Of a stretch of DNA of 64,000 bases, positions 1 through 64,000 are shown piece after piece (within the stretch, counting starts at the first letter, position 1; each line of letters starts with the position of its first letter). Both the position numbers and the translations under genes were made by a program. The notes under the pieces are model-generated. The model saw only the letters and a program-made list of their open reading frames with translations, was not told the origin of the DNA and did not search any database. This DNA is from Vasconcelosia minhoensis LEGE 07310 (GTDB lineage: Bacteria > Cyanobacteriota > Cyanobacteriia > Phormidesmidales > Phormidesmidaceae). The stretch is taken from assembly GCF_015207255.1 (NCBI RefSeq), contig NZ_JADEXG010000004.1:62001-126000 (forward strand), in the 5' to 3' direction.

Positions 1-249
1 CAGGCTACGTTAAACCAGGCAATCATTCGTATTGCTGACAACGGCCTTGGCATACCGGAAAACGTTCGGGTCAAGCTATTTGACCCGTTCTTTACGACTA
101 AGCCGGTGGGCAAAGGGACGGGTCTGGGCCTTTCAATTAGCTACCAAATTATCACTGAGCGGCACGGCGGGCAGCTCACCTGCTGGTCTAAACCAGGACA
201 GGGGACGGAATTCGCGATCGCAATTCCCCTCACCCTTCCAACTCGCTGA
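1..249 (+). CDS. Histidine kinase, C-terminal fragment (left-edge partial)
   Basis: This is the last 82 residues of a sensor histidine kinase whose start lies outside the window. The open frame runs from base 1 to a TGA at 247-249. Visible boxes are the N2/G1 box DNGLGIP, the F box LFDPFFTTK and the G2 box GTGLGLSIS, followed by HGGQL and [12 protein letters not shown], the usual end of an HATPase_c domain. It would bind ATP and phosphorylate a histidine in the missing part. The C-terminus ends straight after the ATPase fold, with no receiver domain. The gene ends 148 bp before the kinase-NACHT gene on the same strand. Confidence 0.9.
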
Positions 250-397
250 GCCCTCAAATACCCTATCGCCAAAGGCTAGCCGCCCCCAATATTCTCGGCA
301 GGCAATCCTAAACTGACAATCATGACGATGGGTAATAGACGTTATCCCTAGACCGCTACCATACTTAGGGAAGATGACTATGGCCAATTAAACCCAT

Positions 398-3223
398 ATG
401 ATCAGGCTGCTGGCGGGTCACTATCAGGTTCAAAAGCCGCTGGGCAAAGGGGGGTTCGGCGAAACCTTTCTAGCCCAGGATTTGCACCTGCCGACGCAGC
501 CGCTCTGTGTGGTCAAGCAGCTGAAGCCGCAGTTTCGCGAAGCTGCGGCTCTGGTCACCGCGCGGCGGCTGTTTGACCTGGAAGCCCAAACGCTATACCA
601 GCTGGGACGCCACAACCAGATCCCGCAGTTGCTGGCCCATTTTGAAGAAAATGGTGAGTTTTATCTGGTTCAAGAATTTATCGAAGGTCCGTCGCTGCAC
701 CAGGTCCTCCAGCAGCGTCGCTATCTCGGTCAGCCCGAAGCGCAACTCCTGCTGCGCGACCTGCTGCCTGTCCTGACGTTCATCCAGCAGCAGCAGGTGA
801 TTCACCGCGACATCAAACCGGCCAACATTATTCTGCGACAGGGCGATGGTAAGCCGGTACTGATTGACTTTGGCGCGGTCAAGCAAATGAGTACCCGGCT
901 CGCCGACTCGGGGTTCACGATCAGCATCGGCTCATCGGGCTATATGCCCGCTGAGCAGCAGGCTGGGCAGCCGCGCCCCAGCAGCGACCTCTACGCCCTG
1001 GGGATGACCTGTTTGCAGGCACTGACCGGACTCACCCCGCAGAAGCTGCCGCGCGATCGCGACACTGAAGAAGTAGATCTCAGCCAGCTGCCCAACGGGC
1101 TGAGACTAGAGGAGAATCTGGCCGCAGTGCTGGCCAGAATGGTGCGCTATGACTACCGCGATCGCTACCCCGATGCAGCAGCAACGCTTCAGGCGTTGGA
1201 AATCTCGCAGGCTTCACCAATGCCAGGCCCGGACCGTCTGTCCGTCATTACCGAGAGCCAGCGGCCCGGGTCGTCTGTAACAGTAGCGCAAACGGCGCTG
1301 GGTAACTCGGCAGATCCGACGGTTCATATGACCACGGCAGCTCCAGACAGTCTCAGCAGTCGGGAGTATCGCAACCGTCAGGCCCTGCTCAACAAGGTTA
1401 GAAACTATTGGATCAGGGGCGTTTTAGAAAATTCGTTGCTTGACCAGATCCAGCTGGTGCTAGGACTAGAAGAACATCCCCAGGCGGTGAGTACGCCCTG
1501 GAATATTGAAGTTAAAATCCAGGACCAGCCTCGGACCGAGCTGCCTACTCACGCCTCGGTGCTCTCCATTTTTGACCAGATGGGAACCGGGCGGACGCTG
1601 CTGATTTTAGGCGAGCCTGGAGCGGGCAAGACGACTACGCTGTTGCAGCTGGCCCGAGAGCTGGTCAGCCGGGCCGAGCAAAACAGTTATCAGCTGCTGC
1701 CAGTGGTCTTAAATCTGTCTTCTTGGGGCAGCCACCAGCCCTACTTTGGGCAGTGGATCGTCGAGGAGCTTAATGCCAAGTATCAGGTGCCCAAGCCGGT
1801 CGGTCGCTCCTGGGTCGAGCAGCAACATCTGCTGCTCTTACTCGACGGGCTAGATGAGGTTTCGCTTGAAAACCGAGAGGCCTGTGTACTTGCGCTCAAC
1901 CAGTTTCAGCAGCAGTTTGCTACCGAGCTGGTCGTCTGCTGCCGCCGCCGCGATTACGATGGGCTGAGCCAGCGACTCCAGCTGCAAACTGCCCTGTATC
2001 TGCAAGCCCTGTCTCCCAATCAGGTCCAGACCTACCTGGAACAGCTCCAGTTCGACCTCAGCGGCTTACAGCAGTGGCTCACCGCCGACACCCCGATGCA
2101 GACATTAGCCCGATCGCCGCTGATGCTTAACATTATGGTGCTAGCCTACCGCGACCTCACCCCCAGCGGTATCCCCGCCACCCGTTCTTTGGAAGAGCAG
2201 CGGCGGCGACTGTTTGACCGCTATATTGCCCAAATGTTGGAGCGTCGGGGCCGCGATCGCTATTCCCGGCAGCAGATGCTCAACGGACTACGCTGGCTGG
2301 CGCGCCAGCTCACCCACTCAGGCCAGACGATCTTCTTAATCGAACGGCTACAGCCGCAGTGGTTGCATCGCTCCGGCGACCGTTTCCTCTACCGCGCGGT
2401 GTCCTCTCTGCTCGCAGGTCTAGGCTTCGGGCTGAGCTATGGTATCTTCAGCCAGATTGGCATCGGTATTGCTGAAGTCGGCTGGTGGGGTGACCTGCGG
2501 CCTTACTGGCTTGACAGCTTACATATGATTTTGATTTACAGCCCGCTCGTAGGGTTGGCGATTTCGCTACTGCCCGCCCAGGTCAGGCCGATCGAAACGC
2601 TGAACTGGTCCTGGCGACAGGCGCTGCCGGGAACGCTGCTCTGGCTCCTGATCGGGACCGCGATTGGGCTAGGTGGTGGGCTGATTGTTGACATCGTTGA
2701 ACCCGCTCTGATGGGAGCACCCATTCGTCATACTGGAGAGTCTTGGACTGCCTGGATCGCCGCTCACTTACTGCCCTTTGACGGGGTGAACGGCGGTATC
2801 GCCGGGACCGTTTTTGGCCTCACCAACGGGCTCAGGGGGTCAGAGGTGGAGACCAAAATTATTCCCAATCAGGCGATCTGGCGGTCGGTGAACAGTGCGG
2901 TGTATTTTGCGATCGCGGGCAGCTTCACCGGCGGGATTGCTGGTGCCCTGCTCGGCAGACCGTTCGACACCCCAATTCACATCAGCCTCATCAACGGCCT
3001 CAGCGTCGGGTTGCTGTCAGGTTTCCTCGGCGGCGGCGGCCTGGCGGCGCTGAAGCATTTTGTCCTAAGGCTGCTGCTCTACCGTCGCGGACAGATTCCC
3101 TGGAACTACAGCCGCTTTCTGGAACAGGCTACCGCCCACGCTTTTCTACAGAAGGTCGGCGGCGGTTATATCTTTATCCATCGCCTGCTGCTAGAGCATT
3201 TTGCCCAGCTGCCCAAAAGCTGA
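398..3223 (+). CDS. Membrane Ser/Thr protein kinase fused to NACHT NTPase
   Basis: A 941-residue fusion. Residues 8-270 are a Hanks-type Ser/Thr kinase: glycine loop GKGGFG (16-21), Lys40, catalytic HRDIKPAN (136-143) and DFG (157-159). After a linker, residues 324-375 match the helical segment that often precedes bacterial NACHT domains. Residues 398-560 carry a NACHT NTPase with Walker A GEPGAGKTT (about 405) and Walker B LLLLLDGLDEV (about 478). Residues 660-910 contain several Gly-rich hydrophobic segments, so the protein is probably anchored in the plasma membrane, and a conserved VGGGYIFIHRLLLEHFA tail follows. Kinase-NACHT fusions are known in cyanobacteria, and NACHT proteins include anti-phage sensors. 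Signalling or defence is inferred. The ATG at 398 is the only sensible start. Confidence 0.9.
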   Translation: MIRLLAGHYQVQKPLGKGGFGETFLAQDLHLPTQPLCVVKQLKPQFREAAALVTARRLFDLEAQTLYQLGRHNQIPQLLAHFEENGEFYLVQEFIEGPSLHQVLQQRRYLGQPEAQLLLRDLLPVLTFIQQQQVIHRDIKPANIILRQGDGKPVLIDFGAVKQMSTRLADSGFTISIGSSGYMPAEQQAGQPRPSSDLYALGMTCLQALTGLTPQKLPRDRDTEEVDLSQLPNGLRLEENLAAVLARMVRYDYRDRYPDAAATLQALEISQASPMPGPDRLSVITESQRPGSSVTVAQTALGNSADPTVHMTTAAPDSLSSREYRNRQALLNKVRNYWIRGVLENSLLDQIQLVLGLEEHPQAVSTPWNIEVKIQDQPRTELPTHASVLSIFDQMGTGRTLLILGEPGAGKTTTLLQLARELVSRAEQNSYQLLPVVLNLSSWGSHQPYFGQWIVEELNAKYQVPKPVGRSWVEQQHLLLLLDGLDEVSLENREACVLALNQFQQQFATELVVCCRRRDYDGLSQRLQLQTALYLQALSPNQVQTYLEQLQFDLSGLQQWLTADTPMQTLARSPLMLNIMVLAYRDLTPSGIPATRSLEEQRRRLFDRYIAQMLERRGRDRYSRQQMLNGLRWLARQLTHSGQTIFLIERLQPQWLHRSGDRFLYRAVSSLLAGLGFGLSYGIFSQIGIGIAEVGWWGDLRPYWLDSLHMILIYSPLVGLAISLLPAQVRPIETLNWSWRQALPGTLLWLLIGTAIGLGGGLIVDIVEPALMGAPIRHTGESWTAWIAAHLLPFDGVNGGIAGTVFGLTNGLRGSEVETKIIPNQAIWRSVNSAVYFAIAGSFTGGIAGALLGRPFDTPIHISLINGLSVGLLSGFLGGGGLAALKHFVLRLLLYRRGQIPWNYSRFLEQATAHAFLQKVGGGYIFIHRLLLEHFAQLPKS

Positions 3224-3297
3224 CTCGCTCTGATCCTAAAACCTGACGTTACGTAAGGCACAAGGGGAAATTCAGGCCGACGGAACTGACCAGATTT

Positions 3298-3459
3298 TTA
3301 CCCAGTCTTGGTGCCTGCTAGAACCAGCTGACCCAGTTCTTTGGCGAGTTCGGGCGTATCTCCAAACTGGTCAGTCAGATAGCTGCAATCGGTCTTTACG
3401 CCGGGTAATAGAGTTTGAAGATAGCGTTGCCAATATTGTTCAATTTGAAAATGGTTCAT
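3298..3459 (-). pseudogene. ASCH-domain protein remnant (N-terminal 53 residues)
   Basis: The minus strand from 3459 encodes 53 residues ending LVLAGTKTG before a TAA. The arrangement FGDTPELAKELGQLVLAGTKT closely resembles the N-terminal third of ASCH proteins, a PUA-like fold that binds RNA or modified nucleosides and usually spans about 150 residues. The rest of the domain is missing, and none of the sequence down to 3224 continues it in any frame that I could follow. I read it as a 3'-truncated relic with no expected function. It lies directly downstream of the GST gene on the same strand. Confidence 0.6.
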
Positions 3460-3484
3460 GATGACTGCACTGCGTATAAATTCA

Positions 3485-4126
3485 CTACCAACGGCGCTCT
3501 AAAATGGCTCGAATGTTGGGTAGGGCAGCCGCGATCGCGTCAGGCGTATAGGCCGTTTGCTGCCAGCTCTGCCGCTGAGCCAGCCGCGCTGACCAGGCCC
3601 TCAGGCGGGGATAGCTATCCAGGGGCAGAGACGGCACCAGCGTCCCCGCGACAATATCGGCTAGCGTGAAGGCTTCTCCGGCAAAGTAAGGGCGCTGGTC
3701 GAGCAGCTTTTCCAAAAATTGCAGGATAACGGTCACTCGCTGCTGAGCCGCTTCAAGCTTCTGAGGAGCAACCTCTAGTCCGACCATGGGTCGAGTGAGG
3801 GGAATCGTCTCCGGTTGTAGCTCTACTACGGTGATGGTTTCAACCATCCGCACCCTAGCCACAGCGCCAGGGTCGCTCGGCATCAGGGAGGGCGTCGGAT
3901 ACATAGCTTCTAGATAGTCCAAAATGGCCAATGACTCCACCACCTGCAACCCGTCATCGACAATGGCGGGAACCCGCTGGAGCGGATTGATCGCAGCAAA
4001 TTCATCGCTGAACTGGTCCCCATCTAAGTTGACTAAAATAGATTCGAAGGGAATTTGCTTTTCCAGCAAGGTAATCCAGACTCGACGAGCATTGACAGAA
4101 ATAGGATTGTAGTAAAACTTCAGCAT
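3485..4126 (-). CDS. Glutathione S-transferase family protein
   Basis: A 213-residue cytosolic GST. The N-terminal thioredoxin fold starts MLKFYYNPISVNARRVW, with Ser10 as a plausible glutathione-activating residue. The cis-proline motif RVPAIV (51-56) and the glutathione-binding ES pair (64-65) are present. The C-terminal half is the all-helical domain, with FTLADIVAG as the N-capping/hydrophobic-staple region. The family conjugates glutathione to electrophiles or reduces peroxides; the substrate here is unknown. It is the first gene of a minus-strand stretch rich in broken genes, but this one looks complete. The ATG at 4126 gives the canonical GST start. Confidence 0.9.
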   Translation of the reverse strand: MLKFYYNPISVNARRVWITLLEKQIPFESILVNLDGDQFSDEFAAINPLQRVPAIVDDGLQVVESLAILDYLEAMYPTPSLMPSDPGAVARVRMVETITVVELQPETIPLTRPMVGLEVAPQKLEAAQQRVTVILQFLEKLLDQRPYFAGEAFTLADIVAGTLVPSLPLDSYPRLRAWSARLAQRQSWQQTAYTPDAIAAALPNIRAILERRW

Positions 4127-4158
4127 ATTGACTCCGATTAGATCGTTATCCTTTGATC

Positions 4159-4653
4159 TCAGTAGCAGAACTTCTCACATCGCGCCTTCAGGGCTTGGTC
4201 AAAGTCGAGATAGCCCTGTCGGCTGACGCAGTAGATGCCGCGCCAGGCCAGAAAAGGAATGAGTAGGCCAGAATTTTCGTGGATCTGGCTAAATCGACTG
4301 TGCCGATCGTCAATTGCTTCAAATTTGAACGTATGGCGAACGGTGAACAGAATGGGGGCGGCAAAATGGCCCTGCCAGACGAAGCATCGGGGTGACTCAA
4401 TCTCTAGAAATTGAGCCGTAATCCAATGCTGGCCAAACTGACTCAGGTCTTCTAAAAATTGAATCGATTTTCCAACCGCGAACTGGGCGTGCGCTTCCAG
4501 CACAAACGGATTCCACTCTGGGTAGGCTTCAAAGTCAGTCACCTGCTCCCAGACGACCTGACGCGGGGCCTGAATCACGACTGCCGTTGTCCAGCCGTTT
4601 ATCAGTGCCATGCGCTGTTGCAGACTGGGACGAGTTGAGACATGAAGAGTCAT
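4159..4653 (-). CDS. SRPBCC (START-like/polyketide cyclase) family protein
   Basis: 164 residues. The core VVIQAPRQVVWEQVTDFEAYPEWNPFV is the classic opening of SRPBCC proteins, a helix-grip fold with a hydrophobic ligand pocket. The later strand FTVRHTFKFEAI and the closing helix around FDQALKARCEKF fit the same fold. The ligand is unknown. The ORF start at 4653 overlaps the end of the upstream GNAT frame by 4 bp, so the two were probably co-transcribed and translationally coupled. An internal start near MALINGW is also possible. Confidence 0.8.
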   Translation of the reverse strand: MTLHVSTRPSLQQRMALINGWTTAVVIQAPRQVVWEQVTDFEAYPEWNPFVLEAHAQFAVGKSIQFLEDLSQFGQHWITAQFLEIESPRCFVWQGHFAAPILFTVRHTFKFEAIDDRHSRFSQIHENSGLLIPFLAWRGIYCVSRQGYLDFDQALKARCEKFCY

Positions 4654-5221
4654 GGTTCTTTCCTAAACTGGATTGATTGAGCAACAGGAAGCGTACGGCG
4701 AAAAACATATACCTCGTGGGTTTTGTTGCCATAAGGACGTGGTGGCGTCTTGCGGATAACCTCGAAGCCCATGCGCTGCCAGAACTGTCTGCCTGGCGCG
4801 TTGGCCGCGATCGCGCATAGCGAAACAGACCTCCCCCCCTGTCCCACAAGCCACCGTTCGAACGTGCGATAGAAGTCAGCGCCCAATCCTTGCCCCCGCT
4901 GCTCGGGTGCCAGCAGCATCAGCCCAATCCACCAGGTTTGGTCGTCAGGATAGTGCTGCACGGCCACAATCGCGCCGACCAAGCGATCGCCATGTCAAAC
5001 AGCCCTACGACCTGAATATCCTCGACAGCCTTGCCGTCGGGCAATTCCTCAAACTCTGCCTGAGCGGCTGTCGGGACGGCAGGAACACCGTTGGTCATGA
5101 CAAAAAAGTCAGCGCATTGCTCGAAGAGACCCTGGAGGACTCCGGCTGCTTGAGGGGTGAGCTGGCTGACGGCATAGTCACGGCGCTCTGATACCAGCCT
5201 GAATGACGATAAAGCAGTCAT
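4650..5221 (-). pseudogene. GNAT N-acetyltransferase split by a frameshift
   Basis: Two adjacent minus-strand frames together make one GNAT acetyltransferase. The first, starting ATG at 5221 (MTALSSFRLVSERRDYAV), runs to VVGLFD and then goes off-family. The second supplies RLVGAIVAVQHYPDDQTWWIGLMLLAPEQRGQGLG, which contains the acetyl-CoA-binding Q/RxxGxG motif, and continues to FWQRMGFEVIRK. The join is at about 4991-4996, immediately beside a HIP1 octamer at 4983-4990, and needs a one-base correction. The CoA-binding half could only be made from an internal start (ORF 4650-4982). Either the gene is broken or there is a sequencing error. A GAGGTC ribosome site precedes the 5221 start. Confidence 0.75.
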
Positions 5222-5247
5222 GTTGACCTCACATTGATTTGATTTCA

Positions 5248-5631
5248 TCAGTTGCCCACCCGATACTGCAAACGAACGACTCCCCCAGCGTAGGTTTTGC
5301 TGTTTGTCAGCTCTAGCGGCGTTTGGGGGATCGTCTGAGCAAACAGTGGAATCCCTGTCCCCATCAAAAATGGATTGACTTTGACAATCAGCCGGTCAAT
5401 CAGGCGGGCGGCAAACAGCGCTGCCGCCAAATTGGCTCCCCCGCAAAGCCAAATACCTTTGCCGTTTTCTGCCTTCAGGCTGCTGACCTGAGCAATCGCA
5501 TGATCAGACACCAGGATGACAGCCTGATCTAGGCTCGCTGGCAGACTACGGGAAAAAAGATACTGCCTCAAATGGGCGTAGGGACTCGTTACCCCTGGGT
5601 AAGCGCGATCGCGCCCTGGAGCTGAGCCCAC
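5248..5631 (-). pseudogene. DHFR/RibD-C family reductase lacking its N-terminus
   Basis: From about YLFSRSLP onward this frame matches the C-terminal two thirds of the dihydrofolate reductase-like (RibD C-terminal) family: IWLCGGANLAAALFAARLIDRLIVKVNPFLMGTGIPLF is the NADPH-binding GGxxL segment and following strand. The expected N-terminal part (about 60-70 residues, IAxSLDGYIA type) is absent. The first residues of the frame, MGSAPGRDRAYPGV, are the out-of-frame reading of the neighbouring acyl-CoA dehydrogenase end. I therefore read the gene as beheaded by a deletion. If translated at all, the product should not bind its substrates normally. Confidence 0.75.
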
Positions 5632-6500
5632 AGTTCACCATAGCGCCGTAGCAGATAGGGATCCTCCGCTGCCGTTTCTACCGCTGCCGTTTCCCAGGGA
5701 CGAGCCTGGGTGCGAGTATAGGCCTGAGCCGCCGCCAGGGCACCCTCAGCAATGCCTTGGAAAATAGCGGACTGCACCAGCATGCCACCAATTCCCAGCC
5801 CGGTCGGGAAGGCGCTTTCCAGGTTTGGCGGCGGCCCCAGCAGTTCGGCTGGCTCAACCCGCACTGATTCAAAGGTAAAGCTGCCGCTGGCGGTGCGGCG
5901 CTGTCCCAGGGTATCCCAGTCGTGGTTATAGGTCAGGCCGGGTCGGTCGCTTGGGAGCACAAACATGACTGGCAGCGGATTTCCCGGCTGGGTCGCAGCG
6001 CAGATCATCCGATCGGCCACCACGGCCCCAGTACAGAAGGTTTTTACGCCGCTGGCCCGAAAGCCATCGCCGTCGGCCTCCAACGTCAGCCGCAGGTCGC
6101 GGGTGTTGATGGCGTTAGCCCAAAAGTGATTGTGCTGGGCTGTGTCGCGATAGTAGCGAACGGTTTGCTCAGCGGTGCCGATCAAATGGGGCACGACAGA
6201 GAGCAGCAGATGATAGCCGTAGAGCTGGGCCGCAGAGCTATCGGTTTTAGCCAGGGCTTTGACGATATCCATCGCCTCTGACCAGCTAGCGCCGGTGCCG
6301 CCGTAGGCTTTGGGCACCACCAGCGGCAGCAGTCCGGCAGCTCGAAGACACCGCACTTCTGGACTGGGGCTGCCCGCGATCGCGTCTCGCTCCTGTACGG
6401 TATGGCGAAGCTCGTTTGCAACTTCAGCAGCGGTGACCGCGTAATCTCTATTTCGAAAATAATCGCCTGTAATTTTAGAGGGGTTTAAAGCAATCGTCAT
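5589..6500 (-). pseudogene. Acyl-CoA dehydrogenase-like flavoprotein, C-terminally truncated
   Basis: 303 residues resembling the acyl-CoA dehydrogenase/SfnB-DszC type flavin monooxygenases, which are normally about 390-400 residues. Present are the N-terminal helical domain with VPKAYGGTGASWSEA and the middle beta domain (VKTFCTGAVVADRMICAA). The C-terminal helical domain breaks off after DPYLLRRYGELWAQLQGAIALTQG. The last in-family residues coincide with a HIP1 octamer at 5606-5613, after which the sequence becomes the DHFR-like gene in another frame. The missing C-terminal helices form the flavin site and tetramer core, so activity is doubtful. The start at ATG 6500 looks normal. Confidence 0.75.
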
Positions 6501-6528
6501 AATCTCTTTGTTCCTTTAGGATATTTGG

Positions 6529-6741
6529 CTAACTAAAATCGGCAGCAGCGTAGTAGCGCTGCTCCAGCCAAGCGCGCAGACCTGCTTCGGAGACACCTCG
6601 GATGCGCTGCTGGGTTACCGGGTCGTAGGCATCAAACAGGGTTTGGCCGTCTTGGGAAGAGCGGGCTTGGATTCTGGGATCCTGGCAAGTTGTCAATGCC
6701 TGAACCCATTGATTCAGCAAGAAGCGAAACCCTCTAGCCAA
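6529..6741 (-). CDS. Small cyanobacterial hypothetical protein (possibly partial)
   Basis: About 70 residues with a TTG start at 6741. The C-terminal half has the pattern DPRIQAR...DGQTLFDAYDPVTQQ followed by SEAGLRAWLEQRYY, which resembles short uncharacterised cyanobacterial proteins with a conserved YDP and WLE(Q/K)RY. I do not recognise a function. No good ribosome-binding site precedes the TTG, and the sequence just upstream belongs to a DUF2281-like remnant in another frame, so the true N-terminus may have been lost. Confidence 0.5.
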   Translation of the reverse strand: MARGFRFLLNQWVQALTTCQDPRIQARSSQDGQTLFDAYDPVTQQRIRGVSEAGLRAWLEQRYYAAADFS

Positions 6742-6815
6742 CCTGTTCTGACCTGAGCCTTGATACTGCTGGGAGGCAACAGCTCAAGGGTTTCATATAG
6801 GGTTTTGGTGTTCAT
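6714..6815 (-). pseudogene. DUF2281-type antitoxin remnant
   Basis: An ATG at 6815 opens MNTKTLYETLELLPPSSIKAQV, which looks like the N-terminus of DUF2281 proteins (VapB-like antitoxins with a helical LPPSLQxQVLxF segment). Where the family would continue with DFVEFL, the frame becomes RTGWLEGFASC and stops at 6714. It overlaps the start of the 6529-6741 frame. I see this as a truncated antitoxin relic; no partner toxin is nearby. Confidence 0.5.
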
Positions 6816-7040
6816 CGTTCTAATTTTGATGACTTATGCTTTGTAAGTTAGTCAGCAATCGAGAATTAGTCGGGAATAGACGAGCGCTGATGGCGCGATT
6901 CTGCATCGGGATGGGCTGAAACGGCCTCTGAAATGTCTAAGCTGCTATGCCTGAGATGCGTCAGCGTACGATTAGCGGCTGGAGCATCTATGCTGGAGAC
7001 AGCTGTTTTTTGGCCCGCTTTTTAGAGGCCGCTGAATTTC

Positions 7041-7382
7041 ATGGCTGACTGCCCTCGCTGCCACCACACCATTTCTAGCTCTACCGTTCGCTGTCCTCAG
7101 TGCGGTTTAGAGCTCAAGGCCCACGGACATCCCGGCATCACGCTCTATCGGGCAGAGGGAGATACGGCGCTGTGCGATTGCTGTGTCTACGACGCCGACG
7201 ACAGCTGCACCTTTCCCCAGCGGCCCCATGCTCAGACCTGCACCCTATTTCAAGATATTGCGGTGGCAAACGCGCCGGTCCCGACCGATGAGGTCTACCG
7301 GATTCCCTGGTGGCGCAAGCATCGGGGCTGGGTAGCGCTAGCCGTTTTGCTGGGGATTAGCCTGATTATTGCGCTGCTGTAG
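7041..7382 (+). CDS. Zinc-ribbon membrane protein
   Basis: 113 residues. The N-terminus has two CxxC pairs (CPRC at 4-7 and CPQC at 18-21) forming a zinc ribbon. A second cysteine cluster follows (CDCC, DSCTFPQRPHAQTCTLF), a motif seen in conserved cyanobacterial zinc-ribbon proteins. The C-terminus has one hydrophobic segment (WVALAVLLGISLIIALL), so the protein is probably tail-anchored with the cysteine domains in the cytosol. The role is unknown; metal binding is inferred from the cysteines only. The ATG at 7041 places the first CxxC at residue 4, as usual for this type. Confidence 0.75.
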   Translation: MADCPRCHHTISSSTVRCPQCGLELKAHGHPGITLYRAEGDTALCDCCVYDADDSCTFPQRPHAQTCTLFQDIAVANAPVPTDEVYRIPWWRKHRGWVALAVLLGISLIIALL

Positions 7383-7585
7383 ACACAGCTGGGTGAATTA
7401 GGGTTTTCGGCGAGGGTGACTTTCATTACGGCGACCTCCATCACTATTGAGGGATGTATGAAAAACCTGACTAAGCTTATATCTGTATCTTAGGATCTTA
7501 GGGTTTCTTTCAGGCGGTTCAGAATAGGCCAGCCTGCTCACAGCCCAAACCTTGAAAATTTAGATTGATTTGAGCATTCAAATTT

Positions 7586-8641
7586 ATGAAAAAGCGACTT
7601 ACGTTTCTCGGTACTGCCAGCCTGCTTGCGCTGGTGGGTTTGACGGCCCGACCGGCAATTGCTCAGCGGGTGGTCGAAGTGACGCCCAGCGTTAGCGCAG
7701 AGAGCGCTTCAGCTGATTCGCTGATCTCTGGCCTGTTTGAAACCAGTAACGGCAGCCAGGTCGATGTCAGCTCGGTCGAAATCTTTGTCGATGGGCAGGA
7801 TGTCACCGCCGAGAGTTCAATTACGGCCAACTTCTTTAGCTATCGCCCGACCCAGCCGCTGCGACCGGGGCAGCATCAGGTGCAGGTGGAGTACAGCAAT
7901 ACCCAGGGCCAGCGCCGCGTTGCTAGCTGGGACTTCACGATCGCGGCCCCCGAGCCCGAAGTCGCCATCAGCTCAGTCACCCACAACGCTACCGAGCCGC
8001 TAGCTCAGAACGCGACGCTGCTGACGACGATTAACGGCACCCCCGGCGCTCAGGCTTGGGTTTTGCTGATTGAAAACGGTCAGCGCCTCCGCGAACTCCC
8101 CGCCGAAGAGGTTTCGCCAGGGGTCTACGTGGCGACCTATTCGCTTCAGGGTCAGAGCGCGGTAGGTGAAGCGATCGCGGTGGGTCAGCTGCAGCAGGGG
8201 GAGGCCCGAATCCTGGCTGCCGCGCCGCAGCCGGTGCGAATCAGCGCCACCGCCGCATCAACCGACGCCGTCCAGACGGAGGACCTAGACGCGACGGCGG
8301 CGGATACCAACTCAGCCGGGGGCCTGAAGCCGCAGTTTACCAGCCACAGCAGCGGCGATCGAATTAGCGATCGCGGCTTTACGCTAGTCGGACAAACTCT
8401 GCCTAATGCCCAAGTTGAAATTAAGGTGACCGCCAGCACCTCGGTGCTCGGCGGTGTCGTCAACGTGGGTTCCACCCGGCTGGTGGAGGAAACCGTTACG
8501 GCGGATGGCAACGGTGAATTTCGAGTAGAGGTGCCATCACCGCTAGTCATCGGGTCGGGAACGCGATACCAGGCCGAGGCCCTGGCCCGGCTCGGCGATC
8601 AGACCAGCTCAATCACGCAGCTGATGCTAGAGCAGGAGTAG
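7586..8641 (+). CDS. Secreted protein with beta-sandwich repeats
   Basis: 351 residues. A clear signal peptide (MKKRLTFLGTASLLALVGLTARPAIA, cleavage near residue 26) directs export. The mature part is rich in short strands. Residues 28-120 read like an Ig-like domain (LRPGQHQVQVEYSNTQGQRRVASWDFTI, similar to cell-wall-anchored Big-type modules). A second domain covers about 128-215. A third, Gly/Thr-rich one, follows a spacer at about 245-350. No C-terminal anchor or sorting signal is visible, so it is probably periplasmic or extracellular. Function unknown. A strong hairpin terminator follows at 8691. Confidence 0.7.
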   Translation: MKKRLTFLGTASLLALVGLTARPAIAQRVVEVTPSVSAESASADSLISGLFETSNGSQVDVSSVEIFVDGQDVTAESSITANFFSYRPTQPLRPGQHQVQVEYSNTQGQRRVASWDFTIAAPEPEVAISSVTHNATEPLAQNATLLTTINGTPGAQAWVLLIENGQRLRELPAEEVSPGVYVATYSLQGQSAVGEAIAVGQLQQGEARILAAAPQPVRISATAASTDAVQTEDLDATAADTNSAGGLKPQFTSHSSGDRISDRGFTLVGQTLPNAQVEIKVTASTSVLGGVVNVGSTRLVEETVTADGNGEFRVEVPSPLVIGSGTRYQAEALARLGDQTSSITQLMLEQE

Positions 8642-8690
8642 GGGGACTGTAGAACCTGAATTTTAGAGCTGTCGAAACGAGAAAATTTAA

Positions 8691-8724
8691 AAAGGCGGAG
8701 CCAGAAATACTTGCTCCGCCTTTT
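8691..8724. terminator. Bidirectional Rho-independent terminator
   Basis: Perfect stem AAAGGCGGAGC (8691-8701) and GCTCCGCCTTT (8713-8723) with an 11-base loop, A-rich on the left and T-rich on the right. It sits between the convergent 7586-8641 (+) and 8778-9137 (-) genes and could serve both. Confidence 0.85.
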
Positions 8725-8777
8725 GCACATTTGAATGGGACGATTAAGCTAACCGCTCACCGGGGTTGGTGAGATTG

Positions 8778-9137
8778 TTAGATGATGCCGACGCCTTTGC
8801 CACGATCGTCTTCTTCGCTACTGAGCTTGCCCTGTTCTTCGTTCTGATTCACTTCACGCACTTCCTCCGTTCGCTCAGCCGTGGCGGCCTCTTCGGCTTC
8901 TCGGAGATCGCCAGGCTTTTCAACGTACATTTCGGGTTCGACGGCATAGTTATTCGTCAGCCCTTCGCTATCGGTCGTGTAGCCATCGGTTGTTTCTAGA
9001 TCGCTCTGTTTTTTTTCGGGTTTATCTTTAAAGTCCGCTTCCTCGCGCTCCTTGCGAGCAGCAGTTTCGGCTGGCACAATGCCGCGGTCATAGGTGTCCG
9101 CAGATGCATCATGGGGATTATTCTGAGGATTTGTCAT
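8778..9137 (-). CDS. Acidic hydrophilin-like protein
   Basis: 119 residues starting at ATG 9137, which has a GAGG ribosome site 8 bases upstream; the longer frame to 9149 would need a TTG. The product is almost entirely charged and polar (Glu, Asp, Lys, Asn), with no predicted fold or hydrophobic core: DRGIVPAETAARKEREEAD, YVEKPGDLREAEEAATAERT. Such composition is typical of intrinsically disordered stress proteins. The setting next to MscS and CsbD genes suggests an osmotic or desiccation role, but this is inferred. Unrecognised otherwise. Confidence 0.65.
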   Translation of the reverse strand: MTNPQNNPHDASADTYDRGIVPAETAARKEREEADFKDKPEKKQSDLETTDGYTTDSEGLTNNYAVEPEMYVEKPGDLREAEEAATAERTEEVREVNQNEEQGKLSSEEDDRGKGVGII

Positions 9138-9254
9138 GGGTTGCCTCAATTCTTAAACAGTTTAAATATCCAGCCCTTAGACAGAGCCCAAGAACTGCAT
9201 GTAAGCTCAATGGTGAAGCACCACCGCTGCGAGCGCCTCTATCCTTGAGCAGAA

Positions 9255-10616
9255 TTACTCTTCTCCTGCCTCTGCCGTTAGAGTGATTTTACTGGAACCG
9301 CCGCCCGGAAGGCTGATCGGAGCATTGCGAAAAGCCAGCGTATAGATTTCAGTCGGCATTTCAATATCAGCGGTTTCCAATGCTTCTTTGATAGCTTGGG
9401 TGACAATCGAGGTGGATTCTAAGAAATCTGCCTTGCGCGACTTGACCCAAAAGCGGGCCTCCAGATTGACGGTACTGGCCGCCAGTTCACGCACTAGCAC
9501 CTCCGGCCTGGGTTCTGGCTGGATGCCCTTAGCCTGGAACACCGCCTGCTCAATCACCCGCTGTGCTTTGGCAATATCCGCATCGTAGTCAATGCCAACC
9601 ATCACGGCGCTGCGCCGCAGTGCCGACGCGGTATGGTTGATCACGCTGGCCTGAAAGACCTCCTGATTGGGAATATAGACAACGCTGCCGTCATAGGTCG
9701 TCATCGTGGTTGCTCGCAGCTGCACCTGGGTAATCGTGCCTTCATAGTCTTCAATCACCACCTGGTCGCCGATCCGAAAAGGTCGAGCGGCTAGCAAAAT
9801 CACGCCTGAAATGTAGTTACTGAGCACATCCTTTAGGCTGAAGCCAATGGCGACGCTGGTCAGCCCCAGCGCCCCTAAAAGTGCGCCAAAGTCCAGCCCT
9901 AGCACGCCCAGCGCCACGACCGTGCCTAAAATCCAGATGCCGCCATATCCCAGCCGCCCGACCAGGACTTCGGTATTGTGGTCGCCCTCCGTTTGCTGAG
10001 CCCAGCGAAAGGCTGCGTAGCGGACACCTTTAGCAATCAGCCAGGTGACAATCAGGACGACAAAGGCGCCGACTAAGGCCGGGATATGGTCAATCGTATT
10101 GCGACCCAGCTGGCGCAGCGTTCCATTTAGCCGCTGGACCACATCAATGGCCAGGGGAGGCTTATCGATAGTCTGATTCAGCCGCTCGGTCCAGCGCTCG
10201 GCTAGCTCATCGACGCTCGCCCCAAAATCCTGCGCGTCCTGATCGGTGACGGTCATCAGAACGCGGTTATTGAACTGAAGCGTAACCAGGTTACGAGCGG
10301 AGTCGCGCTCAATGGTGACGCGATCGCCCGCTTCAGCATTGGCCAGCACGCCAGCCAGCCGTCGGTTAATGATATCGGCTCGCTCTCTAGCGCTGAGGTC
10401 GCTGAGGCTACCCACCTGAAAAACGGGCTGGCCGCGCACCAGCACATCGGCAAAGTAGAGCCCGTCGCTGGGGGCCTCTGCTGCTGGCTCGGTGGGCTCG
10501 GTTGGAACGGGCTCGGCGGGTTCGGCTTCCTGGGCCAGACTGGGACTGATAGGAACGATTAACAGCTCAAGCGCGATCGCACAGCCTGCCAGCCGTAAAA
10601 TTCTTTGCCTCAGCAC
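9255..10616 (-). CDS. MscS-family mechanosensitive ion channel
   Basis: 453 residues. A signal peptide (ends near SLAQ) is followed by a Pro/Glu-rich stretch and a periplasmic domain to about residue 180. Membrane segments follow: ALVGAFVVLIVTWLIAKG, then GGIWILGTVVALGVLGL, and the Gly/Ala-rich pore helix FGALLGALGLTSVAIGFSLKDVLSNYISG characteristic of MscS TM3. The cytoplasmic beta domain contains RPFRIGDQVVIEDYEGTITQVQLRATTM and VYIPNQEVF, family hallmarks. The channel would open under membrane tension to release osmolytes. It is longer than E. coli MscS because of the N-terminal periplasmic part. Transcribed towards the hydrophilin gene. Confidence 0.93.
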   Translation of the reverse strand: MLRQRILRLAGCAIALELLIVPISPSLAQEAEPAEPVPTEPTEPAAEAPSDGLYFADVLVRGQPVFQVGSLSDLSARERADIINRRLAGVLANAEAGDRVTIERDSARNLVTLQFNNRVLMTVTDQDAQDFGASVDELAERWTERLNQTIDKPPLAIDVVQRLNGTLRQLGRNTIDHIPALVGAFVVLIVTWLIAKGVRYAAFRWAQQTEGDHNTEVLVGRLGYGGIWILGTVVALGVLGLDFGALLGALGLTSVAIGFSLKDVLSNYISGVILLAARPFRIGDQVVIEDYEGTITQVQLRATTMTTYDGSVVYIPNQEVFQASVINHTASALRRSAVMVGIDYDADIAKAQRVIEQAVFQAKGIQPEPRPEVLVRELAASTVNLEARFWVKSRKADFLESTSIVTQAIKEALETADIEMPTEIYTLAFRNAPISLPGGGSSKITLTAEAGEE

Positions 10617-10674
10617 TCAGACCTCCAAACGCTAACCAATTTTAATAAAAAACCGGTCAATTCCACTAAAAGCA

Positions 10675-10703
10675 GGGAGCCTGAGTGTTCTACCCAGGCT
10701 CCC
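10675..10703 (-). terminator. Terminator of the csbD-like gene
   Basis: Nine-base perfect stem GGGAGCCTG (10675-10683) / CAGGCTCCC (10695-10703), with an 11-base loop, downstream of the 10741-10923 minus-strand gene. The minus-strand transcript continues into a short T-rich run (TGCTTTT). Confidence 0.7.
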
Positions 10704-10740
10704 CGTAATGGTGAAAGCTTACCGACAAACTAGCTTAAAC

Positions 10741-10923
10741 TTAGTCCAGCTTTTGCTTAACGTTATCTTTCACATCTTCTTTGGCATGTCTAGCTTCACC
10801 TTCGACCTGCTTGGCCTTACCAGCAGCCTGATCTTCGGGATCGCCAGTAACGTTACCCAGGGCTTCCTGAGCTTTTCCTTCAACGTTTTTAGCAGTTGCT
10901 TTTGCTCTTTCTTCAGCGCTCAT
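10741..10923 (-). CDS. CsbD family stress protein
   Basis: 60 residues, the usual CsbD length. The sequence MSAEERAKATAKNVEGKAQEALGNVTGDPEDQAAGKAKQVEGEARHAKEDVKD shows the family's repeated (N/K)xxG(K/E)xQ(E/A) amphipathic pattern and the GNVTGDP turn. CsbD proteins are small, soluble, abundant and stress-induced (SigB regulon in Bacillus); the molecular role is unknown. A monocistronic unit with its own terminator at 10675. Confidence 0.88.
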   Translation of the reverse strand: MSAEERAKATAKNVEGKAQEALGNVTGDPEDQAAGKAKQVEGEARHAKEDVKDNVKQKLD

Positions 10924-11405
10924 AAATCAATTACCTCAATTTTATCTAAACAGTAAATGGAGCCTTTAATAAATAGCTCCTACTAAAAATAACTTATTCA
11001 AATAGCGTTCTTACAACCTCCTTCACTTGGTAGAGAAAACAGAAAGCGTCAGTATGACTTTTGACTGCGCTCGATGTAAAAGCTGTGTTTAGGTATAGGC
11101 TATGACCGCCATAAACCAGATAAAACAGGCCGCTAGACCCATTTCTAAACCAATATTTCAACTTTTTATTTCAACTTTAATTGATTGACATCTATTACTT
11201 TAGAAAGATGAAAATTTTTAGCAAAAGCCCCCTGAGGAAGATGGCCGCGGCTTTATTGGGTGAGTAGTATGGCTTCAAGGTCATCAAGAATAGTGATTTC
11301 CCAAATACCCTCTAGGCGCTTAAACGAGTTGTTCCAAAACTCACTAAAGCTGCTGTGAAATGGCCCAGGTTTAAAACACTGATAGCTCAGGAGACTACTT
11401 TAATC
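10924..11405. other. 482-bp intergenic region between divergent genes
   Basis: AT-rich compared with its surroundings. It must hold the promoters of the csbD-like gene (-) and the 11406 membrane protein (+). A TTGACA at 11185-11190 is a possible -35 box, but I see no convincing -10 at the right distance. No recognisable gene. Confidence 0.5.
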
Positions 11406-11900
11406 ATGACTCAGAATCCCAACGAACCCTATATCGACCCCAATACGGTCAAAGGCCGCCCGGCAACTTCTGAGGAGCAAGCCTACCGCGACGGCTATGC
11501 CAGCGGCCGCGTTAACGAGGATAGAGCCCAGGCTAATTTGCGTATTCAAAGGGACGCAGACAGCCGAGCTCGGGCCAGCAACGATGCGGCCAGCGGTCTG
11601 CTGATCGGCGTCCTGGTCGCGCTGATTGCCGCGGCGATCGGCGGGATCGCCTTTTACCTGAGTCGCGATACAGCCGTACCCGAAACCCAGGCCCCTACGG
11701 AAAACAACACCGTGATCGAGACTCCTCAAGTAGAGCCCCCCGAGGTCGAAGTGCCTGATGTGAACGTCACTGTTCCAGACGTCAACATTACGGCCCCTGA
11801 AGCGCCTGCTCCCGAAGCGCCTGCTCCCGAAGCGCCGTCAGAACCGGTCGAAGCAGCGCCGCCAGAGCCAGTTGAGGCTGTACCCGAAGCCAGCAATTAA
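11406..11900 (+). CDS. Single-pass membrane protein with Pro/Glu/Val-rich tail
   Basis: 164 residues from ATG 11406, preceded by AGGAGA; the longer frame to 11355 lacks a ribosome site. A hydrophilic N-terminus (AYRDGYASGRVNEDRAQANLR) is followed by one membrane segment (GLLIGVLVALIAAAIGGIAFYL, about 75-96). The tail of about 65 residues is built from repeats such as VEVPDVNVTVPDVNITAPEA and EAPAPEAPAPEAP, probably extended and periplasmic. Function unknown. A terminator follows at 11933. Confidence 0.7.
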   Translation: MTQNPNEPYIDPNTVKGRPATSEEQAYRDGYASGRVNEDRAQANLRIQRDADSRARASNDAASGLLIGVLVALIAAAIGGIAFYLSRDTAVPETQAPTENNTVIETPQVEPPEVEVPDVNVTVPDVNITAPEAPAPEAPAPEAPSEPVEAAPPEPVEAVPEASN

Positions 11901-11932
11901 TCCTTAAGGTCGTTCAGCTGTTCGTGCCTATT

Positions 11933-11961
11933 GCCCCATCTGCCATGCAGATGGGGCTTTT
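11933..11961 (+). terminator. Rho-independent terminator
   Basis: Perfect 11-base stem GCCCCATCTGC (11933-11943) / GCAGATGGGGC (11947-11957) with a CAT loop and TTTT after it, ending the 11406-11900 transcript. Confidence 0.9.
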
Positions 11962-12043
11962 ACAACAGCCTGTTTCAACCTCATCGGGCAAAGCTATGAT
12001 AGGTCTACCTTGCGATCGCGCTCTCCTACGCGAGTCCTGAATA

Positions 12044-13201
12044 GTGTTCAACAAGACGGAGCCGCCCCAGCCCAAAAAGCCGTTAAAAAACAAGCAGCAG
12101 CCGGTGGGAGCCGTCCCGACAAAGCGTCGCTCACCGCTGGCCCTGCTGCGCTTCTACTTGCCCCAGCGCTATCACCGCCCAGTGATCAGAACGCTGCGCC
12201 GGTTTCGCACAACCTGGGCCAAAAACAGCGGCGATTGGAAATGGCTGGAAGGCCGTCCGGTTTCCCTAGCCAATCTCAACCGCAGCCTGTGGCGCGGCTC
12301 CAACCCTTCGCTTAACTACTATACGCTGCTGTTTTTGTCTGGCGTGATTTCGGCTCTGGGGCTGCTGGCGGGTAGCGCTGCGACGATCATCGGCGCAATG
12401 ATTGTCGCCCCGCTGATGGGACCGATTACGGGGATTGCCTTTGCCGTTTCGATGAACAACCGACGACTGCTCAAGCGTTCGGGTATGTCGCTGCTGACGG
12501 GCGCAGTCCTCACCGTTCTAACCGCCTATCTGATTTGTGAGACGCTGGGATTGACGACCCTCAATCCAGAAATTACGGCTCGTACCCGTCCGACGCTGAT
12601 TGACCTCGCGATCGCGCTAGCTGCTGGCTCGGCTGGCGCCTTTGCCAAAACCCGCCGCGACGTGGCCGATGCGCTACCGGGAGTCGCAATTGCGGTTGCT
12701 CTAGTACCGCCACTTAGCGTCGTCGGCATTGGTATAGCCATGAGTTCTCGCTCGGTGACGGTAGGTTCGACGCTGCTGTTTTTGACCAACTTAGCCGGGA
12801 TTATCCTCAGCGGCGGCCTGGTTTTTGTCTGGCAGCAGTATGGTTCGCTCAACCGGGCTCGCCGGGGGCTAATTGCCTCCAGTCTGCTACTAACCATTTT
12901 GGGCATTCCCCTGGGTCTGTCGCTGCGGAAGCTGGTGGTCGAAGAGCAGTCCCGCACCCAGATTAGCCACCTGGTGCGAGACTACATGCTGACCTTTCAG
13001 GGAACTGATATTCAATCTTTGAGTGTTGAATCTGACCCCGACCGGCTAATTGTAGACCTGGCCATCGCGGCCCCCCGTGATACCTTTTCAGAATCCCAAA
13101 TCCGGCAGGCCAGGCAATTTCTAGCAGCTGAGCTAGATCGCCCGGTCGAGCTCAATGTTCGCGTGTTTCCAGTCCGAGAATTTTCCGTACCTGCTGAGTA
13201 A
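12044..13201 (+). CDS. DUF389 family integral membrane protein
   Basis: 385 residues. The core NYYTLLFLSGVISALGLLAGSAATIIGAMIVAPLMGPI and the later LIDLAIALAAGSAGAFA...DALPGVAIAVALVPPLSVVGIG are hallmarks of DUF389/TIGR00341 membrane proteins. About six to seven membrane helices span residues 90-300. A basic N-terminal extension (residues 1-85) and a soluble C-terminal domain (about 315-385) flank them. The family is uncharacterised; transport has been suggested but not shown. The start used is GTG 12044; a later start is possible because the first 80 residues are low-complexity basic sequence. Confidence 0.85.
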   Translation: MFNKTEPPQPKKPLKNKQQPVGAVPTKRRSPLALLRFYLPQRYHRPVIRTLRRFRTTWAKNSGDWKWLEGRPVSLANLNRSLWRGSNPSLNYYTLLFLSGVISALGLLAGSAATIIGAMIVAPLMGPITGIAFAVSMNNRRLLKRSGMSLLTGAVLTVLTAYLICETLGLTTLNPEITARTRPTLIDLAIALAAGSAGAFAKTRRDVADALPGVAIAVALVPPLSVVGIGIAMSSRSVTVGSTLLFLTNLAGIILSGGLVFVWQQYGSLNRARRGLIASSLLLTILGIPLGLSLRKLVVEEQSRTQISHLVRDYMLTFQGTDIQSLSVESDPDRLIVDLAIAAPRDTFSESQIRQARQFLAAELDRPVELNVRVFPVREFSVPAE

Positions 13202-13210
13202 CGCTGCCGA

Positions 13211-13843
13211 CTATTGTTCCTCAGCGGGCAAGGCTGTAGGCTCCCCATCAGCGGGTTCTGAAACCAGCCAATCCTGAGCCGGACGCGCGATCGCGCTCGC
13301 TAGCCCATTGGAGACAGTATGAATTGTGACCTCCTCAGTCCCGGCTGCTTCAGCCGCTGCCTCAGCCGCAGTTCCATCCTCGGGGGCCAGCGTCTGAACG
13401 TAGAGCGTATTGCCGCTAAATTCTGGAGCGCCCACCCGCAGCCGATAGATTTTGCCATTGGCTAGCTTGAACTCGACGGTTGCCCTGGGCTGATCGAGGC
13501 CAAACTCGGCCAGGTCACCAGCCGCAACGGTGAGCGTCTGGCTGGTGGGTTTACCGGTCAGAAAGTCGAGCAGGTAAGCAACCGCTGCCGGTTCTACGGT
13601 GGCTTTTCTAGGCGCCTTCATCTGCCAGCCGGTGGCTGTATTTTCGAGCAAAATTTCGGCATCCAGACGCTGTAGAAACAGTTCTTGAATATCGGCTTCG
13701 GTAAAGGCAAAGAGCGGCTCTGCCATTGTCGCCGCTTCCTGCCGGTTGAGCTCCTCGCTGCGCTGGTTTTCGTAGATCAATACGCTGCCGCTGAGCGCGA
13801 TCGCGGTCACAAACAAAACGAGCGTACTGCGCTGTAGCTTCAT
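13211..13843 (-). CDS. DUF4340 domain protein of the Gld-type ABC operon
   Basis: 210 residues. An N-terminal membrane anchor (STLVLFVTAIALSGSVLIYE) precedes a periplasmic part with LLDFLTGKPTSQTLTVAAGDLAEFGLDQPRATVEF, the typical DUF4340 segment. An Ala/Glu-rich insert lies at about 165-180. It starts 12 bp after the GldG-like gene, so it is the last gene of the operon. DUF4340 proteins commonly follow GldG-type genes; the role in export is unknown. Confidence 0.8.
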   Translation of the reverse strand: MKLQRSTLVLFVTAIALSGSVLIYENQRSEELNRQEAATMAEPLFAFTEADIQELFLQRLDAEILLENTATGWQMKAPRKATVEPAAVAYLLDFLTGKPTSQTLTVAAGDLAEFGLDQPRATVEFKLANGKIYRLRVGAPEFSGNTLYVQTLAPEDGTAAEAAAEAAGTEEVTIHTVSNGLASAIARPAQDWLVSEPADGEPTALPAEEQ

Positions 13844-13855
13844 CCCTCTCCCTCT

Positions 13856-15466
13856 TTAGCGTCGTCGCGCCCAGGTGGCCCCGGCTGCTGACAGCCCGGC
13901 CAGCGGCAGCACAACCAGCACCAGCACCGTTAGCAAAATCTGCTGTTCAACCGTCATCACAATCCGCCGATCGGTCGCCTGCTTGGGCCGAATCGACAGC
14001 GTCTGACGGTCGGTCTTACTCAGCCAGCCCATGGCGTTTAGAAAAACATCCCCATTCAGCTGGCGATTGAAGTAGCCATCGGCTGCAAAACTAGAATTAC
14101 CAATGATGACTAAACGCGCTTCGGGTCGCGCTTCGGACGGGTTGAGCTCAGATGATTCTGGAGCCGACTCGGCATTGGGGGCTTCATTGGGGGCTTCAGC
14201 AGCCCGGCTGAGCGCTACTCCTAGGATAAACGGTCCCTCGGGGGATGGGCTATCGTCCGCCTCCAGCTCGCCAGTCTCGGAAATGGGCTGAGCATGGCTC
14301 TGCGGGGCAGTTAGCAGCAGCGGCGTCTGGCTGACGCCCTCGACAGGCTGCATCCGCAGCGGTCGCGCCAGCGGGTAGAACGATCGACCATTGTCCAACG
14401 CTTGGGTAATCGGATGGTCACCGTAGGTTGTAACTAGCGGTGCCGCTGGTCCCAGACCGACCAGCTGGCCACCGCCCGAGGTATCGATCACAACCTGATC
14501 CGCCAGCTCAATCCCCCAGTCGGCAAACAGCGCATCTAGCCCCGTTTCTACGTTTGGGTCAATCAGAGCCATCAGGCTGCCGCCCGTTTCGAGATAGCGA
14601 CGAATCGCATTAACTTCGCTATCAAACAGCGCCTGCTGTGGCCTAGCCAAAACCAAGATGGCCGCGTCCTGAGGGATATTGTTCTCCGTATCAGCCAGGT
14701 TTAGCGGTTCGACCTGATAGTTTTCCTCTTCTAGACGGGTGACCGCTTCGGACAGGCCAGCCTCAGTCCCGTCGATACGGTATTCGCCATGTCCTTGCAG
14801 CATGTAGGCCTTAGGCAGCTCAGTTTGGGCCAGCTGACTGAGCTTATTCGTTAGCAGCCGCTCCGACAGCGGTTCCTCAGGACTCACCCGCTGAACTAAA
14901 AGCTGTCGCTCACCGGCCTGAACATAGACTTCGCCAGGGGCCTGTAAGCCAAATTCCTGAGCCAGCCGAGGCCGGGCAATAGGATCGACATATTCATAGA
15001 TCAGGTCGGGATTGACCCGCCGATAGCTGTTCAACAGCTGCTGGTCAGCCGGGTTAGGTCGGGGATCAAAAATCACCACCCGGGCTGGCGAGTCTAACGC
15101 CTCTAACACCGTGCGAGAGGCCGGAGCCAGGGTAAATAGCTGTCCCTCGGTGAGGTCTATCCGGGTGTCGTATTGCGCTCCCAAAAAGTTGGTCAGCCCC
15201 AGAATGACCAGCACTGAGAGCACCGACAGCGTGGCGTTAGTACTAGCCTGAGTGGACCGCCGCTGCCAGAAGCCCTCAAGGAAATGCTTGCCCCAGGTCA
15301 GGCTAGCCGCCAGGCTCACCGCGATCATCGCCAGGCCCAGCCAGAATAGGGTAACGGACAGCACCGTCCAGTTCGCCAGCAGCCCAGCCACCAGGCCAGC
15401 GGTGGTCAGCGTTATTCCCGGCCAGACGAAGTAGGTCAGATAGCCCTGGTATCGTTTGAAATTCAT
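13856..15466 (-). CDS. GldG-like ABC exporter accessory protein
   Basis: 536 residues. Two membrane helices near the N-terminus (GITLTTAGLVAGLLANW and LFWLGLAMIAVSLAASL), one at about 80-95 and a C-terminal helix (ILLTVLVLVVLPLAGLSAAGA) frame a large periplasmic domain of the ABC_transp_aux/DUF4350 type, with YDTRIDLTEGQLFTLAP at its start and AILVLARPQQALFDSEVNAIRRYLETGGSLMALIDP in its middle. These proteins accompany GldA/GldF-type transporters. Residues 405-445 form a Glu/Ala/Pro-rich insert. The substrate is unknown; gliding is not implied by the homology alone. Confidence 0.85.
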   Translation of the reverse strand: MNFKRYQGYLTYFVWPGITLTTAGLVAGLLANWTVLSVTLFWLGLAMIAVSLAASLTWGKHFLEGFWQRRSTQASTNATLSVLSVLVILGLTNFLGAQYDTRIDLTEGQLFTLAPASRTVLEALDSPARVVIFDPRPNPADQQLLNSYRRVNPDLIYEYVDPIARPRLAQEFGLQAPGEVYVQAGERQLLVQRVSPEEPLSERLLTNKLSQLAQTELPKAYMLQGHGEYRIDGTEAGLSEAVTRLEEENYQVEPLNLADTENNIPQDAAILVLARPQQALFDSEVNAIRRYLETGGSLMALIDPNVETGLDALFADWGIELADQVVIDTSGGGQLVGLGPAAPLVTTYGDHPITQALDNGRSFYPLARPLRMQPVEGVSQTPLLLTAPQSHAQPISETGELEADDSPSPEGPFILGVALSRAAEAPNEAPNAESAPESSELNPSEARPEARLVIIGNSSFAADGYFNRQLNGDVFLNAMGWLSKTDRQTLSIRPKQATDRRIVMTVEQQILLTVLVLVVLPLAGLSAAGATWARRR

Positions 15467-15504
15467 AACGGCAGTGTTGGTCAGCTAGACAGAAGGAAGC
15501 CATG

Positions 15505-16311
15505 CTAGTTGCGCTGGAAGCGGAGGGTTTCGATCGACTGGGCGGTGAGGAACAGGCCCAGAACAATGTAGGACAAAAACAGAATTAGGCCGCTGCTGTC
15601 GAACACGCCCTGGACAAAGTCGGTGTAGTGGGTCAGCAGGGAAAGATAGCCCACCGCATCTCCCCATGCCCCGGGCAGACCGTTACCGATCGCATCTATC
15701 ACCCACAGCAGCAGCACCAAGCCAAAGGTCAAAATCGCCGCCAGCACCGTGCTGGCCGTCAGCGATGAGACAAACATGCCCAAGGACAGCACGCTAGTCG
15801 CCAGCAGCACCAGTCCGGCATGGCCCATTAGCATAATCGCCGGGTCCAAGGGCGGCTCGGAAGCGCTCAGCGCGATCGCTTCTGACAGCAGCAGCGGTAG
15901 CAGCATCGTGATGTAAAAGGTCACGACTCCCAGCAGCTTGCCCAGGGCTACAGCCCAGTTGGTGACGGGCGACGTGGCCAGCAGCTCCAGCGTTCCCTGC
16001 TTGCGTTCGTCGGCATAGAGCCCCATGGATAGCATCGGCAGCACAAACAGCGATAGCGCTCCTAGAACATCGAGATAGTACTGGAGAAACTGGTAGGGCA
16101 GGTCAATCGGCGGCACGGCTCCCATACTCTCAGCCGTCGCAACCTGGGCAATCAGCCCCCCTTGAGAAAACAAAATAGCGACCAGAAAAAAGCCGCCGAT
16201 CAGCCAGAAAACTGCGGCAATCAGATAGGCCAGCGGCGAGAAAAAGTAGCTTTGCAGCTCCCGCCGGTAGATTGCCAGGATATTCGTGAGTAGAATCCGG
16301 GCTCTATTCAT
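15505..16311 (-). CDS. ABC transporter permease, GldF/NosY type
   Basis: 268 residues with six predicted membrane helices. MNRARILLTNILAIYRRELQSYFFSPLAYLIAAVFWLIGGFF is the standard N-terminus of GldF-like ABC-2 permeases, and MLSMGLYADERKQGTLELLATSPVTNW is the conserved loop between TM2 and TM3. It overlaps the ATP-binding gene upstream by 8 bp (16304-16311), indicating translational coupling. Together with the next genes it forms a four-gene exporter operon. Confidence 0.9.
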   Translation of the reverse strand: MNRARILLTNILAIYRRELQSYFFSPLAYLIAAVFWLIGGFFLVAILFSQGGLIAQVATAESMGAVPPIDLPYQFLQYYLDVLGALSLFVLPMLSMGLYADERKQGTLELLATSPVTNWAVALGKLLGVVTFYITMLLPLLLSEAIALSASEPPLDPAIMLMGHAGLVLLATSVLSLGMFVSSLTASTVLAAILTFGLVLLLWVIDAIGNGLPGAWGDAVGYLSLLTHYTDFVQGVFDSSGLILFLSYIVLGLFLTAQSIETLRFQRN

Positions 16312-17404
16312 CAGCGGTGGGCTCCTCGGCGATCAGGTCTTCAGAGTCTGTGGATTCTGAAAGTTCTGTAGGCTCTGGGAATTCTATTGGCTCTGGAATT
16401 TCTGTGGACTCTGGTTGTGCCGCCGTGTTTACCGGGTCTACGTCTGCGGCGGGCGGCTCTTCCGGCGGCAGCAGCGGCTGCTCTTGCACCGTCAGGTTGA
16501 TAAACACGTCCTCCAGGCTAGCCTGATTGCGCCCTAGCTCAAACAGGTCCAGTCCGGCCTGAACCAGGCGGGTCGCGATCGCGCTTCCCGGATCGTCTCC
16601 TTCTGTCACCAGCTGAAAGGTATGCCGCCCCGGTGCGGTCATGGGCCGAGGCTCAACCTGCGTCACCCCCGGTACCGACTGGAGCACCTCTAACGCCCGC
16701 TGCGGATCACCACCAATTTCGACCGCATAGCCGTGGCCCGTCCGCGCCATCAGGTTTTGGGGCGTATCGGTCGCGACGATCTCGCCCCGGTCGATAATCG
16801 TGACGCGATCGCAGGTCATACTCACCTCAGGCAGAATATGGGTCGAGAGGATGATCGTATGCTGGCCAGCCAGGCCCTTGATTAGATTGCGGACGTCGAT
16901 AATCTGGCGTGGGTCTAGACCGGCGGTGGGCTCGTCTAGGATAATCACCGGCGGATCGTGAACGATCGCCTGAGCCAGACCCACCCGCTGCCGAAAACCT
17001 TTGGACAGCTTGCGAATCATCACCCGGCGCTGATTTGTCAGATTACAGCGTTCGAGGGCAGCGGCGATGCGAGCGGCGCGATCGCCCGCCGCAACACCTT
17101 TAATCCGAGCCACAAAAAATAGAAAGCCCTCGACCGTCATCTCGGGATAGAGCGGCGGCGTCTCGGGCAGATAGCCAATCCGCTGGCGCACGGCCATCGA
17201 ATCGGCGTGGACTTCGTAGTCGGCAACGCGAGCCGTGCCGCTGCTGGCGGGCAGATATCCTGCCAGAATGCGCATGGTGGTGGTTTTTCCCGCCCCGTTT
17301 GGCCCTAGCAGACCCAGGATCTCTCCCGGCTCCACCTGGAAGGTCAGGTCCTGTATCGCCACGGTTGACCCGTAGGACTTACTCAACCGTTCGACTTCAA
17401 TCAT
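16304..17404 (-). CDS. ABC transporter ATP-binding protein, GldA/CcmA type
   Basis: 366 residues. Walker A GPNGAGKTTTMR (about 34-45), Q-loop region YLPETPPLYPEMTVEGFL, signature LSKGFRQRVGLAQA (about 135), Walker B VIILDEPTAGLDP and H-loop STHILPE are all present. Residues 230-300 are the C-terminal domain common to CcmA-type ATPases. The last 60 residues form an unusual tail of repeated Glu-Pro units (STEIPEPIEFPEPTELSEST), probably disordered. The first gene of the operon 16304 to 13211. Confidence 0.92.
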   Translation of the reverse strand: MIEVERLSKSYGSTVAIQDLTFQVEPGEILGLLGPNGAGKTTTMRILAGYLPASSGTARVADYEVHADSMAVRQRIGYLPETPPLYPEMTVEGFLFFVARIKGVAAGDRAARIAAALERCNLTNQRRVMIRKLSKGFRQRVGLAQAIVHDPPVIILDEPTAGLDPRQIIDVRNLIKGLAGQHTIILSTHILPEVSMTCDRVTIIDRGEIVATDTPQNLMARTGHGYAVEIGGDPQRALEVLQSVPGVTQVEPRPMTAPGRHTFQLVTEGDDPGSAIATRLVQAGLDLFELGRNQASLEDVFINLTVQEQPLLPPEEPPAADVDPVNTAAQPESTEIPEPIEFPEPTELSESTDSEDLIAEEPTADE

Positions 17405-17602
17405 GCCGATCCTTCAGCCCATTTCATCCCAAGTAAACCATCCTGTACAGACTGCCGAATCAACATTTTGCCACTGCCGCGTAACTAGCAGGTTAAATTG
17501 ATATGGACCTGATGTGGACTTCTGCTAACTTGCGGCCGTCTTTTGGACGCTTTGGAGTCCCTATTCTAACGTGAGCAATCTTTTGTCTAGAGGCTAGCCG
17601 CA

Positions 17603-18145
17603 GTGTCTGTAACGCTGATCACTGGCCCGGCCCGCTCCGGCAAAAGCGAATGGGCCGAGCATCTAGCCGCCCAGGCAGCGGCTGGGGTAATCTACGTCGC
17701 CACCGCTCAGAACGATCCAAGCGATCGCGAATGGCAGCAGCGGATTGAGCAGCACCGGCAGCGACGTCCCAAACATTGGCAGGTGAGAGAAGTGCCGGTA
17801 GACCTGACTGGCGTCCTTCGGCAGGCAGATTCCGAACGCTGCTTGCTGATCGACTCGCTAGGGACCTGGCTGGCGAACCTGCTCGACCAGGATGAGGCAA
17901 CCTGGCAGTGCACCCAGACTGAGCTGCTAGCGGCCCTTGAAGAGTTTCAGGCCGAGGTCATTCTAGTCGCTGAAGAAACCGGCTGGGGGCTAGTGCCGGC
18001 CTATCCGGCAGGGCGAGTGTTTCGCGATCGCTTAGGCAGGCTGACCCGGCGGGTGGGCGCGATCGCAGCCTCGGTCTATCTGGTTAGCGGGGGGTATGCG
18101 TTAGACCTGAAGCGTTTGGGGCGGGTGGTTCCGGGTGATGGGTGA
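17603..18145 (+). CDS. cobU: Adenosylcobinamide kinase / cobinamide-phosphate guanylyltransferase
   Basis: 180 residues, the CobU/CobP length. The P-loop is GPARSGKS (8-15). The YVATAQNDPSDREWQQRIEQHRQRRP segment contains the guanylylated histidine region, and CLLIDSLGTWLANLL is the Walker B-like strand. The enzyme phosphorylates adenosylcobinamide and then attaches GMP in the late steps of cobalamin assembly. The start is GTG 17603. No other cobalamin gene is adjacent, and I saw no cobalamin riboswitch box in the 198 bp upstream. Confidence 0.9.
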   Translation: MSVTLITGPARSGKSEWAEHLAAQAAAGVIYVATAQNDPSDREWQQRIEQHRQRRPKHWQVREVPVDLTGVLRQADSERCLLIDSLGTWLANLLDQDEATWQCTQTELLAALEEFQAEVILVAEETGWGLVPAYPAGRVFRDRLGRLTRRVGAIAASVYLVSGGYALDLKRLGRVVPGDG

Positions 18146-18208
18146 TGGAGTGTAGACGCGCTAGGATGAGTAGCAGAATTACCATTTTTATTGGCTTAAA
18201 TTAGCGCT

Positions 18209-18622
18209 ATGGCAAGTTCCGAACAGGTTAGAGACTATCTTGCCCACTGGTTTCAGCTGGGCAAGCGGGTTGTGCTCCGCAATGGTGAGACGATCCGCCC
18301 TGACCCAGTGATTCGGGGCGAACAGTGGAGCCCTGAATTTGACCAGTGCTGGTCTCAAATTATGCAGAATGAGGGCCGCGAGTGCTATTTGGAAGGGACT
18401 ACGGAAACGATTGCGGAACTGCTCTCCGAAGGTTGGGAGGTCACAGCCTGTAGCCGCTGCGCGATGCCGATCGCGATGCCTGGGTTTATGAAAATTGACC
18501 CTGTTTGCCCCTGTAGCGACCTGTCTAACTGGCCTAACAATGAGGTTCCAGCTCCGCGTCAGCCCGTCCGCAGCCGCGATCGGCTGAGTCAGATTGGCAA
18601 TCGCCTGCGCCAGGAAAATTAG
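18209..18622 (+). CDS. Conserved cyanobacterial hypothetical protein
   Basis: 137 residues, soluble. Residues 1-85 contain VRDYLAHWFQLGKRVVLRNGE and FDQCWSQIMQNEGRECYLEGT. Residues 90-110 carry four cysteines (CSRCAMPIA ... DPVCPC), possibly a metal site. The C-terminus is basic and probably flexible. It resembles unannotated proteins I associate with cyanobacteria, but I cannot name a function. It ends 2 bp before the end of the convergent rnz gene. Confidence 0.65.
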   Translation: MASSEQVRDYLAHWFQLGKRVVLRNGETIRPDPVIRGEQWSPEFDQCWSQIMQNEGRECYLEGTTETIAELLSEGWEVTACSRCAMPIAMPGFMKIDPVCPCSDLSNWPNNEVPAPRQPVRSRDRLSQIGNRLRQEN

Positions 18623-18624
18623 GT

Positions 18625-19563
18625 CTAAGCCGCAGCGGGCGCTACATCACAGGTCAAAAAGTCCCGTGCCATCAGCGTATTGGGAAAAATTGCCTTGGCT
18701 TCAGCCAGCAAATCGTCGAGCTGTAAGGGATTCCCTGGTGCATAGCGGGGGCTGAAGTGGGTCATAATCAGCTGCTTGACCTGGGCGGCTAGCGCCACCT
18801 GGGCGGCCATGGTCGAGGTGGAATGCAGCCGCTGATAGGCCAGATCGGCGTCCTGATGGGCAAAGGTGGCTTCGTGGATCAGCACGTCGGCCTGGTCGGC
18901 TAGCTTAATCGCGTTTTCACAAAATACTGTATCGGTGCAGTACACCAGCTTGCGGCCAATAATCGGCGGGCCGCAGAGGTCGGCCCCGTGAATTTTTCGA
19001 CCGTCGGGCAGCGTCACCACTTCTCCCCGTTTCAGCTGACCATAGACTGGCCCCGGCGGAATCCCCAGGGCGGCGGCGCGTTTCACGTCAAAATGGCCGG
19101 TGCGGTCTTTCTCGACAACGCGGTAGCCGTGGGCCGGAATCCGGTGCTTTAGCCGCTCGCAGCTGACGATGTAGTCGTCGTCTTCGTAAACCTTGCCCGG
19201 CTCGGTGGTATGGACGCGAATCGGGTAGGAGGAATGGGTTTGGGAATAGCGGCGGCAGGCTTGCAGATAGTCCTTCAGCTGGGGTGGGCCGTAGAGGTCG
19301 ATGGGCTGCTGCTGATTGCCCGCCAGCCCGCAGCTGGCCAGCAGCCCCGGCAGGCCAAAAATGTGGTCGCCGTGCATGTGGGTGACAAAGATTCGGCGGA
19401 TCTGGCTGGTCTTGAAGTCGCTGCGCAAAAACTGGTGCTGGGTGCCCTCGCCGCAGTCAAACAGCCAGACTTCAGCGCGCTGCGGCAGCCGCAGCGCCAC
19501 GGCTGAGACATTGCGCGATCGCGTCGGCACGCCAGAGCTAGTTCCAAGAAAGGTAATTTGCAA
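18625..19563 (-). CDS. rnz: Ribonuclease Z (tRNA 3' endonuclease)
   Basis: 312 residues, the usual length of short-form RNase Z. The zinc motif HMHGDH is at 62-67, with the partner ligands in VLIHEATF and in MTHFSPRY (histidines near the C-terminus). The start [21 protein letters not shown] is the family signature. The enzyme removes the 3' trailer of pre-tRNAs. Transcribed away from polA; the 460-bp gap between them holds a candidate small RNA. Confidence 0.95.
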
Positions 19564-19848
19564 AGCCGATATGAGTTAAAAAGTACGCCTATCCTATCTA
19601 TAGTGGCAAAGATTCCAGAGAATAGGGGCGGCAATCTAAGCCCGTTTAAGCCGATGTAGGACAGCAGGGCGGGTCAAAGACTCGTGACATATTGACCATC
19701 TGACTGTTCTTTAGCGATCGGCTAATATTGCTGTCTACCGTGCCAGTACTGAATCTGGCGGATTTACCTGGTTGCCCAGGGGAAAAGATCGGTGCATTTA
19801 CTTTGAAGATTTATTACGAATGGACTGTACTTCTTGATACAATAGCTG

Positions 19849-19967
19849 CCGGAGAACAGGCGATTTACCCCCGGGTAGCGTGTGGGAGCGCGCCGTCTGG
19901 TTTCCTCCAAGCTTGAGAGACCATCCTCAGTTTCAAAGTCGGCTGCCGCTAGCGGGGCCGATTTTTT
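19849..19967 (+). ncRNA. Candidate small RNA with its own promoter and terminator
   Basis: A possible -10 box TACAAT (19838-19843) with a weak TTACGA about 18 bases upstream precedes a G/C-rich stretch. GGAGAACAGGCG near 19851 can pair with CGTCTGG...CCTCC near 19895-19910 as an imperfect long hairpin. The stretch ends in a strong terminator at 19939-19967. No plausible protein is encoded. The shape (long imperfect hairpin, then terminator, upstream of polA) suits a small RNA. A 6S-like RNA came to mind, but the length of about 115-120 bases is short for that. I cannot identify it. Confidence 0.4.
19939..19967 (+). terminator. Rho-independent terminator upstream of polA
   Basis: Stem TCGGC (19939-19943) / GCCGA (19957-19961), extended by CCGC/GCGG, followed by six T. 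It lies only 61 bp before the polA start, so it probably ends the small RNA rather than a protein-coding transcript. Confidence 0.85.
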
Positions 19968-20027
19968 ATTGCGTTCCCACCGCTCGCGGTCTTAACCGAT
20001 AATAGAGATGTCGCTCCAAACCGCGCC

Positions 20028-22949
20028 TTGACTGCTAAGCCTGCCGATAAACCCGTTTTGCTGCTTGTGGATGGCCATTCTCTGGCCTTTCGGTCGTACT
20101 ATGCCTTTGCCAAGAGTCGCGAAGGCGGCCTGCGCACCTCGACGGGCATCCCGACCAGCGTCTGCTATGGCTTCCTCAAGTCCCTGACCGACATGATGGA
20201 GATTGAGCGGCCCGACTATGCGGCGGTGGCCTTCGACCTAGACCAGCCTACCTTTCGCCATGAGGCATCGGATTCCTATAAAGAAGGCCGGCTGGAAACC
20301 CCAGCGGAATTTACCGAAGATGTGGAAAATCTCAAGCAGCTGCTGACGGCCTTTGGTCTGCCAATCTTCGTCGAACCAGGCTACGAGGCCGATGACCTAA
20401 TTGGGACGCTGGCGACGCGGGCGAAGCAGGCGGGCTACTGCGTCAGAATTTTAAGCGGCGACCAGGACCTGTTTCAGCTGATCGACACCGACGGGCAGAT
20501 CAAGGTGTTCTACTTGGGCAGCACCTTTGCCAAGGGCAACGGCCTGGCTCGGGAATTCGGCCCGGCTGAGGTACAGGAAAAGCTGGAGATTCTGCCGGAA
20601 CAGGTGGTGGACTACAAGGCCCTCTGCGGCGACGCGTCTGACAATATTCCCGGCGTCAAGGGGATTGGCAAGAAAACGGCGGTGAAGCTGCTGAGCGAAT
20701 ACGGCACGCTGGAAAACGTCTACGCCGCCCTGGGCGAGATCAAAGGGGCGGTGCAGAAAAAGCTGGAGGCGGGCAGAGAGGCCGCCGACCAGTCAAAATT
20801 TCTGGCAACGATTATGACCGATGTGCCAATCGAGACCGATCTGGCGACCTGTAAGCTCGAGGGCTTCAACCTCGAAGCCGTGATTCCAGCGCTGCAAAAG
20901 CTGGAGCTTCAGCATTTCGTCAATCGCCTCAGTCACCTCCAGGCGGCGTTTAGCGGCGAAGCGGCGGATCGAGAGCCGATGGGGGCAGCCGCGATCGCGT
21001 CCCAAGCGAGTCCTGACCCCGATTTTGAGTCGGAAGACCTCGCCTTTTTTACCGCTGAAGATACCGACCAGGTGGAGCAGATGGGCCTGCTCGCGGTCGA
21101 TATCCAGCCCCAAGTTGTCGCTACCGAGGCGGCGCTGGCAGCGCTAGTGGAGCGGCTGAAGACGCATACCGACGCTGCCGCTCCCGTCGCCTGGGATACC
21201 GAGACTACCTCCCTGGATCCGCTCAGTGCTGAAATCGTCGGGATTGGCTGCTGCTGGGGAGACGCACCGCAGGACCTGGCCTATATTCCGGTTGGCCATA
21301 CGACGGGTAAGCAGCTCGCTCGGGCCACCGTGCTCGACGCTTTGCGACCCATTCTAGAGAGCGCCGACTATCCCAAAGCCTTCCAAAACGCCAAGTACGA
21401 TCGTCTGGTGCTAAAAACCGCCGGGCTGGAGCTAGCTGGGGTAGTCTTTGACCCGATGCTGGCCAGCTATGTGATCAACCCCGACGCCAGCCACAATCTG
21501 GGCGACCTCACCCTGCGCTATCTGGAGCTGACGGCGCAGAGCTATACCGACCTGGTGCCCAAGGGGAAAACGATTGCTGAAGTCGCGATCGCAAAAGTTG
21601 CCCAGTACTGCGGCAGCGATGTGCATACGACCTATCGGCTGGTACCGCTGCTCCAGGCTGACCTGGCGGCGAATCCCAAGCTAGAAGCGCTTTATCAAAC
21701 GGTGGAGCTGCCGCTGGAGCCGGTGCTAGCCGAGATGGAGGCCCGGGGCATTCGGATTGACCAGGACTACCTCAAAACCTTTTCTCAGCAGCTCGATACG
21801 GACCTGGCCAAAATTGAAAAGCAGGCTTATGAATCGGCGGGGGAGACCTTTAATCTGGGTTCGCCGAAGCAGCTCAGTACGCTTCTGTTTGATACGTTGG
21901 GGCTCGACAAGCGCAAGTCCCGCAAAATGAAAACCGGCTACTCGACCGACGCGGCAACCCTGGAAAAGCTCCAGGACGACCATGCTGTCGTCCAGGCTAT
22001 TGTCGAACATCGCACCCTGGCCAAGCTCAAATCGACCTACGTCGATGCTCTGCCAGCCCTGGTGCGGCCCGATACCCAGCGGGTGCATACGGACTTCAAT
22101 CAGGCGGTGACCTCGACCGGTCGGCTTTCTTCTTCTAATCCCAACCTGCAAAATATCCCGATCCGCACCGCCTTTAGCCGGAAGATTCGGCTGGCCTTTG
22201 TGCCTGAGCCGGGCTGGCATTTGGTCGCCGCCGACTATTCCCAGATCGAGCTGCGGATTCTAGCCCATCTCAGCGGTGAGCCGGTGCTGGTCGAAGCCTA
22301 CCGGAACAATGACGACGTCCACCGGCTGACGGCCACGCTGCTGCTGGAGAAAGATGACATCTCGGTAGAGGAGCGGCGGCTGGCTAAGATTATTAACTTC
22401 GGCGTGATTTACGGCATGGGCGCGTCCCGCTTTGCCCGCGAGACCGGCGTCAGCCGCGAGGAGGCCAAAACTTTTATCGACCGGTTTAACGAACGCTATC
22501 CCAAGGTTTTTGGCTACCTGCAGCAGATGCAGCGAGACGCGATCGCCCAGGGCTATGTCGAAACGATTCAGGGTCGGCGGCGCTACTTCAACTTTTCCAG
22601 CCGCAGCCTTCAGGCGCTGAAGGGCACCGACCCTCAGGCCGTTGACCTGAGCCAGATTCGTCCCAATGGCTACGACGCTGGCTCCCTCCGGGCCGCAGCC
22701 AATGCACCGATTCAGGGCTCCAGTGCCGATATTATTAAAATTGCTATGATCCGCCTGCACGAGCTGCTCAAGGACTACCAGGCCCGGCTGCTGCTACAGG
22801 TGCACGACGAGCTGCTCTTTGAGGTGCCGCCAGACGAATGGGCCGAACTCCAGCCCAAAATCGAGGCAACCATGGAGTCGGCAGTAGCGCTAACGGTGCC
22901 CTTAAAGGTGGAGGCCCACGCCGGTCAGAATTGGATGGAAGCGAAGTAG
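20028..22949 (+). CDS. polA: DNA polymerase I
   Basis: 973 residues with three domains. The 5' nuclease (1-300) has LLLVDGHSLAFRSYYAF, DYAAVAFDL and the helix-hairpin-helix DNIPGVKGIGKKTA. The 3'-5' exonuclease has an intact ExoI motif (WDTETTSLDP, Asp at about 389), so proofreading is likely retained, as it is not in Taq. The polymerase has motif A DYSQIELRILAH (about 734), motif B region KIINFGVIYGMG and motif C QVHDELLFEV (about 923). It fills gaps and removes RNA primers. The start is TTG 20028; no ATG in frame gives a better N-terminus. Confidence 0.97.
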   Translation: MTAKPADKPVLLLVDGHSLAFRSYYAFAKSREGGLRTSTGIPTSVCYGFLKSLTDMMEIERPDYAAVAFDLDQPTFRHEASDSYKEGRLETPAEFTEDVENLKQLLTAFGLPIFVEPGYEADDLIGTLATRAKQAGYCVRILSGDQDLFQLIDTDGQIKVFYLGSTFAKGNGLAREFGPAEVQEKLEILPEQVVDYKALCGDASDNIPGVKGIGKKTAVKLLSEYGTLENVYAALGEIKGAVQKKLEAGREAADQSKFLATIMTDVPIETDLATCKLEGFNLEAVIPALQKLELQHFVNRLSHLQAAFSGEAADREPMGAAAIASQASPDPDFESEDLAFFTAEDTDQVEQMGLLAVDIQPQVVATEAALAALVERLKTHTDAAAPVAWDTETTSLDPLSAEIVGIGCCWGDAPQDLAYIPVGHTTGKQLARATVLDALRPILESADYPKAFQNAKYDRLVLKTAGLELAGVVFDPMLASYVINPDASHNLGDLTLRYLELTAQSYTDLVPKGKTIAEVAIAKVAQYCGSDVHTTYRLVPLLQADLAANPKLEALYQTVELPLEPVLAEMEARGIRIDQDYLKTFSQQLDTDLAKIEKQAYESAGETFNLGSPKQLSTLLFDTLGLDKRKSRKMKTGYSTDAATLEKLQDDHAVVQAIVEHRTLAKLKSTYVDALPALVRPDTQRVHTDFNQAVTSTGRLSSSNPNLQNIPIRTAFSRKIRLAFVPEPGWHLVAADYSQIELRILAHLSGEPVLVEAYRNNDDVHRLTATLLLEKDDISVEERRLAKIINFGVIYGMGASRFARETGVSREEAKTFIDRFNERYPKVFGYLQQMQRDAIAQGYVETIQGRRRYFNFSSRSLQALKGTDPQAVDLSQIRPNGYDAGSLRAAANAPIQGSSADIIKIAMIRLHELLKDYQARLLLQVHDELLFEVPPDEWAELQPKIEATMESAVALTVPLKVEAHAGQNWMEAK

Positions 22950-23275
22950 AGGAAAAAGGTTAGGACAAAAGGCTTTGAACCCATTCTTTAGCTTTAGGGC
23001 CGAGCTTTCTGGACAATTTGCTCCCCTGCCCTGGAAATTTCATAAATTCACAAATCCCAGGGCATTTAATAAAATATGACGAAGAAATATCCAGGGCTTT
23101 GCTCAATTGCCCAAAAATACTGAGATGATATGTAGCAGGGGAGACCGCTCTACGGAAATCAGCTTGGGTACTACTACTTAGTGATCAGGTCGATTGCCAG
23201 CGCTGTACATAACGTAAAGCGTAACGTTCAGGAAAACTGTTCATTCATTACGGAATCATTTCAACGAGGAGATCT
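22950..23275. other. 326-bp intergenic region
   Basis: AT-rich gap between polA and the XDP2-like gene. The only clear element is the GAGGAG ribosome-binding site just before 23276. I see no gene, repeat or good terminator. Confidence 0.5.
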
Positions 23276-24064
23276 ATGAAGCCACACCAATGGGCTGTGA
23301 ATATGGGGATGGCGACAGCCGGCCTACTGGCCCTGTCCAGCGCACCTGCGCAGGCTTTTTCTTTCACAACTAATTTAGCCGCCGGGAGCAATGCGCCTAA
23401 GGGCAACATTTTCCTGGAATCAGTCAGCTTCGGCGGCACCACCTTCAGCGACTTTACGCTGGTAACCGGCGCCAACATCAGACAGAACGATGAGTACAGG
23501 GGTGGAAATACCGGCGCTGCTAGTGCTGATAGAGGTGACACCGCGACCGGGGTCAAGAAGCAAGACCCTACTGAAGCTGATGTCGTCGCGGCTCTGGGGA
23601 ATCTGAACTTAAACAACATTATCGATACTGAAGATAAAGGTAAATTCACTATCGATCTGTTCTTTGGGAAGGCTGTCAATACCCTATTTCTCTGGGAGCG
23701 CGGCCAGAATAGTACTCTCAACGTACAGGCTTTGAACAGTGCTGGCACCCCGGTTGGCACTCTGCTGACGCTCAATAGCAAAGATTGGGACTACGCCGGC
23801 TTTGATATTGATACGACCGAGATTGGAAGTGCCCAGCCGGTTGGCTCAATGGGTGTTACCCTGGCCGACCTGGGAGTTACCGGTGCCATCAGCGGTATTC
23901 GGACCCAAGCGCTAAGCTCTTACAACGGTCCCGACTTCAAAGTCGTCGGCGGAGACGTGCCTGTTGCAACACCGGAGCCCTCGGCCCTAGTTGGCTTAGG
24001 TCTGGCCGCGGGAGCTGTGGTTACCGCTGGTCGGCGTCGGGCTGCTCAATCTGCTGAAGCTTAG
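23276..24064 (+). CDS. PEP-CTERM exosortase-dependent surface protein, XDP2 type
   Basis: 262 residues. A signal peptide ends near SAPAQA. The mature part (IFLESVSFGGTTFSDFTLVTGANI, NDEYRGGNTGAASADRGD, LNNIIDTEDKG, LFLWERG) matches my memory of the cyanobacterial XDP2 family. The C-terminus is a canonical PEP-CTERM sorting signal: TPEPSA, a hydrophobic helix (LVGLGLAAGAVVTAG) and a basic tail GRRRAAQ. The protein would be exported, cleaved and anchored or released by an exosortase. No exosortase is in the window. ATG 23276 follows a GAGGAG ribosome site; a 32-bp palindromic terminator follows. Confidence 0.85.
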   Translation: MKPHQWAVNMGMATAGLLALSSAPAQAFSFTTNLAAGSNAPKGNIFLESVSFGGTTFSDFTLVTGANIRQNDEYRGGNTGAASADRGDTATGVKKQDPTEADVVAALGNLNLNNIIDTEDKGKFTIDLFFGKAVNTLFLWERGQNSTLNVQALNSAGTPVGTLLTLNSKDWDYAGFDIDTTEIGSAQPVGSMGVTLADLGVTGAISGIRTQALSSYNGPDFKVVGGDVPVATPEPSALVGLGLAAGAVVTAGRRRAAQSAEA

Positions 24065-24130
24065 AGCAGCACTCATGTTTAGCTACGGTTCAGCCTGGTA
24101 AACAGCTATTTTGGTTGTCAGCTGAATCGC

Positions 24131-24162
24131 AAAAGCCGGTTGTGAATTCACAACCGGCTTTT
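24131..24162. terminator. Perfect palindromic terminator
   Basis: A 32-bp perfect palindrome with arms AAAAGCCGGTTGTGAA / TTCACAACCGGCTTTT, A-run on the left and T-run on the right. It lies between the convergent 23276 (+) and 24248 (-) genes and can end both transcripts. Confidence 0.9.
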
Positions 24163-24247
24163 GGGCTGAAACCCCACCAAGCATCGTGTCCCTTCAATAT
24201 CTGCCTAGGTCAAAGCGGCACCGCATTTTCCCTAAGCCAACCTATGT

Positions 24248-25117
24248 TTAGGCTGATTTCATCCAGTCTAAACAGCGCTGCATCTGCGCCTGCATCGTTT
24301 GCGGGTCGGCGTGATAGCGGCGTCCGTGACCAGGCAGCACCCATTCGAAGGAATAGTTGGCCAGCTGCCGCATCGACTCGAGCTGCTGCGTCCAGGAGTA
24401 CCAGCAGTAGCGTCGAAATGCATAGAGCTGCTCTAGCTGCGCCGACCAGGCAAGATGGTCGCCCGTAAACAGAAACTTGTTGTTATACAGCAGCACGGTG
24501 TGTCCCTTTGTGTGACCACGCACTGGGAGAATCAGCAGGTCCTCGGCTAGCGAAATAGGCGCATCGCCCGACAGCTGAATTTCAACAGACCGAGTGGCCG
24601 GGCTGATATCTGCCTGATGGAGAACCCGATCGCAGCCAAAATGCGCCTGAAATTTGGCATGGTCGGCTACGTCGTCACAGTGGGTCAGGTACATATAGCG
24701 AACCCCGCCCAGTGCCTCTAGCTGTTTCACCAACGGCGGCGTAAACCGGGGCGAATCCACCAGCACGTTGCCCTCGGGTCGCTGAATGAAGTAGCTCCCG
24801 GCCCCATAGGATTTATCGGAATGGTAACCACAGTGATAGACGCTATCGGCAATCCGCAGCGGCAGCTGCCGCTGCGCCTGCCGAATATCGCTGGGCTTTT
24901 CCACCGTGCCAATCGAAGCGGTCGGACAGGACAGCAGCGCCTGAAGCGCCACTACCCGCTCTTCCCCCCGAGGCTGGTGATGCACCGCCGACATGCCATC
25001 AGCCCGAGAAAACACCTGCGGTGCCATCCACCGACAGGTATCACAGTCAATACAGGTAGAATCGACATAAAAGTCGCCCTCAACATTCTGCGGACGACGG
25101 TCTTTGAGGTGTGCCAT
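24248..25117 (-). CDS. Ferredoxin-like domain fused to MBL-fold hydrolase
   Basis: 289 residues. Residues 1-70 are a ferredoxin-like module (STCIDCDTCRWMAPQVF, with further C at LLSCPTASIG) that could hold an Fe-S cluster. Residues 80-289 are a metallo-beta-lactamase fold. The usual HxHxDH is replaced by THCDDVADH; GHTKGHTVL, TGDHLAW and LPGHGRRY supply the other metal ligands. Fd-MBL proteins of this type occur in cyanobacteria and plants; the substrate is unknown, and redox or lactonase-like chemistry is inferred. Monocistronic, transcribed towards the palindromic terminator. Confidence 0.85.
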   Translation of the reverse strand: MAHLKDRRPQNVEGDFYVDSTCIDCDTCRWMAPQVFSRADGMSAVHHQPRGEERVVALQALLSCPTASIGTVEKPSDIRQAQRQLPLRIADSVYHCGYHSDKSYGAGSYFIQRPEGNVLVDSPRFTPPLVKQLEALGGVRYMYLTHCDDVADHAKFQAHFGCDRVLHQADISPATRSVEIQLSGDAPISLAEDLLILPVRGHTKGHTVLLYNNKFLFTGDHLAWSAQLEQLYAFRRYCWYSWTQQLESMRQLANYSFEWVLPGHGRRYHADPQTMQAQMQRCLDWMKSA

Positions 25118-25328
25118 AGCTAAAAAAAGTTAGAAGGTAAGGATAGTCAAAATACTGACGATACTGACCAGTCTAGCTCGTTAGCCCGCTAATGCGTACT
25201 CACTACGAGTTTGTTTTAGAAAGAATCAACGCATCCATATTCGCTCAATCCAGGCTGCCAATACCGCCCCATCGCCTTTCCTTAACTTGATAACTTTGCT
25301 GCGCAGGGCGTGGAAACCAAGCCCCTAA

Positions 25329-27065
25329 CTACTCGTCTGCATTGGGCAAATCAGGTCGAATACTCAAATACCGATCGGTGCGAATCTGCTCAATCACACT
25401 GCGAATGTGATTTGGCGCATCTCCCAATGAATGCAGCAAATGAGAACCCAGCTCTAACGCCGCTTCAAACTCAGGCTGGACCACCTCTTGAGCGCCAGAC
25501 TGTATTAGCAGGTCGAGCTCACGAGTGGTGTGAGCCCGAGCAATGATTTCTAAATCAGGGGCAATCGCCAGGGCGCGCTGGAGCAGTAGCCGAGTGCTGG
25601 TCGGGTCAGGCAGCGCGATCGCGAGGGCCTTGGCCGCGTTGAGATCTGCTTTTTCTAGAATCAGCTCTGAGTCAGCATCGCCGAGAATATAGGGGATCTG
25701 CTTATGGCGCAGGGTTTGGACAGCTGCCTCATTGTTTTCCAACACCAGTACTGCATAGCCCCGCCGCCGCAAAATTCGGACGATTACCCGACCGACGCGA
25801 CCATAGCCTGCCACAACGACATGATTTTTTAGCTCTGTCGGCACAGCGAGCTGCTGGGGAGACTCCAGGCGTTTTAGCCAGGGACCGAGCTGGGGCAGCT
25901 GATACAGCGCTTCGGTCAGGGGGTCAGCGGCCTTCAGGACCCAGGGCGTCAGCACCAGCGTAATCGCAGTCGTCCCCAGCAGCAGCAGGTAGGTATTTTC
26001 CGTAATCAGGCCGACTTCTAGCCCCACCAGCGCCAGCACAAACGAAAATTCACCAATCTGGTTGAGGCCGCAGCTTGTCAACAGCGCCGTGCGGAGGGAA
26101 TAGCCAAACAGCAGCACTATGGGCAGCACAATCATCGCTTTACCCACCATCACCAGGCTGACCAGACCCAAAATTCGACCCAGGTTTTGGCCCAGGACGC
26201 TGGGGTCAACCAGCATCCCAATTGAGACAAAAAACAGGCTAGCAAAGGTATCGCGTAGGGGCAATACTTTCGCCAGGGCATGGTCGGCATATTCAATCTC
26301 GGCAATCATCAGCCCAGCGACGAAAGCGCCAATTTCAATCGATAGGCCCAGCCCGGCGGTCAGCAGCGCTACACCCAAACAGAAAGCAATTAAGGTGAGT
26401 AGAAACAGCTCGTTACTTTCTGTTCTAGCGATCGCGCGAATCATCCGGGGCACCACCCAGCGCCCGGCCAGGATTGCGAGCACCAAAAATCCGCCGACCT
26501 TCAGCAGGGCCGTCAGGATCACCCAATGCAGCTGGCCGGGCTGATCTAAAGTTGGCAAAACCGCCAGCATCAGCCCCAAGGCTAAGTCCTGAGCGATCAG
26601 AATAGCTAGCATAATCTGACCGTGTGGGGTGTTGATTTCGCCTCGTTCGGTCAGGGTTTTGAGCACAACAGCAGTGGAAGACAGCGACAGCACAGCACCT
26701 AAAAAGAGGCCCTGCCCCCAACCCTGGGCCCAGCCAAAGGCCAGTGTAATCGTAGCCACCAGGGCTGCCGTCAGCCCCATCTGCAGCAGGCTACCCTGGA
26801 GCGCGACCCGGCGCACCCGGTTGAGTTCCTCCAGCGAGAACTGGACTCCCAGCGCAAATAGCAGGAAGGCGACGCCAATCTCGGCTAGGGACTGGATCTG
26901 CTCAGGGTCATCAAGCAGCCTGAAGCCAAGTGGCCCGACGGCTAAGCCGCTGACCAAGTAGCCAATTAGCACGGGCTGTCGCAGCCGATGGGCAATGTAT
27001 CCGCCGACCGCAGCAGCTCCTAGAACGACAGACAAATCAAAGATAAAGCTGTGTTCTGCTGCCAT
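25329..27065 (-). CDS. Kef/CPA2-type cation:proton antiporter with TrkA-N domain
   Basis: 578 residues. About twelve membrane helices (1-385) with HRLRQPVLIGYLVSGLAVGP and SLSSTAVVLKTLTERGE, the CPA2 exchanger signatures. After a linker, residues about 413-540 form a Rossmann RCK/TrkA-N domain (VVVAGYGRVGRVIVRILRRRG, ILGDADSELILEKADL) that senses NAD(H) or a nucleotide. Likely function: K+ or Na+ efflux in exchange for protons across the plasma membrane. The TrkA-C domain is absent, making it shorter at the C-terminus than some KefB-like proteins. It starts 82 bp downstream of the universal stress protein stop. Confidence 0.92.
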   Translation of the reverse strand: MAAEHSFIFDLSVVLGAAAVGGYIAHRLRQPVLIGYLVSGLAVGPLGFRLLDDPEQIQSLAEIGVAFLLFALGVQFSLEELNRVRRVALQGSLLQMGLTAALVATITLAFGWAQGWGQGLFLGAVLSLSSTAVVLKTLTERGEINTPHGQIMLAILIAQDLALGLMLAVLPTLDQPGQLHWVILTALLKVGGFLVLAILAGRWVVPRMIRAIARTESNELFLLTLIAFCLGVALLTAGLGLSIEIGAFVAGLMIAEIEYADHALAKVLPLRDTFASLFFVSIGMLVDPSVLGQNLGRILGLVSLVMVGKAMIVLPIVLLFGYSLRTALLTSCGLNQIGEFSFVLALVGLEVGLITENTYLLLLGTTAITLVLTPWVLKAADPLTEALYQLPQLGPWLKRLESPQQLAVPTELKNHVVVAGYGRVGRVIVRILRRRGYAVLVLENNEAAVQTLRHKQIPYILGDADSELILEKADLNAAKALAIALPDPTSTRLLLQRALAIAPDLEIIARAHTTRELDLLIQSGAQEVVQPEFEAALELGSHLLHSLGDAPNHIRSVIEQIRTDRYLSIRPDLPNADE

Positions 27066-27146
27066 GGTCTACGCTGCGCTAGGGAGGTCTTCTCTATTCA
27101 AGCGTAGGCCCTTTAGCGTAATTGGGGGAGCTTGACAGGAGTGAGG

Positions 27147-27671
27147 TCATCCTCTAGCTGCCGCTAAATCCTCAGCACTCTCGGTTTGCTGCGCGATCGC
27201 GTCGTCATGAACCACCAGGACTGAGCAGGTCGCATGGTGCATCACATAGCTGCTGACGCTGCCTAAAAACAGCTCTTTGAGTCCCCTGCGACCGCGACTG
27301 CCGACAATGACCAGATCGGCATTCCAGGTTTGCGCCAGTTCGCAGATGGCCCGACCGGGATTGCCTAATAGCTGAGTAAACTCAGCCTTGACTCCGGCGG
27401 CTGTCGCTCGGTCAGTAAAGCTACGCAGGCGATTCAAGCCGCTCTCTTCGTATTGCTTCCACTCTTTGCGATAGGTTTCCCAGGCAGACTCATTGATGAT
27501 GGGATAGTAGGCCAGTCCCGGATAGTGGGGCATCATGGGACCGCGGTCGGTCTCAGATAGAACATGCAGCAGCATGACCTGGCTGGTAGGTTGAGCTAGC
27601 GACAGCGCCTTTTGAAAGACCAGCTCGCAGGTTTCTGCCTGGTCTAGCGCAACTAAAAGCCGATTGTACAT
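27147..27671 (-). CDS. Universal stress protein (UspA family)
   Basis: 174 residues. The N-terminal strand YNRLLVALDQAETCELVFQKAL and the ATP-binding motif GSRGRRGLKELFLGSVS (G-2x-G-9x-G-S/T) near residue 127 identify an ATP-binding UspA. An insertion at about 45-85 (GPMMPHYPGLAYYPIINESAWETYRKEWKQYEE) is common in cyanobacterial members. It lies upstream of the antiporter on the same strand, 82 bp apart, so joint stress regulation is plausible. ATG 27671 follows AGGAGG. Confidence 0.92.
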   Translation of the reverse strand: MYNRLLVALDQAETCELVFQKALSLAQPTSQVMLLHVLSETDRGPMMPHYPGLAYYPIINESAWETYRKEWKQYEESGLNRLRSFTDRATAAGVKAEFTQLLGNPGRAICELAQTWNADLVIVGSRGRRGLKELFLGSVSSYVMHHATCSVLVVHDDAIAQQTESAEDLAAARG

Positions 27672-27871
27672 AGGGACCTCCTGAGCGGGCTAAGCGCGAT
27701 CGCTCCTTCTGATGAACTATACCTAAAGCCTAAATCGACAATCTGAGGAACTTATGAAGCCGCCGCCAAACCACTCTTGAACAGACATCACCTACTATCG
27801 CCGACCTATTGCATAGCGAACGATGAGCCCACAGTCACACTTTGACTAGCAGCATCTTGGGGAAAGCGAGC

Positions 27872-29263
27872 CTATTTGACCCAAACTGTCTTAGTGTTCA
27901 CAAATTCCAGAATACCGTGTCGGCCTAGCTCGCGGCCATAGCCGGACTCTTTGATGCCGCCGAAGGGCAGTCGTGGGTCGGACTTGACCAGGCCGTTGAT
28001 GAAGACCGCTCCGGCCTCCAGGGCTTCGATCAGGCGCTGCTGCTCCTGCGGGACTTGGCTCCAGGCGCTAGCGCCCAGGCCGAAGGAGGTGGCGTTGGCC
28101 AGCGCGATCGCGCTTTCTAAATCCGGCACGCGAAAGACTAGCGCCACTGGGCCAAAAAACTCTTCTTGGTCAGCGGGTGTCCCCGACGGAATCTGGGTCA
28201 GAATCGTCGGCGGATAGAAATTGCCCGGCTGCAGCCGTTCCGGCAGCTGAGCCTGAAGCGCATCGGGATTGCCACCGACCAGAGCCGTCGCGCCCTGGCT
28301 CAGGCAGGACCGCACCTGCTGGTCCAGCTCGTGCAAAATGGCAGGCGTTGCCAGCGGTCCAATATCGGTCTCTGGCTCCAGCGGGTCGCCTACCTTGAGT
28401 GCTCTGAACCGCTCGGCCAGCCCCCATTCAAAGGCGTCGGCAATCTCTTCTGCCACAATAAAGCGCTTGGCGGCAATGCAGGACTGGCCGTTGTTGATCA
28501 GCCGGGCGGTGGCAGCGGTCGCGATCGCGCTGTCCAAATCGGCGCTGGGCATGACCACAAACGGGTCGCTGCCGCCCAGCTCCAGCACGGACTTTTTGAT
28601 CGACTGCGCCGCTGCCGCTGCGACGCTGGCCCCCGCTGGACCGCTGCCGGTCAGGCTGACGGCCTGCACCCGCTCGTCGGTGATGATCTCAGCCACCTGC
28701 CCCGCCGAAATCAGCAGCGTTTGGAAGATGCCTGCGGGGAAGCCCGCCTGTTGGAAAATGTCCGCGATCGCCAAGGCCGACTGGGGCACGTTGGAAGCGT
28801 GCTTGAGCAGCACCCCATTCCCTGCCATCAGGGCTGGAGCCGCCGCCCGAAACGCCTGCCAGAAGGGAAAGTTCCAGGGCATGACGGTGAGAATGGTACC
28901 CAGCGGCTGATAGTGGATGTAGCTGCGGCCCGCGTCGGTTTCGACAATTTCATCCTGGAGCAGGTCAGCGGCCTGGTCAGCATAGTAGCGGCAGACCCAG
29001 GCGCTTTTTTCAACTTCTGCGATCGCGGCCTTGAGCGGCTTGCCCATCTCCAGGGTCATCAGCCGCCCGTACTGCTGCTTTTTCCCATCCAGAATATCTG
29101 CCGCCCGGTGTAGCCACTGACTGCGCTGGGCAAACTCGGTCTGACGATACTCGGCCCCAGCCTGGGCCGCTTGGGCTAAGGCTTGCTCAATTTCCGCAGC
29201 GCTGAGGGGGGGATAGGCGGCAAATTTTTCACCGGTTGCTGGATTGATGCTGGCTATAGGCAT
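27872..29263 (-). CDS. gabD: Succinate-semialdehyde dehydrogenase (aldehyde dehydrogenase superfamily)
   Basis: 463 residues. Catalytic Cys262 lies in NNGQSC and the general base Glu228 in LELGGSDP; the NAD(P) site region is TVMPWNFPFWQA. The length and the MPIASINPATGE start match the short Sad/YneI-type enzymes, which in cyanobacteria serve as succinate-semialdehyde dehydrogenase closing the TCA cycle through 2-oxoglutarate decarboxylase. The substrate is inferred from family resemblance. AGGAGG precedes ATG 29263. No decarboxylase gene is nearby. Confidence 0.88.
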   Translation of the reverse strand: MPIASINPATGEKFAAYPPLSAAEIEQALAQAAQAGAEYRQTEFAQRSQWLHRAADILDGKKQQYGRLMTLEMGKPLKAAIAEVEKSAWVCRYYADQAADLLQDEIVETDAGRSYIHYQPLGTILTVMPWNFPFWQAFRAAAPALMAGNGVLLKHASNVPQSALAIADIFQQAGFPAGIFQTLLISAGQVAEIITDERVQAVSLTGSGPAGASVAAAAAQSIKKSVLELGGSDPFVVMPSADLDSAIATAATARLINNGQSCIAAKRFIVAEEIADAFEWGLAERFRALKVGDPLEPETDIGPLATPAILHELDQQVRSCLSQGATALVGGNPDALQAQLPERLQPGNFYPPTILTQIPSGTPADQEEFFGPVALVFRVPDLESAIALANATSFGLGASAWSQVPQEQQRLIEALEAGAVFINGLVKSDPRLPFGGIKESGYGRELGRHGILEFVNTKTVWVK

Positions 29264-29526
29264 GGTTGACCTCCTGAAGGGTTTCGAGGCCGCTGGCAGC
29301 CCGTTGGACTCACGGTATATCTCTACTGTCGCAAGGAATGCATCGGCTTTGGCAGACTTTGTATAGATTGTTTACGTGAGAGAGCGCTGGTTTCAAGAGT
29401 GGTAACCCGATGAGCAGCGGTTGCCCTAAAAGCCTAGTGATACTTGGGAAAAGCCGCCAAAAGCAGCTGCAAAATCAGCTAGGCCAGAAGAGCTAAAATC
29501 GGAATTGATAAGTAGGTCAAAGTAGC

Positions 29527-29676
29527 ATGGCACAAACGCTAACTCAGTCCAATGCCCCTATTTTGATCGACGGGTTAACCTGGCGAGAATTTCGGGCAGC
29601 TGAACAGCTGATCGACCGGCCTGGGGTGCGACTATCTTTTTTAGACGGGATACTAGAAATTCGACGAATGCATTAA
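29527..29676 (+). pseudogene. Uma2 (DUF820) nuclease-fold remnant, N-terminus only
   Basis: 49 residues from ATG 29527: ILIDGLTWREFRAAEQLIDRPGVRLSFLDGILEI is the N-terminal part of Uma2-family proteins (PD-(D/E)XK fold, about 190 residues). The frame then runs into RRMH and a TAA at 29674, and I see no later domain sequence before 29759. Uma2 genes are abundant and often decayed in cyanobacteria. I read this as a relic. Confidence 0.65.
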
Positions 29677-29758
29677 CATGCCCCGACACGTCGAAGCCGT
29701 CAAAGCGTTTGGACAGGCCATATAGACCAGTCATTTAGAATGATAGGCATTGTGAACA

Positions 29759-30376
29759 ATGTTCAGCGTTAAGACAGAGCTTAGAATGAACGGGCGTTGC
29801 TGCCGCTATGCAGTCTATCGAGACAGCGCGCCGTTGGTATTTTCTGAAGTACTAAGGCTGTGGCAGAGTGACGATACATTTCGCTCGTTTTTCTTTGAAA
29901 TCCTGACTGATTCGCCGTTCGTTGCTTATATGTGGGAAACACCGTCCGTTTCTTGTTCCAGCGTTCAGCGGCCGTTTGAGTTTGTTCTGGTCGATGCTCC
30001 TGAGCTAGACCGCGCTGCCGAACCTGATGATTTTCAAGACTACTTCAGTCCTGAAGGGCAGGGGATTGTTTCGTTTGAGAATCTAGGCGGAGATGCGCTG
30101 ATGATTGTTCCGTCTCCACGTACGGCAGAGTCGGCCTACGTTCACCTGGCAAAGTTCGTTCGCGAGGGGCCAACTGAACAGGTTCAGGCGCTGTGGCAGG
30201 CGGTAGGTCGAGAAATGCGGTTGCGAATTAGCGATCGCGCCCTCTGGCTGAGCACGTCCGGGGCCGATGTGGCCTGGCTGCACGTCCGAGTAGATTCGCG
30301 GCCCAAATACTATGCGTATAAGCCCTACAAGCAAAGCGCACAGGCTGAGCATCACGACAACCCTAGCCGCCAATAG
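29759..30376 (+). CDS. DUF6940 family protein
   Basis: 205 residues, soluble. The sequence matches what I recall of DUF6940: SEVLRLWQSDDTFRSFFFEILTDSPFVAYMWETPSV, FEFVLVDAPELDR, YFSPEGQGIVSFENLGGDALMIVPSPR, SAYVHLAKFVREG and WLSTSGADVAWLHVRVDSRPKYYAYKPYK. Function unknown; members are found in cyanobacteria and plants. ATG 29759 is used; a second ATG at residue 10 (29786) would still keep the conserved part. No operon partner. Confidence 0.8.
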   Translation: MFSVKTELRMNGRCCRYAVYRDSAPLVFSEVLRLWQSDDTFRSFFFEILTDSPFVAYMWETPSVSCSSVQRPFEFVLVDAPELDRAAEPDDFQDYFSPEGQGIVSFENLGGDALMIVPSPRTAESAYVHLAKFVREGPTEQVQALWQAVGREMRLRISDRALWLSTSGADVAWLHVRVDSRPKYYAYKPYKQSAQAEHHDNPSRQ

Positions 30377-30419
30377 AGCTTTCGGTTAAAGTGATGAGTA
30401 GTCGGAATACAAAACTTTT

Positions 30420-30566
30420 ATGAGCCTCAGCCTTACTCCCGACCAGGAACGCTTTATTCAAACCAAGCTCCAGGCTGGGAAATACCGCTCTGCCGAAGAA
30501 GTTCTAGAACTTGCTCTGCGGCTCCTAGATGAATACGATCGCTCTGAAGCAGCATGGGCAGGGTAA
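30420..30566 (+). pseudogene. ParD-like antitoxin, truncated by an early stop
   Basis: 48 residues: MSLSLTPDQERFIQTKLQAGKYRSAEEVLELALRLLDEYDRSEAAWAG. This is the ribbon-helix-helix and first linker helix of a type II ParD antitoxin (normally about 80 residues). After the TAA at 30564 the same frame continues AQENRIQSMHW, suggesting a nonsense mutation. No ParE toxin follows. A relic; DNA binding might survive but toxin neutralisation should not. Confidence 0.65.
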
Positions 30567-31154
30567 GCGCAAGAAAATCGTATCCAAAGTATGCATTGGC
30601 TTTTGGGCGATGCGGACGTCGCTGGAAGCCCCATTTTTCCGTACTCGACTTTCTCAATAGCTTTACCCTGTTGACATAGACGCAGTCATTTTTCTCAATA
30701 AGGCAGTCTTTATTGATTCTTGCGCTTACCCTGATATTCCCTCTTCGATAAACCAATAGAAATATTCATTAACAGAATTGATAATGGGTGGAACCCTACT
30801 ACTTCATGTACGTTTGATATATCGATTCTAATTTTCTCTAAAGATCTTCTTGTTATTCTGTCATTTGGGGATGAAGACTAGAATCTAGAGAAGCAGAGAA
30901 ACGGGTTTAAACCTATGAATTCATGCGCCGGATGACGTTCAGCCCGGTGTGACTCACTTTCGGTAGGTTCCGTTCGCTCGAACCCTACTTTGTCAGCCTG
31001 CCCAATATGTTGCCGTCACGGTCGATCACTGTGGCTAATAGCTTAGCGACTGGTCACAGCTGACAAGCGTGCTGACAGCGTCACAACTTCCCGAGTTCTT
31101 CTCGATTGGGAGATAGGGTGAACTGATAGAACCTGCCCTGAGAGCAGAAGCCCC
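30567..31154. other. 588-bp intergenic region
   Basis: Low-complexity AT-rich sequence after the broken antitoxin. I see a GGTTTAAACC palindrome at 30904-30913 and a short imperfect hairpin GGTAGGTTC...GAACCCTAC near 30962-30990. No convincing gene on either strand. The leader of the kinase operon starting at 31155 must lie in its last part. Confidence 0.45.
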
Positions 31155-32747
31155 ATGCCGGACAATGCCCCATTAAAAACTGACGCTTTAGCTAATCGCT
31201 ATGACTGCCATGATGCGCTGCGGCGGCTGGTCGCGCTGTCTACGATACAGACAGATAGCGCTTTCTTTCCGGCCTGTGTGCAGTCCCTAGCCGAAGTTTT
31301 GCGGGTGGGCTATTCGTTTATTTTGGAATTTACCGATGTGGAGCGGACGCGGCTGCGATCGCGTTCCTTCTGGGCCAACGGCAGCCTAGCCGCCAACGTT
31401 GAGCTAGCCCGAGCCGACGTTCCCTGCCCGACTAACGTCAGGCAGCTTTGTTTTTACCGCGATCGCTTTTTGGAGCATTTTCCCGAATGGCAGTCGGTCT
31501 TCCCAGAGGCCGTCAGCTATCTGGCAGTACCCTTAGCGACGGTGGCAGGCGAGCCCCTGGGCTATCTGGCGATTGCTGACACTCAGCCCATGGTTGAGGA
31601 CGAGCCGCGAGCAATGATTTTGCAGCTGGTTGCAACGCAGGTGGCGTCTGAGCTGGAGCGGCAGCTGATGGCGCGATCGCTTCAGGCCGCCAGGGCGGAA
31701 GCGGAGGCGGCGAATCGGGCAAAAACCGCCTTTCTAGCCAGCATCAGCCATGAGCTGCGAACCCCCCTGAATGCGATCATTGGCTTTACTCAGCTGTTGG
31801 AGGGCGGTACAAATCTCTTTCCCCAGCAGCGGCAGCAGCTCGGCATCATCCACCGCAGCGGCAGCCAGCTTTCAAGCTTGGTCAACGGCGTGCTGGAAAT
31901 GACGAGACTAGAAGCGGGGCAGGCGGTTCTAGAGCCGCGACCGTTCGACCTCTATCGGCTCCTGCAGCGGCTGTACGAAAAATTTTACCTGCGGGCGAGT
32001 GAAAAAAGACTGCCGCTTCAGTTTTGCCCAGCGCCTGACCTGCCCCAGTATCTGGAAGGCGACGAAGAAAAGCTACAGCAGGTACTGATTCAGCTGATTG
32101 GGAATGCAATCAAATTTACTCAAACGGGCGGGATCTGGGTCAATATTGGCGCAACGCTTCAGGCTAAGGCGCCCGGCTATACCCTGCGATTCGAGGTTCA
32201 GGATACCGGCCCGGGCATCCCAACGGCAGAGCATCAGAGCATTTTTCAGCCCTTCGCCCAGACCACGAACGGCCTTCAGCTTGGCGGCACGGGGCTAGGG
32301 TTGGCCATGAGCCGTCAGTATGTGCAGCTGATGGGCGGCAGCCTGGAGGTGGCCAGTGAGCCGGGGGCTGGGGCCTGCTTTAGCTTTAGCCTGACCGCCG
32401 CCCCGGCGACGCCGATAGCCGTACTGGCCAGTCAGCAGACCATGCGCCTGGTGCAGCCGCTGGCGACAAACCCAATTGGGGCTACGGTTGAGGAGCTGAG
32501 CTGTATGTCTGAGACGTGGCGGTTAGCCCTGTGGCAGGCGGCAGTACAGGTCGATAGCGAGCAGATTTTAGCCTTGCTAATGCAGATTCCACCAGAGCAG
32601 TCGGCCTTAGCAGACCGGCTCCGAACGCTGACTTTACAGTTTCGCTTCGATGAAATTTTGGAACTGATAGCAGAAGACGAGCCCTATGACTCTTATGACT
32701 CCTATGACTTAGACGAGCCCTTTCCCCCCTTCGACCCGTTTGATTAG
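31155..32747 (+). CDS. GAF-domain sensor histidine kinase
   Basis: 530 residues, no membrane segments. A GAF-like sensor domain (about 20-170), a coiled linker (LMARSLQAARAEAEAANRA), HisKA with SISHELRTPLNAIIGF (His near 198), and HATPase_c with QLIGNAIKFTQTG, DTGPGIP and GTGLGLAMS. After the ATPase comes a helical module of about 60 residues (WRLALWQAAVQVDSEQILALLMQIPPEQ ... FRFDEILELI), also present in the hybrid kinase at 34226. The tail is a repeat of Asp-Ser-Tyr-Asp and PPFDPFD units. The first gene of the signalling operon; it ends 84 bp before the binding protein. Confidence 0.9.
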   Translation: MPDNAPLKTDALANRYDCHDALRRLVALSTIQTDSAFFPACVQSLAEVLRVGYSFILEFTDVERTRLRSRSFWANGSLAANVELARADVPCPTNVRQLCFYRDRFLEHFPEWQSVFPEAVSYLAVPLATVAGEPLGYLAIADTQPMVEDEPRAMILQLVATQVASELERQLMARSLQAARAEAEAANRAKTAFLASISHELRTPLNAIIGFTQLLEGGTNLFPQQRQQLGIIHRSGSQLSSLVNGVLEMTRLEAGQAVLEPRPFDLYRLLQRLYEKFYLRASEKRLPLQFCPAPDLPQYLEGDEEKLQQVLIQLIGNAIKFTQTGGIWVNIGATLQAKAPGYTLRFEVQDTGPGIPTAEHQSIFQPFAQTTNGLQLGGTGLGLAMSRQYVQLMGGSLEVASEPGAGACFSFSLTAAPATPIAVLASQQTMRLVQPLATNPIGATVEELSCMSETWRLALWQAAVQVDSEQILALLMQIPPEQSALADRLRTLTLQFRFDEILELIAEDEPYDSYDSYDLDEPFPPFDPFD

Positions 32748-32831
32748 CAGCTTAGAGAAACCTTACATTTTCGCCGCTATTTCAGCCCTTCCGATATTCT
32801 GACCTTATATAGAAACTTCCCCTATTCAAAA

Positions 32832-34229
32832 ATGCTGAAACGTCACGTCCTGAACCTACTTCGGTCTCGCTTGATCCGCTATGCGCTGCTGAGCAGTTTG
32901 GTCAGCCTGATTGCGCTGGCCTGCTCCCAGGGAACGATTTCAGAAACTGCCGTCGAACCCGATGCCGCTTCCCGAGAGGAGCTGGTCATTCTGTGGGACA
33001 AAGGCTACGTGATTGAGGAAGACGAGGCAATCGAAGCCGTCGTGCGCGATTGGCAAAACCAGTCCGGGCTGGCCGTCGATCTCTCATTTTATAATTCTGG
33101 TGAAATTGCGCCGAAGACGCTGCGGGCTTCCCAGGCCGGAGCGCCGCCGGATATTCTGTTTGCGGCTAAGTCGGTTTACCCGGTGACGGACTGGCAGGGG
33201 AAGCTAGCCGACGTGAGTGAGGTGGTGGATGGGATGCGCGATCTCTACACCGCCGACGCCCTGCAGGCCGCCAAAATCTACGGCAGCACCGAACCGAATG
33301 ACTACGGCGTGCCGCTTAGTCAGTCCACCACCCATATTTTCTACTGGAAAGACCTTTTGCAGGAAGCCGGCTATACCCCCGCTGATATTCCGACGGACTG
33401 GGACGGCTTCTGGAATTTTTGGAAAACGGTGCAGGACCAGCTGCGGCCCCAGTATCCAGACCTCTATAGCATCGGTCTGCCCTACTCGGCAGTGGCTACC
33501 GACACCTACCAGATTTTTGAGCAGGTGCTCGAAGCCTACGACGTCGAGATGCTAGACGAGCAGGGCCAGCTCCAGGTCGATCGGCCCGAGGTGCGTCAGG
33601 GCATTGTCCAGTCCCTGGACTGGTATCTTCAGTTCTATCGCGAGGGCTACGCGCCGCCCGATGCCGCCAGTTGGTCTGACCCAGAGAACAATCGCCATCT
33701 GCTCAACCGCAACTTGGTGATGACGCCCAATCCGACCTTGTCGATTCCAGCAGCGGTGCGTAACGATCAGGAGCTGTATACCCAGCGGCTCGGCACGATT
33801 GAGTTTCCCCAGAAGCCCAGCGGCAACCCCATGCCGCATCTGGTCATTGTACGGCAGGCAATTGTGTTTGAAGATTCTCCCAATCAGGCCGCAGCCAAAG
33901 ATTTTCTGGCCTACCTGATCCAGCCTGAGGTGCTGAATAGTTTCTTGAAAACGTCCTACGGTCGCTTTATGCCAGTAACCCAGCAGTTTGGCGCTGATGA
34001 ATTTTGGAGCGACCCTCAGGATCCACATATTTCGACCGTGACCGAAACCCTCGATCGGGGCCTCACTCGCTCCTTTTACAACACGCTAAACCCGGCCTAT
34101 GGCGTCGTCATGGAAGAAAATATCTGGGGCCAGGTGATTCAGGAAATGGCGGCAAACAATCTGTCTGCCGAAGCCGCAGCCGACCAGGCAATCGACCAAA
34201 TTCAGGCCATCTTTGAGCAAGCATCATGA
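32832..34229 (+). CDS. Extracellular solute-binding lipoprotein (family 1 type)
   Basis: 465 residues. The signal sequence ends in a lipobox (LIALAC, Cys about 31), so the protein is anchored in the periplasm. The fold is that of carbohydrate-type ABC substrate-binding proteins (EELVILWDKGYVIEEDEAIEAVVRDWQNQSG, PPDILFAAK, TPADIPTDWDGFWNFWKTV). No permease or ATPase gene is adjacent. It overlaps the next gene, a sensor kinase with a periplasmic domain, by 4 bp (ATGA). That arrangement suggests it senses a ligand and hands the signal to the kinase rather than feeding a transporter. The ligand is unknown. Confidence 0.88.
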   Translation: MLKRHVLNLLRSRLIRYALLSSLVSLIALACSQGTISETAVEPDAASREELVILWDKGYVIEEDEAIEAVVRDWQNQSGLAVDLSFYNSGEIAPKTLRASQAGAPPDILFAAKSVYPVTDWQGKLADVSEVVDGMRDLYTADALQAAKIYGSTEPNDYGVPLSQSTTHIFYWKDLLQEAGYTPADIPTDWDGFWNFWKTVQDQLRPQYPDLYSIGLPYSAVATDTYQIFEQVLEAYDVEMLDEQGQLQVDRPEVRQGIVQSLDWYLQFYREGYAPPDAASWSDPENNRHLLNRNLVMTPNPTLSIPAAVRNDQELYTQRLGTIEFPQKPSGNPMPHLVIVRQAIVFEDSPNQAAAKDFLAYLIQPEVLNSFLKTSYGRFMPVTQQFGADEFWSDPQDPHISTVTETLDRGLTRSFYNTLNPAYGVVMEENIWGQVIQEMAANNLSAEAAADQAIDQIQAIFEQAS

Positions 34230-36784
34230 AGCTCCGACAGCTCACCTTTACCACGCGAATTGCCAGCTCGTTTTTACTGTTGGCGCTACTAGCCGTCTCT
34301 ACGGTAGGCGGCGTGGCCTTTTGGAATGCTCGGCGGGCGCTGGAGAAGGCGGCCTACAGCCGCCTGAACGTGACCGCGACGCTGAAAGAGAAAGAAATCA
34401 GCCGCTGGCTAGAATCCTGTGAAGAAGATTTTCTCCTCATCACGACCTTCCCCACCGTCCAGGCTAATTTACAAAAGCTGTTGAATAGTGAACCGGATTC
34501 ACCGGCATACAAAGCCGCCGAGCGCGAACTCAACCAGTACCTGGGCGAGATTGCCGAGGTAAAACCCAAATTCACCGAAATCTCAGTCCAAAGCCGCAGC
34601 AATCAGATCGTGCTCTCGACCGATCCTGCCCAAGAAGGCAAATATGTGATTGCAACAAATCTGACCTACATCGAAGAAGTTGTGTCGGGAGACGAGTTCG
34701 CCCCCGTTTTTTATGTCTCTCCAGAAACTGGTAAGCCAGCAATTACCTATGCTGCACCGGTCCGGGATAGTCGTGGCCAGCGCCAGGGCGTGATTTTAGC
34801 CGATTTAAATCTGAAGCGCATTGACGACATTGTGAAGGAAGAAAACGGCCTCGACCAGACCAGTGAGACCTACGTGATCGGCTCTCTTGCTAACAAAACA
34901 GCGTTTATCTCTCGCAGCAGTACCGATCTTCAGAACTTTCCTGATGGCCCTCAGAGTCCCGGTATTCAAGCCGCACTACAGGGACAAAGCGGCCGTGGCC
35001 TCTATGACAACTACCTAGGCAGGCCCGTCATCGGCGTCTATCACTGGCTGACCGAGCAGGATATTGCGCTACTGGTCGAGATGGAGCAGTCGGAAGCCTT
35101 TGAACCAGCCCGGCGGCTGGCTTTGGCTCTGATGCTGGTCGGATTTGCCTGTGCAGGGGTGCTGCTGATTGGCGTGAACCGGCTGGCTCGGCAGCTGGGA
35201 CTTTCTCGCAAACAGCTGGAAAATTACAGCCGCAAGCTAGAGAAAACGGCCAAAGTCGCCAATGCCGCCAACCGCTCTAAGAGCGAATTCTTAGCCAACA
35301 TGAGCCACGAGCTGCGGACGCCGCTCAACGCGATTCTCGGCTTTACTCAGCTGATGTCCCGCACGGCGGGGACTACGGCAGTCCAACAAGACTACTTGGG
35401 CATCATCAGCCGCAGCGGCGAGCATTTGCTCAATCTGATCAACGATGTGCTTTCCATGTCAAAAATTGAAGCCGGTCGGACTACCCTCGACCCAACCCGC
35501 TTTGACCTCTATCATCTGCTCACGACCCTGGAGGAGATGCTGCGGATCAAGGCCGAAGCGAAGGGAATTCACCTGTATTTTAAGATTTCTCCTGAGGTTC
35601 CTCAGGCAGTTAAAACCGACGAAGGCAAGCTGCGTCAGGTGCTGGTCAATCTTTTGGGGAATGCTATCAAGTTCACACAGGCGGGCAGCGTGACACTAAT
35701 GGTAGAGGCAGCCGAGCCTGTTAATTCAGTTAATGAAACAACCAACGGCTCAGCTGACGTTTCGGTCTGGCTGCGCTTCAAGATTCAAGATACTGGCCCC
35801 GGTATCGATACTGGCGAACTCGACCATCTATTCGACCCCTTCTTTCAAGCAGCGAAAACGCGCACGACCCATCAGGGCACAGGGCTAGGACTTGCTATTA
35901 GTCAGCGGTTTGTCAAGCTGATGGGCGGCCAGATCGAGGTCCAGAGTGCTGCTGGCGAGGGCGCGGCCTTTAGCTTCAGCATTCCGGTGCAGCCGACTGA
36001 GGCAGTCAGGCCGTCCCAGCCCGCCGACCGCCGCGTCGTTGGGCTGATGCCCGGCCAGCCGGAATATCGGATTCTGGTGGTGGATGACGCGATCGCGAGT
36101 CGCCGCCTGCTAAACGAACTGCTCAGCCCTATCGGCTTCAGCGTCCGCACTGCCACCAATGGCCGCGCTGCCCTCAGCCTGCACAAATCCTGGCATCCTC
36201 ACCTGATCTGGATGGACATGCGCATGCCAATCATGGACGGCTACGAAGCCACCCGCCAAATCCGCTCCCTTCCCACCTATCCGTCCACCCCTAACGCCTC
36301 CGGCAACACTGCGCGAACATCCCATCACCCCATCACCCCATTACCCCATCACCCTCCAACCATCATCGCCCTCACCGCCAGCGCCTTCGAAGAAGACCGC
36401 GCCGCCGTCATCGCCTGTGGCTGTGATGACTTTGTCCGCAAACCGTTTCAGGAACAGGTCATTTTCGACAAAATGGCCAAGCATCTGGGTGTTCAGTACC
36501 GCTATGAAACAATCGTGAATGCGGCTACCCATCCTGCTTCAGAGTCGAGTCCGCATTCAGCATCAGGCCCATCCGTAGAATCAGTCGATCTCTCGGTCAT
36601 GCCAGCCGACTGGATTAAGCAGCTCCATACCGCCGCCGTCCAGGTCGATGCTGAAAAACTGCTGCTGCTGATTCAGCAAATTCCAACTGAGTACAGCGTT
36701 CTGTCTCAAGCCCTGAAACAGCTGATTCACAACTATGGCTTCGACGAAATTATTGACCTCACTGCCGCCACCCACTATGTCTAA
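34226..36784 (+). CDS. Hybrid histidine kinase: periplasmic Cache - HisKA - HATPase - REC
   Basis: 852 residues. TM1 (IASSFLLLALLAVSTVGGVAF), a periplasmic double-Cache-like domain (about 35-285; YVSPETGKPAITYAAPVRDSRGQRQGVILADLNL), TM2 (LALALMLVGFACAGVLLIGV), HisKA with NMSHELRTPLNAILGF (His about 360), HATPase (NLLGNAIKFTQAG, DTGPGID, GTGLGLAIS), and a receiver (RILVVDDA, WMDMRMPIMDGYEA, Asp about 663). The receiver contains a low-complexity Pro/His insertion encoded by a CCCATCAC-type repeat. A C-terminal helical module matches that of the 31155 kinase. It overlaps genes on both sides, so it is translationally coupled. Confidence 0.92.
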   Translation: MKLRQLTFTTRIASSFLLLALLAVSTVGGVAFWNARRALEKAAYSRLNVTATLKEKEISRWLESCEEDFLLITTFPTVQANLQKLLNSEPDSPAYKAAERELNQYLGEIAEVKPKFTEISVQSRSNQIVLSTDPAQEGKYVIATNLTYIEEVVSGDEFAPVFYVSPETGKPAITYAAPVRDSRGQRQGVILADLNLKRIDDIVKEENGLDQTSETYVIGSLANKTAFISRSSTDLQNFPDGPQSPGIQAALQGQSGRGLYDNYLGRPVIGVYHWLTEQDIALLVEMEQSEAFEPARRLALALMLVGFACAGVLLIGVNRLARQLGLSRKQLENYSRKLEKTAKVANAANRSKSEFLANMSHELRTPLNAILGFTQLMSRTAGTTAVQQDYLGIISRSGEHLLNLINDVLSMSKIEAGRTTLDPTRFDLYHLLTTLEEMLRIKAEAKGIHLYFKISPEVPQAVKTDEGKLRQVLVNLLGNAIKFTQAGSVTLMVEAAEPVNSVNETTNGSADVSVWLRFKIQDTGPGIDTGELDHLFDPFFQAAKTRTTHQGTGLGLAISQRFVKLMGGQIEVQSAAGEGAAFSFSIPVQPTEAVRPSQPADRRVVGLMPGQPEYRILVVDDAIASRRLLNELLSPIGFSVRTATNGRAALSLHKSWHPHLIWMDMRMPIMDGYEATRQIRSLPTYPSTPNASGNTARTSHHPITPLPHHPPTIIALTASAFEEDRAAVIACGCDDFVRKPFQEQVIFDKMAKHLGVQYRYETIVNAATHPASESSPHSASGPSVESVDLSVMPADWIKQLHTAAVQVDAEKLLLLIQQIPTEYSVLSQALKQLIHNYGFDEIIDLTAATHYV
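36319..36357 (+). repeat. Intragenic CCCATCAC short tandem repeat
   Basis: About four imperfect copies of CCCATCAC(C) inside the receiver-domain coding region of the hybrid kinase. They encode the Pro/His-rich loop HHPITPLPHHPPT. It looks like the short tandemly repeated sequences known from cyanobacterial genomes. Confidence 0.65.
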
Positions 36785-38264
36785 CTCTGCCAAGGCCGAT
36801 ATTCTCGTCATCGACGATACGCCAGAGAATCTGCATTTGCTCTCGTCGATGCTGACCGAACGCGGCTATAAAGTTCGCAGCGTCACCAAGGGTCTGACCG
36901 GCCTGCGGGGGGCTCAGGCCGCGCCGCCCGACCTGGTTTTGCTCGATATCAACATGCCCCAGATGAATGGCTACGAGGTCTGTCAGCAGCTCAAGGCGAA
37001 TGCTGTCACGCGCGAGATACCCGTCATTTTTATCAGTGCCCTGGGGGACGTTCCCGACAAGGTGCAAGCCTTTAGCGTCGGCGGTGTGGACTTTATCACC
37101 AAGCCGTTTCAAGTGGAGGAAGTCCATGCAAGAATTGAAAATCATCTCTCGCTGCGGCGACTACAGCAGCAGCTCCAGGCCCAAAATCTTCAGCTCCAGC
37201 GCGAAATAGACGAGCGTAAGCGGGCTGAGGAGAAGTTTAGCAAAGCGTTTCTGGCCAGCCCCAGCCCGATTGCAATTACCACGCTGGCAGAAAATCGATT
37301 TGTCGATGTTAATCCCTGCTTTCTGCGCATGACCGGCTACGATCGCGACCAGGTGATCGACCACACTGCCGACCAGCTTCAGCTTTGGCTAGCCCCACAC
37401 AGCTATGACCAGGCGCTACAGCAGCTGTCGCAAACCGGCGCTCTGCACAATCACGAATTTGACTGCCGCACCCACAGCGGTGAGCAGCGGACGGTTCTGC
37501 TTTGTCTGGAGCAGATTACCCTCGAAGGCCAGCCCTGCGCCCTGAATATGCTTAACGACATTACCGAGCGCAAGCGGCTGGAAAACGAGTTTATCTCGGT
37601 GGTCAGCCATGAGCTGCGCACTCCAATGCATTCGCTGATTGGGGCGCTGGATCTACTCAGCACCGGCCAGCTCGGTCAGCTCAGCGACCAGGGCCGCCAG
37701 ATTCTCTCGATGGCAACCTCGAATACCGAGCGCCTGATTCGCCTGGTCAACGACATTCTCGACCTAGAACGGCTCAAGTCGGGCAAGCTAACGCTGAAAA
37801 AAGTCTCCTGCGACGTGGCCGATTTGCTCACCCAGGCCGCTGCCGCCATGCAGCCCATGGCCAACGAGGTGCAGGTCAAGCTCCAGGTTGAGCCGATTGC
37901 GGCTCAGGTCTATGCGGACTGCGATCGCATTCTCCAAACGCTGACCAATCTACTCAGCAACGCCATCAAGTTCTCGCCCGCTCATACCACGGTCCGCCTG
38001 ACTGCCCGAGTTGACCGTCCTAATCTGCTCATCCAGGTGCAGGATCAGGGTCGCGGCATCCCTGCTAGCAATCTTGAAACCATCTTTGAGCGCTTTCAGC
38101 AGGTCGATGCCAGCGACGCTCGTAAAAAAGACGGCACCGGTCTCGGCCTAGCTATCTGTCGTAATATCGTGCAGCAGCACGGCGGCCAAATTTGGGCCGA
38201 AAGTCAGATGGGTCGGGGCAGCACGTTTACGGTTTCACTACCGCTGGAGGCAGCCCATGAGTAA
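36777..38264 (+). CDS. Histidine kinase with N-terminal receiver and PAS domain
   Basis: 495 residues from ATG 36777 (MSNSAKADILVIDDTPENL), which overlaps the previous stop by 8 bp; the frame opens earlier at 36735, but the receiver starts right after this ATG. Order: REC (1-120; LLDINMPQMNGYE, KPF), PAS (about 145-265; FSKAFLASPSPIAITTLAENRF), HisKA (SVVSHELRTPMHSLIGAL), HATPase (NLLSNAIKFSPAH, DQGRGIP, GTGLGLAIC). No membrane segments. Probably receives phosphate from the upstream hybrid kinase, or tunes the final response regulator. That wiring is inferred from the order. Confidence 0.9.
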   Translation: MSNSAKADILVIDDTPENLHLLSSMLTERGYKVRSVTKGLTGLRGAQAAPPDLVLLDINMPQMNGYEVCQQLKANAVTREIPVIFISALGDVPDKVQAFSVGGVDFITKPFQVEEVHARIENHLSLRRLQQQLQAQNLQLQREIDERKRAEEKFSKAFLASPSPIAITTLAENRFVDVNPCFLRMTGYDRDQVIDHTADQLQLWLAPHSYDQALQQLSQTGALHNHEFDCRTHSGEQRTVLLCLEQITLEGQPCALNMLNDITERKRLENEFISVVSHELRTPMHSLIGALDLLSTGQLGQLSDQGRQILSMATSNTERLIRLVNDILDLERLKSGKLTLKKVSCDVADLLTQAAAAMQPMANEVQVKLQVEPIAAQVYADCDRILQTLTNLLSNAIKFSPAHTTVRLTARVDRPNLLIQVQDQGRGIPASNLETIFERFQQVDASDARKKDGTGLGLAICRNIVQQHGGQIWAESQMGRGSTFTVSLPLEAAHE

Positions 38265-38628
38265 GACCCTTTTGCTCGTAGATGATGAGGCCGATGCCAG
38301 AGCGATCGCAACCCTCGCCCTCAATCTAAAAACCGACTGGACCATCCTCCAAGCCGGTTCTGGCCAAGAAGCGCTGAACATCTCAGCGGAGCAGTCGCCC
38401 GACCTGATTTTGCTGGACATGATGATGCCCGAGATGGATGGTCGTACAACGCTGAAAAAGCTCAAGGCCGATCCCAAAACTCAGACAATCCCGGTCATCC
38501 TTGTAACAGCCAAGGTACAGCCGCTAGCTCAGTCTCAGATTGATCCGGCAGATGTGGTAACGGTCTTTGTTAAGCCATTTCGGCCCCTAGAGCTAGCTGA
38601 CGAAATTCGGGCTGCGCTGAATTGGTAG
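38257..38628 (+). CDS. Single-domain response regulator (CheY-like)
   Basis: 123 residues, only a receiver domain: acidic pair DDE (9-11), phosphoacceptor Asp in LILLDMMMPEMDG (about 51), conserved Thr/Ser in VILVTAK and Lys in FVKPF. No output domain, so the output is by protein contact. It overlaps the preceding kinase by 8 bp and ends the operon. Probably the shared output or phosphate sink of the three kinases. Confidence 0.92.
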   Translation: MSKTLLLVDDEADARAIATLALNLKTDWTILQAGSGQEALNISAEQSPDLILLDMMMPEMDGRTTLKKLKADPKTQTIPVILVTAKVQPLAQSQIDPADVVTVFVKPFRPLELADEIRAALNW

Positions 38629-38950
38629 GAGATACGGCTAGGTCAATAGCGTCACTTCTTAGATAATTGCCTAGTTCAGGTAAGCGGCTGTATCTGCCTC
38701 TGGTACTAGTTTCGCTCCAGAGCTAGCAGACTCAGCGGTTGTATCTAGCCTTTGACACCACGGGATTTTGAGAGCGCTACCGCATAATTCATTCGGTAGT
38801 CTGCTGTGGTCGAACCGTGCCGTTGCTGTGGCGAGTATTGGAGCACAGTAGCGCAACCGTTACAGGCAGTCAGCATCTACACAGGGTTAAAGCCAGCAAA
38901 GGGATTATAAATAATTCCTTAAAAAAACCTGAGCCCCTAGTTGGATGGAG
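38629..38950. other. 322-bp intergenic region at the left edge of the foreign island
   Basis: No gene recognised. From here to about 44030 I find no HIP1 octamer; the last one to the left is at about 38303. I see no integron integrase, attI site or clear terminator. Confidence 0.5.
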
Positions 38951-39113
38951 GGATGATTATGCTGAATATGTCAGCCTAATCACCTATATAGGGATATTAG
39001 GCTGACATATTCTACCTATTTATCCCAGAAAGGATCTTAGGCTGAAATATTTCCACCTAAGTGCCCGTATTAGGATCTTAGGTGGAAACTTTTCCTCTAA
39101 TTAATAGTTATCC
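38951..39113. repeat. Four-unit degenerate tandem repeat of about 41 bp with inverted arms
   Basis: Units start at 38951, 38992, 39032 and 39073, spaced 41, 40 and 41 bp. Their shared pattern is GGAT-x-TTAGGCTGAAATAT, then TC-x2-CCTA. Inverted repeats lie within it: a perfect 17-bp pair at 38964-38980 / 38996-39012, and TTTCCACCTAA (39050-39060) / TTAGGTGGAAA (39078-39088). The array ends 32 bp before the TIR-like gene start. Confidence 0.7.
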
Positions 39114-39750
39114 CACTCAATTGATCCCGACGTAAGTTCGCTCGCATGTACAACCTTTTTATCGGTTACGCTGGCCCGAAGGACCCGGACGATTCCGTTG
39201 AAGTAAGCGTGTCCCGTTTCCTGGAGTACACGGACGATGAAACTCGAATGCGATTCCGTGATCTCACCGGCGATGCTGTCCGGAAGATTATGGATTACCC
39301 CGCGCTGTTCATGCACGAACACTACGAAGATGGCGCATTCGTTGCGGAGATCACTTCGATCAAGGAAGTGGGAAGGTCATACAAGGTTGAGTTTCGTCAG
39401 GATACTCAAGTCGGTGTCATTTCGCCAGACATAATCTCCGCTGCTGCGTTGGAGCTTCGCATTGGCGAATTTGAGTTCTATCGAACGCACTGGGCTGTAA
39501 AGCAGGGAGATCTGCTTGATATTCTGTCGCGGCACAAATCGGATTTAGAAAACCAGCAGTCGCGTAATGAACTTCCCGAAAACGAGCCGGCGACTGATGA
39601 CTCGGAATTCAACAAAAGCCAAGGGTTTATTGTTCATGGGCATTAAAGTGCTTCCCATTGTCTAGACAGAAAAAGGACTAAATTAAGATAGAAGACTGCA
39701 AAAGCTTGCTTTGACTAGATTTCAATCATTTTATACCTTCCAGTCCTGAC

Positions 39751-40582
39751 TCAACGAAAGTGGACCATGGCCGGGGTTTGATAATCGAGTGCCTGATGAA
39801 GACGCTTCTGGTTATAGAGCACAAAGTAATCATTTAAGCCATTGAGCGCCTCCAGCACAGTGGTATAAGACTTGAGATACACCTCCTCATATTTGACACT
39901 GCGCCACAGTCGTTCGACAAAGATGTTGTCAAAAGCTCGACCCCGGCCATCCTGGCTGATGCGAATTCCCCGCGCCTCCAGGCAAGTCGTAAAGGCTTCA
40001 CTGGTAAACTGAGCCCCCTGGTCGCTATTGAAGATATCCGGTTTGCCAGCGGCTAAGGCGGCCTCCAAAGCCTCGATACAAAAGCGCACATCCATCGTGT
40101 TCGAGACTCGCCAGGCAAGCACATAGCGACTGAACCAGTCCATCACTGCCACTAGATACACAAAGCCTTTGGGCATCGGAATATAGGTAATGTCAGTGCT
40201 CCAGACTTGATTCGGGGCGTTGATGGTCACTGCTTTGAGCAGGTAGGGATAGCGTCTGACGTGGTCCGCAGGCTGACTCAGGTTGGGCTTGGGATAGATT
40301 GCCTCTAAGCCCATCTTTCGCATCAACCGTCTGACCCGTTTGGGATTGACGGCCTCGCCCTGCATCCTTAGCCAAGCCGTCATCCGGCGCACCCCGTAGT
40401 AAGGCATCTCTGTAAATTGGCGGTCAATTAGCTTCATCAGATGCTCGTTATAGGCCGTTTCACTGGCAGGCTGGTAGTACCAACTGGCTCGGGACAGTCC
40501 GATCAGTTCACACTGGCGGCTGAGGCTGATACCGGGATGCGCAGGCTCTATCAGCTGACGTTTATCGGACGGGCAATGCCCT
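39751..40582 (-). CDS. IS3-family transposase OrfB (DDE integrase domain)
   Basis: The frame continues upstream of its first ATG (40437), as is usual for OrfB made as an OrfAB fusion: RQLIEPAHPGISLSRQCELIGLSRASWYYQP leads into MKLIDRQFTEMPYYGVRRM. The catalytic core is complete: STDITYIPMPKG (first Asp), FNSDQGAQFTS (second Asp) and FVERLWRSVKYEE (Glu). It catalyses copy-out-paste-in transposition. It ends TPAMVHFR at 39751, about 107 bp inside the left end. Confidence 0.9.
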
Positions 40583-40852
40583 AGATTTTTTTTTCAGCCA
40601 GTCCAACTCTACTTTGAGCTGCCCGATTTGTTGGTAGAGTTCTGATATCAATGCATCCTGTGATTTGTGGTAAGTCCCGCTTTTGCGGCTGAAGACTTCG
40701 GGTAAGGCTTCCAACACCTGCTTCTTCCACTGCGTCACCTGAGTTGGATGTACGCCATGTTCTCCGGCAATCTCGTTGACCGTTTTCAGGCCTTTGACAG
40801 CCTCGAGGGCGATCTTGACTTTGAGTTCTGCACTGTATCGTTTACGCTGCAT
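40562..40852 (-). CDS. IS3-family transposase OrfA (helix-turn-helix)
   Basis: 96 residues: MQRKRYSAELKVKIALEAVKGLKTVNEIAGEHGVHPTQVTQWKKQVLE is the HTH_Tnp_1 domain that binds the IS ends, followed by a leucine-zipper-like helix (LISELYQQIGQLKVELDWLKKK). A run of nine A in the minus strand (40586-40594) lies at the KKK codons and would allow a -1 slip into orfB, giving the OrfAB transposase. Confidence 0.92.
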   Translation of the reverse strand: MQRKRYSAELKVKIALEAVKGLKTVNEIAGEHGVHPTQVTQWKKQVLEALPEVFSRKSGTYHKSQDALISELYQQIGQLKVELDWLKKKSRALPVR

Positions 40853-41385
40853 GAGTTTTTAACGCTCCGTATTTTCTAGGGGATTTTGTGCAGCTTTATA
40901 TCTTATTGTCCTGTCTAGTTTCTGGGGAGCATTATACATGACGAGCACGCAAAGGCAGATGCCAAGGATTACGTTGAATCCAGAGGGCTAAAGCCAATCA
41001 TTCTCCACCTTCAAGCAAGTGGCGGGCGGACGATTATTGAGAAAATAGACCGTTACACGAACGTGGGATTTGGAATCGTCCTTTACACGGAATGCGACGT
41101 TGGGGCAAAACGGGATTCGCTGGCCTACAAATGGCGGGCGCGCCAAAATGTCGTTTTTGAACACGGCTACCTTATTGCGAAACTCTCACGCGCACGGGTT
41201 GCGGCATTGGTGAAGGGTGACGTCGAAACACCGAATGACATCAGTGGCGTCGTCTACATTGGCATGGATGCCGCCAGGAAATGGCACGACGAAATGGACA
41301 ACGAACTTCGACAGGCGGGCTATCAAATATCCGCGCCCGAAAACCCGCTCTTTTGAGCGTGCGATTGTCAACGCCAAACAACCGT

Positions 41386-41477
41386 GGGATAACAATGGCA
41401 TGAACACGGAGCCGCCGGTCACGCGTTTTTTGAAATGGTGCATCAACCGCGGCGGCCCGGTTCTGCCCAACGTTAGG
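41386..41477 (+). repeat. attC-like integron recombination site 1
   Basis: 92 bp after the TIR-like gene. The left core GGATAAC (41386-41392) and right core GTTAGGC (41471-41477) fit the RYYYAAC/GTTRRRY pattern loosely on the left. Inner arms pair imperfectly (ACACGGAGCCGCCGGT with ACCGCGGCGGCCCGGT), with a loop near TTTTTTGAAATGG. An alternative left core is GCCAAAC at 41372-41378. It resembles attC sites I remember from planctomycete-type integrons. Confidence 0.65.
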
Positions 41478-41526
41478 CTTCTTATTTTACCGATGAGGAT
41501 CGCTTTGAGATGACATCGGTGCGTTT

Positions 41527-41853
41527 TTACATCTTTGTCTCATCACCATACCAGCGTGAAGCCAGCTCACAGAGGTCGTAGAGTGGCTTAGATAACTCCT
41601 TCCCCCGCTCAGTCAATTCATAAGAAACTTGTGGCGGGATCGTAGACTCGTAGTAACGATAGATAATTCCATTCTCTTCCAGCATCCGCAACCGTTGTGT
41701 CAATACCTTAGGCGAGATGCCATCAACTTTGCGCCTTAATTCACCAAATCGCATCACTCCATTGGTATCTAAGGTCCACAAAATATACATCGTCCACTGC
41801 CCTGAAATCTGATTGAGCAGCTTTTCGAGGGGAGCACATTCTGAGTCCTTCAT
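41527..41853 (-). CDS. HxlR-family winged-helix regulator
   Basis: 108 residues: CAPLEKLLNQISGQWTMYILWTLDTNGVMRFGELRRKVDGISPKVLTQRLRMLEENGII is the HxlR winged helix, and YELTERGKELSKPLYDLCEWA-like C-terminal helices mediate dimerisation. It lacks the N-terminal Cys(s) arrangement of some redox-sensing members except Cys6. It is divergent from the membrane protein at 41972, with an inverted repeat between the two, so it probably represses itself and its neighbour. Both lie in one inferred integron cassette. Confidence 0.9.
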   Translation of the reverse strand: MKDSECAPLEKLLNQISGQWTMYILWTLDTNGVMRFGELRRKVDGISPKVLTQRLRMLEENGIIYRYYESTIPPQVSYELTERGKELSKPLYDLCELASRWYGDETKM

Positions 41854-41882
41854 AGGTGTTAGTAGTTCCTGAGAGGTTACGC

Positions 41883-41900
41883 AGTTACTAAAAGGTAACT
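41883..41900. promoter_or_regulatory. Probable HxlR operator
   Basis: Perfect inverted repeat AGTTAC (41883-41888) / GTAACT (41895-41900) with a 6-bp spacer, in the 118-bp gap between the divergent regulator and membrane-protein genes. Confidence 0.6.
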
Positions 41901-41971
41901 ACTTTACTTTAGCAACCAATGAGTTTAACTTCTACATACGGTTTCTAAAAATTGAGATCGTAGGAGCAAAC

Positions 41972-42412
41972 ATGAGAGGTCAGGTTTGGTATGTCGCTTT
42001 ATTTATTGGGTTAATGTGTCTGGTTCGGTTCGGTCTCAGTGCTATTGGCTATGCTGACCCAGTACGGTTGATGGAGCAAATGAACATGTCCATTGACTCG
42101 AACATTCAGATGCCATATCTTGTGCGCGTTTGGGCAGTTAGAGATATTGTGATTGCTGTAATTGTTATTTTTGCTGATAGAAGTACAGTGAAGACACTTC
42201 TATTTGCATGCGTTGTCATTGATGCTACTGATATACTCTCCGCACATTTGAGTGGATTGGCGGGATTGTTCAATTCATCTGAAACTTGGTCGCTAAAACT
42301 GACTGCAATTGCTGCACTCATTCCGGAGGCGATAGCTTTAGCTTTACTGGGTATCCAAAAAACAGATAATCAAGACAAGAAGCAGGTCAAAAGCCCGGAA
42401 ACTGTTTCGTAG
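41972..42412 (+). CDS. Small four-helix membrane protein (DUF4267-like)
   Basis: 146 residues with four hydrophobic segments (WYVALFIGLMCLVRFGLSAIGY, VWAVRDIVIAVIVIFA, TLLFACVVIDATDIL, LTAIAALIPEAIALALLG) and a short basic tail. The RVWAVRDIVIAV pattern and helix order resemble DUF4267-type proteins that often sit next to HxlR or TetR regulators; the role is unknown. It follows the regulator divergently and ends 4 bp before attC site 2. Confidence 0.7.
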   Translation: MRGQVWYVALFIGLMCLVRFGLSAIGYADPVRLMEQMNMSIDSNIQMPYLVRVWAVRDIVIAVIVIFADRSTVKTLLFACVVIDATDILSAHLSGLAGLFNSSETWSLKLTAIAALIPEAIALALLGIQKTDNQDKKQVKSPETVS

Positions 42413-42416
42413 AAAA

Positions 42417-42503
42417 GCCTAACAATTCCAATGCACCGGAGCAAAGTTAAGCAATTAGTGATTTGCTAAAAGTACTTGTGTCCAGTGATTGGGAATGTTA
42501 TGC
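42417..42503 (+). repeat. attC-like integron recombination site 2
   Basis: 87 bp. The left core GCCTAAC (42417-42423) and right core GTTATGC (42497-42503). The outer arms are strongly complementary: ATTCCAATGCACCGGA (42425-42440) against TCCAGTGATTGGGAAT (42481-42496), mostly paired with a bulge or two, as in attC hairpins. It lies directly after the membrane-protein stop. Confidence 0.8.
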
Positions 42504-42537
42504 GGCTTAGTTATCTACAATTTTTAGGCGCATTTTA

Positions 42538-43020
42538 GACTTCATCCCGAAAAGCAAATTGAGTCTTACAATCCTCATCATCTAGATGCCGTTGTCCGCC
42601 TTTCGCTTCGGGCATGGATTCCAGTCTTTGAATCGATGCAAAACACGATGGATACTGACGTTTACTGAGCCTTCTATCCTGATGATTGGTGTGGGAGCCA
42701 AAAAAAGCGGTCGAGGATATCTGCACTGCCGAAAACACAACAGTGTGGATTGCGTTCGTGCAAGTTCCACTGTAGCCGCGAAACTAGGTCCCGAATCCAG
42801 CATGGGCGAAATATATAAGGTCGCCTTCGATCCAGACTTTCAAGGTCACGGAATTGGTAGCACTCTGATAGAATTTGCTATTGCTCAGATGAAAGATACT
42901 GGGATGTCCATTGCAATGGTCGAAACCGGAGGCGGTCCAGGTCATGCCCTAGCGCGTCGCACCTATGAAAAGTTAGGCTTTGGGCTATAGTCGGTTGCTC
43001 GATACTTCAAGAGGCTCTAG
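42538..43020 (+). pseudogene. GNAT acetyltransferase, decayed by frameshifts and stops
   Basis: Three frames must be joined to read one GNAT: LHPEKQIESYNPHHLDAVVRLSLRAWIPVFESMQ then a TGA; next VEDICTAENTTVWIAFVQ; then MGEIYKVAFDPDFQGHGIGSTLIEFAIAQMKDTGM with the acetyl-CoA motif QGHGIG, ending GFGL before a TAG, with the frame continuing SVARYFKRL to 43020. The open frame 42586-42990 covers only the last part with a spurious N-terminus. Non-functional as it stands. Confidence 0.8.
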
Positions 43021-43076
43021 GTACCTAGATCTAGGTTACAGTGACGATTCTGAAATAGTGTGAGATCGCCCAACCC

Positions 43077-43436
43077 ATGAGCGGAATTGACCGAGGTATC
43101 ACTCCCGATCCCCGACCGAGCCTAATTGATCGCCATTTGCCGAATACCCCTCAAGTCCAAAGACTGCTCCGAAGAGAAGGCAGAGCGCACATATTTAACG
43201 ATGTCGAGACCCTAAAACGAGTTACACAGGCTATTATTGCGGGTGGAGAGCGAACTGGAATCGAGGATGAAGACGATGATTACGAACGATATGGACTCTA
43301 CTTTTCCGAGCCAATCGGATACATAATTAGAGCAGATGGGAGCCAAACGCCTCTTTACTACGGCGAGATCAAAATTGTGAAAACAACAGGTGAGTATCAT
43401 GCAATCCCGCGCACCAGCCCTCGCAGAACAAGCTAA
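43077..43436 (+). CDS. DUF6972 family protein
   Basis: 119 residues. DRHLPNTPQVQRLLRREGRAHIFNDVETLKRVTQAIIAGGERTG, YERYGLYFSEPIGYIIRADGSQTPLYYGEIKIV and YHAIPRTSP match the pattern I recall for cyanobacterial DUF6972. Function unknown. It overlaps the following gene by about 38-47 bp in another frame, implying translational coupling of a two-gene unit. It lies in the third inferred cassette. Confidence 0.75.
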   Translation: MSGIDRGITPDPRPSLIDRHLPNTPQVQRLLRREGRAHIFNDVETLKRVTQAIIAGGERTGIEDEDDDYERYGLYFSEPIGYIIRADGSQTPLYYGEIKIVKTTGEYHAIPRTSPRRTS

Positions 43437-43656
43437 AACCTGGAAAATCCTGGAGCTTTGGGTTGATCCAGTGCTTTTCCCTCCCAAGATTCTCATGCTT
43501 GTGGGTGATCAAGATGGGACTTGTCGTATTTTTAATCCTGCATCTGGCTATAAGCTCATCGTTACCCACTCTAATTATCAAGCTGCCCAAGAATGGCTTC
43601 TTGAAGACGAATATGAACGGGTTAAAGGTCAACTTTTAGCCGAAGAAGTACTTTGA
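43399..43656 (+). CDS. Small protein coupled to DUF6972
   Basis: 85 residues from ATG 43399 (88 from ATG 43390, MSIMQSRAP). Sequence: TWKILELWVDPVLFPPKILMLVGDQDGTCRIFNPASGYKLIVTHSNYQAAQEWLLEDEYERVKGQLLAEE. No known domain that I recognise; the acidic helical C-terminus (WLLEDEYERVKGQL) suits a partner or immunity protein for the DUF6972 product. The function is inferred only from the overlap. Confidence 0.6.
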   Translation: MQSRAPALAEQAKTWKILELWVDPVLFPPKILMLVGDQDGTCRIFNPASGYKLIVTHSNYQAAQEWLLEDEYERVKGQLLAEEVL

Positions 43657-43685
43657 TTATCGGCTTAAACTCTTGCATAAAAACC

Positions 43686-43774
43686 GCATAACAGCCCGGT
43701 TGGAGCGGACAGTTGAGAGACTTTTCGTCTATCGTTGGGGTCGGCTCTACTGCCGCTCAGCCGGAACGTTAGGA
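43686..43774 (+). repeat. attC-like integron recombination site 3
   Basis: 89 bp. Left core GCATAAC (43686-43692), right core GTTAGGA (43768-43774). The arms CCCGGTTGGAGCGG and CCGCTCAGCCGG are complementary apart from small bulges. It lies 30 bp after the third cassette's last stop codon. Confidence 0.75.
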
Positions 43775-43846
43775 GGCTCACAACAAGCTTATCCGCCTTC
43801 CTTGCGGTGCTCCCAAGCCGCGAAGGCAGGTCTGCGCAATGCGGTG

Positions 43847-43900
43847 GCGGCTCTAATGCTGCCGCTGTACCGAAATGATACCTTAACCCGGTTGAGTGAG
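43847..43900. repeat. Degenerate attC-like debris
   Basis: GGCTCTAATGCTGCCGCTG, then TACCGAAA, resembles the right half of site 3, and CTTAACCCGGTTGAGTG resembles its left half. They may be remains of a fourth site. A hairpin GCCTTC...GCGG / CCGC...GAAGGC precedes at about 43797-43828. Confidence 0.3.
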
Positions 43901-44027
43901 AAAGTGATCTGCATTTGGTGAGTACGACCATTGAATCTCAGATATAGTGGGCTTGCGAGTTTTGTACAGTCGAGCCGCTGTCAGATAGCCTATAATCGAC
44001 GAAGTAGCAAGGCTTTGGTACAGAAAC

Positions 44028-44642
44028 ATGATTGCGATCGCGCCCATCAAGTCTTTACCAGATGGTTCAGTGGCAACTATTCCAATGAGCTGGGCAGAGT
44101 ATCAGCAATTGGTTGCTAATCGGGGCAATCATAGTACTCCACGCTTTAAGTATGCCAACGGATACTTGACCCTTAAGATGCCAACCTTCGAGCATGGCCA
44201 GCTAGACGCCATTATTGCCGATTTGATTGTTGCCATCCTCAACCAGCAGCTGCGCGATTACGTTCGCACTACGCCTGTCACCCTGCAAATTCCCGAACAG
44301 GCAGGCATTGAACCCGACCATTGTTTTTGGCTCAGCAACTGGGCAGCCGTGAGCGGCAAAAGTCGGATTGACCTGGCAACTGACCCACCACCCGATATTG
44401 CAGTTGAAGTCGATGTGGCTAACTTTACGAATGTTGCAGACTACAAACTCTTTAGGGTGCCTGAGGTATGGCTAATTCGAGGAAATACTCTATCAATCTA
44501 TGTCCAAACACCTGGGGAATACAATCAAACGGAGTCTAGTCAGTTTTTTCCTGATATTGCTATCCCAAAACTCTATCAGCAGGTGACTGCAGCGGTTGCC
44601 GAGGGTGCTAGCCCGCCAAGAGCAATTCGTTCAATTATTTAA
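44028..44642 (+). CDS. Uma2 family endonuclease-fold protein (DUF820)
   Basis: 204 residues. PMSWAEYQQLVANRGNHSTPRFKYANGYLTLKMPTFEHGQLDAIIADLIVAIL is the N-terminal part of Uma2 proteins. DLATDPPPDIAVEVDVAN holds the PD-(D/E)xK-like Asp/Glu residues (PDIAVEV), and YKLFRVPEVWLIRGNTLSIY is the usual Lys-containing segment. The family is expanded in cyanobacteria and poorly understood; nuclease activity is predicted from the fold. A HIP1 site lies in its first codons, marking the return to host-like sequence. Confidence 0.85.
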   Translation: MIAIAPIKSLPDGSVATIPMSWAEYQQLVANRGNHSTPRFKYANGYLTLKMPTFEHGQLDAIIADLIVAILNQQLRDYVRTTPVTLQIPEQAGIEPDHCFWLSNWAAVSGKSRIDLATDPPPDIAVEVDVANFTNVADYKLFRVPEVWLIRGNTLSIYVQTPGEYNQTESSQFFPDIAIPKLYQQVTAAVAEGASPPRAIRSII

Positions 44643-44754
44643 ATTGCGAGAACGACGAATACAAAACGTCGGCAATGCGCCATCGAAAACAGCTTATGCA
44701 TTCTTGAATACCTGAAAAGTGGGCGATCGCGTATTCAAACCGGATTATGGAGAC

Positions 44755-44787
44755 AAAAAAGAGATATGACCTTGGCCATATCCCTTT
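44755..44787 (-). terminator. Terminator of the DUF4278 gene
   Basis: Minus-strand stem AAAGGGATATGG / TCATATCTCTTT followed by T-rich sequence, 31 bp after the stop of the 44818-45000 gene. Confidence 0.75.
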
Positions 44788-44817
44788 AAGCTTCGGGAAT
44801 CAATATCAGCGGGCTGC

Positions 44818-45000
44818 TTAGCTGGCTTTGAGATAGCGGGCTCCTCGGTAGGTGAGGACTTCCAGCTGAGTTGTGGTGGACTGGGCTGACTGTCGAACCG
44901 GGTAGGTGTGACCGCGAAACTTGGCCATGATTGGGGACTCTGTTACGCTGACCGCTGGGGTCTGGGACTGGTAGCTGATGCCGCGATAGCTGAGCTGCAT
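44818..45000 (-). CDS. DUF4278 domain protein
   Basis: 60 residues: MQLSYRGISYQSQTPAVSVTESPIMAKFRGHTYPVR and the closing LTYRGARYL show the short beta-rich DUF4278 pattern (YRG x2 Y), a small cyanobacterial family of unknown function that is often stress-regulated. It has its own terminator. GGAG precedes ATG 45000. Confidence 0.85.
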   Translation of the reverse strand: MQLSYRGISYQSQTPAVSVTESPIMAKFRGHTYPVRQSAQSTTTQLEVLTYRGARYLKAS

Positions 45001-45133
45001 GGGTGGTCTCCTAGATCGGTTAAAAGGATTGAATAGAGGTCAGGGATTTGCCTGATGTCTACGACAATAGGGGCCAATCGAGAAGATGCCGGGAAGCCAA
45101 ATATCGCGGCGGCTCACTTTCTGAACGATTTGG

Positions 45134-47629
<2,496 letters not shown>

Positions 47630-47653
47630 AGCGAGGTTGGGGTTTGAAGACTG

Positions 47654-48316
47654 CTAAAAATTGCCGCTGAGTTCGCTGGGCTTGCCGCCGGTCAGCGACC
47701 AGGCCTGCCGATAGAGCAGCTCCAGCTCATTGCCGGTCTGGCGAAAGACTCGGGCTTGGCCAAAGACAAAGCCCTGAAACAGGCGGTAGAAAGCCAGGCT
47801 GACGATCGCAATCACCAGTCCGGCGGCGGTACTAATCAGCGCTTCGCCAATGCCTAGGGCAGTGCCCGTGGTAGCATCGCCGACGCCCAGGTCAGTCAGG
47901 TTGATCGAGCCCAGGGCATTAATCAGGCCGACCACTGTCCCCAATAGTCCTAACAGCGGCGCTAGGGCGATCACCGCTTCCAGCACCTTATCCCCCCGGC
48001 GCATGGCCGAAATTTCTTCATTCGCCGCCGTCTCCAGGGCTAGCCGAAACACCTCCGGCTCTGGGTCCTTAATTTGCAGCGCGGCAAACAGAAAGCGGCC
48101 CATGGGAATCAGCCGACTGCGCTGGGAAATCTCCGTCGCAGCAATCCATTCCCGGCGAGCCGCCTCTAGCACCCGGCCCGAAACTTCGCGGCCGCGGGTG
48201 AGCGTTCTCGACCAAAACCAAATCCGCTCGATGATGGTCCCCAAGGCCAAAATGGATAGAAACAGCAGCGGCCACATAGCAATGCCGCCCTGGATGAAAA
48301 GCTCGGTAATATTCAC
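47654..48316 (-). CDS. MotA/TolQ/ExbB proton channel family protein
   Basis: 220 residues. Three membrane helices: PLLFLSILALGTIIERIWF, AVIALAPLLGLLGTVVGLINAL (the conserved TolQ/ExbB motif) and GIGEALISTAAGLVIAIVSLAFYRLF. It would channel protons to energise an outer-membrane function with its ExbD partner 24 bp downstream. It is the first gene of the two-gene operon. Confidence 0.93.
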   Translation of the reverse strand: MNITELFIQGGIAMWPLLFLSILALGTIIERIWFWSRTLTRGREVSGRVLEAARREWIAATEISQRSRLIPMGRFLFAALQIKDPEPEVFRLALETAANEEISAMRRGDKVLEAVIALAPLLGLLGTVVGLINALGSINLTDLGVGDATTGTALGIGEALISTAAGLVIAIVSLAFYRLFQGFVFGQARVFRQTGNELELLYRQAWSLTGGKPSELSGNF

Positions 48317-48407
48317 AACTGCCTCCTACACGACGCTTCTCCGCCGCAACGCTCTAGTTTAAACCCAACCGGTTTAAAGGGGTCAAATCTGACCTAGTGA
48401 CTCTGAC

Positions 48408-49622
48408 CTAGTGACTCTGACTTAGTGACCTAGTGTAGAGCATATCGAGGATTTCCCTCGCGGCCCGGTCGCATACCCCCACTTCGCCCAGGGCCTGGCG
48501 CATTCTGGCATAGCCTTGCCGCATTTCCGCCCGCTTTTCGGAATCTAACAGCAGTGCGATCGCGGCTTCATAAATGGCCGCTGGCGTCGCCTCCCATTGC
48601 AGAAACTCTGGCACAATCGGCTGCATCTCCACCAGGTTCACCGGTGAGATGAAGGCCGCTGAGAACTTTAGCACATGCTCGGCCAGCCACGCGGTCAGCG
48701 GGCTGAGCCGATACATCGCCACCTGCGGCACGTCCATCAGGGCGATTTCGAGGTTGGCCGTGCCAGATTTACCAATGGCCAGGTCAGCCGCGGCGATCGC
48801 GGCCCGCTGCTGGGTCTCAACCAGGTCTGCGGTCAGACCGTACTCGGCGATCGCCTGGGCAATGCGATCGCGAAAGTCCGGCAGCGATAGCGGCACTAGA
48901 AACTTCACGGCAGGCAGCCGGTCCTGAATTTTTTGGGCAGCGGTAAAGATCACCGGCAGCAGATAGGTCAGCTCCTGCTGGCGAGAGGCGGGTAGCAGCG
49001 TCACCACCGTCTCCGACTCTGAGAGCCCCAGCTGGGCTCGGGCCGCCTGGCGAGCGGGCAGGGGGGCATCGACTAGCGGATGGCCTACCCAGGTGACGTT
49101 GCCGCCCTGCTGCCGGTAGTAGCGAGCCTCTTCAGGGAAAATAGCCAGCAGCTTATCCGCTACTTCTAAAATTTGCCGCGTGCCTTTTTGGGTCGCCCAG
49201 ACCCACTGCTGCGGCGCAATGTAGTAGGCCATCGGCACCTGGGGCAGCCGGCGGCGGATAAAGCGGCCCACCGCTATATTCGGCCCCATATAGTCAATCA
49301 GAATCACCAGGTCAGGGGGATGATCGACCAGGTATCGATTAATCTGGCGCTGCAGCCGCGCCCCCCGAATGTAGTAGGGCAGCGTCTCGAAAATGCCAAC
49401 GGCGCCCATCGATAGCGTATTGCAGATCAGCTGCGCGCCTGCCGCTGCCATCCGGGTGCCGCCCACCGCCGTAATCTCCAGCGTCAGACCGCGCTCCGCT
49501 GCCTGCCGCTGGAGCGCCTGGATCAGCAGCGCCCCGTGCAGGTCGCCCGAGACCTCACCCGTATGTAGAAAGAGCCGCACTGGCTGTGGCGCTGCCGAAT
49601 TTGGGCCTTTTGTCATCCCCAA
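48408..49622 (-). CDS. lpxB: Lipid-A-disaccharide synthase
   Basis: 404 residues, GT19 glycosyltransferase. FLHTGEVSGDLHGALLIQAL and GGTRMAAAGAQLI mark the N-terminal half; PPDLVILIDYMGPNIAVGRFIRR, VTWVGHPLVDA, LLPASRQQE and AIGKSGTANLEIALMDVPQVAMYR mark the C-terminal donor site. It condenses UDP-2,3-diacylglucosamine with lipid X at the inner membrane. The last gene of the lpxC-fabZ-lpxA-lpxB run, 3 bp after lpxA. Cyanobacterial lipid A is atypical, so downstream modifications may differ. Confidence 0.96.
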   Translation of the reverse strand: MGMTKGPNSAAPQPVRLFLHTGEVSGDLHGALLIQALQRQAAERGLTLEITAVGGTRMAAAGAQLICNTLSMGAVGIFETLPYYIRGARLQRQINRYLVDHPPDLVILIDYMGPNIAVGRFIRRRLPQVPMAYYIAPQQWVWATQKGTRQILEVADKLLAIFPEEARYYRQQGGNVTWVGHPLVDAPLPARQAARAQLGLSESETVVTLLPASRQQELTYLLPVIFTAAQKIQDRLPAVKFLVPLSLPDFRDRIAQAIAEYGLTADLVETQQRAAIAAADLAIGKSGTANLEIALMDVPQVAMYRLSPLTAWLAEHVLKFSAAFISPVNLVEMQPIVPEFLQWEATPAAIYEAAIALLLDSEKRAEMRQGYARMRQALGEVGVCDRAAREILDMLYTRSLSQSH

Positions 49623-49625
49623 TGA

Positions 49626-50450
49626 CTATTTCCTGCGCCCTGTAATCGGTCCGCGGCGGCCCTCGGCTTGAGAACTGATCAAGAATTCGTAGAGATGGCG
49701 TACCCGCTCGTTGTCAGTCAGCCGCTCCAGCTTACTCAGTGCTTCATCCAGCCTCAGCCCCGACCGATAGAGGAGCCGATAGGCCTGCTTCAGGCCCCGG
49801 TAGACGTCGCCCCCATCCTCTTGGGCAATGCCAGAGCGGTTGATCAGTACTTGGTTCAGCCCCCGAATCCGGGAAGGGTTACCCTCGACCATCGTATAGG
49901 GCGGGACATCCCGCACCACTCGACTCATGCCGCCAATCATGGCATAGCGGCCAATATGGACGAACTGATGCACAGCCACGATGCCGCTGATCCGAGCATA
50001 GGCTTCGATCTGGACGTGACCGGCCAGGGCCGCCGAGTTGGCGATAATCACGTTGCTGGCAATCCGACAGTTATGGGCGATGTGGCTATAGGCCATGATC
50101 AAATTGCGATCGCCAATATAGGTCACCTCTCCCAGCCGGGTCGGCCGATTGACGGTGACGCACTCTCGAATACAGTTATCATCGCCGATCTGCACCCGGC
50201 TGAGCGATCCGTCGTACTTCAGGTCCTGGGGCTCTAGGCCAATCGCCGCATGGGGGAAAATCCGGTTACGGGCGCCGATTGTGGTGTGGCCGTCGAGCAC
50301 GGCATGGGCGCCAATCTGGGTATTGGGTCCGATTGCCACCTTCTCTCCAATCACAGCATAGGGACCCACCTGGACACTGGGATGCAATTCGGCCCCTGCC
50401 TGGACCACGGCAGTAGGATGAATCAAAGTTGTCAACGTCGTGCCTCCCAC
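49626..50450 (-). CDS. lpxA: UDP-N-acetylglucosamine acyltransferase
   Basis: 274 residues. A left-handed beta helix of hexapeptide repeats (IHPTAVVQAGAELHPSVQVGPYAVIGEKVAIG...), the catalytic His in ANSAALAGHVQIEAYARISG-type segment and the C-terminal helical part (RSGLRLDEALSKLERL). It adds a 3-hydroxyacyl chain to UDP-GlcNAc, the first step of lipid A. The first in-frame Met is GTLTTLIHP-adjacent; MGGTTLTTLIHP at 50450 is used, but a slightly later start is possible. Confidence 0.96.
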   Translation of the reverse strand: MGGTTLTTLIHPTAVVQAGAELHPSVQVGPYAVIGEKVAIGPNTQIGAHAVLDGHTTIGARNRIFPHAAIGLEPQDLKYDGSLSRVQIGDDNCIRECVTVNRPTRLGEVTYIGDRNLIMAYSHIAHNCRIASNVIIANSAALAGHVQIEAYARISGIVAVHQFVHIGRYAMIGGMSRVVRDVPPYTMVEGNPSRIRGLNQVLINRSGIAQEDGGDVYRGLKQAYRLLYRSGLRLDEALSKLERLTDNERVRHLYEFLISSQAEGRRGPITGRRK

Positions 50451-50499
50451 AACCCCATAGCCCCCATAGCCCTCATAGCCGACGAATGGCTAATTACAA

Positions 50500-50997
50500 C
50501 TAATCTACAATTGAAAACATCAGTTCGCCCTCGCAGACTAGCTGACCCTCGACTTCAGCCCGACTCTGCATTTTGCCAAAGCGCGATCGCTTTACCGCCA
50601 GCAGCGTCGTCGTAATCAAAAGCTGATCCCCCGGCACCACCGGTCGCCGAAATCTCACCCGGTTGATCCCAGCAAACATACAGAGCCCGCTCACTTCGGG
50701 CAGCTGCATCAGCACAATCCCACCCACCTGAGCCATCGCCTCAACAATCAGCACCCCTGGCATAATCGGCCGTCCCGGAAAATGGCCCTGAAAATGGGGC
50801 TCGTTGAAGGTGACGTTTTTAATCCCAACGGCTCGCTCCCCTGGCACATACTCGATAATTCGGTCAACTAGCGCAAACGGGTAGCGATGGGGCAGCAGCT
50901 GATGAATTTCTTCTAGACTGTACATGAGCTTGGTTCCCCCATCAGCACAACCATTCGCTTCGGCACTTTCTGACAGAGGATTGGTGAGCGTAGACAT
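50500..50997 (-). CDS. fabZ: 3-hydroxyacyl-ACP dehydratase FabZ
   Basis: 165 residues. The core [14 protein letters not shown] and the active-site segment [19 protein letters not shown] (catalytic His and Glu) identify the hot-dog-fold dehydratase of fatty-acid elongation. About 20 extra N-terminal residues ([21 protein letters not shown]) are not conserved; translation may start at Met25 ([17 protein letters not shown]). In the lpx cluster, 49 bp before lpxA. Confidence 0.95.
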
Positions 50998-51060
50998 AAG
51001 TTGTATTCTAAAGCAGCAACATGGGCAAGGCGGACGCCAGCGCCCGTTCTGATTTTCTCA

Positions 51061-52023
51061 CTAGACGGCCTTTCCGCTGGTCTCTAGAAAAGTTTTCTCA
51101 GAATCTCTAAAATCCCCAGAAGGTTTCAGATCAGGGCAAGCCTGAGCCAGCTGCTGGGCGAGCTGTACATGCAGAGTATGGCTCGCCTTATAGGCAATGA
51201 CGTGAACCGACAGGAAGGTCCCGAGCAGGCTCATATCTCCTACTAAGTCTAAGAGTTTATGACGAGCGGGTTCATTTGCAAATCGCAGGGGTGGATTTAA
51301 CCAGCCTTGCGGGCCGCAGACCAGCGCATTATCTAGGCTGCCGCCGCGAATCAGCCCCTGCTGGCGCAGCTGCTCAATCTGGTCTGCCAGCCCAAAAGTG
51401 CGAGCAGGCGCGATTTCGGTCGCAAACTGCTCAGGCCCATCGGCCGGTGACCAGCTATGCCACTGATTGCCAATCGCTGGTAGGTCAAAGTCAATTCCGC
51501 AGGTAAAACGCGGCTGGCGGGCGGGGAAAGCAGAGACAAACGAGTCGCCCGCCTGAACATGAAGGGGCGTAGACAGCGGCAGCCGGGTACGGCGTGGGGC
51601 AGGCTGGGGAGCAATCTGGGCCGACTGAATAGCTTCCACCCAGCCCAGCGCGGATCCTTCCAACAAGGGGACCTCCGGCCCGTCTACTTCGATGCGAGCA
51701 TTGTCTACGCCTAGACTGCTGAGCGCAGCGAGCAAGTGCTCCACCGTGCGCACCCGGGCTGCGCCCTGCCCCAGCTCCGTCGAGAGCTGAGTCTGAGTCA
51801 CCCGATCGATCGTTGCGGCAATCGGCATCGCCTCGGGCAGATCGGTGCGCACCCAGTAGCGGCCCGCGTTGGGCGGGGCAGGACATACTCGCACCCGAAC
51901 CGGCTGTCCCGAATGGAGACCAACGCCAGACCGTTCAAAGGCAGTAGCGAGGGTTTGCTGCACCGCACCGGCTGCTGCAACCTCTCCACCAGTCACCTTT
52001 TCAGCATTGGCATTCCTATTCAC
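51061..52023 (-). CDS. lpxC: UDP-3-O-acyl-N-acetylglucosamine deacetylase
   Basis: 320 residues. [19 protein letters not shown], the zinc-binding His in [15 protein letters not shown] and the HKLLDLVGD motif (His and Asp zinc ligands) are present; [11 protein letters not shown] is the conserved strand. It makes the committed step of lipid A synthesis. An N-terminal extension of about 25 residues precedes the conserved [15 protein letters not shown]. The start at 52023 overlaps the Omp85 stop by one base, so the genes are coupled. Confidence 0.95.
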
Positions 52024-54317
52024 TAGAACCGCTCCCCAAAGCCAAAGTGAATCTGCGAATCGCCCTGATCGTTCAGGCCATAGTCCAGCCGCAATGCGCC
52101 CAGCGGCGTTTGCACCCGGAGCCCGACCCCATAGCCAAAGCCCGACCCCGGCTTGTCGCGGACGCCAGCCGGATTGCCCGGCACCGAGCTGCCCGTGCCC
52201 AGGTCGGTTGCCGCATCCAGGAAGAGCGCCCCGCCCAGAAAAGAGGTAAATAGCGGAAAGCGGTATTCTGCCGTAGCCTGGAGGAAGGAACGACCGCTGC
52301 CGACCTCGCCTTCATCATAGCCCCGAACCGAGTTGACCCCGCCTAAGGAAAAGGCTTCGTAGGGCGGCAAATCGCCAACCACGGTACCGGCTTGGACGTT
52401 AAAGGCCAGCGCCTCAGGGCCGTCGCCAAAGCCGGTAATGTCTACCGGAATGTAGTAGCTGTAGCTGCCCCGGATCCGGTTAAAGAGAATACTGCCGTTT
52501 CCCACCGGGATAGACTGTTCGGTTCCCAGCCGTAGAACGCTGCCGCTGGTGGGTGAGATATTGCTATTGCGCAAATCCTGGACAACGCCAAACTGCACCG
52601 TCAGCAGGTCGTCACGGCCTGAGCCGCTAAAGCTGAGGTCATTTCCCAGCTCATCTTCAGGGGATAGGTCGCCGTCGCTATCGACGACGGCCACTCGCTC
52701 ATAGCCTGTCCCCAGCGAAGCCGACCAGCCGTTGTCGAGCGGTCGGTTAAAGCTCAGACTGCCGCCCCAGCGATTGATCCGGGGCGTATCGCCATTGGGC
52801 AGTTCGACTTCGGTCTCGCCGTTATCAAAGATCAGCGAGATCGACCGGCTATTGAAGGCTCGGGTCGTATAGGAGGTACGGAACGGGTCGCCGGCAATCC
52901 AGGGGTCGGTAAAGCTAACGTCAAAGAGGAAGTCGCCGGCTAGGCTAACCTGACCCTCGGCCCGTAGCTTTTGATTATTGCCGCCGAAGTTATCCTGGTT
53001 ATAGCTCACCTGACCAAAGATGTCGCCCGCCAGGTTGAAGCCGACTGCGGCCCCGACCGAGCCGGTATTGCGCTCGGCGATATTCACGTTCACTTTGACC
53101 TGACGTGGATCCTCATCGCCGGGGTCGAGCGACAGGCGAATATCGTCAAAAATGCCAAGATTAAAGGCTCGGCGCAGGTCTTCCTGGATCTGCTGCTGCT
53201 GGAAGACATCTCCGGGCTGCGTTTCAAACTCGCGAGTGACAATGAAGGGACGGGTTCGACCATCAACTGGCTCGCCATCTTCGTCAACGGTATCCCCATC
53301 GGGAGTAATATAGCGCACCTCAAAGGACTCGATCACCCCTTCCGCTACAATCAGCGTCACCACGCCGCTATCGGAAATTTGAGGGGCTGCTGTGACCTGG
53401 GCCAGCACGTAGCCATTGTCCTGATACCACTGATTGAGGTCTACGATGCCATCCTGCAAGTCGATCAGGTTAAGCACTTCGCCGTACTGGGGGGCAAAGA
53501 TTTCATCTACTACCTCCTGGGGCAGCACCTGAGTCTCCCGCACATCGACTTCGGTCAGCACCGGATTGGGATCGACTAAAAAGGTGACTCGCACCCCTAG
53601 GGGCGTATCTTCGGGTAGGGCTTCTACATTCGAGAAAAAGCCTGTGCCAAAGATGTTGTTGATGTCTGCCTGAAGCTGGGAACGAGTGGCCGTTCGGCCC
53701 GGCTCTGTCTGAGCGGCCCGATAGACAGCATCGATCAGCTCGTCGGTCAGGGGCTCATTGGTAGCTGAGGCAACCGCAACTTCGGAGACCAGGACGCGGG
53801 TTTCTTCCGGCACCTGCTCAACCGCGTCTTCCCCAGGCTCGGTCGGCTCAACCTGGGGCGCTTCCGGCTCACCAGGAGGCACTTCCGGCTGCGCTTCTTC
53901 GATCGCATCCTGAACTTCTTCTTCAAAACTCGGCGGGTCGGCTGGGTCGTCGCCGTCGATCTCAATCTCAAGTGCCGGGGAGCCGTCTTGCTCACCGCCT
54001 GGCCCCGGGATGACATCGCCCGCGCCGGTATCGGGAACGGCGTCATCCGTTTCGATGACGTCTACGTCTTCATCGATGTCTTCAAGCGCCTCATCGATAT
54101 CTTCAATGACCTCTGCATCGGGTTCGGCGGCGGGTTCCTCTGGCGACTCAGTCGGGGCGTCACTTTCGGCGGGCGATTCTGGCGTTTGGGCTAGCTGAGT
54201 TGGAGACTCGACCCACCCAGACGGCGATGCCTGCGCCGGAGCCGACAGGGCCGCGATCGCGCTCAGGGTACAGCAGGCCAAAAGGGCCGGTGAAACACGC
54301 ATAGGGTTAACCTTCAT
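52023..54317 (-). CDS. Omp85/BamA-family outer-membrane assembly protein
   Basis: 764 residues. A signal peptide is followed by a Pro/Glu/Asp-rich region (about 40-180; [21 protein letters not shown]). Three POTRA-like domains (about 183-415; [35 protein letters not shown]) precede a 16-strand beta barrel with the VRGYDEG motif of the conserved loop 6 and a C-terminal aromatic residue (HFGFGERF). It inserts barrel proteins into the outer membrane. The long acidic linker is common in cyanobacterial Omp85, unlike proteobacterial BamA. Leader of the lpx operon. Confidence 0.95.
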
Positions 54318-54437
54318 TCACTTCTCACGGGGACGCAGGGAAACTCAAAGGAAGTTCCCCGGCGCTGCTAAGGTTGGAAGCTTGATATGCTCAGCTCGTT
54401 AATCGGACAGATTTTACCCTACTGCCGTCCCCAGCAC

Positions 54438-55175
54438 TCAGGCGAGCTGTGCCAAAATCCGATCTAGCACCCGCTGATAGGCCGTTTCTACATCACCCAG
54501 GTCCTGCCGGAAGCGGTCTTTATCCATCACCCGCCGCTGTGGGTCTGACTCGGCCCGATCCCACAGGCGACAGGTATCAGGGCTGATTTCGTCGGCCAGC
54601 AGCAGCGTCCCTTTGCTGTCGTGGCCAAACTCAAGCTTGAAGTCTACTAGGGTAATGCCGCAGGTCTGAAAAAAATCGGACAGAATCTGGTTGATCGTGA
54701 GCGCCTGCTGCCGCAGCTGGGCCACCAGAGCTTCGTTCGCTAGACCCATGGCGTAGATTCGCCCAGTCGTCAGCAGCGGGTCGCCCAGGTCGTCATTTTT
54801 ATAGCAGAATTCGACCAGCGGCGGCGTCAGCGCCTGGCCTAGGGGAATGCTGGTTTGCTTACAGAGGCTGCCCGCTGCGATATTTCTCACGACGACTTCC
54901 AGCGGCACGATCTGGACGCACCTAACTCGCATTTCGCGATCGCGGGTCGTATCCAGCCAGTGGGTGGCAACTCCCCGCGCTTCGAGCAGCTGAAACAGGT
55001 GGGTAGACATGGCGCAGTTGACGACGCCCTTATTCAGAATCTGGCCCCGCTTCTGAGCGTTAAAGGCCGTGGCATCGTCTTTGAAGTAGGTCAGCACGAC
55101 CTCCGGATCGTCCGTGGCGTAGAGGATCTTGGCTTTGCCTTCATAGAGCTTGGGGAGTTTGGGTCCGGTCTGCAT
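54438..55175 (-). CDS. purC: SAICAR synthase
   Basis: 245 residues. KLYEGKAKILYATDDPEVVLTYFKDDATAFNAQK is the ATP-binding opening; VVRNIAAGS and LVDFKLEFGHDSKG are the PurC signatures, with LADEISPDTCRLWD at the active site. It joins CAIR and aspartate in purine synthesis. It starts 2 bp after the lysS stop on the same strand, so co-transcription is likely. Confidence 0.97.
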   Translation of the reverse strand: MQTGPKLPKLYEGKAKILYATDDPEVVLTYFKDDATAFNAQKRGQILNKGVVNCAMSTHLFQLLEARGVATHWLDTTRDREMRVRCVQIVPLEVVVRNIAAGSLCKQTSIPLGQALTPPLVEFCYKNDDLGDPLLTTGRIYAMGLANEALVAQLRQQALTINQILSDFFQTCGITLVDFKLEFGHDSKGTLLLADEISPDTCRLWDRAESDPQRRVMDKDRFRQDLGDVETAYQRVLDRILAQLA

Positions 55176-55177
55176 GG

Positions 55178-56731
55178 TTATTCGGCGCCCTCAGGGCGTT
55201 CGGGCTTGAGCAGGGGAAACGCGATCGCGTCGCGAATGCTGGCCGAGTCGGTCAGCAGCATCACCAGCCGGTCGATGCCCATACCCATGCCGCCGGTGGG
55301 GGGCATGCCGTATTCCAGCGCGGTCAGAAAGTCCTCATCCACGCCCTGGGCCTCCAGGTCACCCGCCGCCTTTTTCGCCGCCTGGGCCTCCAGCCGCTGC
55401 CGCTGGTCCACTGGGTCGGTCAGCTCTGAGAAACTATTGGCCGTCTCCCGACCGACGATAAACAGCTCAAACCGCTCCACCAGCCCGGCTTTTTCCCGAT
55501 GGGGCTTGGCCAGGGGCGAAATTTCCACCGGGTAGTCGATGATGAAGGTGGGCTGAATTAGCGTCGCTTCGACCCGCTGCTCAAAGGCCTGATTTAGCAC
55601 CTGGCCGACGCTGGTACAGTCTTCTAGTCCGGTGATGCCGACCTCAGAAGCCGCTGCCCGGGCCGCTTCGACCGTCGTCAGCGGGGTAAAATCAATCCCG
55701 GTTTTTGCCTCTACGGCGGCGTGCATGGTCAGCCGGGGCCAGGGCGGGCTGAGGTCCACAGCCTGACCCTGATAGGTGATCTGGGTGCTGCCAATCACGT
55801 CCTGAGCGGCGGTGACAATCAGCGCCTCGGTCAGGTCCATCATGCCGACATAGTCGGTGTAGGCCTGGTACAGCTCGATCGACGTAAATTCGGGATTGTG
55901 GCGGGTGGAGATGCCCTCGTTGCGAAAAATTCGGCCCAGCTCAAAGATTTTCTCAAAGCCGCCGACGATCAGCCGCTTCAGGTGCAGCTCTGTGGCGATC
56001 CGCAGGTACAGCTCCATGTCCAGCGTGTTGTGGTAGGTGACGAAGGGGCGGGCGTCGGCCCCCCCAGCCTCGGGCTGGAGCACCGGCGTCTCAATTTCGA
56101 TAAAGCCCTGCTGGTCCAGGTGGCGGCGAATCGAGGCAGTGATCAGGGCGCGCTTGCGAAAGGTCTCGCGCACGGTGGGATTGACAATCAGGTCCACGTA
56201 GCGCTGGCGATAGCGCTTAGCCACATCGGTCAGCCCGTGCCACTTGTCGGGCAGCGGCAGTAGCGACTTAGTCAGAACGGCATAGCGGCTGACGTTGACC
56301 GAGAGCTCGCCCTTGTCCGTCCGCTTGATCGTGCCCTCCACGCCCAGAATGTCCCCGGCGTCGGTCAGCTGCTTCAGGTGGCTAAACGCCTGCGGGTCGG
56401 CTGCGGCCATCGATGCCTGAATCTTTTTTTTATCCAGGTAGAGCTGGATGGTGCCAGTTTCATCCTGAAGGGCAAAAAAGGCCAGCTTGCCAAATACGCG
56501 CCGGGCCAGCACCCGACCGGCCAGGGAAACGGCAAAATCGACCTCTGCCCCGGCCTCTAGGTCGGCAAACTTGGCCTGGAGATCTGCCGCCCGATGGGTA
56601 ACGTCCCAGCTGTAGGCGTAGGGATTGAGCCCCAGCTGCCTCAGCTCTGCCACCTTTTGCAATCGCGCCGCCCGGATTTCTTCCAGGCTGGAGCCACCGC
56701 GATCGCTAGAACTTGAATTATCGGAAGCCAT
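55178..56731 (-). CDS. lysS: Lysyl-tRNA synthetase, class II
   Basis: 517 residues. An OB-fold anticodon domain (about 58-165; [31 protein letters not shown]) and a class II core with motif 2 [23 protein letters not shown] and motif 3 [20 protein letters not shown]. Attaches lysine to tRNA-Lys. A poly-Ser stretch ([12 protein letters not shown]) at the N-terminus precedes the conserved part. Upstream of purC in a two-gene unit. Confidence 0.97.
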
Positions 56732-56908
56732 CGGTCGTCACAGGAGTTAGATTCAGGGAGTAGATTCAGGTCACAGGTTCCCATTGTATCGACATCCCGC
56801 CCCAGCCGGACAGCTCACAGAGAGCCGTTTATCCCGACCGCCGGTTGTTATACTGAGCTATTACTAACTTAATAAAACGATACCTGCTCCCCAGCCGTTT
56901 CCGCCCAT

Positions 56909-59584
56909 ATGCAGCCAACCGATCCCGACCAGTTCACCGCCAAAGCCTGGGATGCCATTGTCGAAGCCCAAGACGTCGCCCGCCGCTTTCGTCAGCAGTA
57001 TCTCGAAGTCGAGCATGTGACGATTGCGCTGCTAGAGCAGACGGGCCTGGCCGATCAGATCCTCGAAAAGGTTGAGCTGAACCCCGAGCTGATTTTGCAG
57101 GAGCTGGAGACCTTTGCCAAGCGGCAGGCCCGCGTCCGCGCCGCCGCCGATGGCCATCTCTACCTGGGCCAGAGTCTGGACCGGATGCTGGACCAGGCCG
57201 AAGCCGCCCGGACGAACTTGCAGGATAAATTTATCTCGGTCGAGCACCTGCTGCTGGGGTTCGTCGAGGATGAGCGGGTGGGGCAGCCCCTACTAAGCGG
57301 CTTCAACGTCGATAGCGCCCAGATGATGGCGGCCATTCTCGCCGTTCGCGGACGCCAGACGGTGACCAGCCAGACGCCTGAGAACAGCTACCAGGCGCTA
57401 GAAAAATATGGCCGCGACCTGACCGAGCAGGCTAAGGCAGGCCAGCTCGACCCGGTGATTGGCCGCGATGAGGAAATTCGCCGGGTGATCCAGGTGCTCT
57501 CGCGCCGGACGAAGAATAATCCGGTGCTGATCGGCGAGCCGGGGGTAGGGAAGACCGCGATCGCAGAAGCCCTGGCCCAGCGCATCGTCAACGGCGACGT
57601 GCCCGAGTCGCTGAAGAACCGCAAGCTGATTTCCCTCGACATGGGGGCGCTGATTGCCGGCGCTAAATATCGGGGCGAGTTTGAAGACCGGCTGCGCTCG
57701 GTGCTGAAGGAAGTGACCGAGTCGGGCGGCCAGATTGTTCTATTCATCGACGAGCTGCATACCGTCGTCGGGGCCGGAGCGGGTCAGAGCAACATCGACG
57801 CGGGCAACCTGCTGAAGCCGATGCTGGCCCGGGGCGAGCTGCGCTGCATCGGGGCCAGCACGCTAGACGAATATCGCAAATATATTGAAAAAGACGCGGC
57901 TCTGGAGCGGCGATTCCAGCAGGTCTATGTCAATCAGCCGAATGTAGAGACGGCGATCTCCATTCTGCGCGGGCTGAAGGAGCGCTACGAGGTGCACCAC
58001 GGCGTCAAGATTGTGGACTCGGCCCTGGTGGCGGCGGCAACGCTGTCAGACCGGTACATTAGCGATCGCTTTCTGCCCGATAAGGCCATCGACCTAATTG
58101 ACGAGGCAGCGGCCAAGCTGAAGATGGAGATTACCTCCAAGCCGGTGGAGCTGGAAACCATTGACCGGCGGCTGATGCAGCTGGAGATGGAAAAACTCTC
58201 TTTAGAAGGGGAAGAAGAAACCTCCGGCCCGGCCTACCGCAATTCTAAACAGCGGCTAACCCGGATTAAGAAAGAGATTGTTGCTCTCTCGAATAAACAG
58301 CAGAAGCTAAATGAACAGTGGCAAAACGAGAAACAAACCCTCGACTCAATTAATGCGCTGAAAGAAGAAGAAGACCACATGCGGGTGCAGATTGAGCAGG
58401 CCGAGCGAGCCTACGACCTGACCCGGGCCGCCCAGCTCAAGTATGGTCGGCTAGAGACGGTGCAGCGCGATCGCGAGATTCTGGAAGCGCGGCTGCAAGA
58501 GGTGCAGTCTAAGGGAGCTACCCTGCTGCGGGAACAGGTGACCGAAACCGACATTGCCGAGATTGTGGCCAAGTGGACGGGCATTCCGGTGAACCGGCTG
58601 ATGGAGTCCGAGCGGCAGAAGCTGCTCCAGCTAGAGGGCCATCTGCACCAGCAGGTGATCGGCCAGGATGAAGCCGTAGCGGCGGTCTCAGCCGCAATTC
58701 GGCGAGCCCGAGCGGGAATGAAAGACCCGGGCCGACCGATTGGCTCTTTTCTGTTTATGGGGCCGACCGGCGTCGGTAAAACCGAGCTGGCCCGGGCGCT
58801 AGCGGCCTTTCTGTTCGACACGGATGAGGCCCTAATCCGGGTGGACATGTCGGAATATATGGAGAAACATGCGGTTTCTCGCTTGGTGGGCGCGCCCCCC
58901 GGCTACGTCGGCTATGAGGAAGGCGGCCAGCTTTCCGAAGCGGTACGGCGGCGGCCCTACTCGGTTGTTCTGTTGGATGAGGTCGAAAAGGCCCATACGG
59001 ATGTGTTCAACATTCTCCTCCAGGTGCTTGACGATGGCCGAATTACCGACTCCCAGGGCCGTACGGTCGATTTCCGCAATACGGTGATTGTGATGACCAG
59101 CAACATCGGCAGCGAGCATATTCTGGACGTGTCGGGCGACGATACCCAATACGAAGAAATGCGCAAGCGGGTGCTGTCGGCGCTGCGATCGCACTTCCGT
59201 CCCGAATTTCTCAACCGGGTAGACGACCTGATTCTGTTCCACGCCCTCAGCCTGAAGGAGCTCCAGAGCATCGTCGTGATTCAGCTGAAGCGAATTCACA
59301 AGCTGCTGGTCGATCAAAAGATTACCCTCCAGCTGTCGGAAGCCGCGATCGCCTACCTGGCCGAAACGGGCTACGACCCCACCTACGGGGCTCGACCGCT
59401 GAAGCGTGCCATTCAGCGCGAGCTGGAAAACCCGATCGCGACCCGCATCCTAGAAAATACCTTTACCGAAGGCAGCACGGTGCTAATTGACCTGAAGGAC
59501 GGCAAGCTCAAATTTGCGCTCAAGTCGGCCCTCGACGGGGAGCCCGCCGCCAGCCCGCTGCAGCCCGCCGCGATCGAGCCCTGA
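56909..59584 (+). CDS. clpB: ATP-dependent disaggregase ClpB
   Basis: 891 residues. N-domain (1-145), AAA1 with Walker A GEPGVGKT (about 210) and Walker [17 protein letters not shown], the coiled-coil middle domain (about 410-530; [26 protein letters not shown]), AAA2 with [19 protein letters not shown] and [10 protein letters not shown]. The middle domain marks ClpB rather than ClpC. It resolubilises aggregates with DnaK. A short Ala/Pro-rich tail follows. The stop overlaps the MgtC start (TGATG), so the next gene is coupled. Confidence 0.97.
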
Positions 59585-60027
59585 TGGTCAATCCGGGTGA
59601 GCTAGACCTGCTGGGGCGGCTGGCCCTGGCCCTGGCCGCAGGCGCAGTCATCGGCTGGAACCGAGAAGCCGAAGGCAAGGCCGCTGGCCTCAGAACCTAT
59701 ATGCTGACCACGCTGGGCTCGGCCTTCTTTGTCCTAATTCCGCTCCAGTTTGAGGAGCTAGATCTCAATGCCCTCAGCCGCACAATCCAGGGCGTCGCCA
59801 CGGGAGTCGGCTTTTTGGGCGCGGGCGAAATCGTCTACCAGTCGCGGGAAGACAGCCGGAGTAAGCCCCTGGTCAAGGGTCTAACCTCAGCCGCAGCCAT
59901 CTGGAGCGCCGCCGCCCTAGGTGTCGCAGCGGGCTGCGGCCTCTGGCAGCTCTGCCTGCTCGGTACTTTCCTGGTATGGCTAATCCTCAGCCTGGGCAAA
60001 TGGGCCGAACATCGCATTTGGCGCTAG
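59584..60027 (+). CDS. MgtC/SapB family membrane protein
   Basis: 147 residues. Four to five hydrophobic segments with ALAAGAVIGWNREAEGKAAGLRTYMLTTLGSAFF, the conserved MgtC N-terminal motif, and GVATGVGFLGAGEIVYQ / TSAAAIWSAAALGVAAGCG. The C-terminal soluble domain of MgtC is absent, as in SapB-like short forms. Probably linked to Mg2+ or membrane-potential homeostasis. Translationally coupled to clpB by a one-base stop/start overlap. Confidence 0.9.
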   Translation: MVNPGELDLLGRLALALAAGAVIGWNREAEGKAAGLRTYMLTTLGSAFFVLIPLQFEELDLNALSRTIQGVATGVGFLGAGEIVYQSREDSRSKPLVKGLTSAAAIWSAAALGVAAGCGLWQLCLLGTFLVWLILSLGKWAEHRIWR

Positions 60028-60259
60028 TGCGGCAGTTGGAAATCAACCACTCCAGATGACTGAAGATTTGCTTAAGGTAGCCAAAGCTACAATAAAAGAG
60101 ACTCTTGGGCAAAAGGCCCAAACAGCGTTCAATTCCGTGAAACCTGGCGCAGCTGTTTCTAGGTTTGGCCTAACGCCATCTCTTAAGAAGAAATGACAAA
60201 TAATATCGACGTTTGGGGTAGGGCTGGCTAAAATCGAGCCATCGGCAACCCATAAAGTA

Positions 60260-60895
60260 ATGCTAACCCTTTACGGCTTCTGCTCTATTGTTGGCGGCAT
60301 ATTTGTTGCCCTCGCGGCCTTTGGCGGCATTGATGGGGCCGATATTGTCGACGTTGATGTCGATCTTGATGCGGATGCCGATACTGAACTCGAAACCGAT
60401 TTCGAATTTCGAGATCGCGCTAGTTCCGCCCGACGGCGATCGCCCTGGCAACGGCGGCAGTCGGGTCTGGCCTGGCTCGATATTCTGCTGAGCTTCAAAT
60501 TTTGGACCTTTGGCGTCTGCTTTTTTGGCCTGACCGGGGTAGCCCTCACCCTCACTCAGTTGGAGCTGGCGGCTGGCACTATCTTGGCGATCGCGCTCAC
60601 TATGGGCCTCATTATGGGCTTAGCCGTAGCCGCGATTCTGCGATCGCTCCGGCAGAACCATGCCGATAGCTTTACCCTGGCTGAAGACCTAGTAGGCGTT
60701 TCTGCTGTGGTGGAGGTTCCTTTTGATGCCGCCACGCGGGGCAAAATTCGCCTGTATTTGAAAAACTCTACCCTGGACATGCTAGCCCTAACCCATGAGG
60801 GCAGCTTTGCGGCGGGCGACCGAGTGGTCGTGGTTGAAGTACGCAAAAACCATGCCTGGGTTCTGTCTGAGTCTCAGTTCCACTCAGAAGGATGA
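60260..60895 (+). CDS. NfeD-like membrane protein with OB domain
   Basis: 211 residues. An N-terminal helix (GFCSIVGGIFVALAAFGGIDG), a very acidic stretch (DVDVDLDADADTELETDFEF), two helices (FKFWTFGVCFFGLTGVALTL and AAGTILAIALTMGLIMGLAVAAI) and a C-terminal OB-like domain (AEDLVGVSAVVEVPFDAATRGKIRLYLKN ... GDRVVVVEVRKNHAWVL). NfeD proteins partner flotillins, and two flotillin genes follow at 60981 and 62343, so a membrane-microdomain unit is likely. Confidence 0.82.
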   Translation: MLTLYGFCSIVGGIFVALAAFGGIDGADIVDVDVDLDADADTELETDFEFRDRASSARRRSPWQRRQSGLAWLDILLSFKFWTFGVCFFGLTGVALTLTQLELAAGTILAIALTMGLIMGLAVAAILRSLRQNHADSFTLAEDLVGVSAVVEVPFDAATRGKIRLYLKNSTLDMLALTHEGSFAAGDRVVVVEVRKNHAWVLSESQFHSEG

Positions 60896-60980
60896 GGAGC
60901 AATAAGCAGGGCTGCTCGGTTAAAAACCTCCCCAGCGTTTCCATGTTCAAATTTGCTGCTGTGCTCTCAGGAGACGGACG

Positions 60981-62342
60981 ATGAGTTCGAAGTTTACGCA
61001 AGATTTAGCTGAAGGCGATCGCTTCATACTGGCTGAGGCACCGCCGGAGACCGCTCCACCGCTACGCTCAGATAGCGTATCTCCGCTGTTATCAGCTGTC
61101 CCCATTGCGCTGACCATTTTTGGGGTGGTGCTGGTGATCTGGTTTATCAACAGCTTTATGCAGATCTGCGATCCCAACGAGCTGCTGATTTTGTCGGGCC
61201 GCAAGCACCGCAGCCGCGACGGTCGGGAAATGGGCTATCGGGTGATTTTTGGCGGGCGGGTGATTGCTATCCCGATTCTAGAGACGGTAAAACGCATGGA
61301 CCTGACCACCATGCCGGTACCGGTGGAGGTGACCAATGCCTATTCCAAAGGCGGTACTCCTCTAGATATTCACGCGATCGCAAACGTCAAAATTTCCAGC
61401 GACCCGCAGGTGGTGGGCAACGCCATCGAGCGGTTCTTAGACCATGAGCAGCAGGAGATCCGCCGGGTATCCCGCGAAACCCTGGAAGGAAACCTGCGCG
61501 GCGTCGTCGCCACCCTCACCCCCGAACAGATTAATGAAGACCGGCTGGAATTCGCCGATCGGATTGCCCAGGATGTCTCCCGCGATCTGGCCAAGCTGGG
61601 GCTACAGCTCGATACGCTGAAAATTCAGAGCGTCTCTGACCAGGTAGACTACCTCAGCTCCATTGGCCGCCGCCGCATTGCCCAGATTGTCCGGGATGCT
61701 GAAATTGCCGAGTCCAGCGCCCTGACCGAGGCCGAGCAGCAGGAAGCAGCAGCCCAGCAGGCGGCACAGGTGGCTAAAACCCAGGCGCTAGCGATTATTC
61801 AGCAAAAGCAAAACGAGCTGCGCCGGATCAAGGCCGAACTCGAACAGCGGGCCCGCTCCGAAGAAGAACGGACTGAAGCTGCCGCCCGTGAGGCCCGGGC
61901 CAGGGCTGAGCAGCAGCTGCAGGAGGTGCGCTCGAAGCTAGAACGGCTGCGGTTAGAGGCCGATGAGGTGCTGCCTGCCGAAGCGCGACGGCAGGCGCAG
62001 GAGCTACAAGCAAAAGGCCGGTCAGCAGCACTATTGGAAGATGCGAAAGCGGCGGCGCTGGTGAATGACATGCTGGCCAAGGTCTGGCAGGAGACGGGCA
62101 TGGAAGCCACGGAGATTTTTCTGATTCAGCAAATTGAAATGGTGCTGAAGCAGGCCGCCGAAATCCCCCAGCGCGTCCATCTGGACCACATCAACATCAT
62201 TGATAAAGGGGACGGACAGTCCATTGCCAGCCTGGTCAATGTCTATCCTGAAATGGTGCGACAGTTCTTGGATCGGGTAGACCGGACCCTAGGCATCGAT
62301 GTTACCGGAACGCTAAATCGTCATCAGCAAGGAGGTGCTTAA
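60981..62342 (+). CDS. Flotillin/SPFH-domain protein 1
   Basis: 453 residues. One N-terminal membrane helix (VPIALTIFGVVLVIWFINSFM), then an SPFH/band-7 domain (about 70-245; CDPNELLILSGRKHR, VIFGGRVIAIPILETVKRMDLTTMPVPVEVTNAYSKGGTPLDIHAIANVKI, ETLEGNLRGVVATLTPEQIN), a long Glu/Ala-rich coiled coil (about 250-375) and a C-terminal helical region. It resembles YqiK-type flotillins. It ends TAA at 62342 and abuts the second copy (TAAATG). Confidence 0.92.
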   Translation: MSSKFTQDLAEGDRFILAEAPPETAPPLRSDSVSPLLSAVPIALTIFGVVLVIWFINSFMQICDPNELLILSGRKHRSRDGREMGYRVIFGGRVIAIPILETVKRMDLTTMPVPVEVTNAYSKGGTPLDIHAIANVKISSDPQVVGNAIERFLDHEQQEIRRVSRETLEGNLRGVVATLTPEQINEDRLEFADRIAQDVSRDLAKLGLQLDTLKIQSVSDQVDYLSSIGRRRIAQIVRDAEIAESSALTEAEQQEAAAQQAAQVAKTQALAIIQQKQNELRRIKAELEQRARSEEERTEAAAREARARAEQQLQEVRSKLERLRLEADEVLPAEARRQAQELQAKGRSAALLEDAKAAALVNDMLAKVWQETGMEATEIFLIQQIEMVLKQAAEIPQRVHLDHINIIDKGDGQSIASLVNVYPEMVRQFLDRVDRTLGIDVTGTLNRHQQGGA

Positions 62343-63836
62343 ATGGGCGCAATTATCACGCTGCTGGTCATTCTCGGGGCTGGGACAGGCAGCATTGTCC
62401 TGGTTATTCGCAACCTCTACTACATTTGCCAGCCGAACGAAATCCTGATTTTCGCGGGCAGTTCCCAGCGCACCAGCAGCGATCGGCGCGTCGGCTATCG
62501 TCTGGTCAAGGGCGGCAGCAGCATCCGGGTGCCGCTGCTAGAGCGGGCTTTGCGGATGGACTTGACCAATATGATTATTGAGCTGCGGGTCTCGAATGCC
62601 TACTCTAAAGGTGGTATTCCCCTCCAGGTTGAAGGGGTAGCCAATATCAAAATTGCGGGGGAAGACCCCACTATTCACAATGCAATTGAGCGACTGCTGG
62701 GCAAAACCCGCAAGGAAGTTGAGCAAATTGCCAAAGAAACCCTCGAAGGCAACCTACGGGGCGTGCTGGCAACCCTAACCCCGGAACAGGTAAACGAAGA
62801 CAAAATTGCCTTTGCCCGTAGTCTGCTGGATGAGGCCGAAGATGACCTGGAGCAGCTCGGTCTGGTGCTGGATACGCTGCAAATTCAGAATATTTCCGAC
62901 GATGTACGCTATCTCGACTCGATCGGCCGCAAACAGCAGGCCGACCTGCTGCGGGATGCTCGCATTGCCGAAGCTGAAACGCGGGCAGAGTCAGAGATCC
63001 AGGCTGCCGAGAATGATAAAAAGACCGCCCTCCGCCGCCTGGATCGCGATATTGGCATCGCTACTGCTGAAGCCGAACGCCGGATTACCGATGCGCTGAC
63101 TAAGCGGGAGGCCGTCGTCGCCGAGGCGGAGGCCGACATTGCCTCAGAGCTGGCCCGGATTCAGGCCGATGTGCCAGTGCAGCAAGCGCGGATTGAGCAG
63201 GTGAAGCAGCAGCTCCAGGCCGACGTGATCGCCCCGGCTGAGGCTCAGTCGAAACGCGCGATCGCGGAAGCCAAGGGTGAAGCGGCCCAAATCCTTGAAG
63301 ACGGCAAGGCCCTAGCGGAGGGCACCCAGAGCCTGGCAGAATCTTGGCAGGCAGCGGGCGCTAGCGCCCGGGATATCTTCCTGCTGCAAAAGCTGGAGGT
63401 GTTGCTGAAGACCCTAACGGCAACGGTGCCAGAGGTGCAGGTGCAGAACGTCACGGTAATCGACAGCGACGGCGGCAGCGCGGCGACAAAAGCGATCGCG
63501 TTTACCGAGCAGCTGCGACAGGCTACCGGCATCGACCTGGCCGGAGCGGTACAGCGTTTCGCGCCCGCCGCTGTGGAGCCAGCGATGTCGCAGGAGGAGT
63601 ATCTGAGTCTAAAAGCGGATATTCAATCCCTGCTGGACCAGGCCGCCCAGAAACCCCGCCCAGAGAAAGCCGCCGAGCAAACCGTCGCTGCTGCCATTGA
63701 ACAGCGTCCGGCCTTCAAAAACCAGCTCCAGCGAGCCCTTCGGGCAGGTGGAGATGCAGCTGTAGAAGCCCTATTTGCCCATCCGCTGGTGCATATTCCC
63801 ACCCGTATGGTCGGAGCCTGGATTAGGGAGAATTAG
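62343..63836 (+). CDS. Flotillin/SPFH-domain protein 2
   Basis: 497 residues with the same plan as the preceding gene: N-terminal helix (LLVILGAGTGSIVLVIRNLYYI), SPFH domain (CQPNEILIFAGSSQR, LVKGGSSIRVPLLERALRMDLTNMIIELRVSNAYSKGGIPLQVEGVANIKI, EGNLRGVLATLTPEQVNEDK), an Ala/Glu coiled coil and a longer C-terminal region (LSLKADIQSLLDQA, ALRAGGDAAVEALF). A probable paralogue, so the two may form mixed oligomers scaffolding a membrane domain. Its start codon directly follows the stop of copy 1. Confidence 0.92.
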   Translation: MGAIITLLVILGAGTGSIVLVIRNLYYICQPNEILIFAGSSQRTSSDRRVGYRLVKGGSSIRVPLLERALRMDLTNMIIELRVSNAYSKGGIPLQVEGVANIKIAGEDPTIHNAIERLLGKTRKEVEQIAKETLEGNLRGVLATLTPEQVNEDKIAFARSLLDEAEDDLEQLGLVLDTLQIQNISDDVRYLDSIGRKQQADLLRDARIAEAETRAESEIQAAENDKKTALRRLDRDIGIATAEAERRITDALTKREAVVAEAEADIASELARIQADVPVQQARIEQVKQQLQADVIAPAEAQSKRAIAEAKGEAAQILEDGKALAEGTQSLAESWQAAGASARDIFLLQKLEVLLKTLTATVPEVQVQNVTVIDSDGGSAATKAIAFTEQLRQATGIDLAGAVQRFAPAAVEPAMSQEEYLSLKADIQSLLDQAAQKPRPEKAAEQTVAAAIEQRPAFKNQLQRALRAGGDAAVEALFAHPLVHIPTRMVGAWIREN

Positions 63837-63902
63837 CGTTAAGCAAATAACTCAGCAAATGGGTTTAAGTGTCAGAATTGCATGGGTCTACTAATCCTTA
63901 CC

Positions 63903-64000
63903 TCACAGATAGGCTTGGACAAATTCTGCTAGCCGATCCATGCCGCGCTCGATGGTGTCTAAATCGGTCGCATAGGAAATCCGGATTGTCTCTGGCGTAC
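63903..64000 (-). CDS. Class I aminotransferase, C-terminal fragment (right-edge partial)
   Basis: The last 31 residues before a TGA (63903-63905): TPETIRISYATDLDTIERGMDRLAEFVQAYL. The IR(I/L)SYATD and GMxRL pattern is the C-terminus of PLP-dependent class I aminotransferases such as aspartate aminotransferase. The rest lies to the right of the window. The exact substrate cannot be read from this fragment. Confidence 0.8.
   Translation of the reverse strand, partial: TPETIRISYATDLDTIERGMDRLAEFVQAYL

Follow-up and report, generated by a model that had tools for sequence, protein, structure and literature searches.

The octamer HIP1 originally came to notice in smtB and was proposed as a promoter of rearrangements, according to the part of PMC6331805 drawn on here, which also cites Gupta et al. 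(1993) for a deletion linked to HIP1 in Synechococcus PCC 6301, in the metallothionein locus. The part of PMC4390886 used here cites both site-specific and low-efficiency illegitimate recombination linked to HIP1, and describes in Calothrix PCC 7103 a deletion that took the last 40% of a methyltransferase gene together with the first 40% of the adjacent gene. The text of PMC5101192 drawn on added nothing on deletions.

The locus analyzed here lies in a stretch of 64,000 nucleotides from Vasconcelosia minhoensis LEGE 07310 (hereafter the window; all coordinates refer to it), where a truncated gene of the acyl-CoA dehydrogenase (ACAD) superfamily meets a truncated gene of the RibD_C/dihydrofolate-reductase-like family (hereafter DHFR) close to a HIP1 octamer. 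As far as the excerpted account of the Calothrix deletion goes, the two cases are alike in having one joint, at which one gene lost its end and a second gene its start, but they differ in the genes affected, and the ancestral order of the present locus was not seen. The deletion cited for the metallothionein locus is likewise comparable in that a probable deletion joint lies near HIP1 in a HIP1-rich genome; the published case differs from the present locus, where the joint is 7-10 bases off the octamer and the partner side is without HIP1 in relatives.

Two truncated genes and the position of their joint

The ORF at 5589-6500 (minus strand) was identified as a truncated, DszC/SfnB-like ACAD gene from Pfam, NCBIfam and complete relatives. 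Its best NCBIfam models were DszC (1.5e-62) and SfnB (2.1e-51), the scores for both being under the curated cut-offs in this ORF and equally so in the complete relatives L104 and L087. The ORF resembles the superfamily in having the N-terminal and middle domains (Acyl-CoA_dh_N and Acyl-CoA_dh_M, Pfam) but differs in its C-terminal domain (PF08028/PF00441), which was not found by Pfam, leaving it short of the full-length domain set of a working DszC/SfnB-like enzyme; PF08028 was present in both complete relatives scanned (L104 and L087). Approximately 102 C-terminal residues are missing from the ORF. The relatives continue for about 101-107 codons past the end of the window match, and the matches of all 39 relatives in an earlier alignment set reach residue 414-417 of 417.

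The truncated DHFR gene occupies 5248-5631 on the same (minus) strand. Its likeness to the family is confined to the C-terminal part of the RibD_C profile (PF01872), with a Pfam match limited to profile positions 122-196 of 197, and it differs from the family in having no N-terminal part; in complete relatives the match begins at profile position 3. The full-length domain of a working RibD_C/DHFR-like reductase is thus not present in this ORF, from which about 77 N-terminal residues are missing (the DHFR relative L046 has 77 codons ahead of the break). Bases 5631-5599 of the ORF are ACAD-derived, and the homology to DHFR starts at ORF residue 12-13. Very probably, neither truncated product would be a working enzyme, a view that leans on the role of the C-terminal helices in ACAD enzymes.

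The joint between the two sequences was placed at 5594-5598 by a site-by-site, site-independent comparison with 40 ACAD and 36 DHFR relatives, in which a break between 5598 and 5594 received 98% of the weight, while positions at or before HIP1 received none to four decimals; the model is a rough one, because the relatives are not independent. The comparison was based on loci L023-L160 minus the genome's own loci L044, L148 and L154, skipping hits that did not span the site, and the 40 ACAD relatives include genes that are not unbroken (e.g. L038, with internal stops). A model of in-register exchange followed by the loss of one base placed the joint identically but fitted slightly worse (log-likelihood -52.9 vs. 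-51.7). When 59 genomes, its own included, were searched at the DNA level (23 of them with any match, and none of the others from the same genus), three DHFR-side alignments stopped at 5595-5596 and two ACAD-side alignments began at 5611; among the matches listed, none crossed the joint save that of the genome itself. Pfam, the relatives, the alignment ends and the break comparison therefore bear out what had been read from the letters alone, namely that the ACAD-like frame loses its C-terminus and the DHFR-like frame its N-terminus at the same place. A search for direct and inverted repeats in 3200-8000 returned, at the joint, only pairs sharing HIP1 itself.

A fusion enzyme was considered and rejected: the reading frame changes across the joint, and that of ACAD reaches a stop at 5589, therefore no fusion protein is encoded.

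The HIP1 octamer beside the joint

The sequence-only reading had located a HIP1 octamer at 5606-5613. The octamer does lie close to the joint, but its coordinates are 5605-5612, one base away from those given. It falls within the ACAD part, in the codons of A-I-A, and ACAD sequence runs 7-10 bases beyond it, hence the joint is not at HIP1 itself. The window holds 71 copies of HIP1 (2.4 expected), approximately one every 900 bases, and 2.7% of its positions lie within 8 bases of a copy and 3.1% within 10. With about 3% of positions this close to a HIP1, the proximity to the joint, which was spotted post hoc, is a mild coincidence, and one octamer near a joint is weak evidence.

Of the 40 ACAD relatives, 15 have HIP1 at the same codons (14/39 in the earlier alignment set, to which L159 was added). 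In the complete ACAD gene of Filamentous cyanobacterium CCP2 (G207), the octamer and the bases following it occur at the same place, and the similarity extends past HIP1 to the joint; the record of this gene and that of L155 have the same length (7,279 bases) and the same match coordinates. Judging from these alignments, the octamer at 5605-5612 is most likely older than the joint and part of the inherited ACAD coding sequence, and most likely a bystander.

On the DHFR side, exact HIP1 was absent between -80 and +100 of the break in all 38 rows of relatives (loci from L023 up, leaving out L044 and the second piece of L125; among these rows, the decayed L124 accounts for two and a piece of the interrupted L125 for one), and it was also absent within about 25 bases of the break in the 36 distinct DHFR sequences. 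An in-frame HIP1 would there swap for Ala a Gly that is kept in 35 of 36 DHFR relatives. Two near-matches were aligned to the site of the ACAD octamer, GCGATCGG in L124 (7/8 of HIP1) and GAGATCGG in L117, and because of these the lost DHFR ancestor may have carried a partial match to HIP1.

Origin of the joint

Our preferred reading, to which we assign a probability of about 0.8, is that one illegitimate deletion joined the front part of the ACAD gene, out of frame, to the back of a DHFR gene downstream on the same strand, HIP1 being a likely bystander. The ancestor would have carried the ACAD gene followed by the DHFR-like gene in the same orientation, and one event, proceeding with little or no homology, would have joined the front of the former to the back of the latter. 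Such a deletion would have taken out no less than about 540 bases (102 + 77 codons), together with anything between the genes. When complete relatives were used as queries, neither the lost C-terminus of ACAD (best E 0.24) nor the lost N-terminus of DHFR (best E 0.23) was found in the genome itself. One deletion had been proposed from the sequence as the simplest reading, and it is still the best one, though the ancestral order is unseen: among the matches listed for 388 genomes of the class, no genome had a complete ACAD gene followed by a complete DHFR gene, and the complete genes occur separately in many genomes. The same matches contained no second genome with the joint of the window (a more diverged copy could fall under the cut-offs, and the listed matches were opened in part), so that the recurrence of this junction across a wide phylogeny, named beforehand as a result that would speak against the reading, was not observed.

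By comparison of the remnants with their relatives, the event looks recent, since both remnants are still open and are no more deviant at conserved positions than the relatives. Changes were counted at 19 of 132 conserved columns in the ACAD remnant, vs. 3/116, 4/117, 14/127 and 27/140 in four relatives (the counts of two of them being lowered by their closeness to one another), and at 3 of 50 in the DHFR remnant, vs. 0-3 of 47-50 in eleven relatives.

Recombination between a HIP1 copy in the ACAD gene and another in the DHFR gene was the mechanism that the sequence-only reading had suggested, together with the expectation that HIP1 would flank the missing segment in relatives with full genes. 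It would agree with the closeness of the octamer to the joint, with the precedents for HIP1-linked deletion or excision in the parts of PMC6331805 and PMC4390886 drawn on, and with the near-matches of L124 and L117. The flanking sites were, however, found on the ACAD side (15/40) and in none of the 38 rows on the DHFR side, where the ancestral breakpoint was thus without HIP1 as far as relatives can show. Given also that ACAD sequence continues beyond the octamer, which is inherited, that the 36 DHFR sequences have no exact copy near the break and that an in-frame copy would replace a conserved Gly, the suggestion is left unsupported and we consider such an exchange highly unlikely. An apparent case of HIP1-driven recombination is in this way removed, and the same approach, in which both sides are compared with complete homologues, is usable for any proposed HIP1 joint. 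HIP1 might instead have acted as a weak spot rather than as homology, through breakage or stalling at the octamer or close to it, the trimming of several bases and end-joining to the DHFR gene. There is little chance that this is what happened, but if it did, the joint 7-10 bases away and the frameshift beside another HIP1 (4983-4990) in a neighbouring gene would both be scars of HIP1-linked breakage.

The joint could also derive from an ancestor with the opposite order, since a DHFR-then-ACAD arrangement, if tandemly duplicated or excised as a circle, yields exactly a joint of ACAD front and DHFR back, the outer copies being lost later. This order does exist: in G207, DHFR precedes ACAD on the same strand, with 443 bases between the listed ORFs, the reverse of the order in the window, and in Leptolyngbya sp. 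Heron Island J (G015:C16) a DHFR fragment likewise lies approximately 5 kb upstream of the ACAD gene. The pair in G207 is, however, the only complete adjacent one among the matches listed for the 388 genomes, none of the other genomes in its family (36 genomes) lists ACAD and DHFR together, and, because the search of the genome itself did not recover the outer halves, this route requires a second event of loss. We therefore hold it to be unlikely, and a deletion from an ACAD-then-DHFR ancestor to be the simplest of the two. A different kind of explanation is that two complete genes were joined by the assembler, or that the sequence is in error. The source assembly is indeed a draft (5.26 Mb in 161 contigs), and two further genes near the joint are frameshifted, as poor sequence could also cause. 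Against this, the listed completeness is 100 and the contamination 0.71, the joint lies in the middle of a contig of 128,420 bases, ORFs of 100 aa or longer occupy 85% of the window, and no other split pair like that of the GNAT gene described below was seen by eye in the list of these ORFs. Since the genome itself yielded neither of the lost halves, it is improbable that two complete genes form a chimera here, and we give artefacts of this kind only a slim chance next to the single deletion.

Neighbouring genes and related copies

Two genes near the joint are broken as well. A GNAT acetyltransferase gene (4650-5248, minus strand; identified from its ORFs, Pfam and an unbroken relative, L093:8910-9452) is broken into two frames next to the HIP1 copy of 4983-4990, and the unbroken relative has HIP1 at the same place. 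On the other side, a small gene (6529-6815, minus strand) has its start and the rest in different frames, as seen by comparison with a paralogue in the same genome (L148); further relatives of this gene are L149-L153, and its ORF at 6529-6741 had no Pfam match. The frameshifts in these two genes suggest that the stretch containing them and the joint is a decaying cluster. Beyond it lie polyketide-cyclase-like and GST genes that appear complete. The joint is ordinary gene decay.

Several observations were made on the relatives of both truncated genes. Four close ACAD relatives (L087:6479-8906, L088:6871-9257, L089:6054-8765 and L104:1562-4211) adjoin a methyltransferase-like gene of approximately 360-380 aa, named by eye; among the listed ORFs of the locus, no methyltransferase-like ORF of that size flanks the ACAD gene of the window. 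In plasmid records, no DHFR match was found at E 1e-20, and distant ACAD relatives were found in 79 records, every one of them at <60% identity. Decayed copies of the DHFR family comprise, in addition to the window gene, L124, L056 (with one stop), L125 and a fragment in L087. The copy in L124 (3778-4351; G204:C57) carries a frameshift as well as an in-frame stop at codons 79-80, approximately the same codons as the break in the window. In L125 (3590-4336; G287:C3), an insert of approximately 170 bases, with a repeated ATCAATAACC on both sides, breaks up a second DHFR copy at codons 79-81; the insert has short inverted ends by eye (MITE-like), and one more partial copy of it occurs in the same genome, with 86% identity over positions 52-172.
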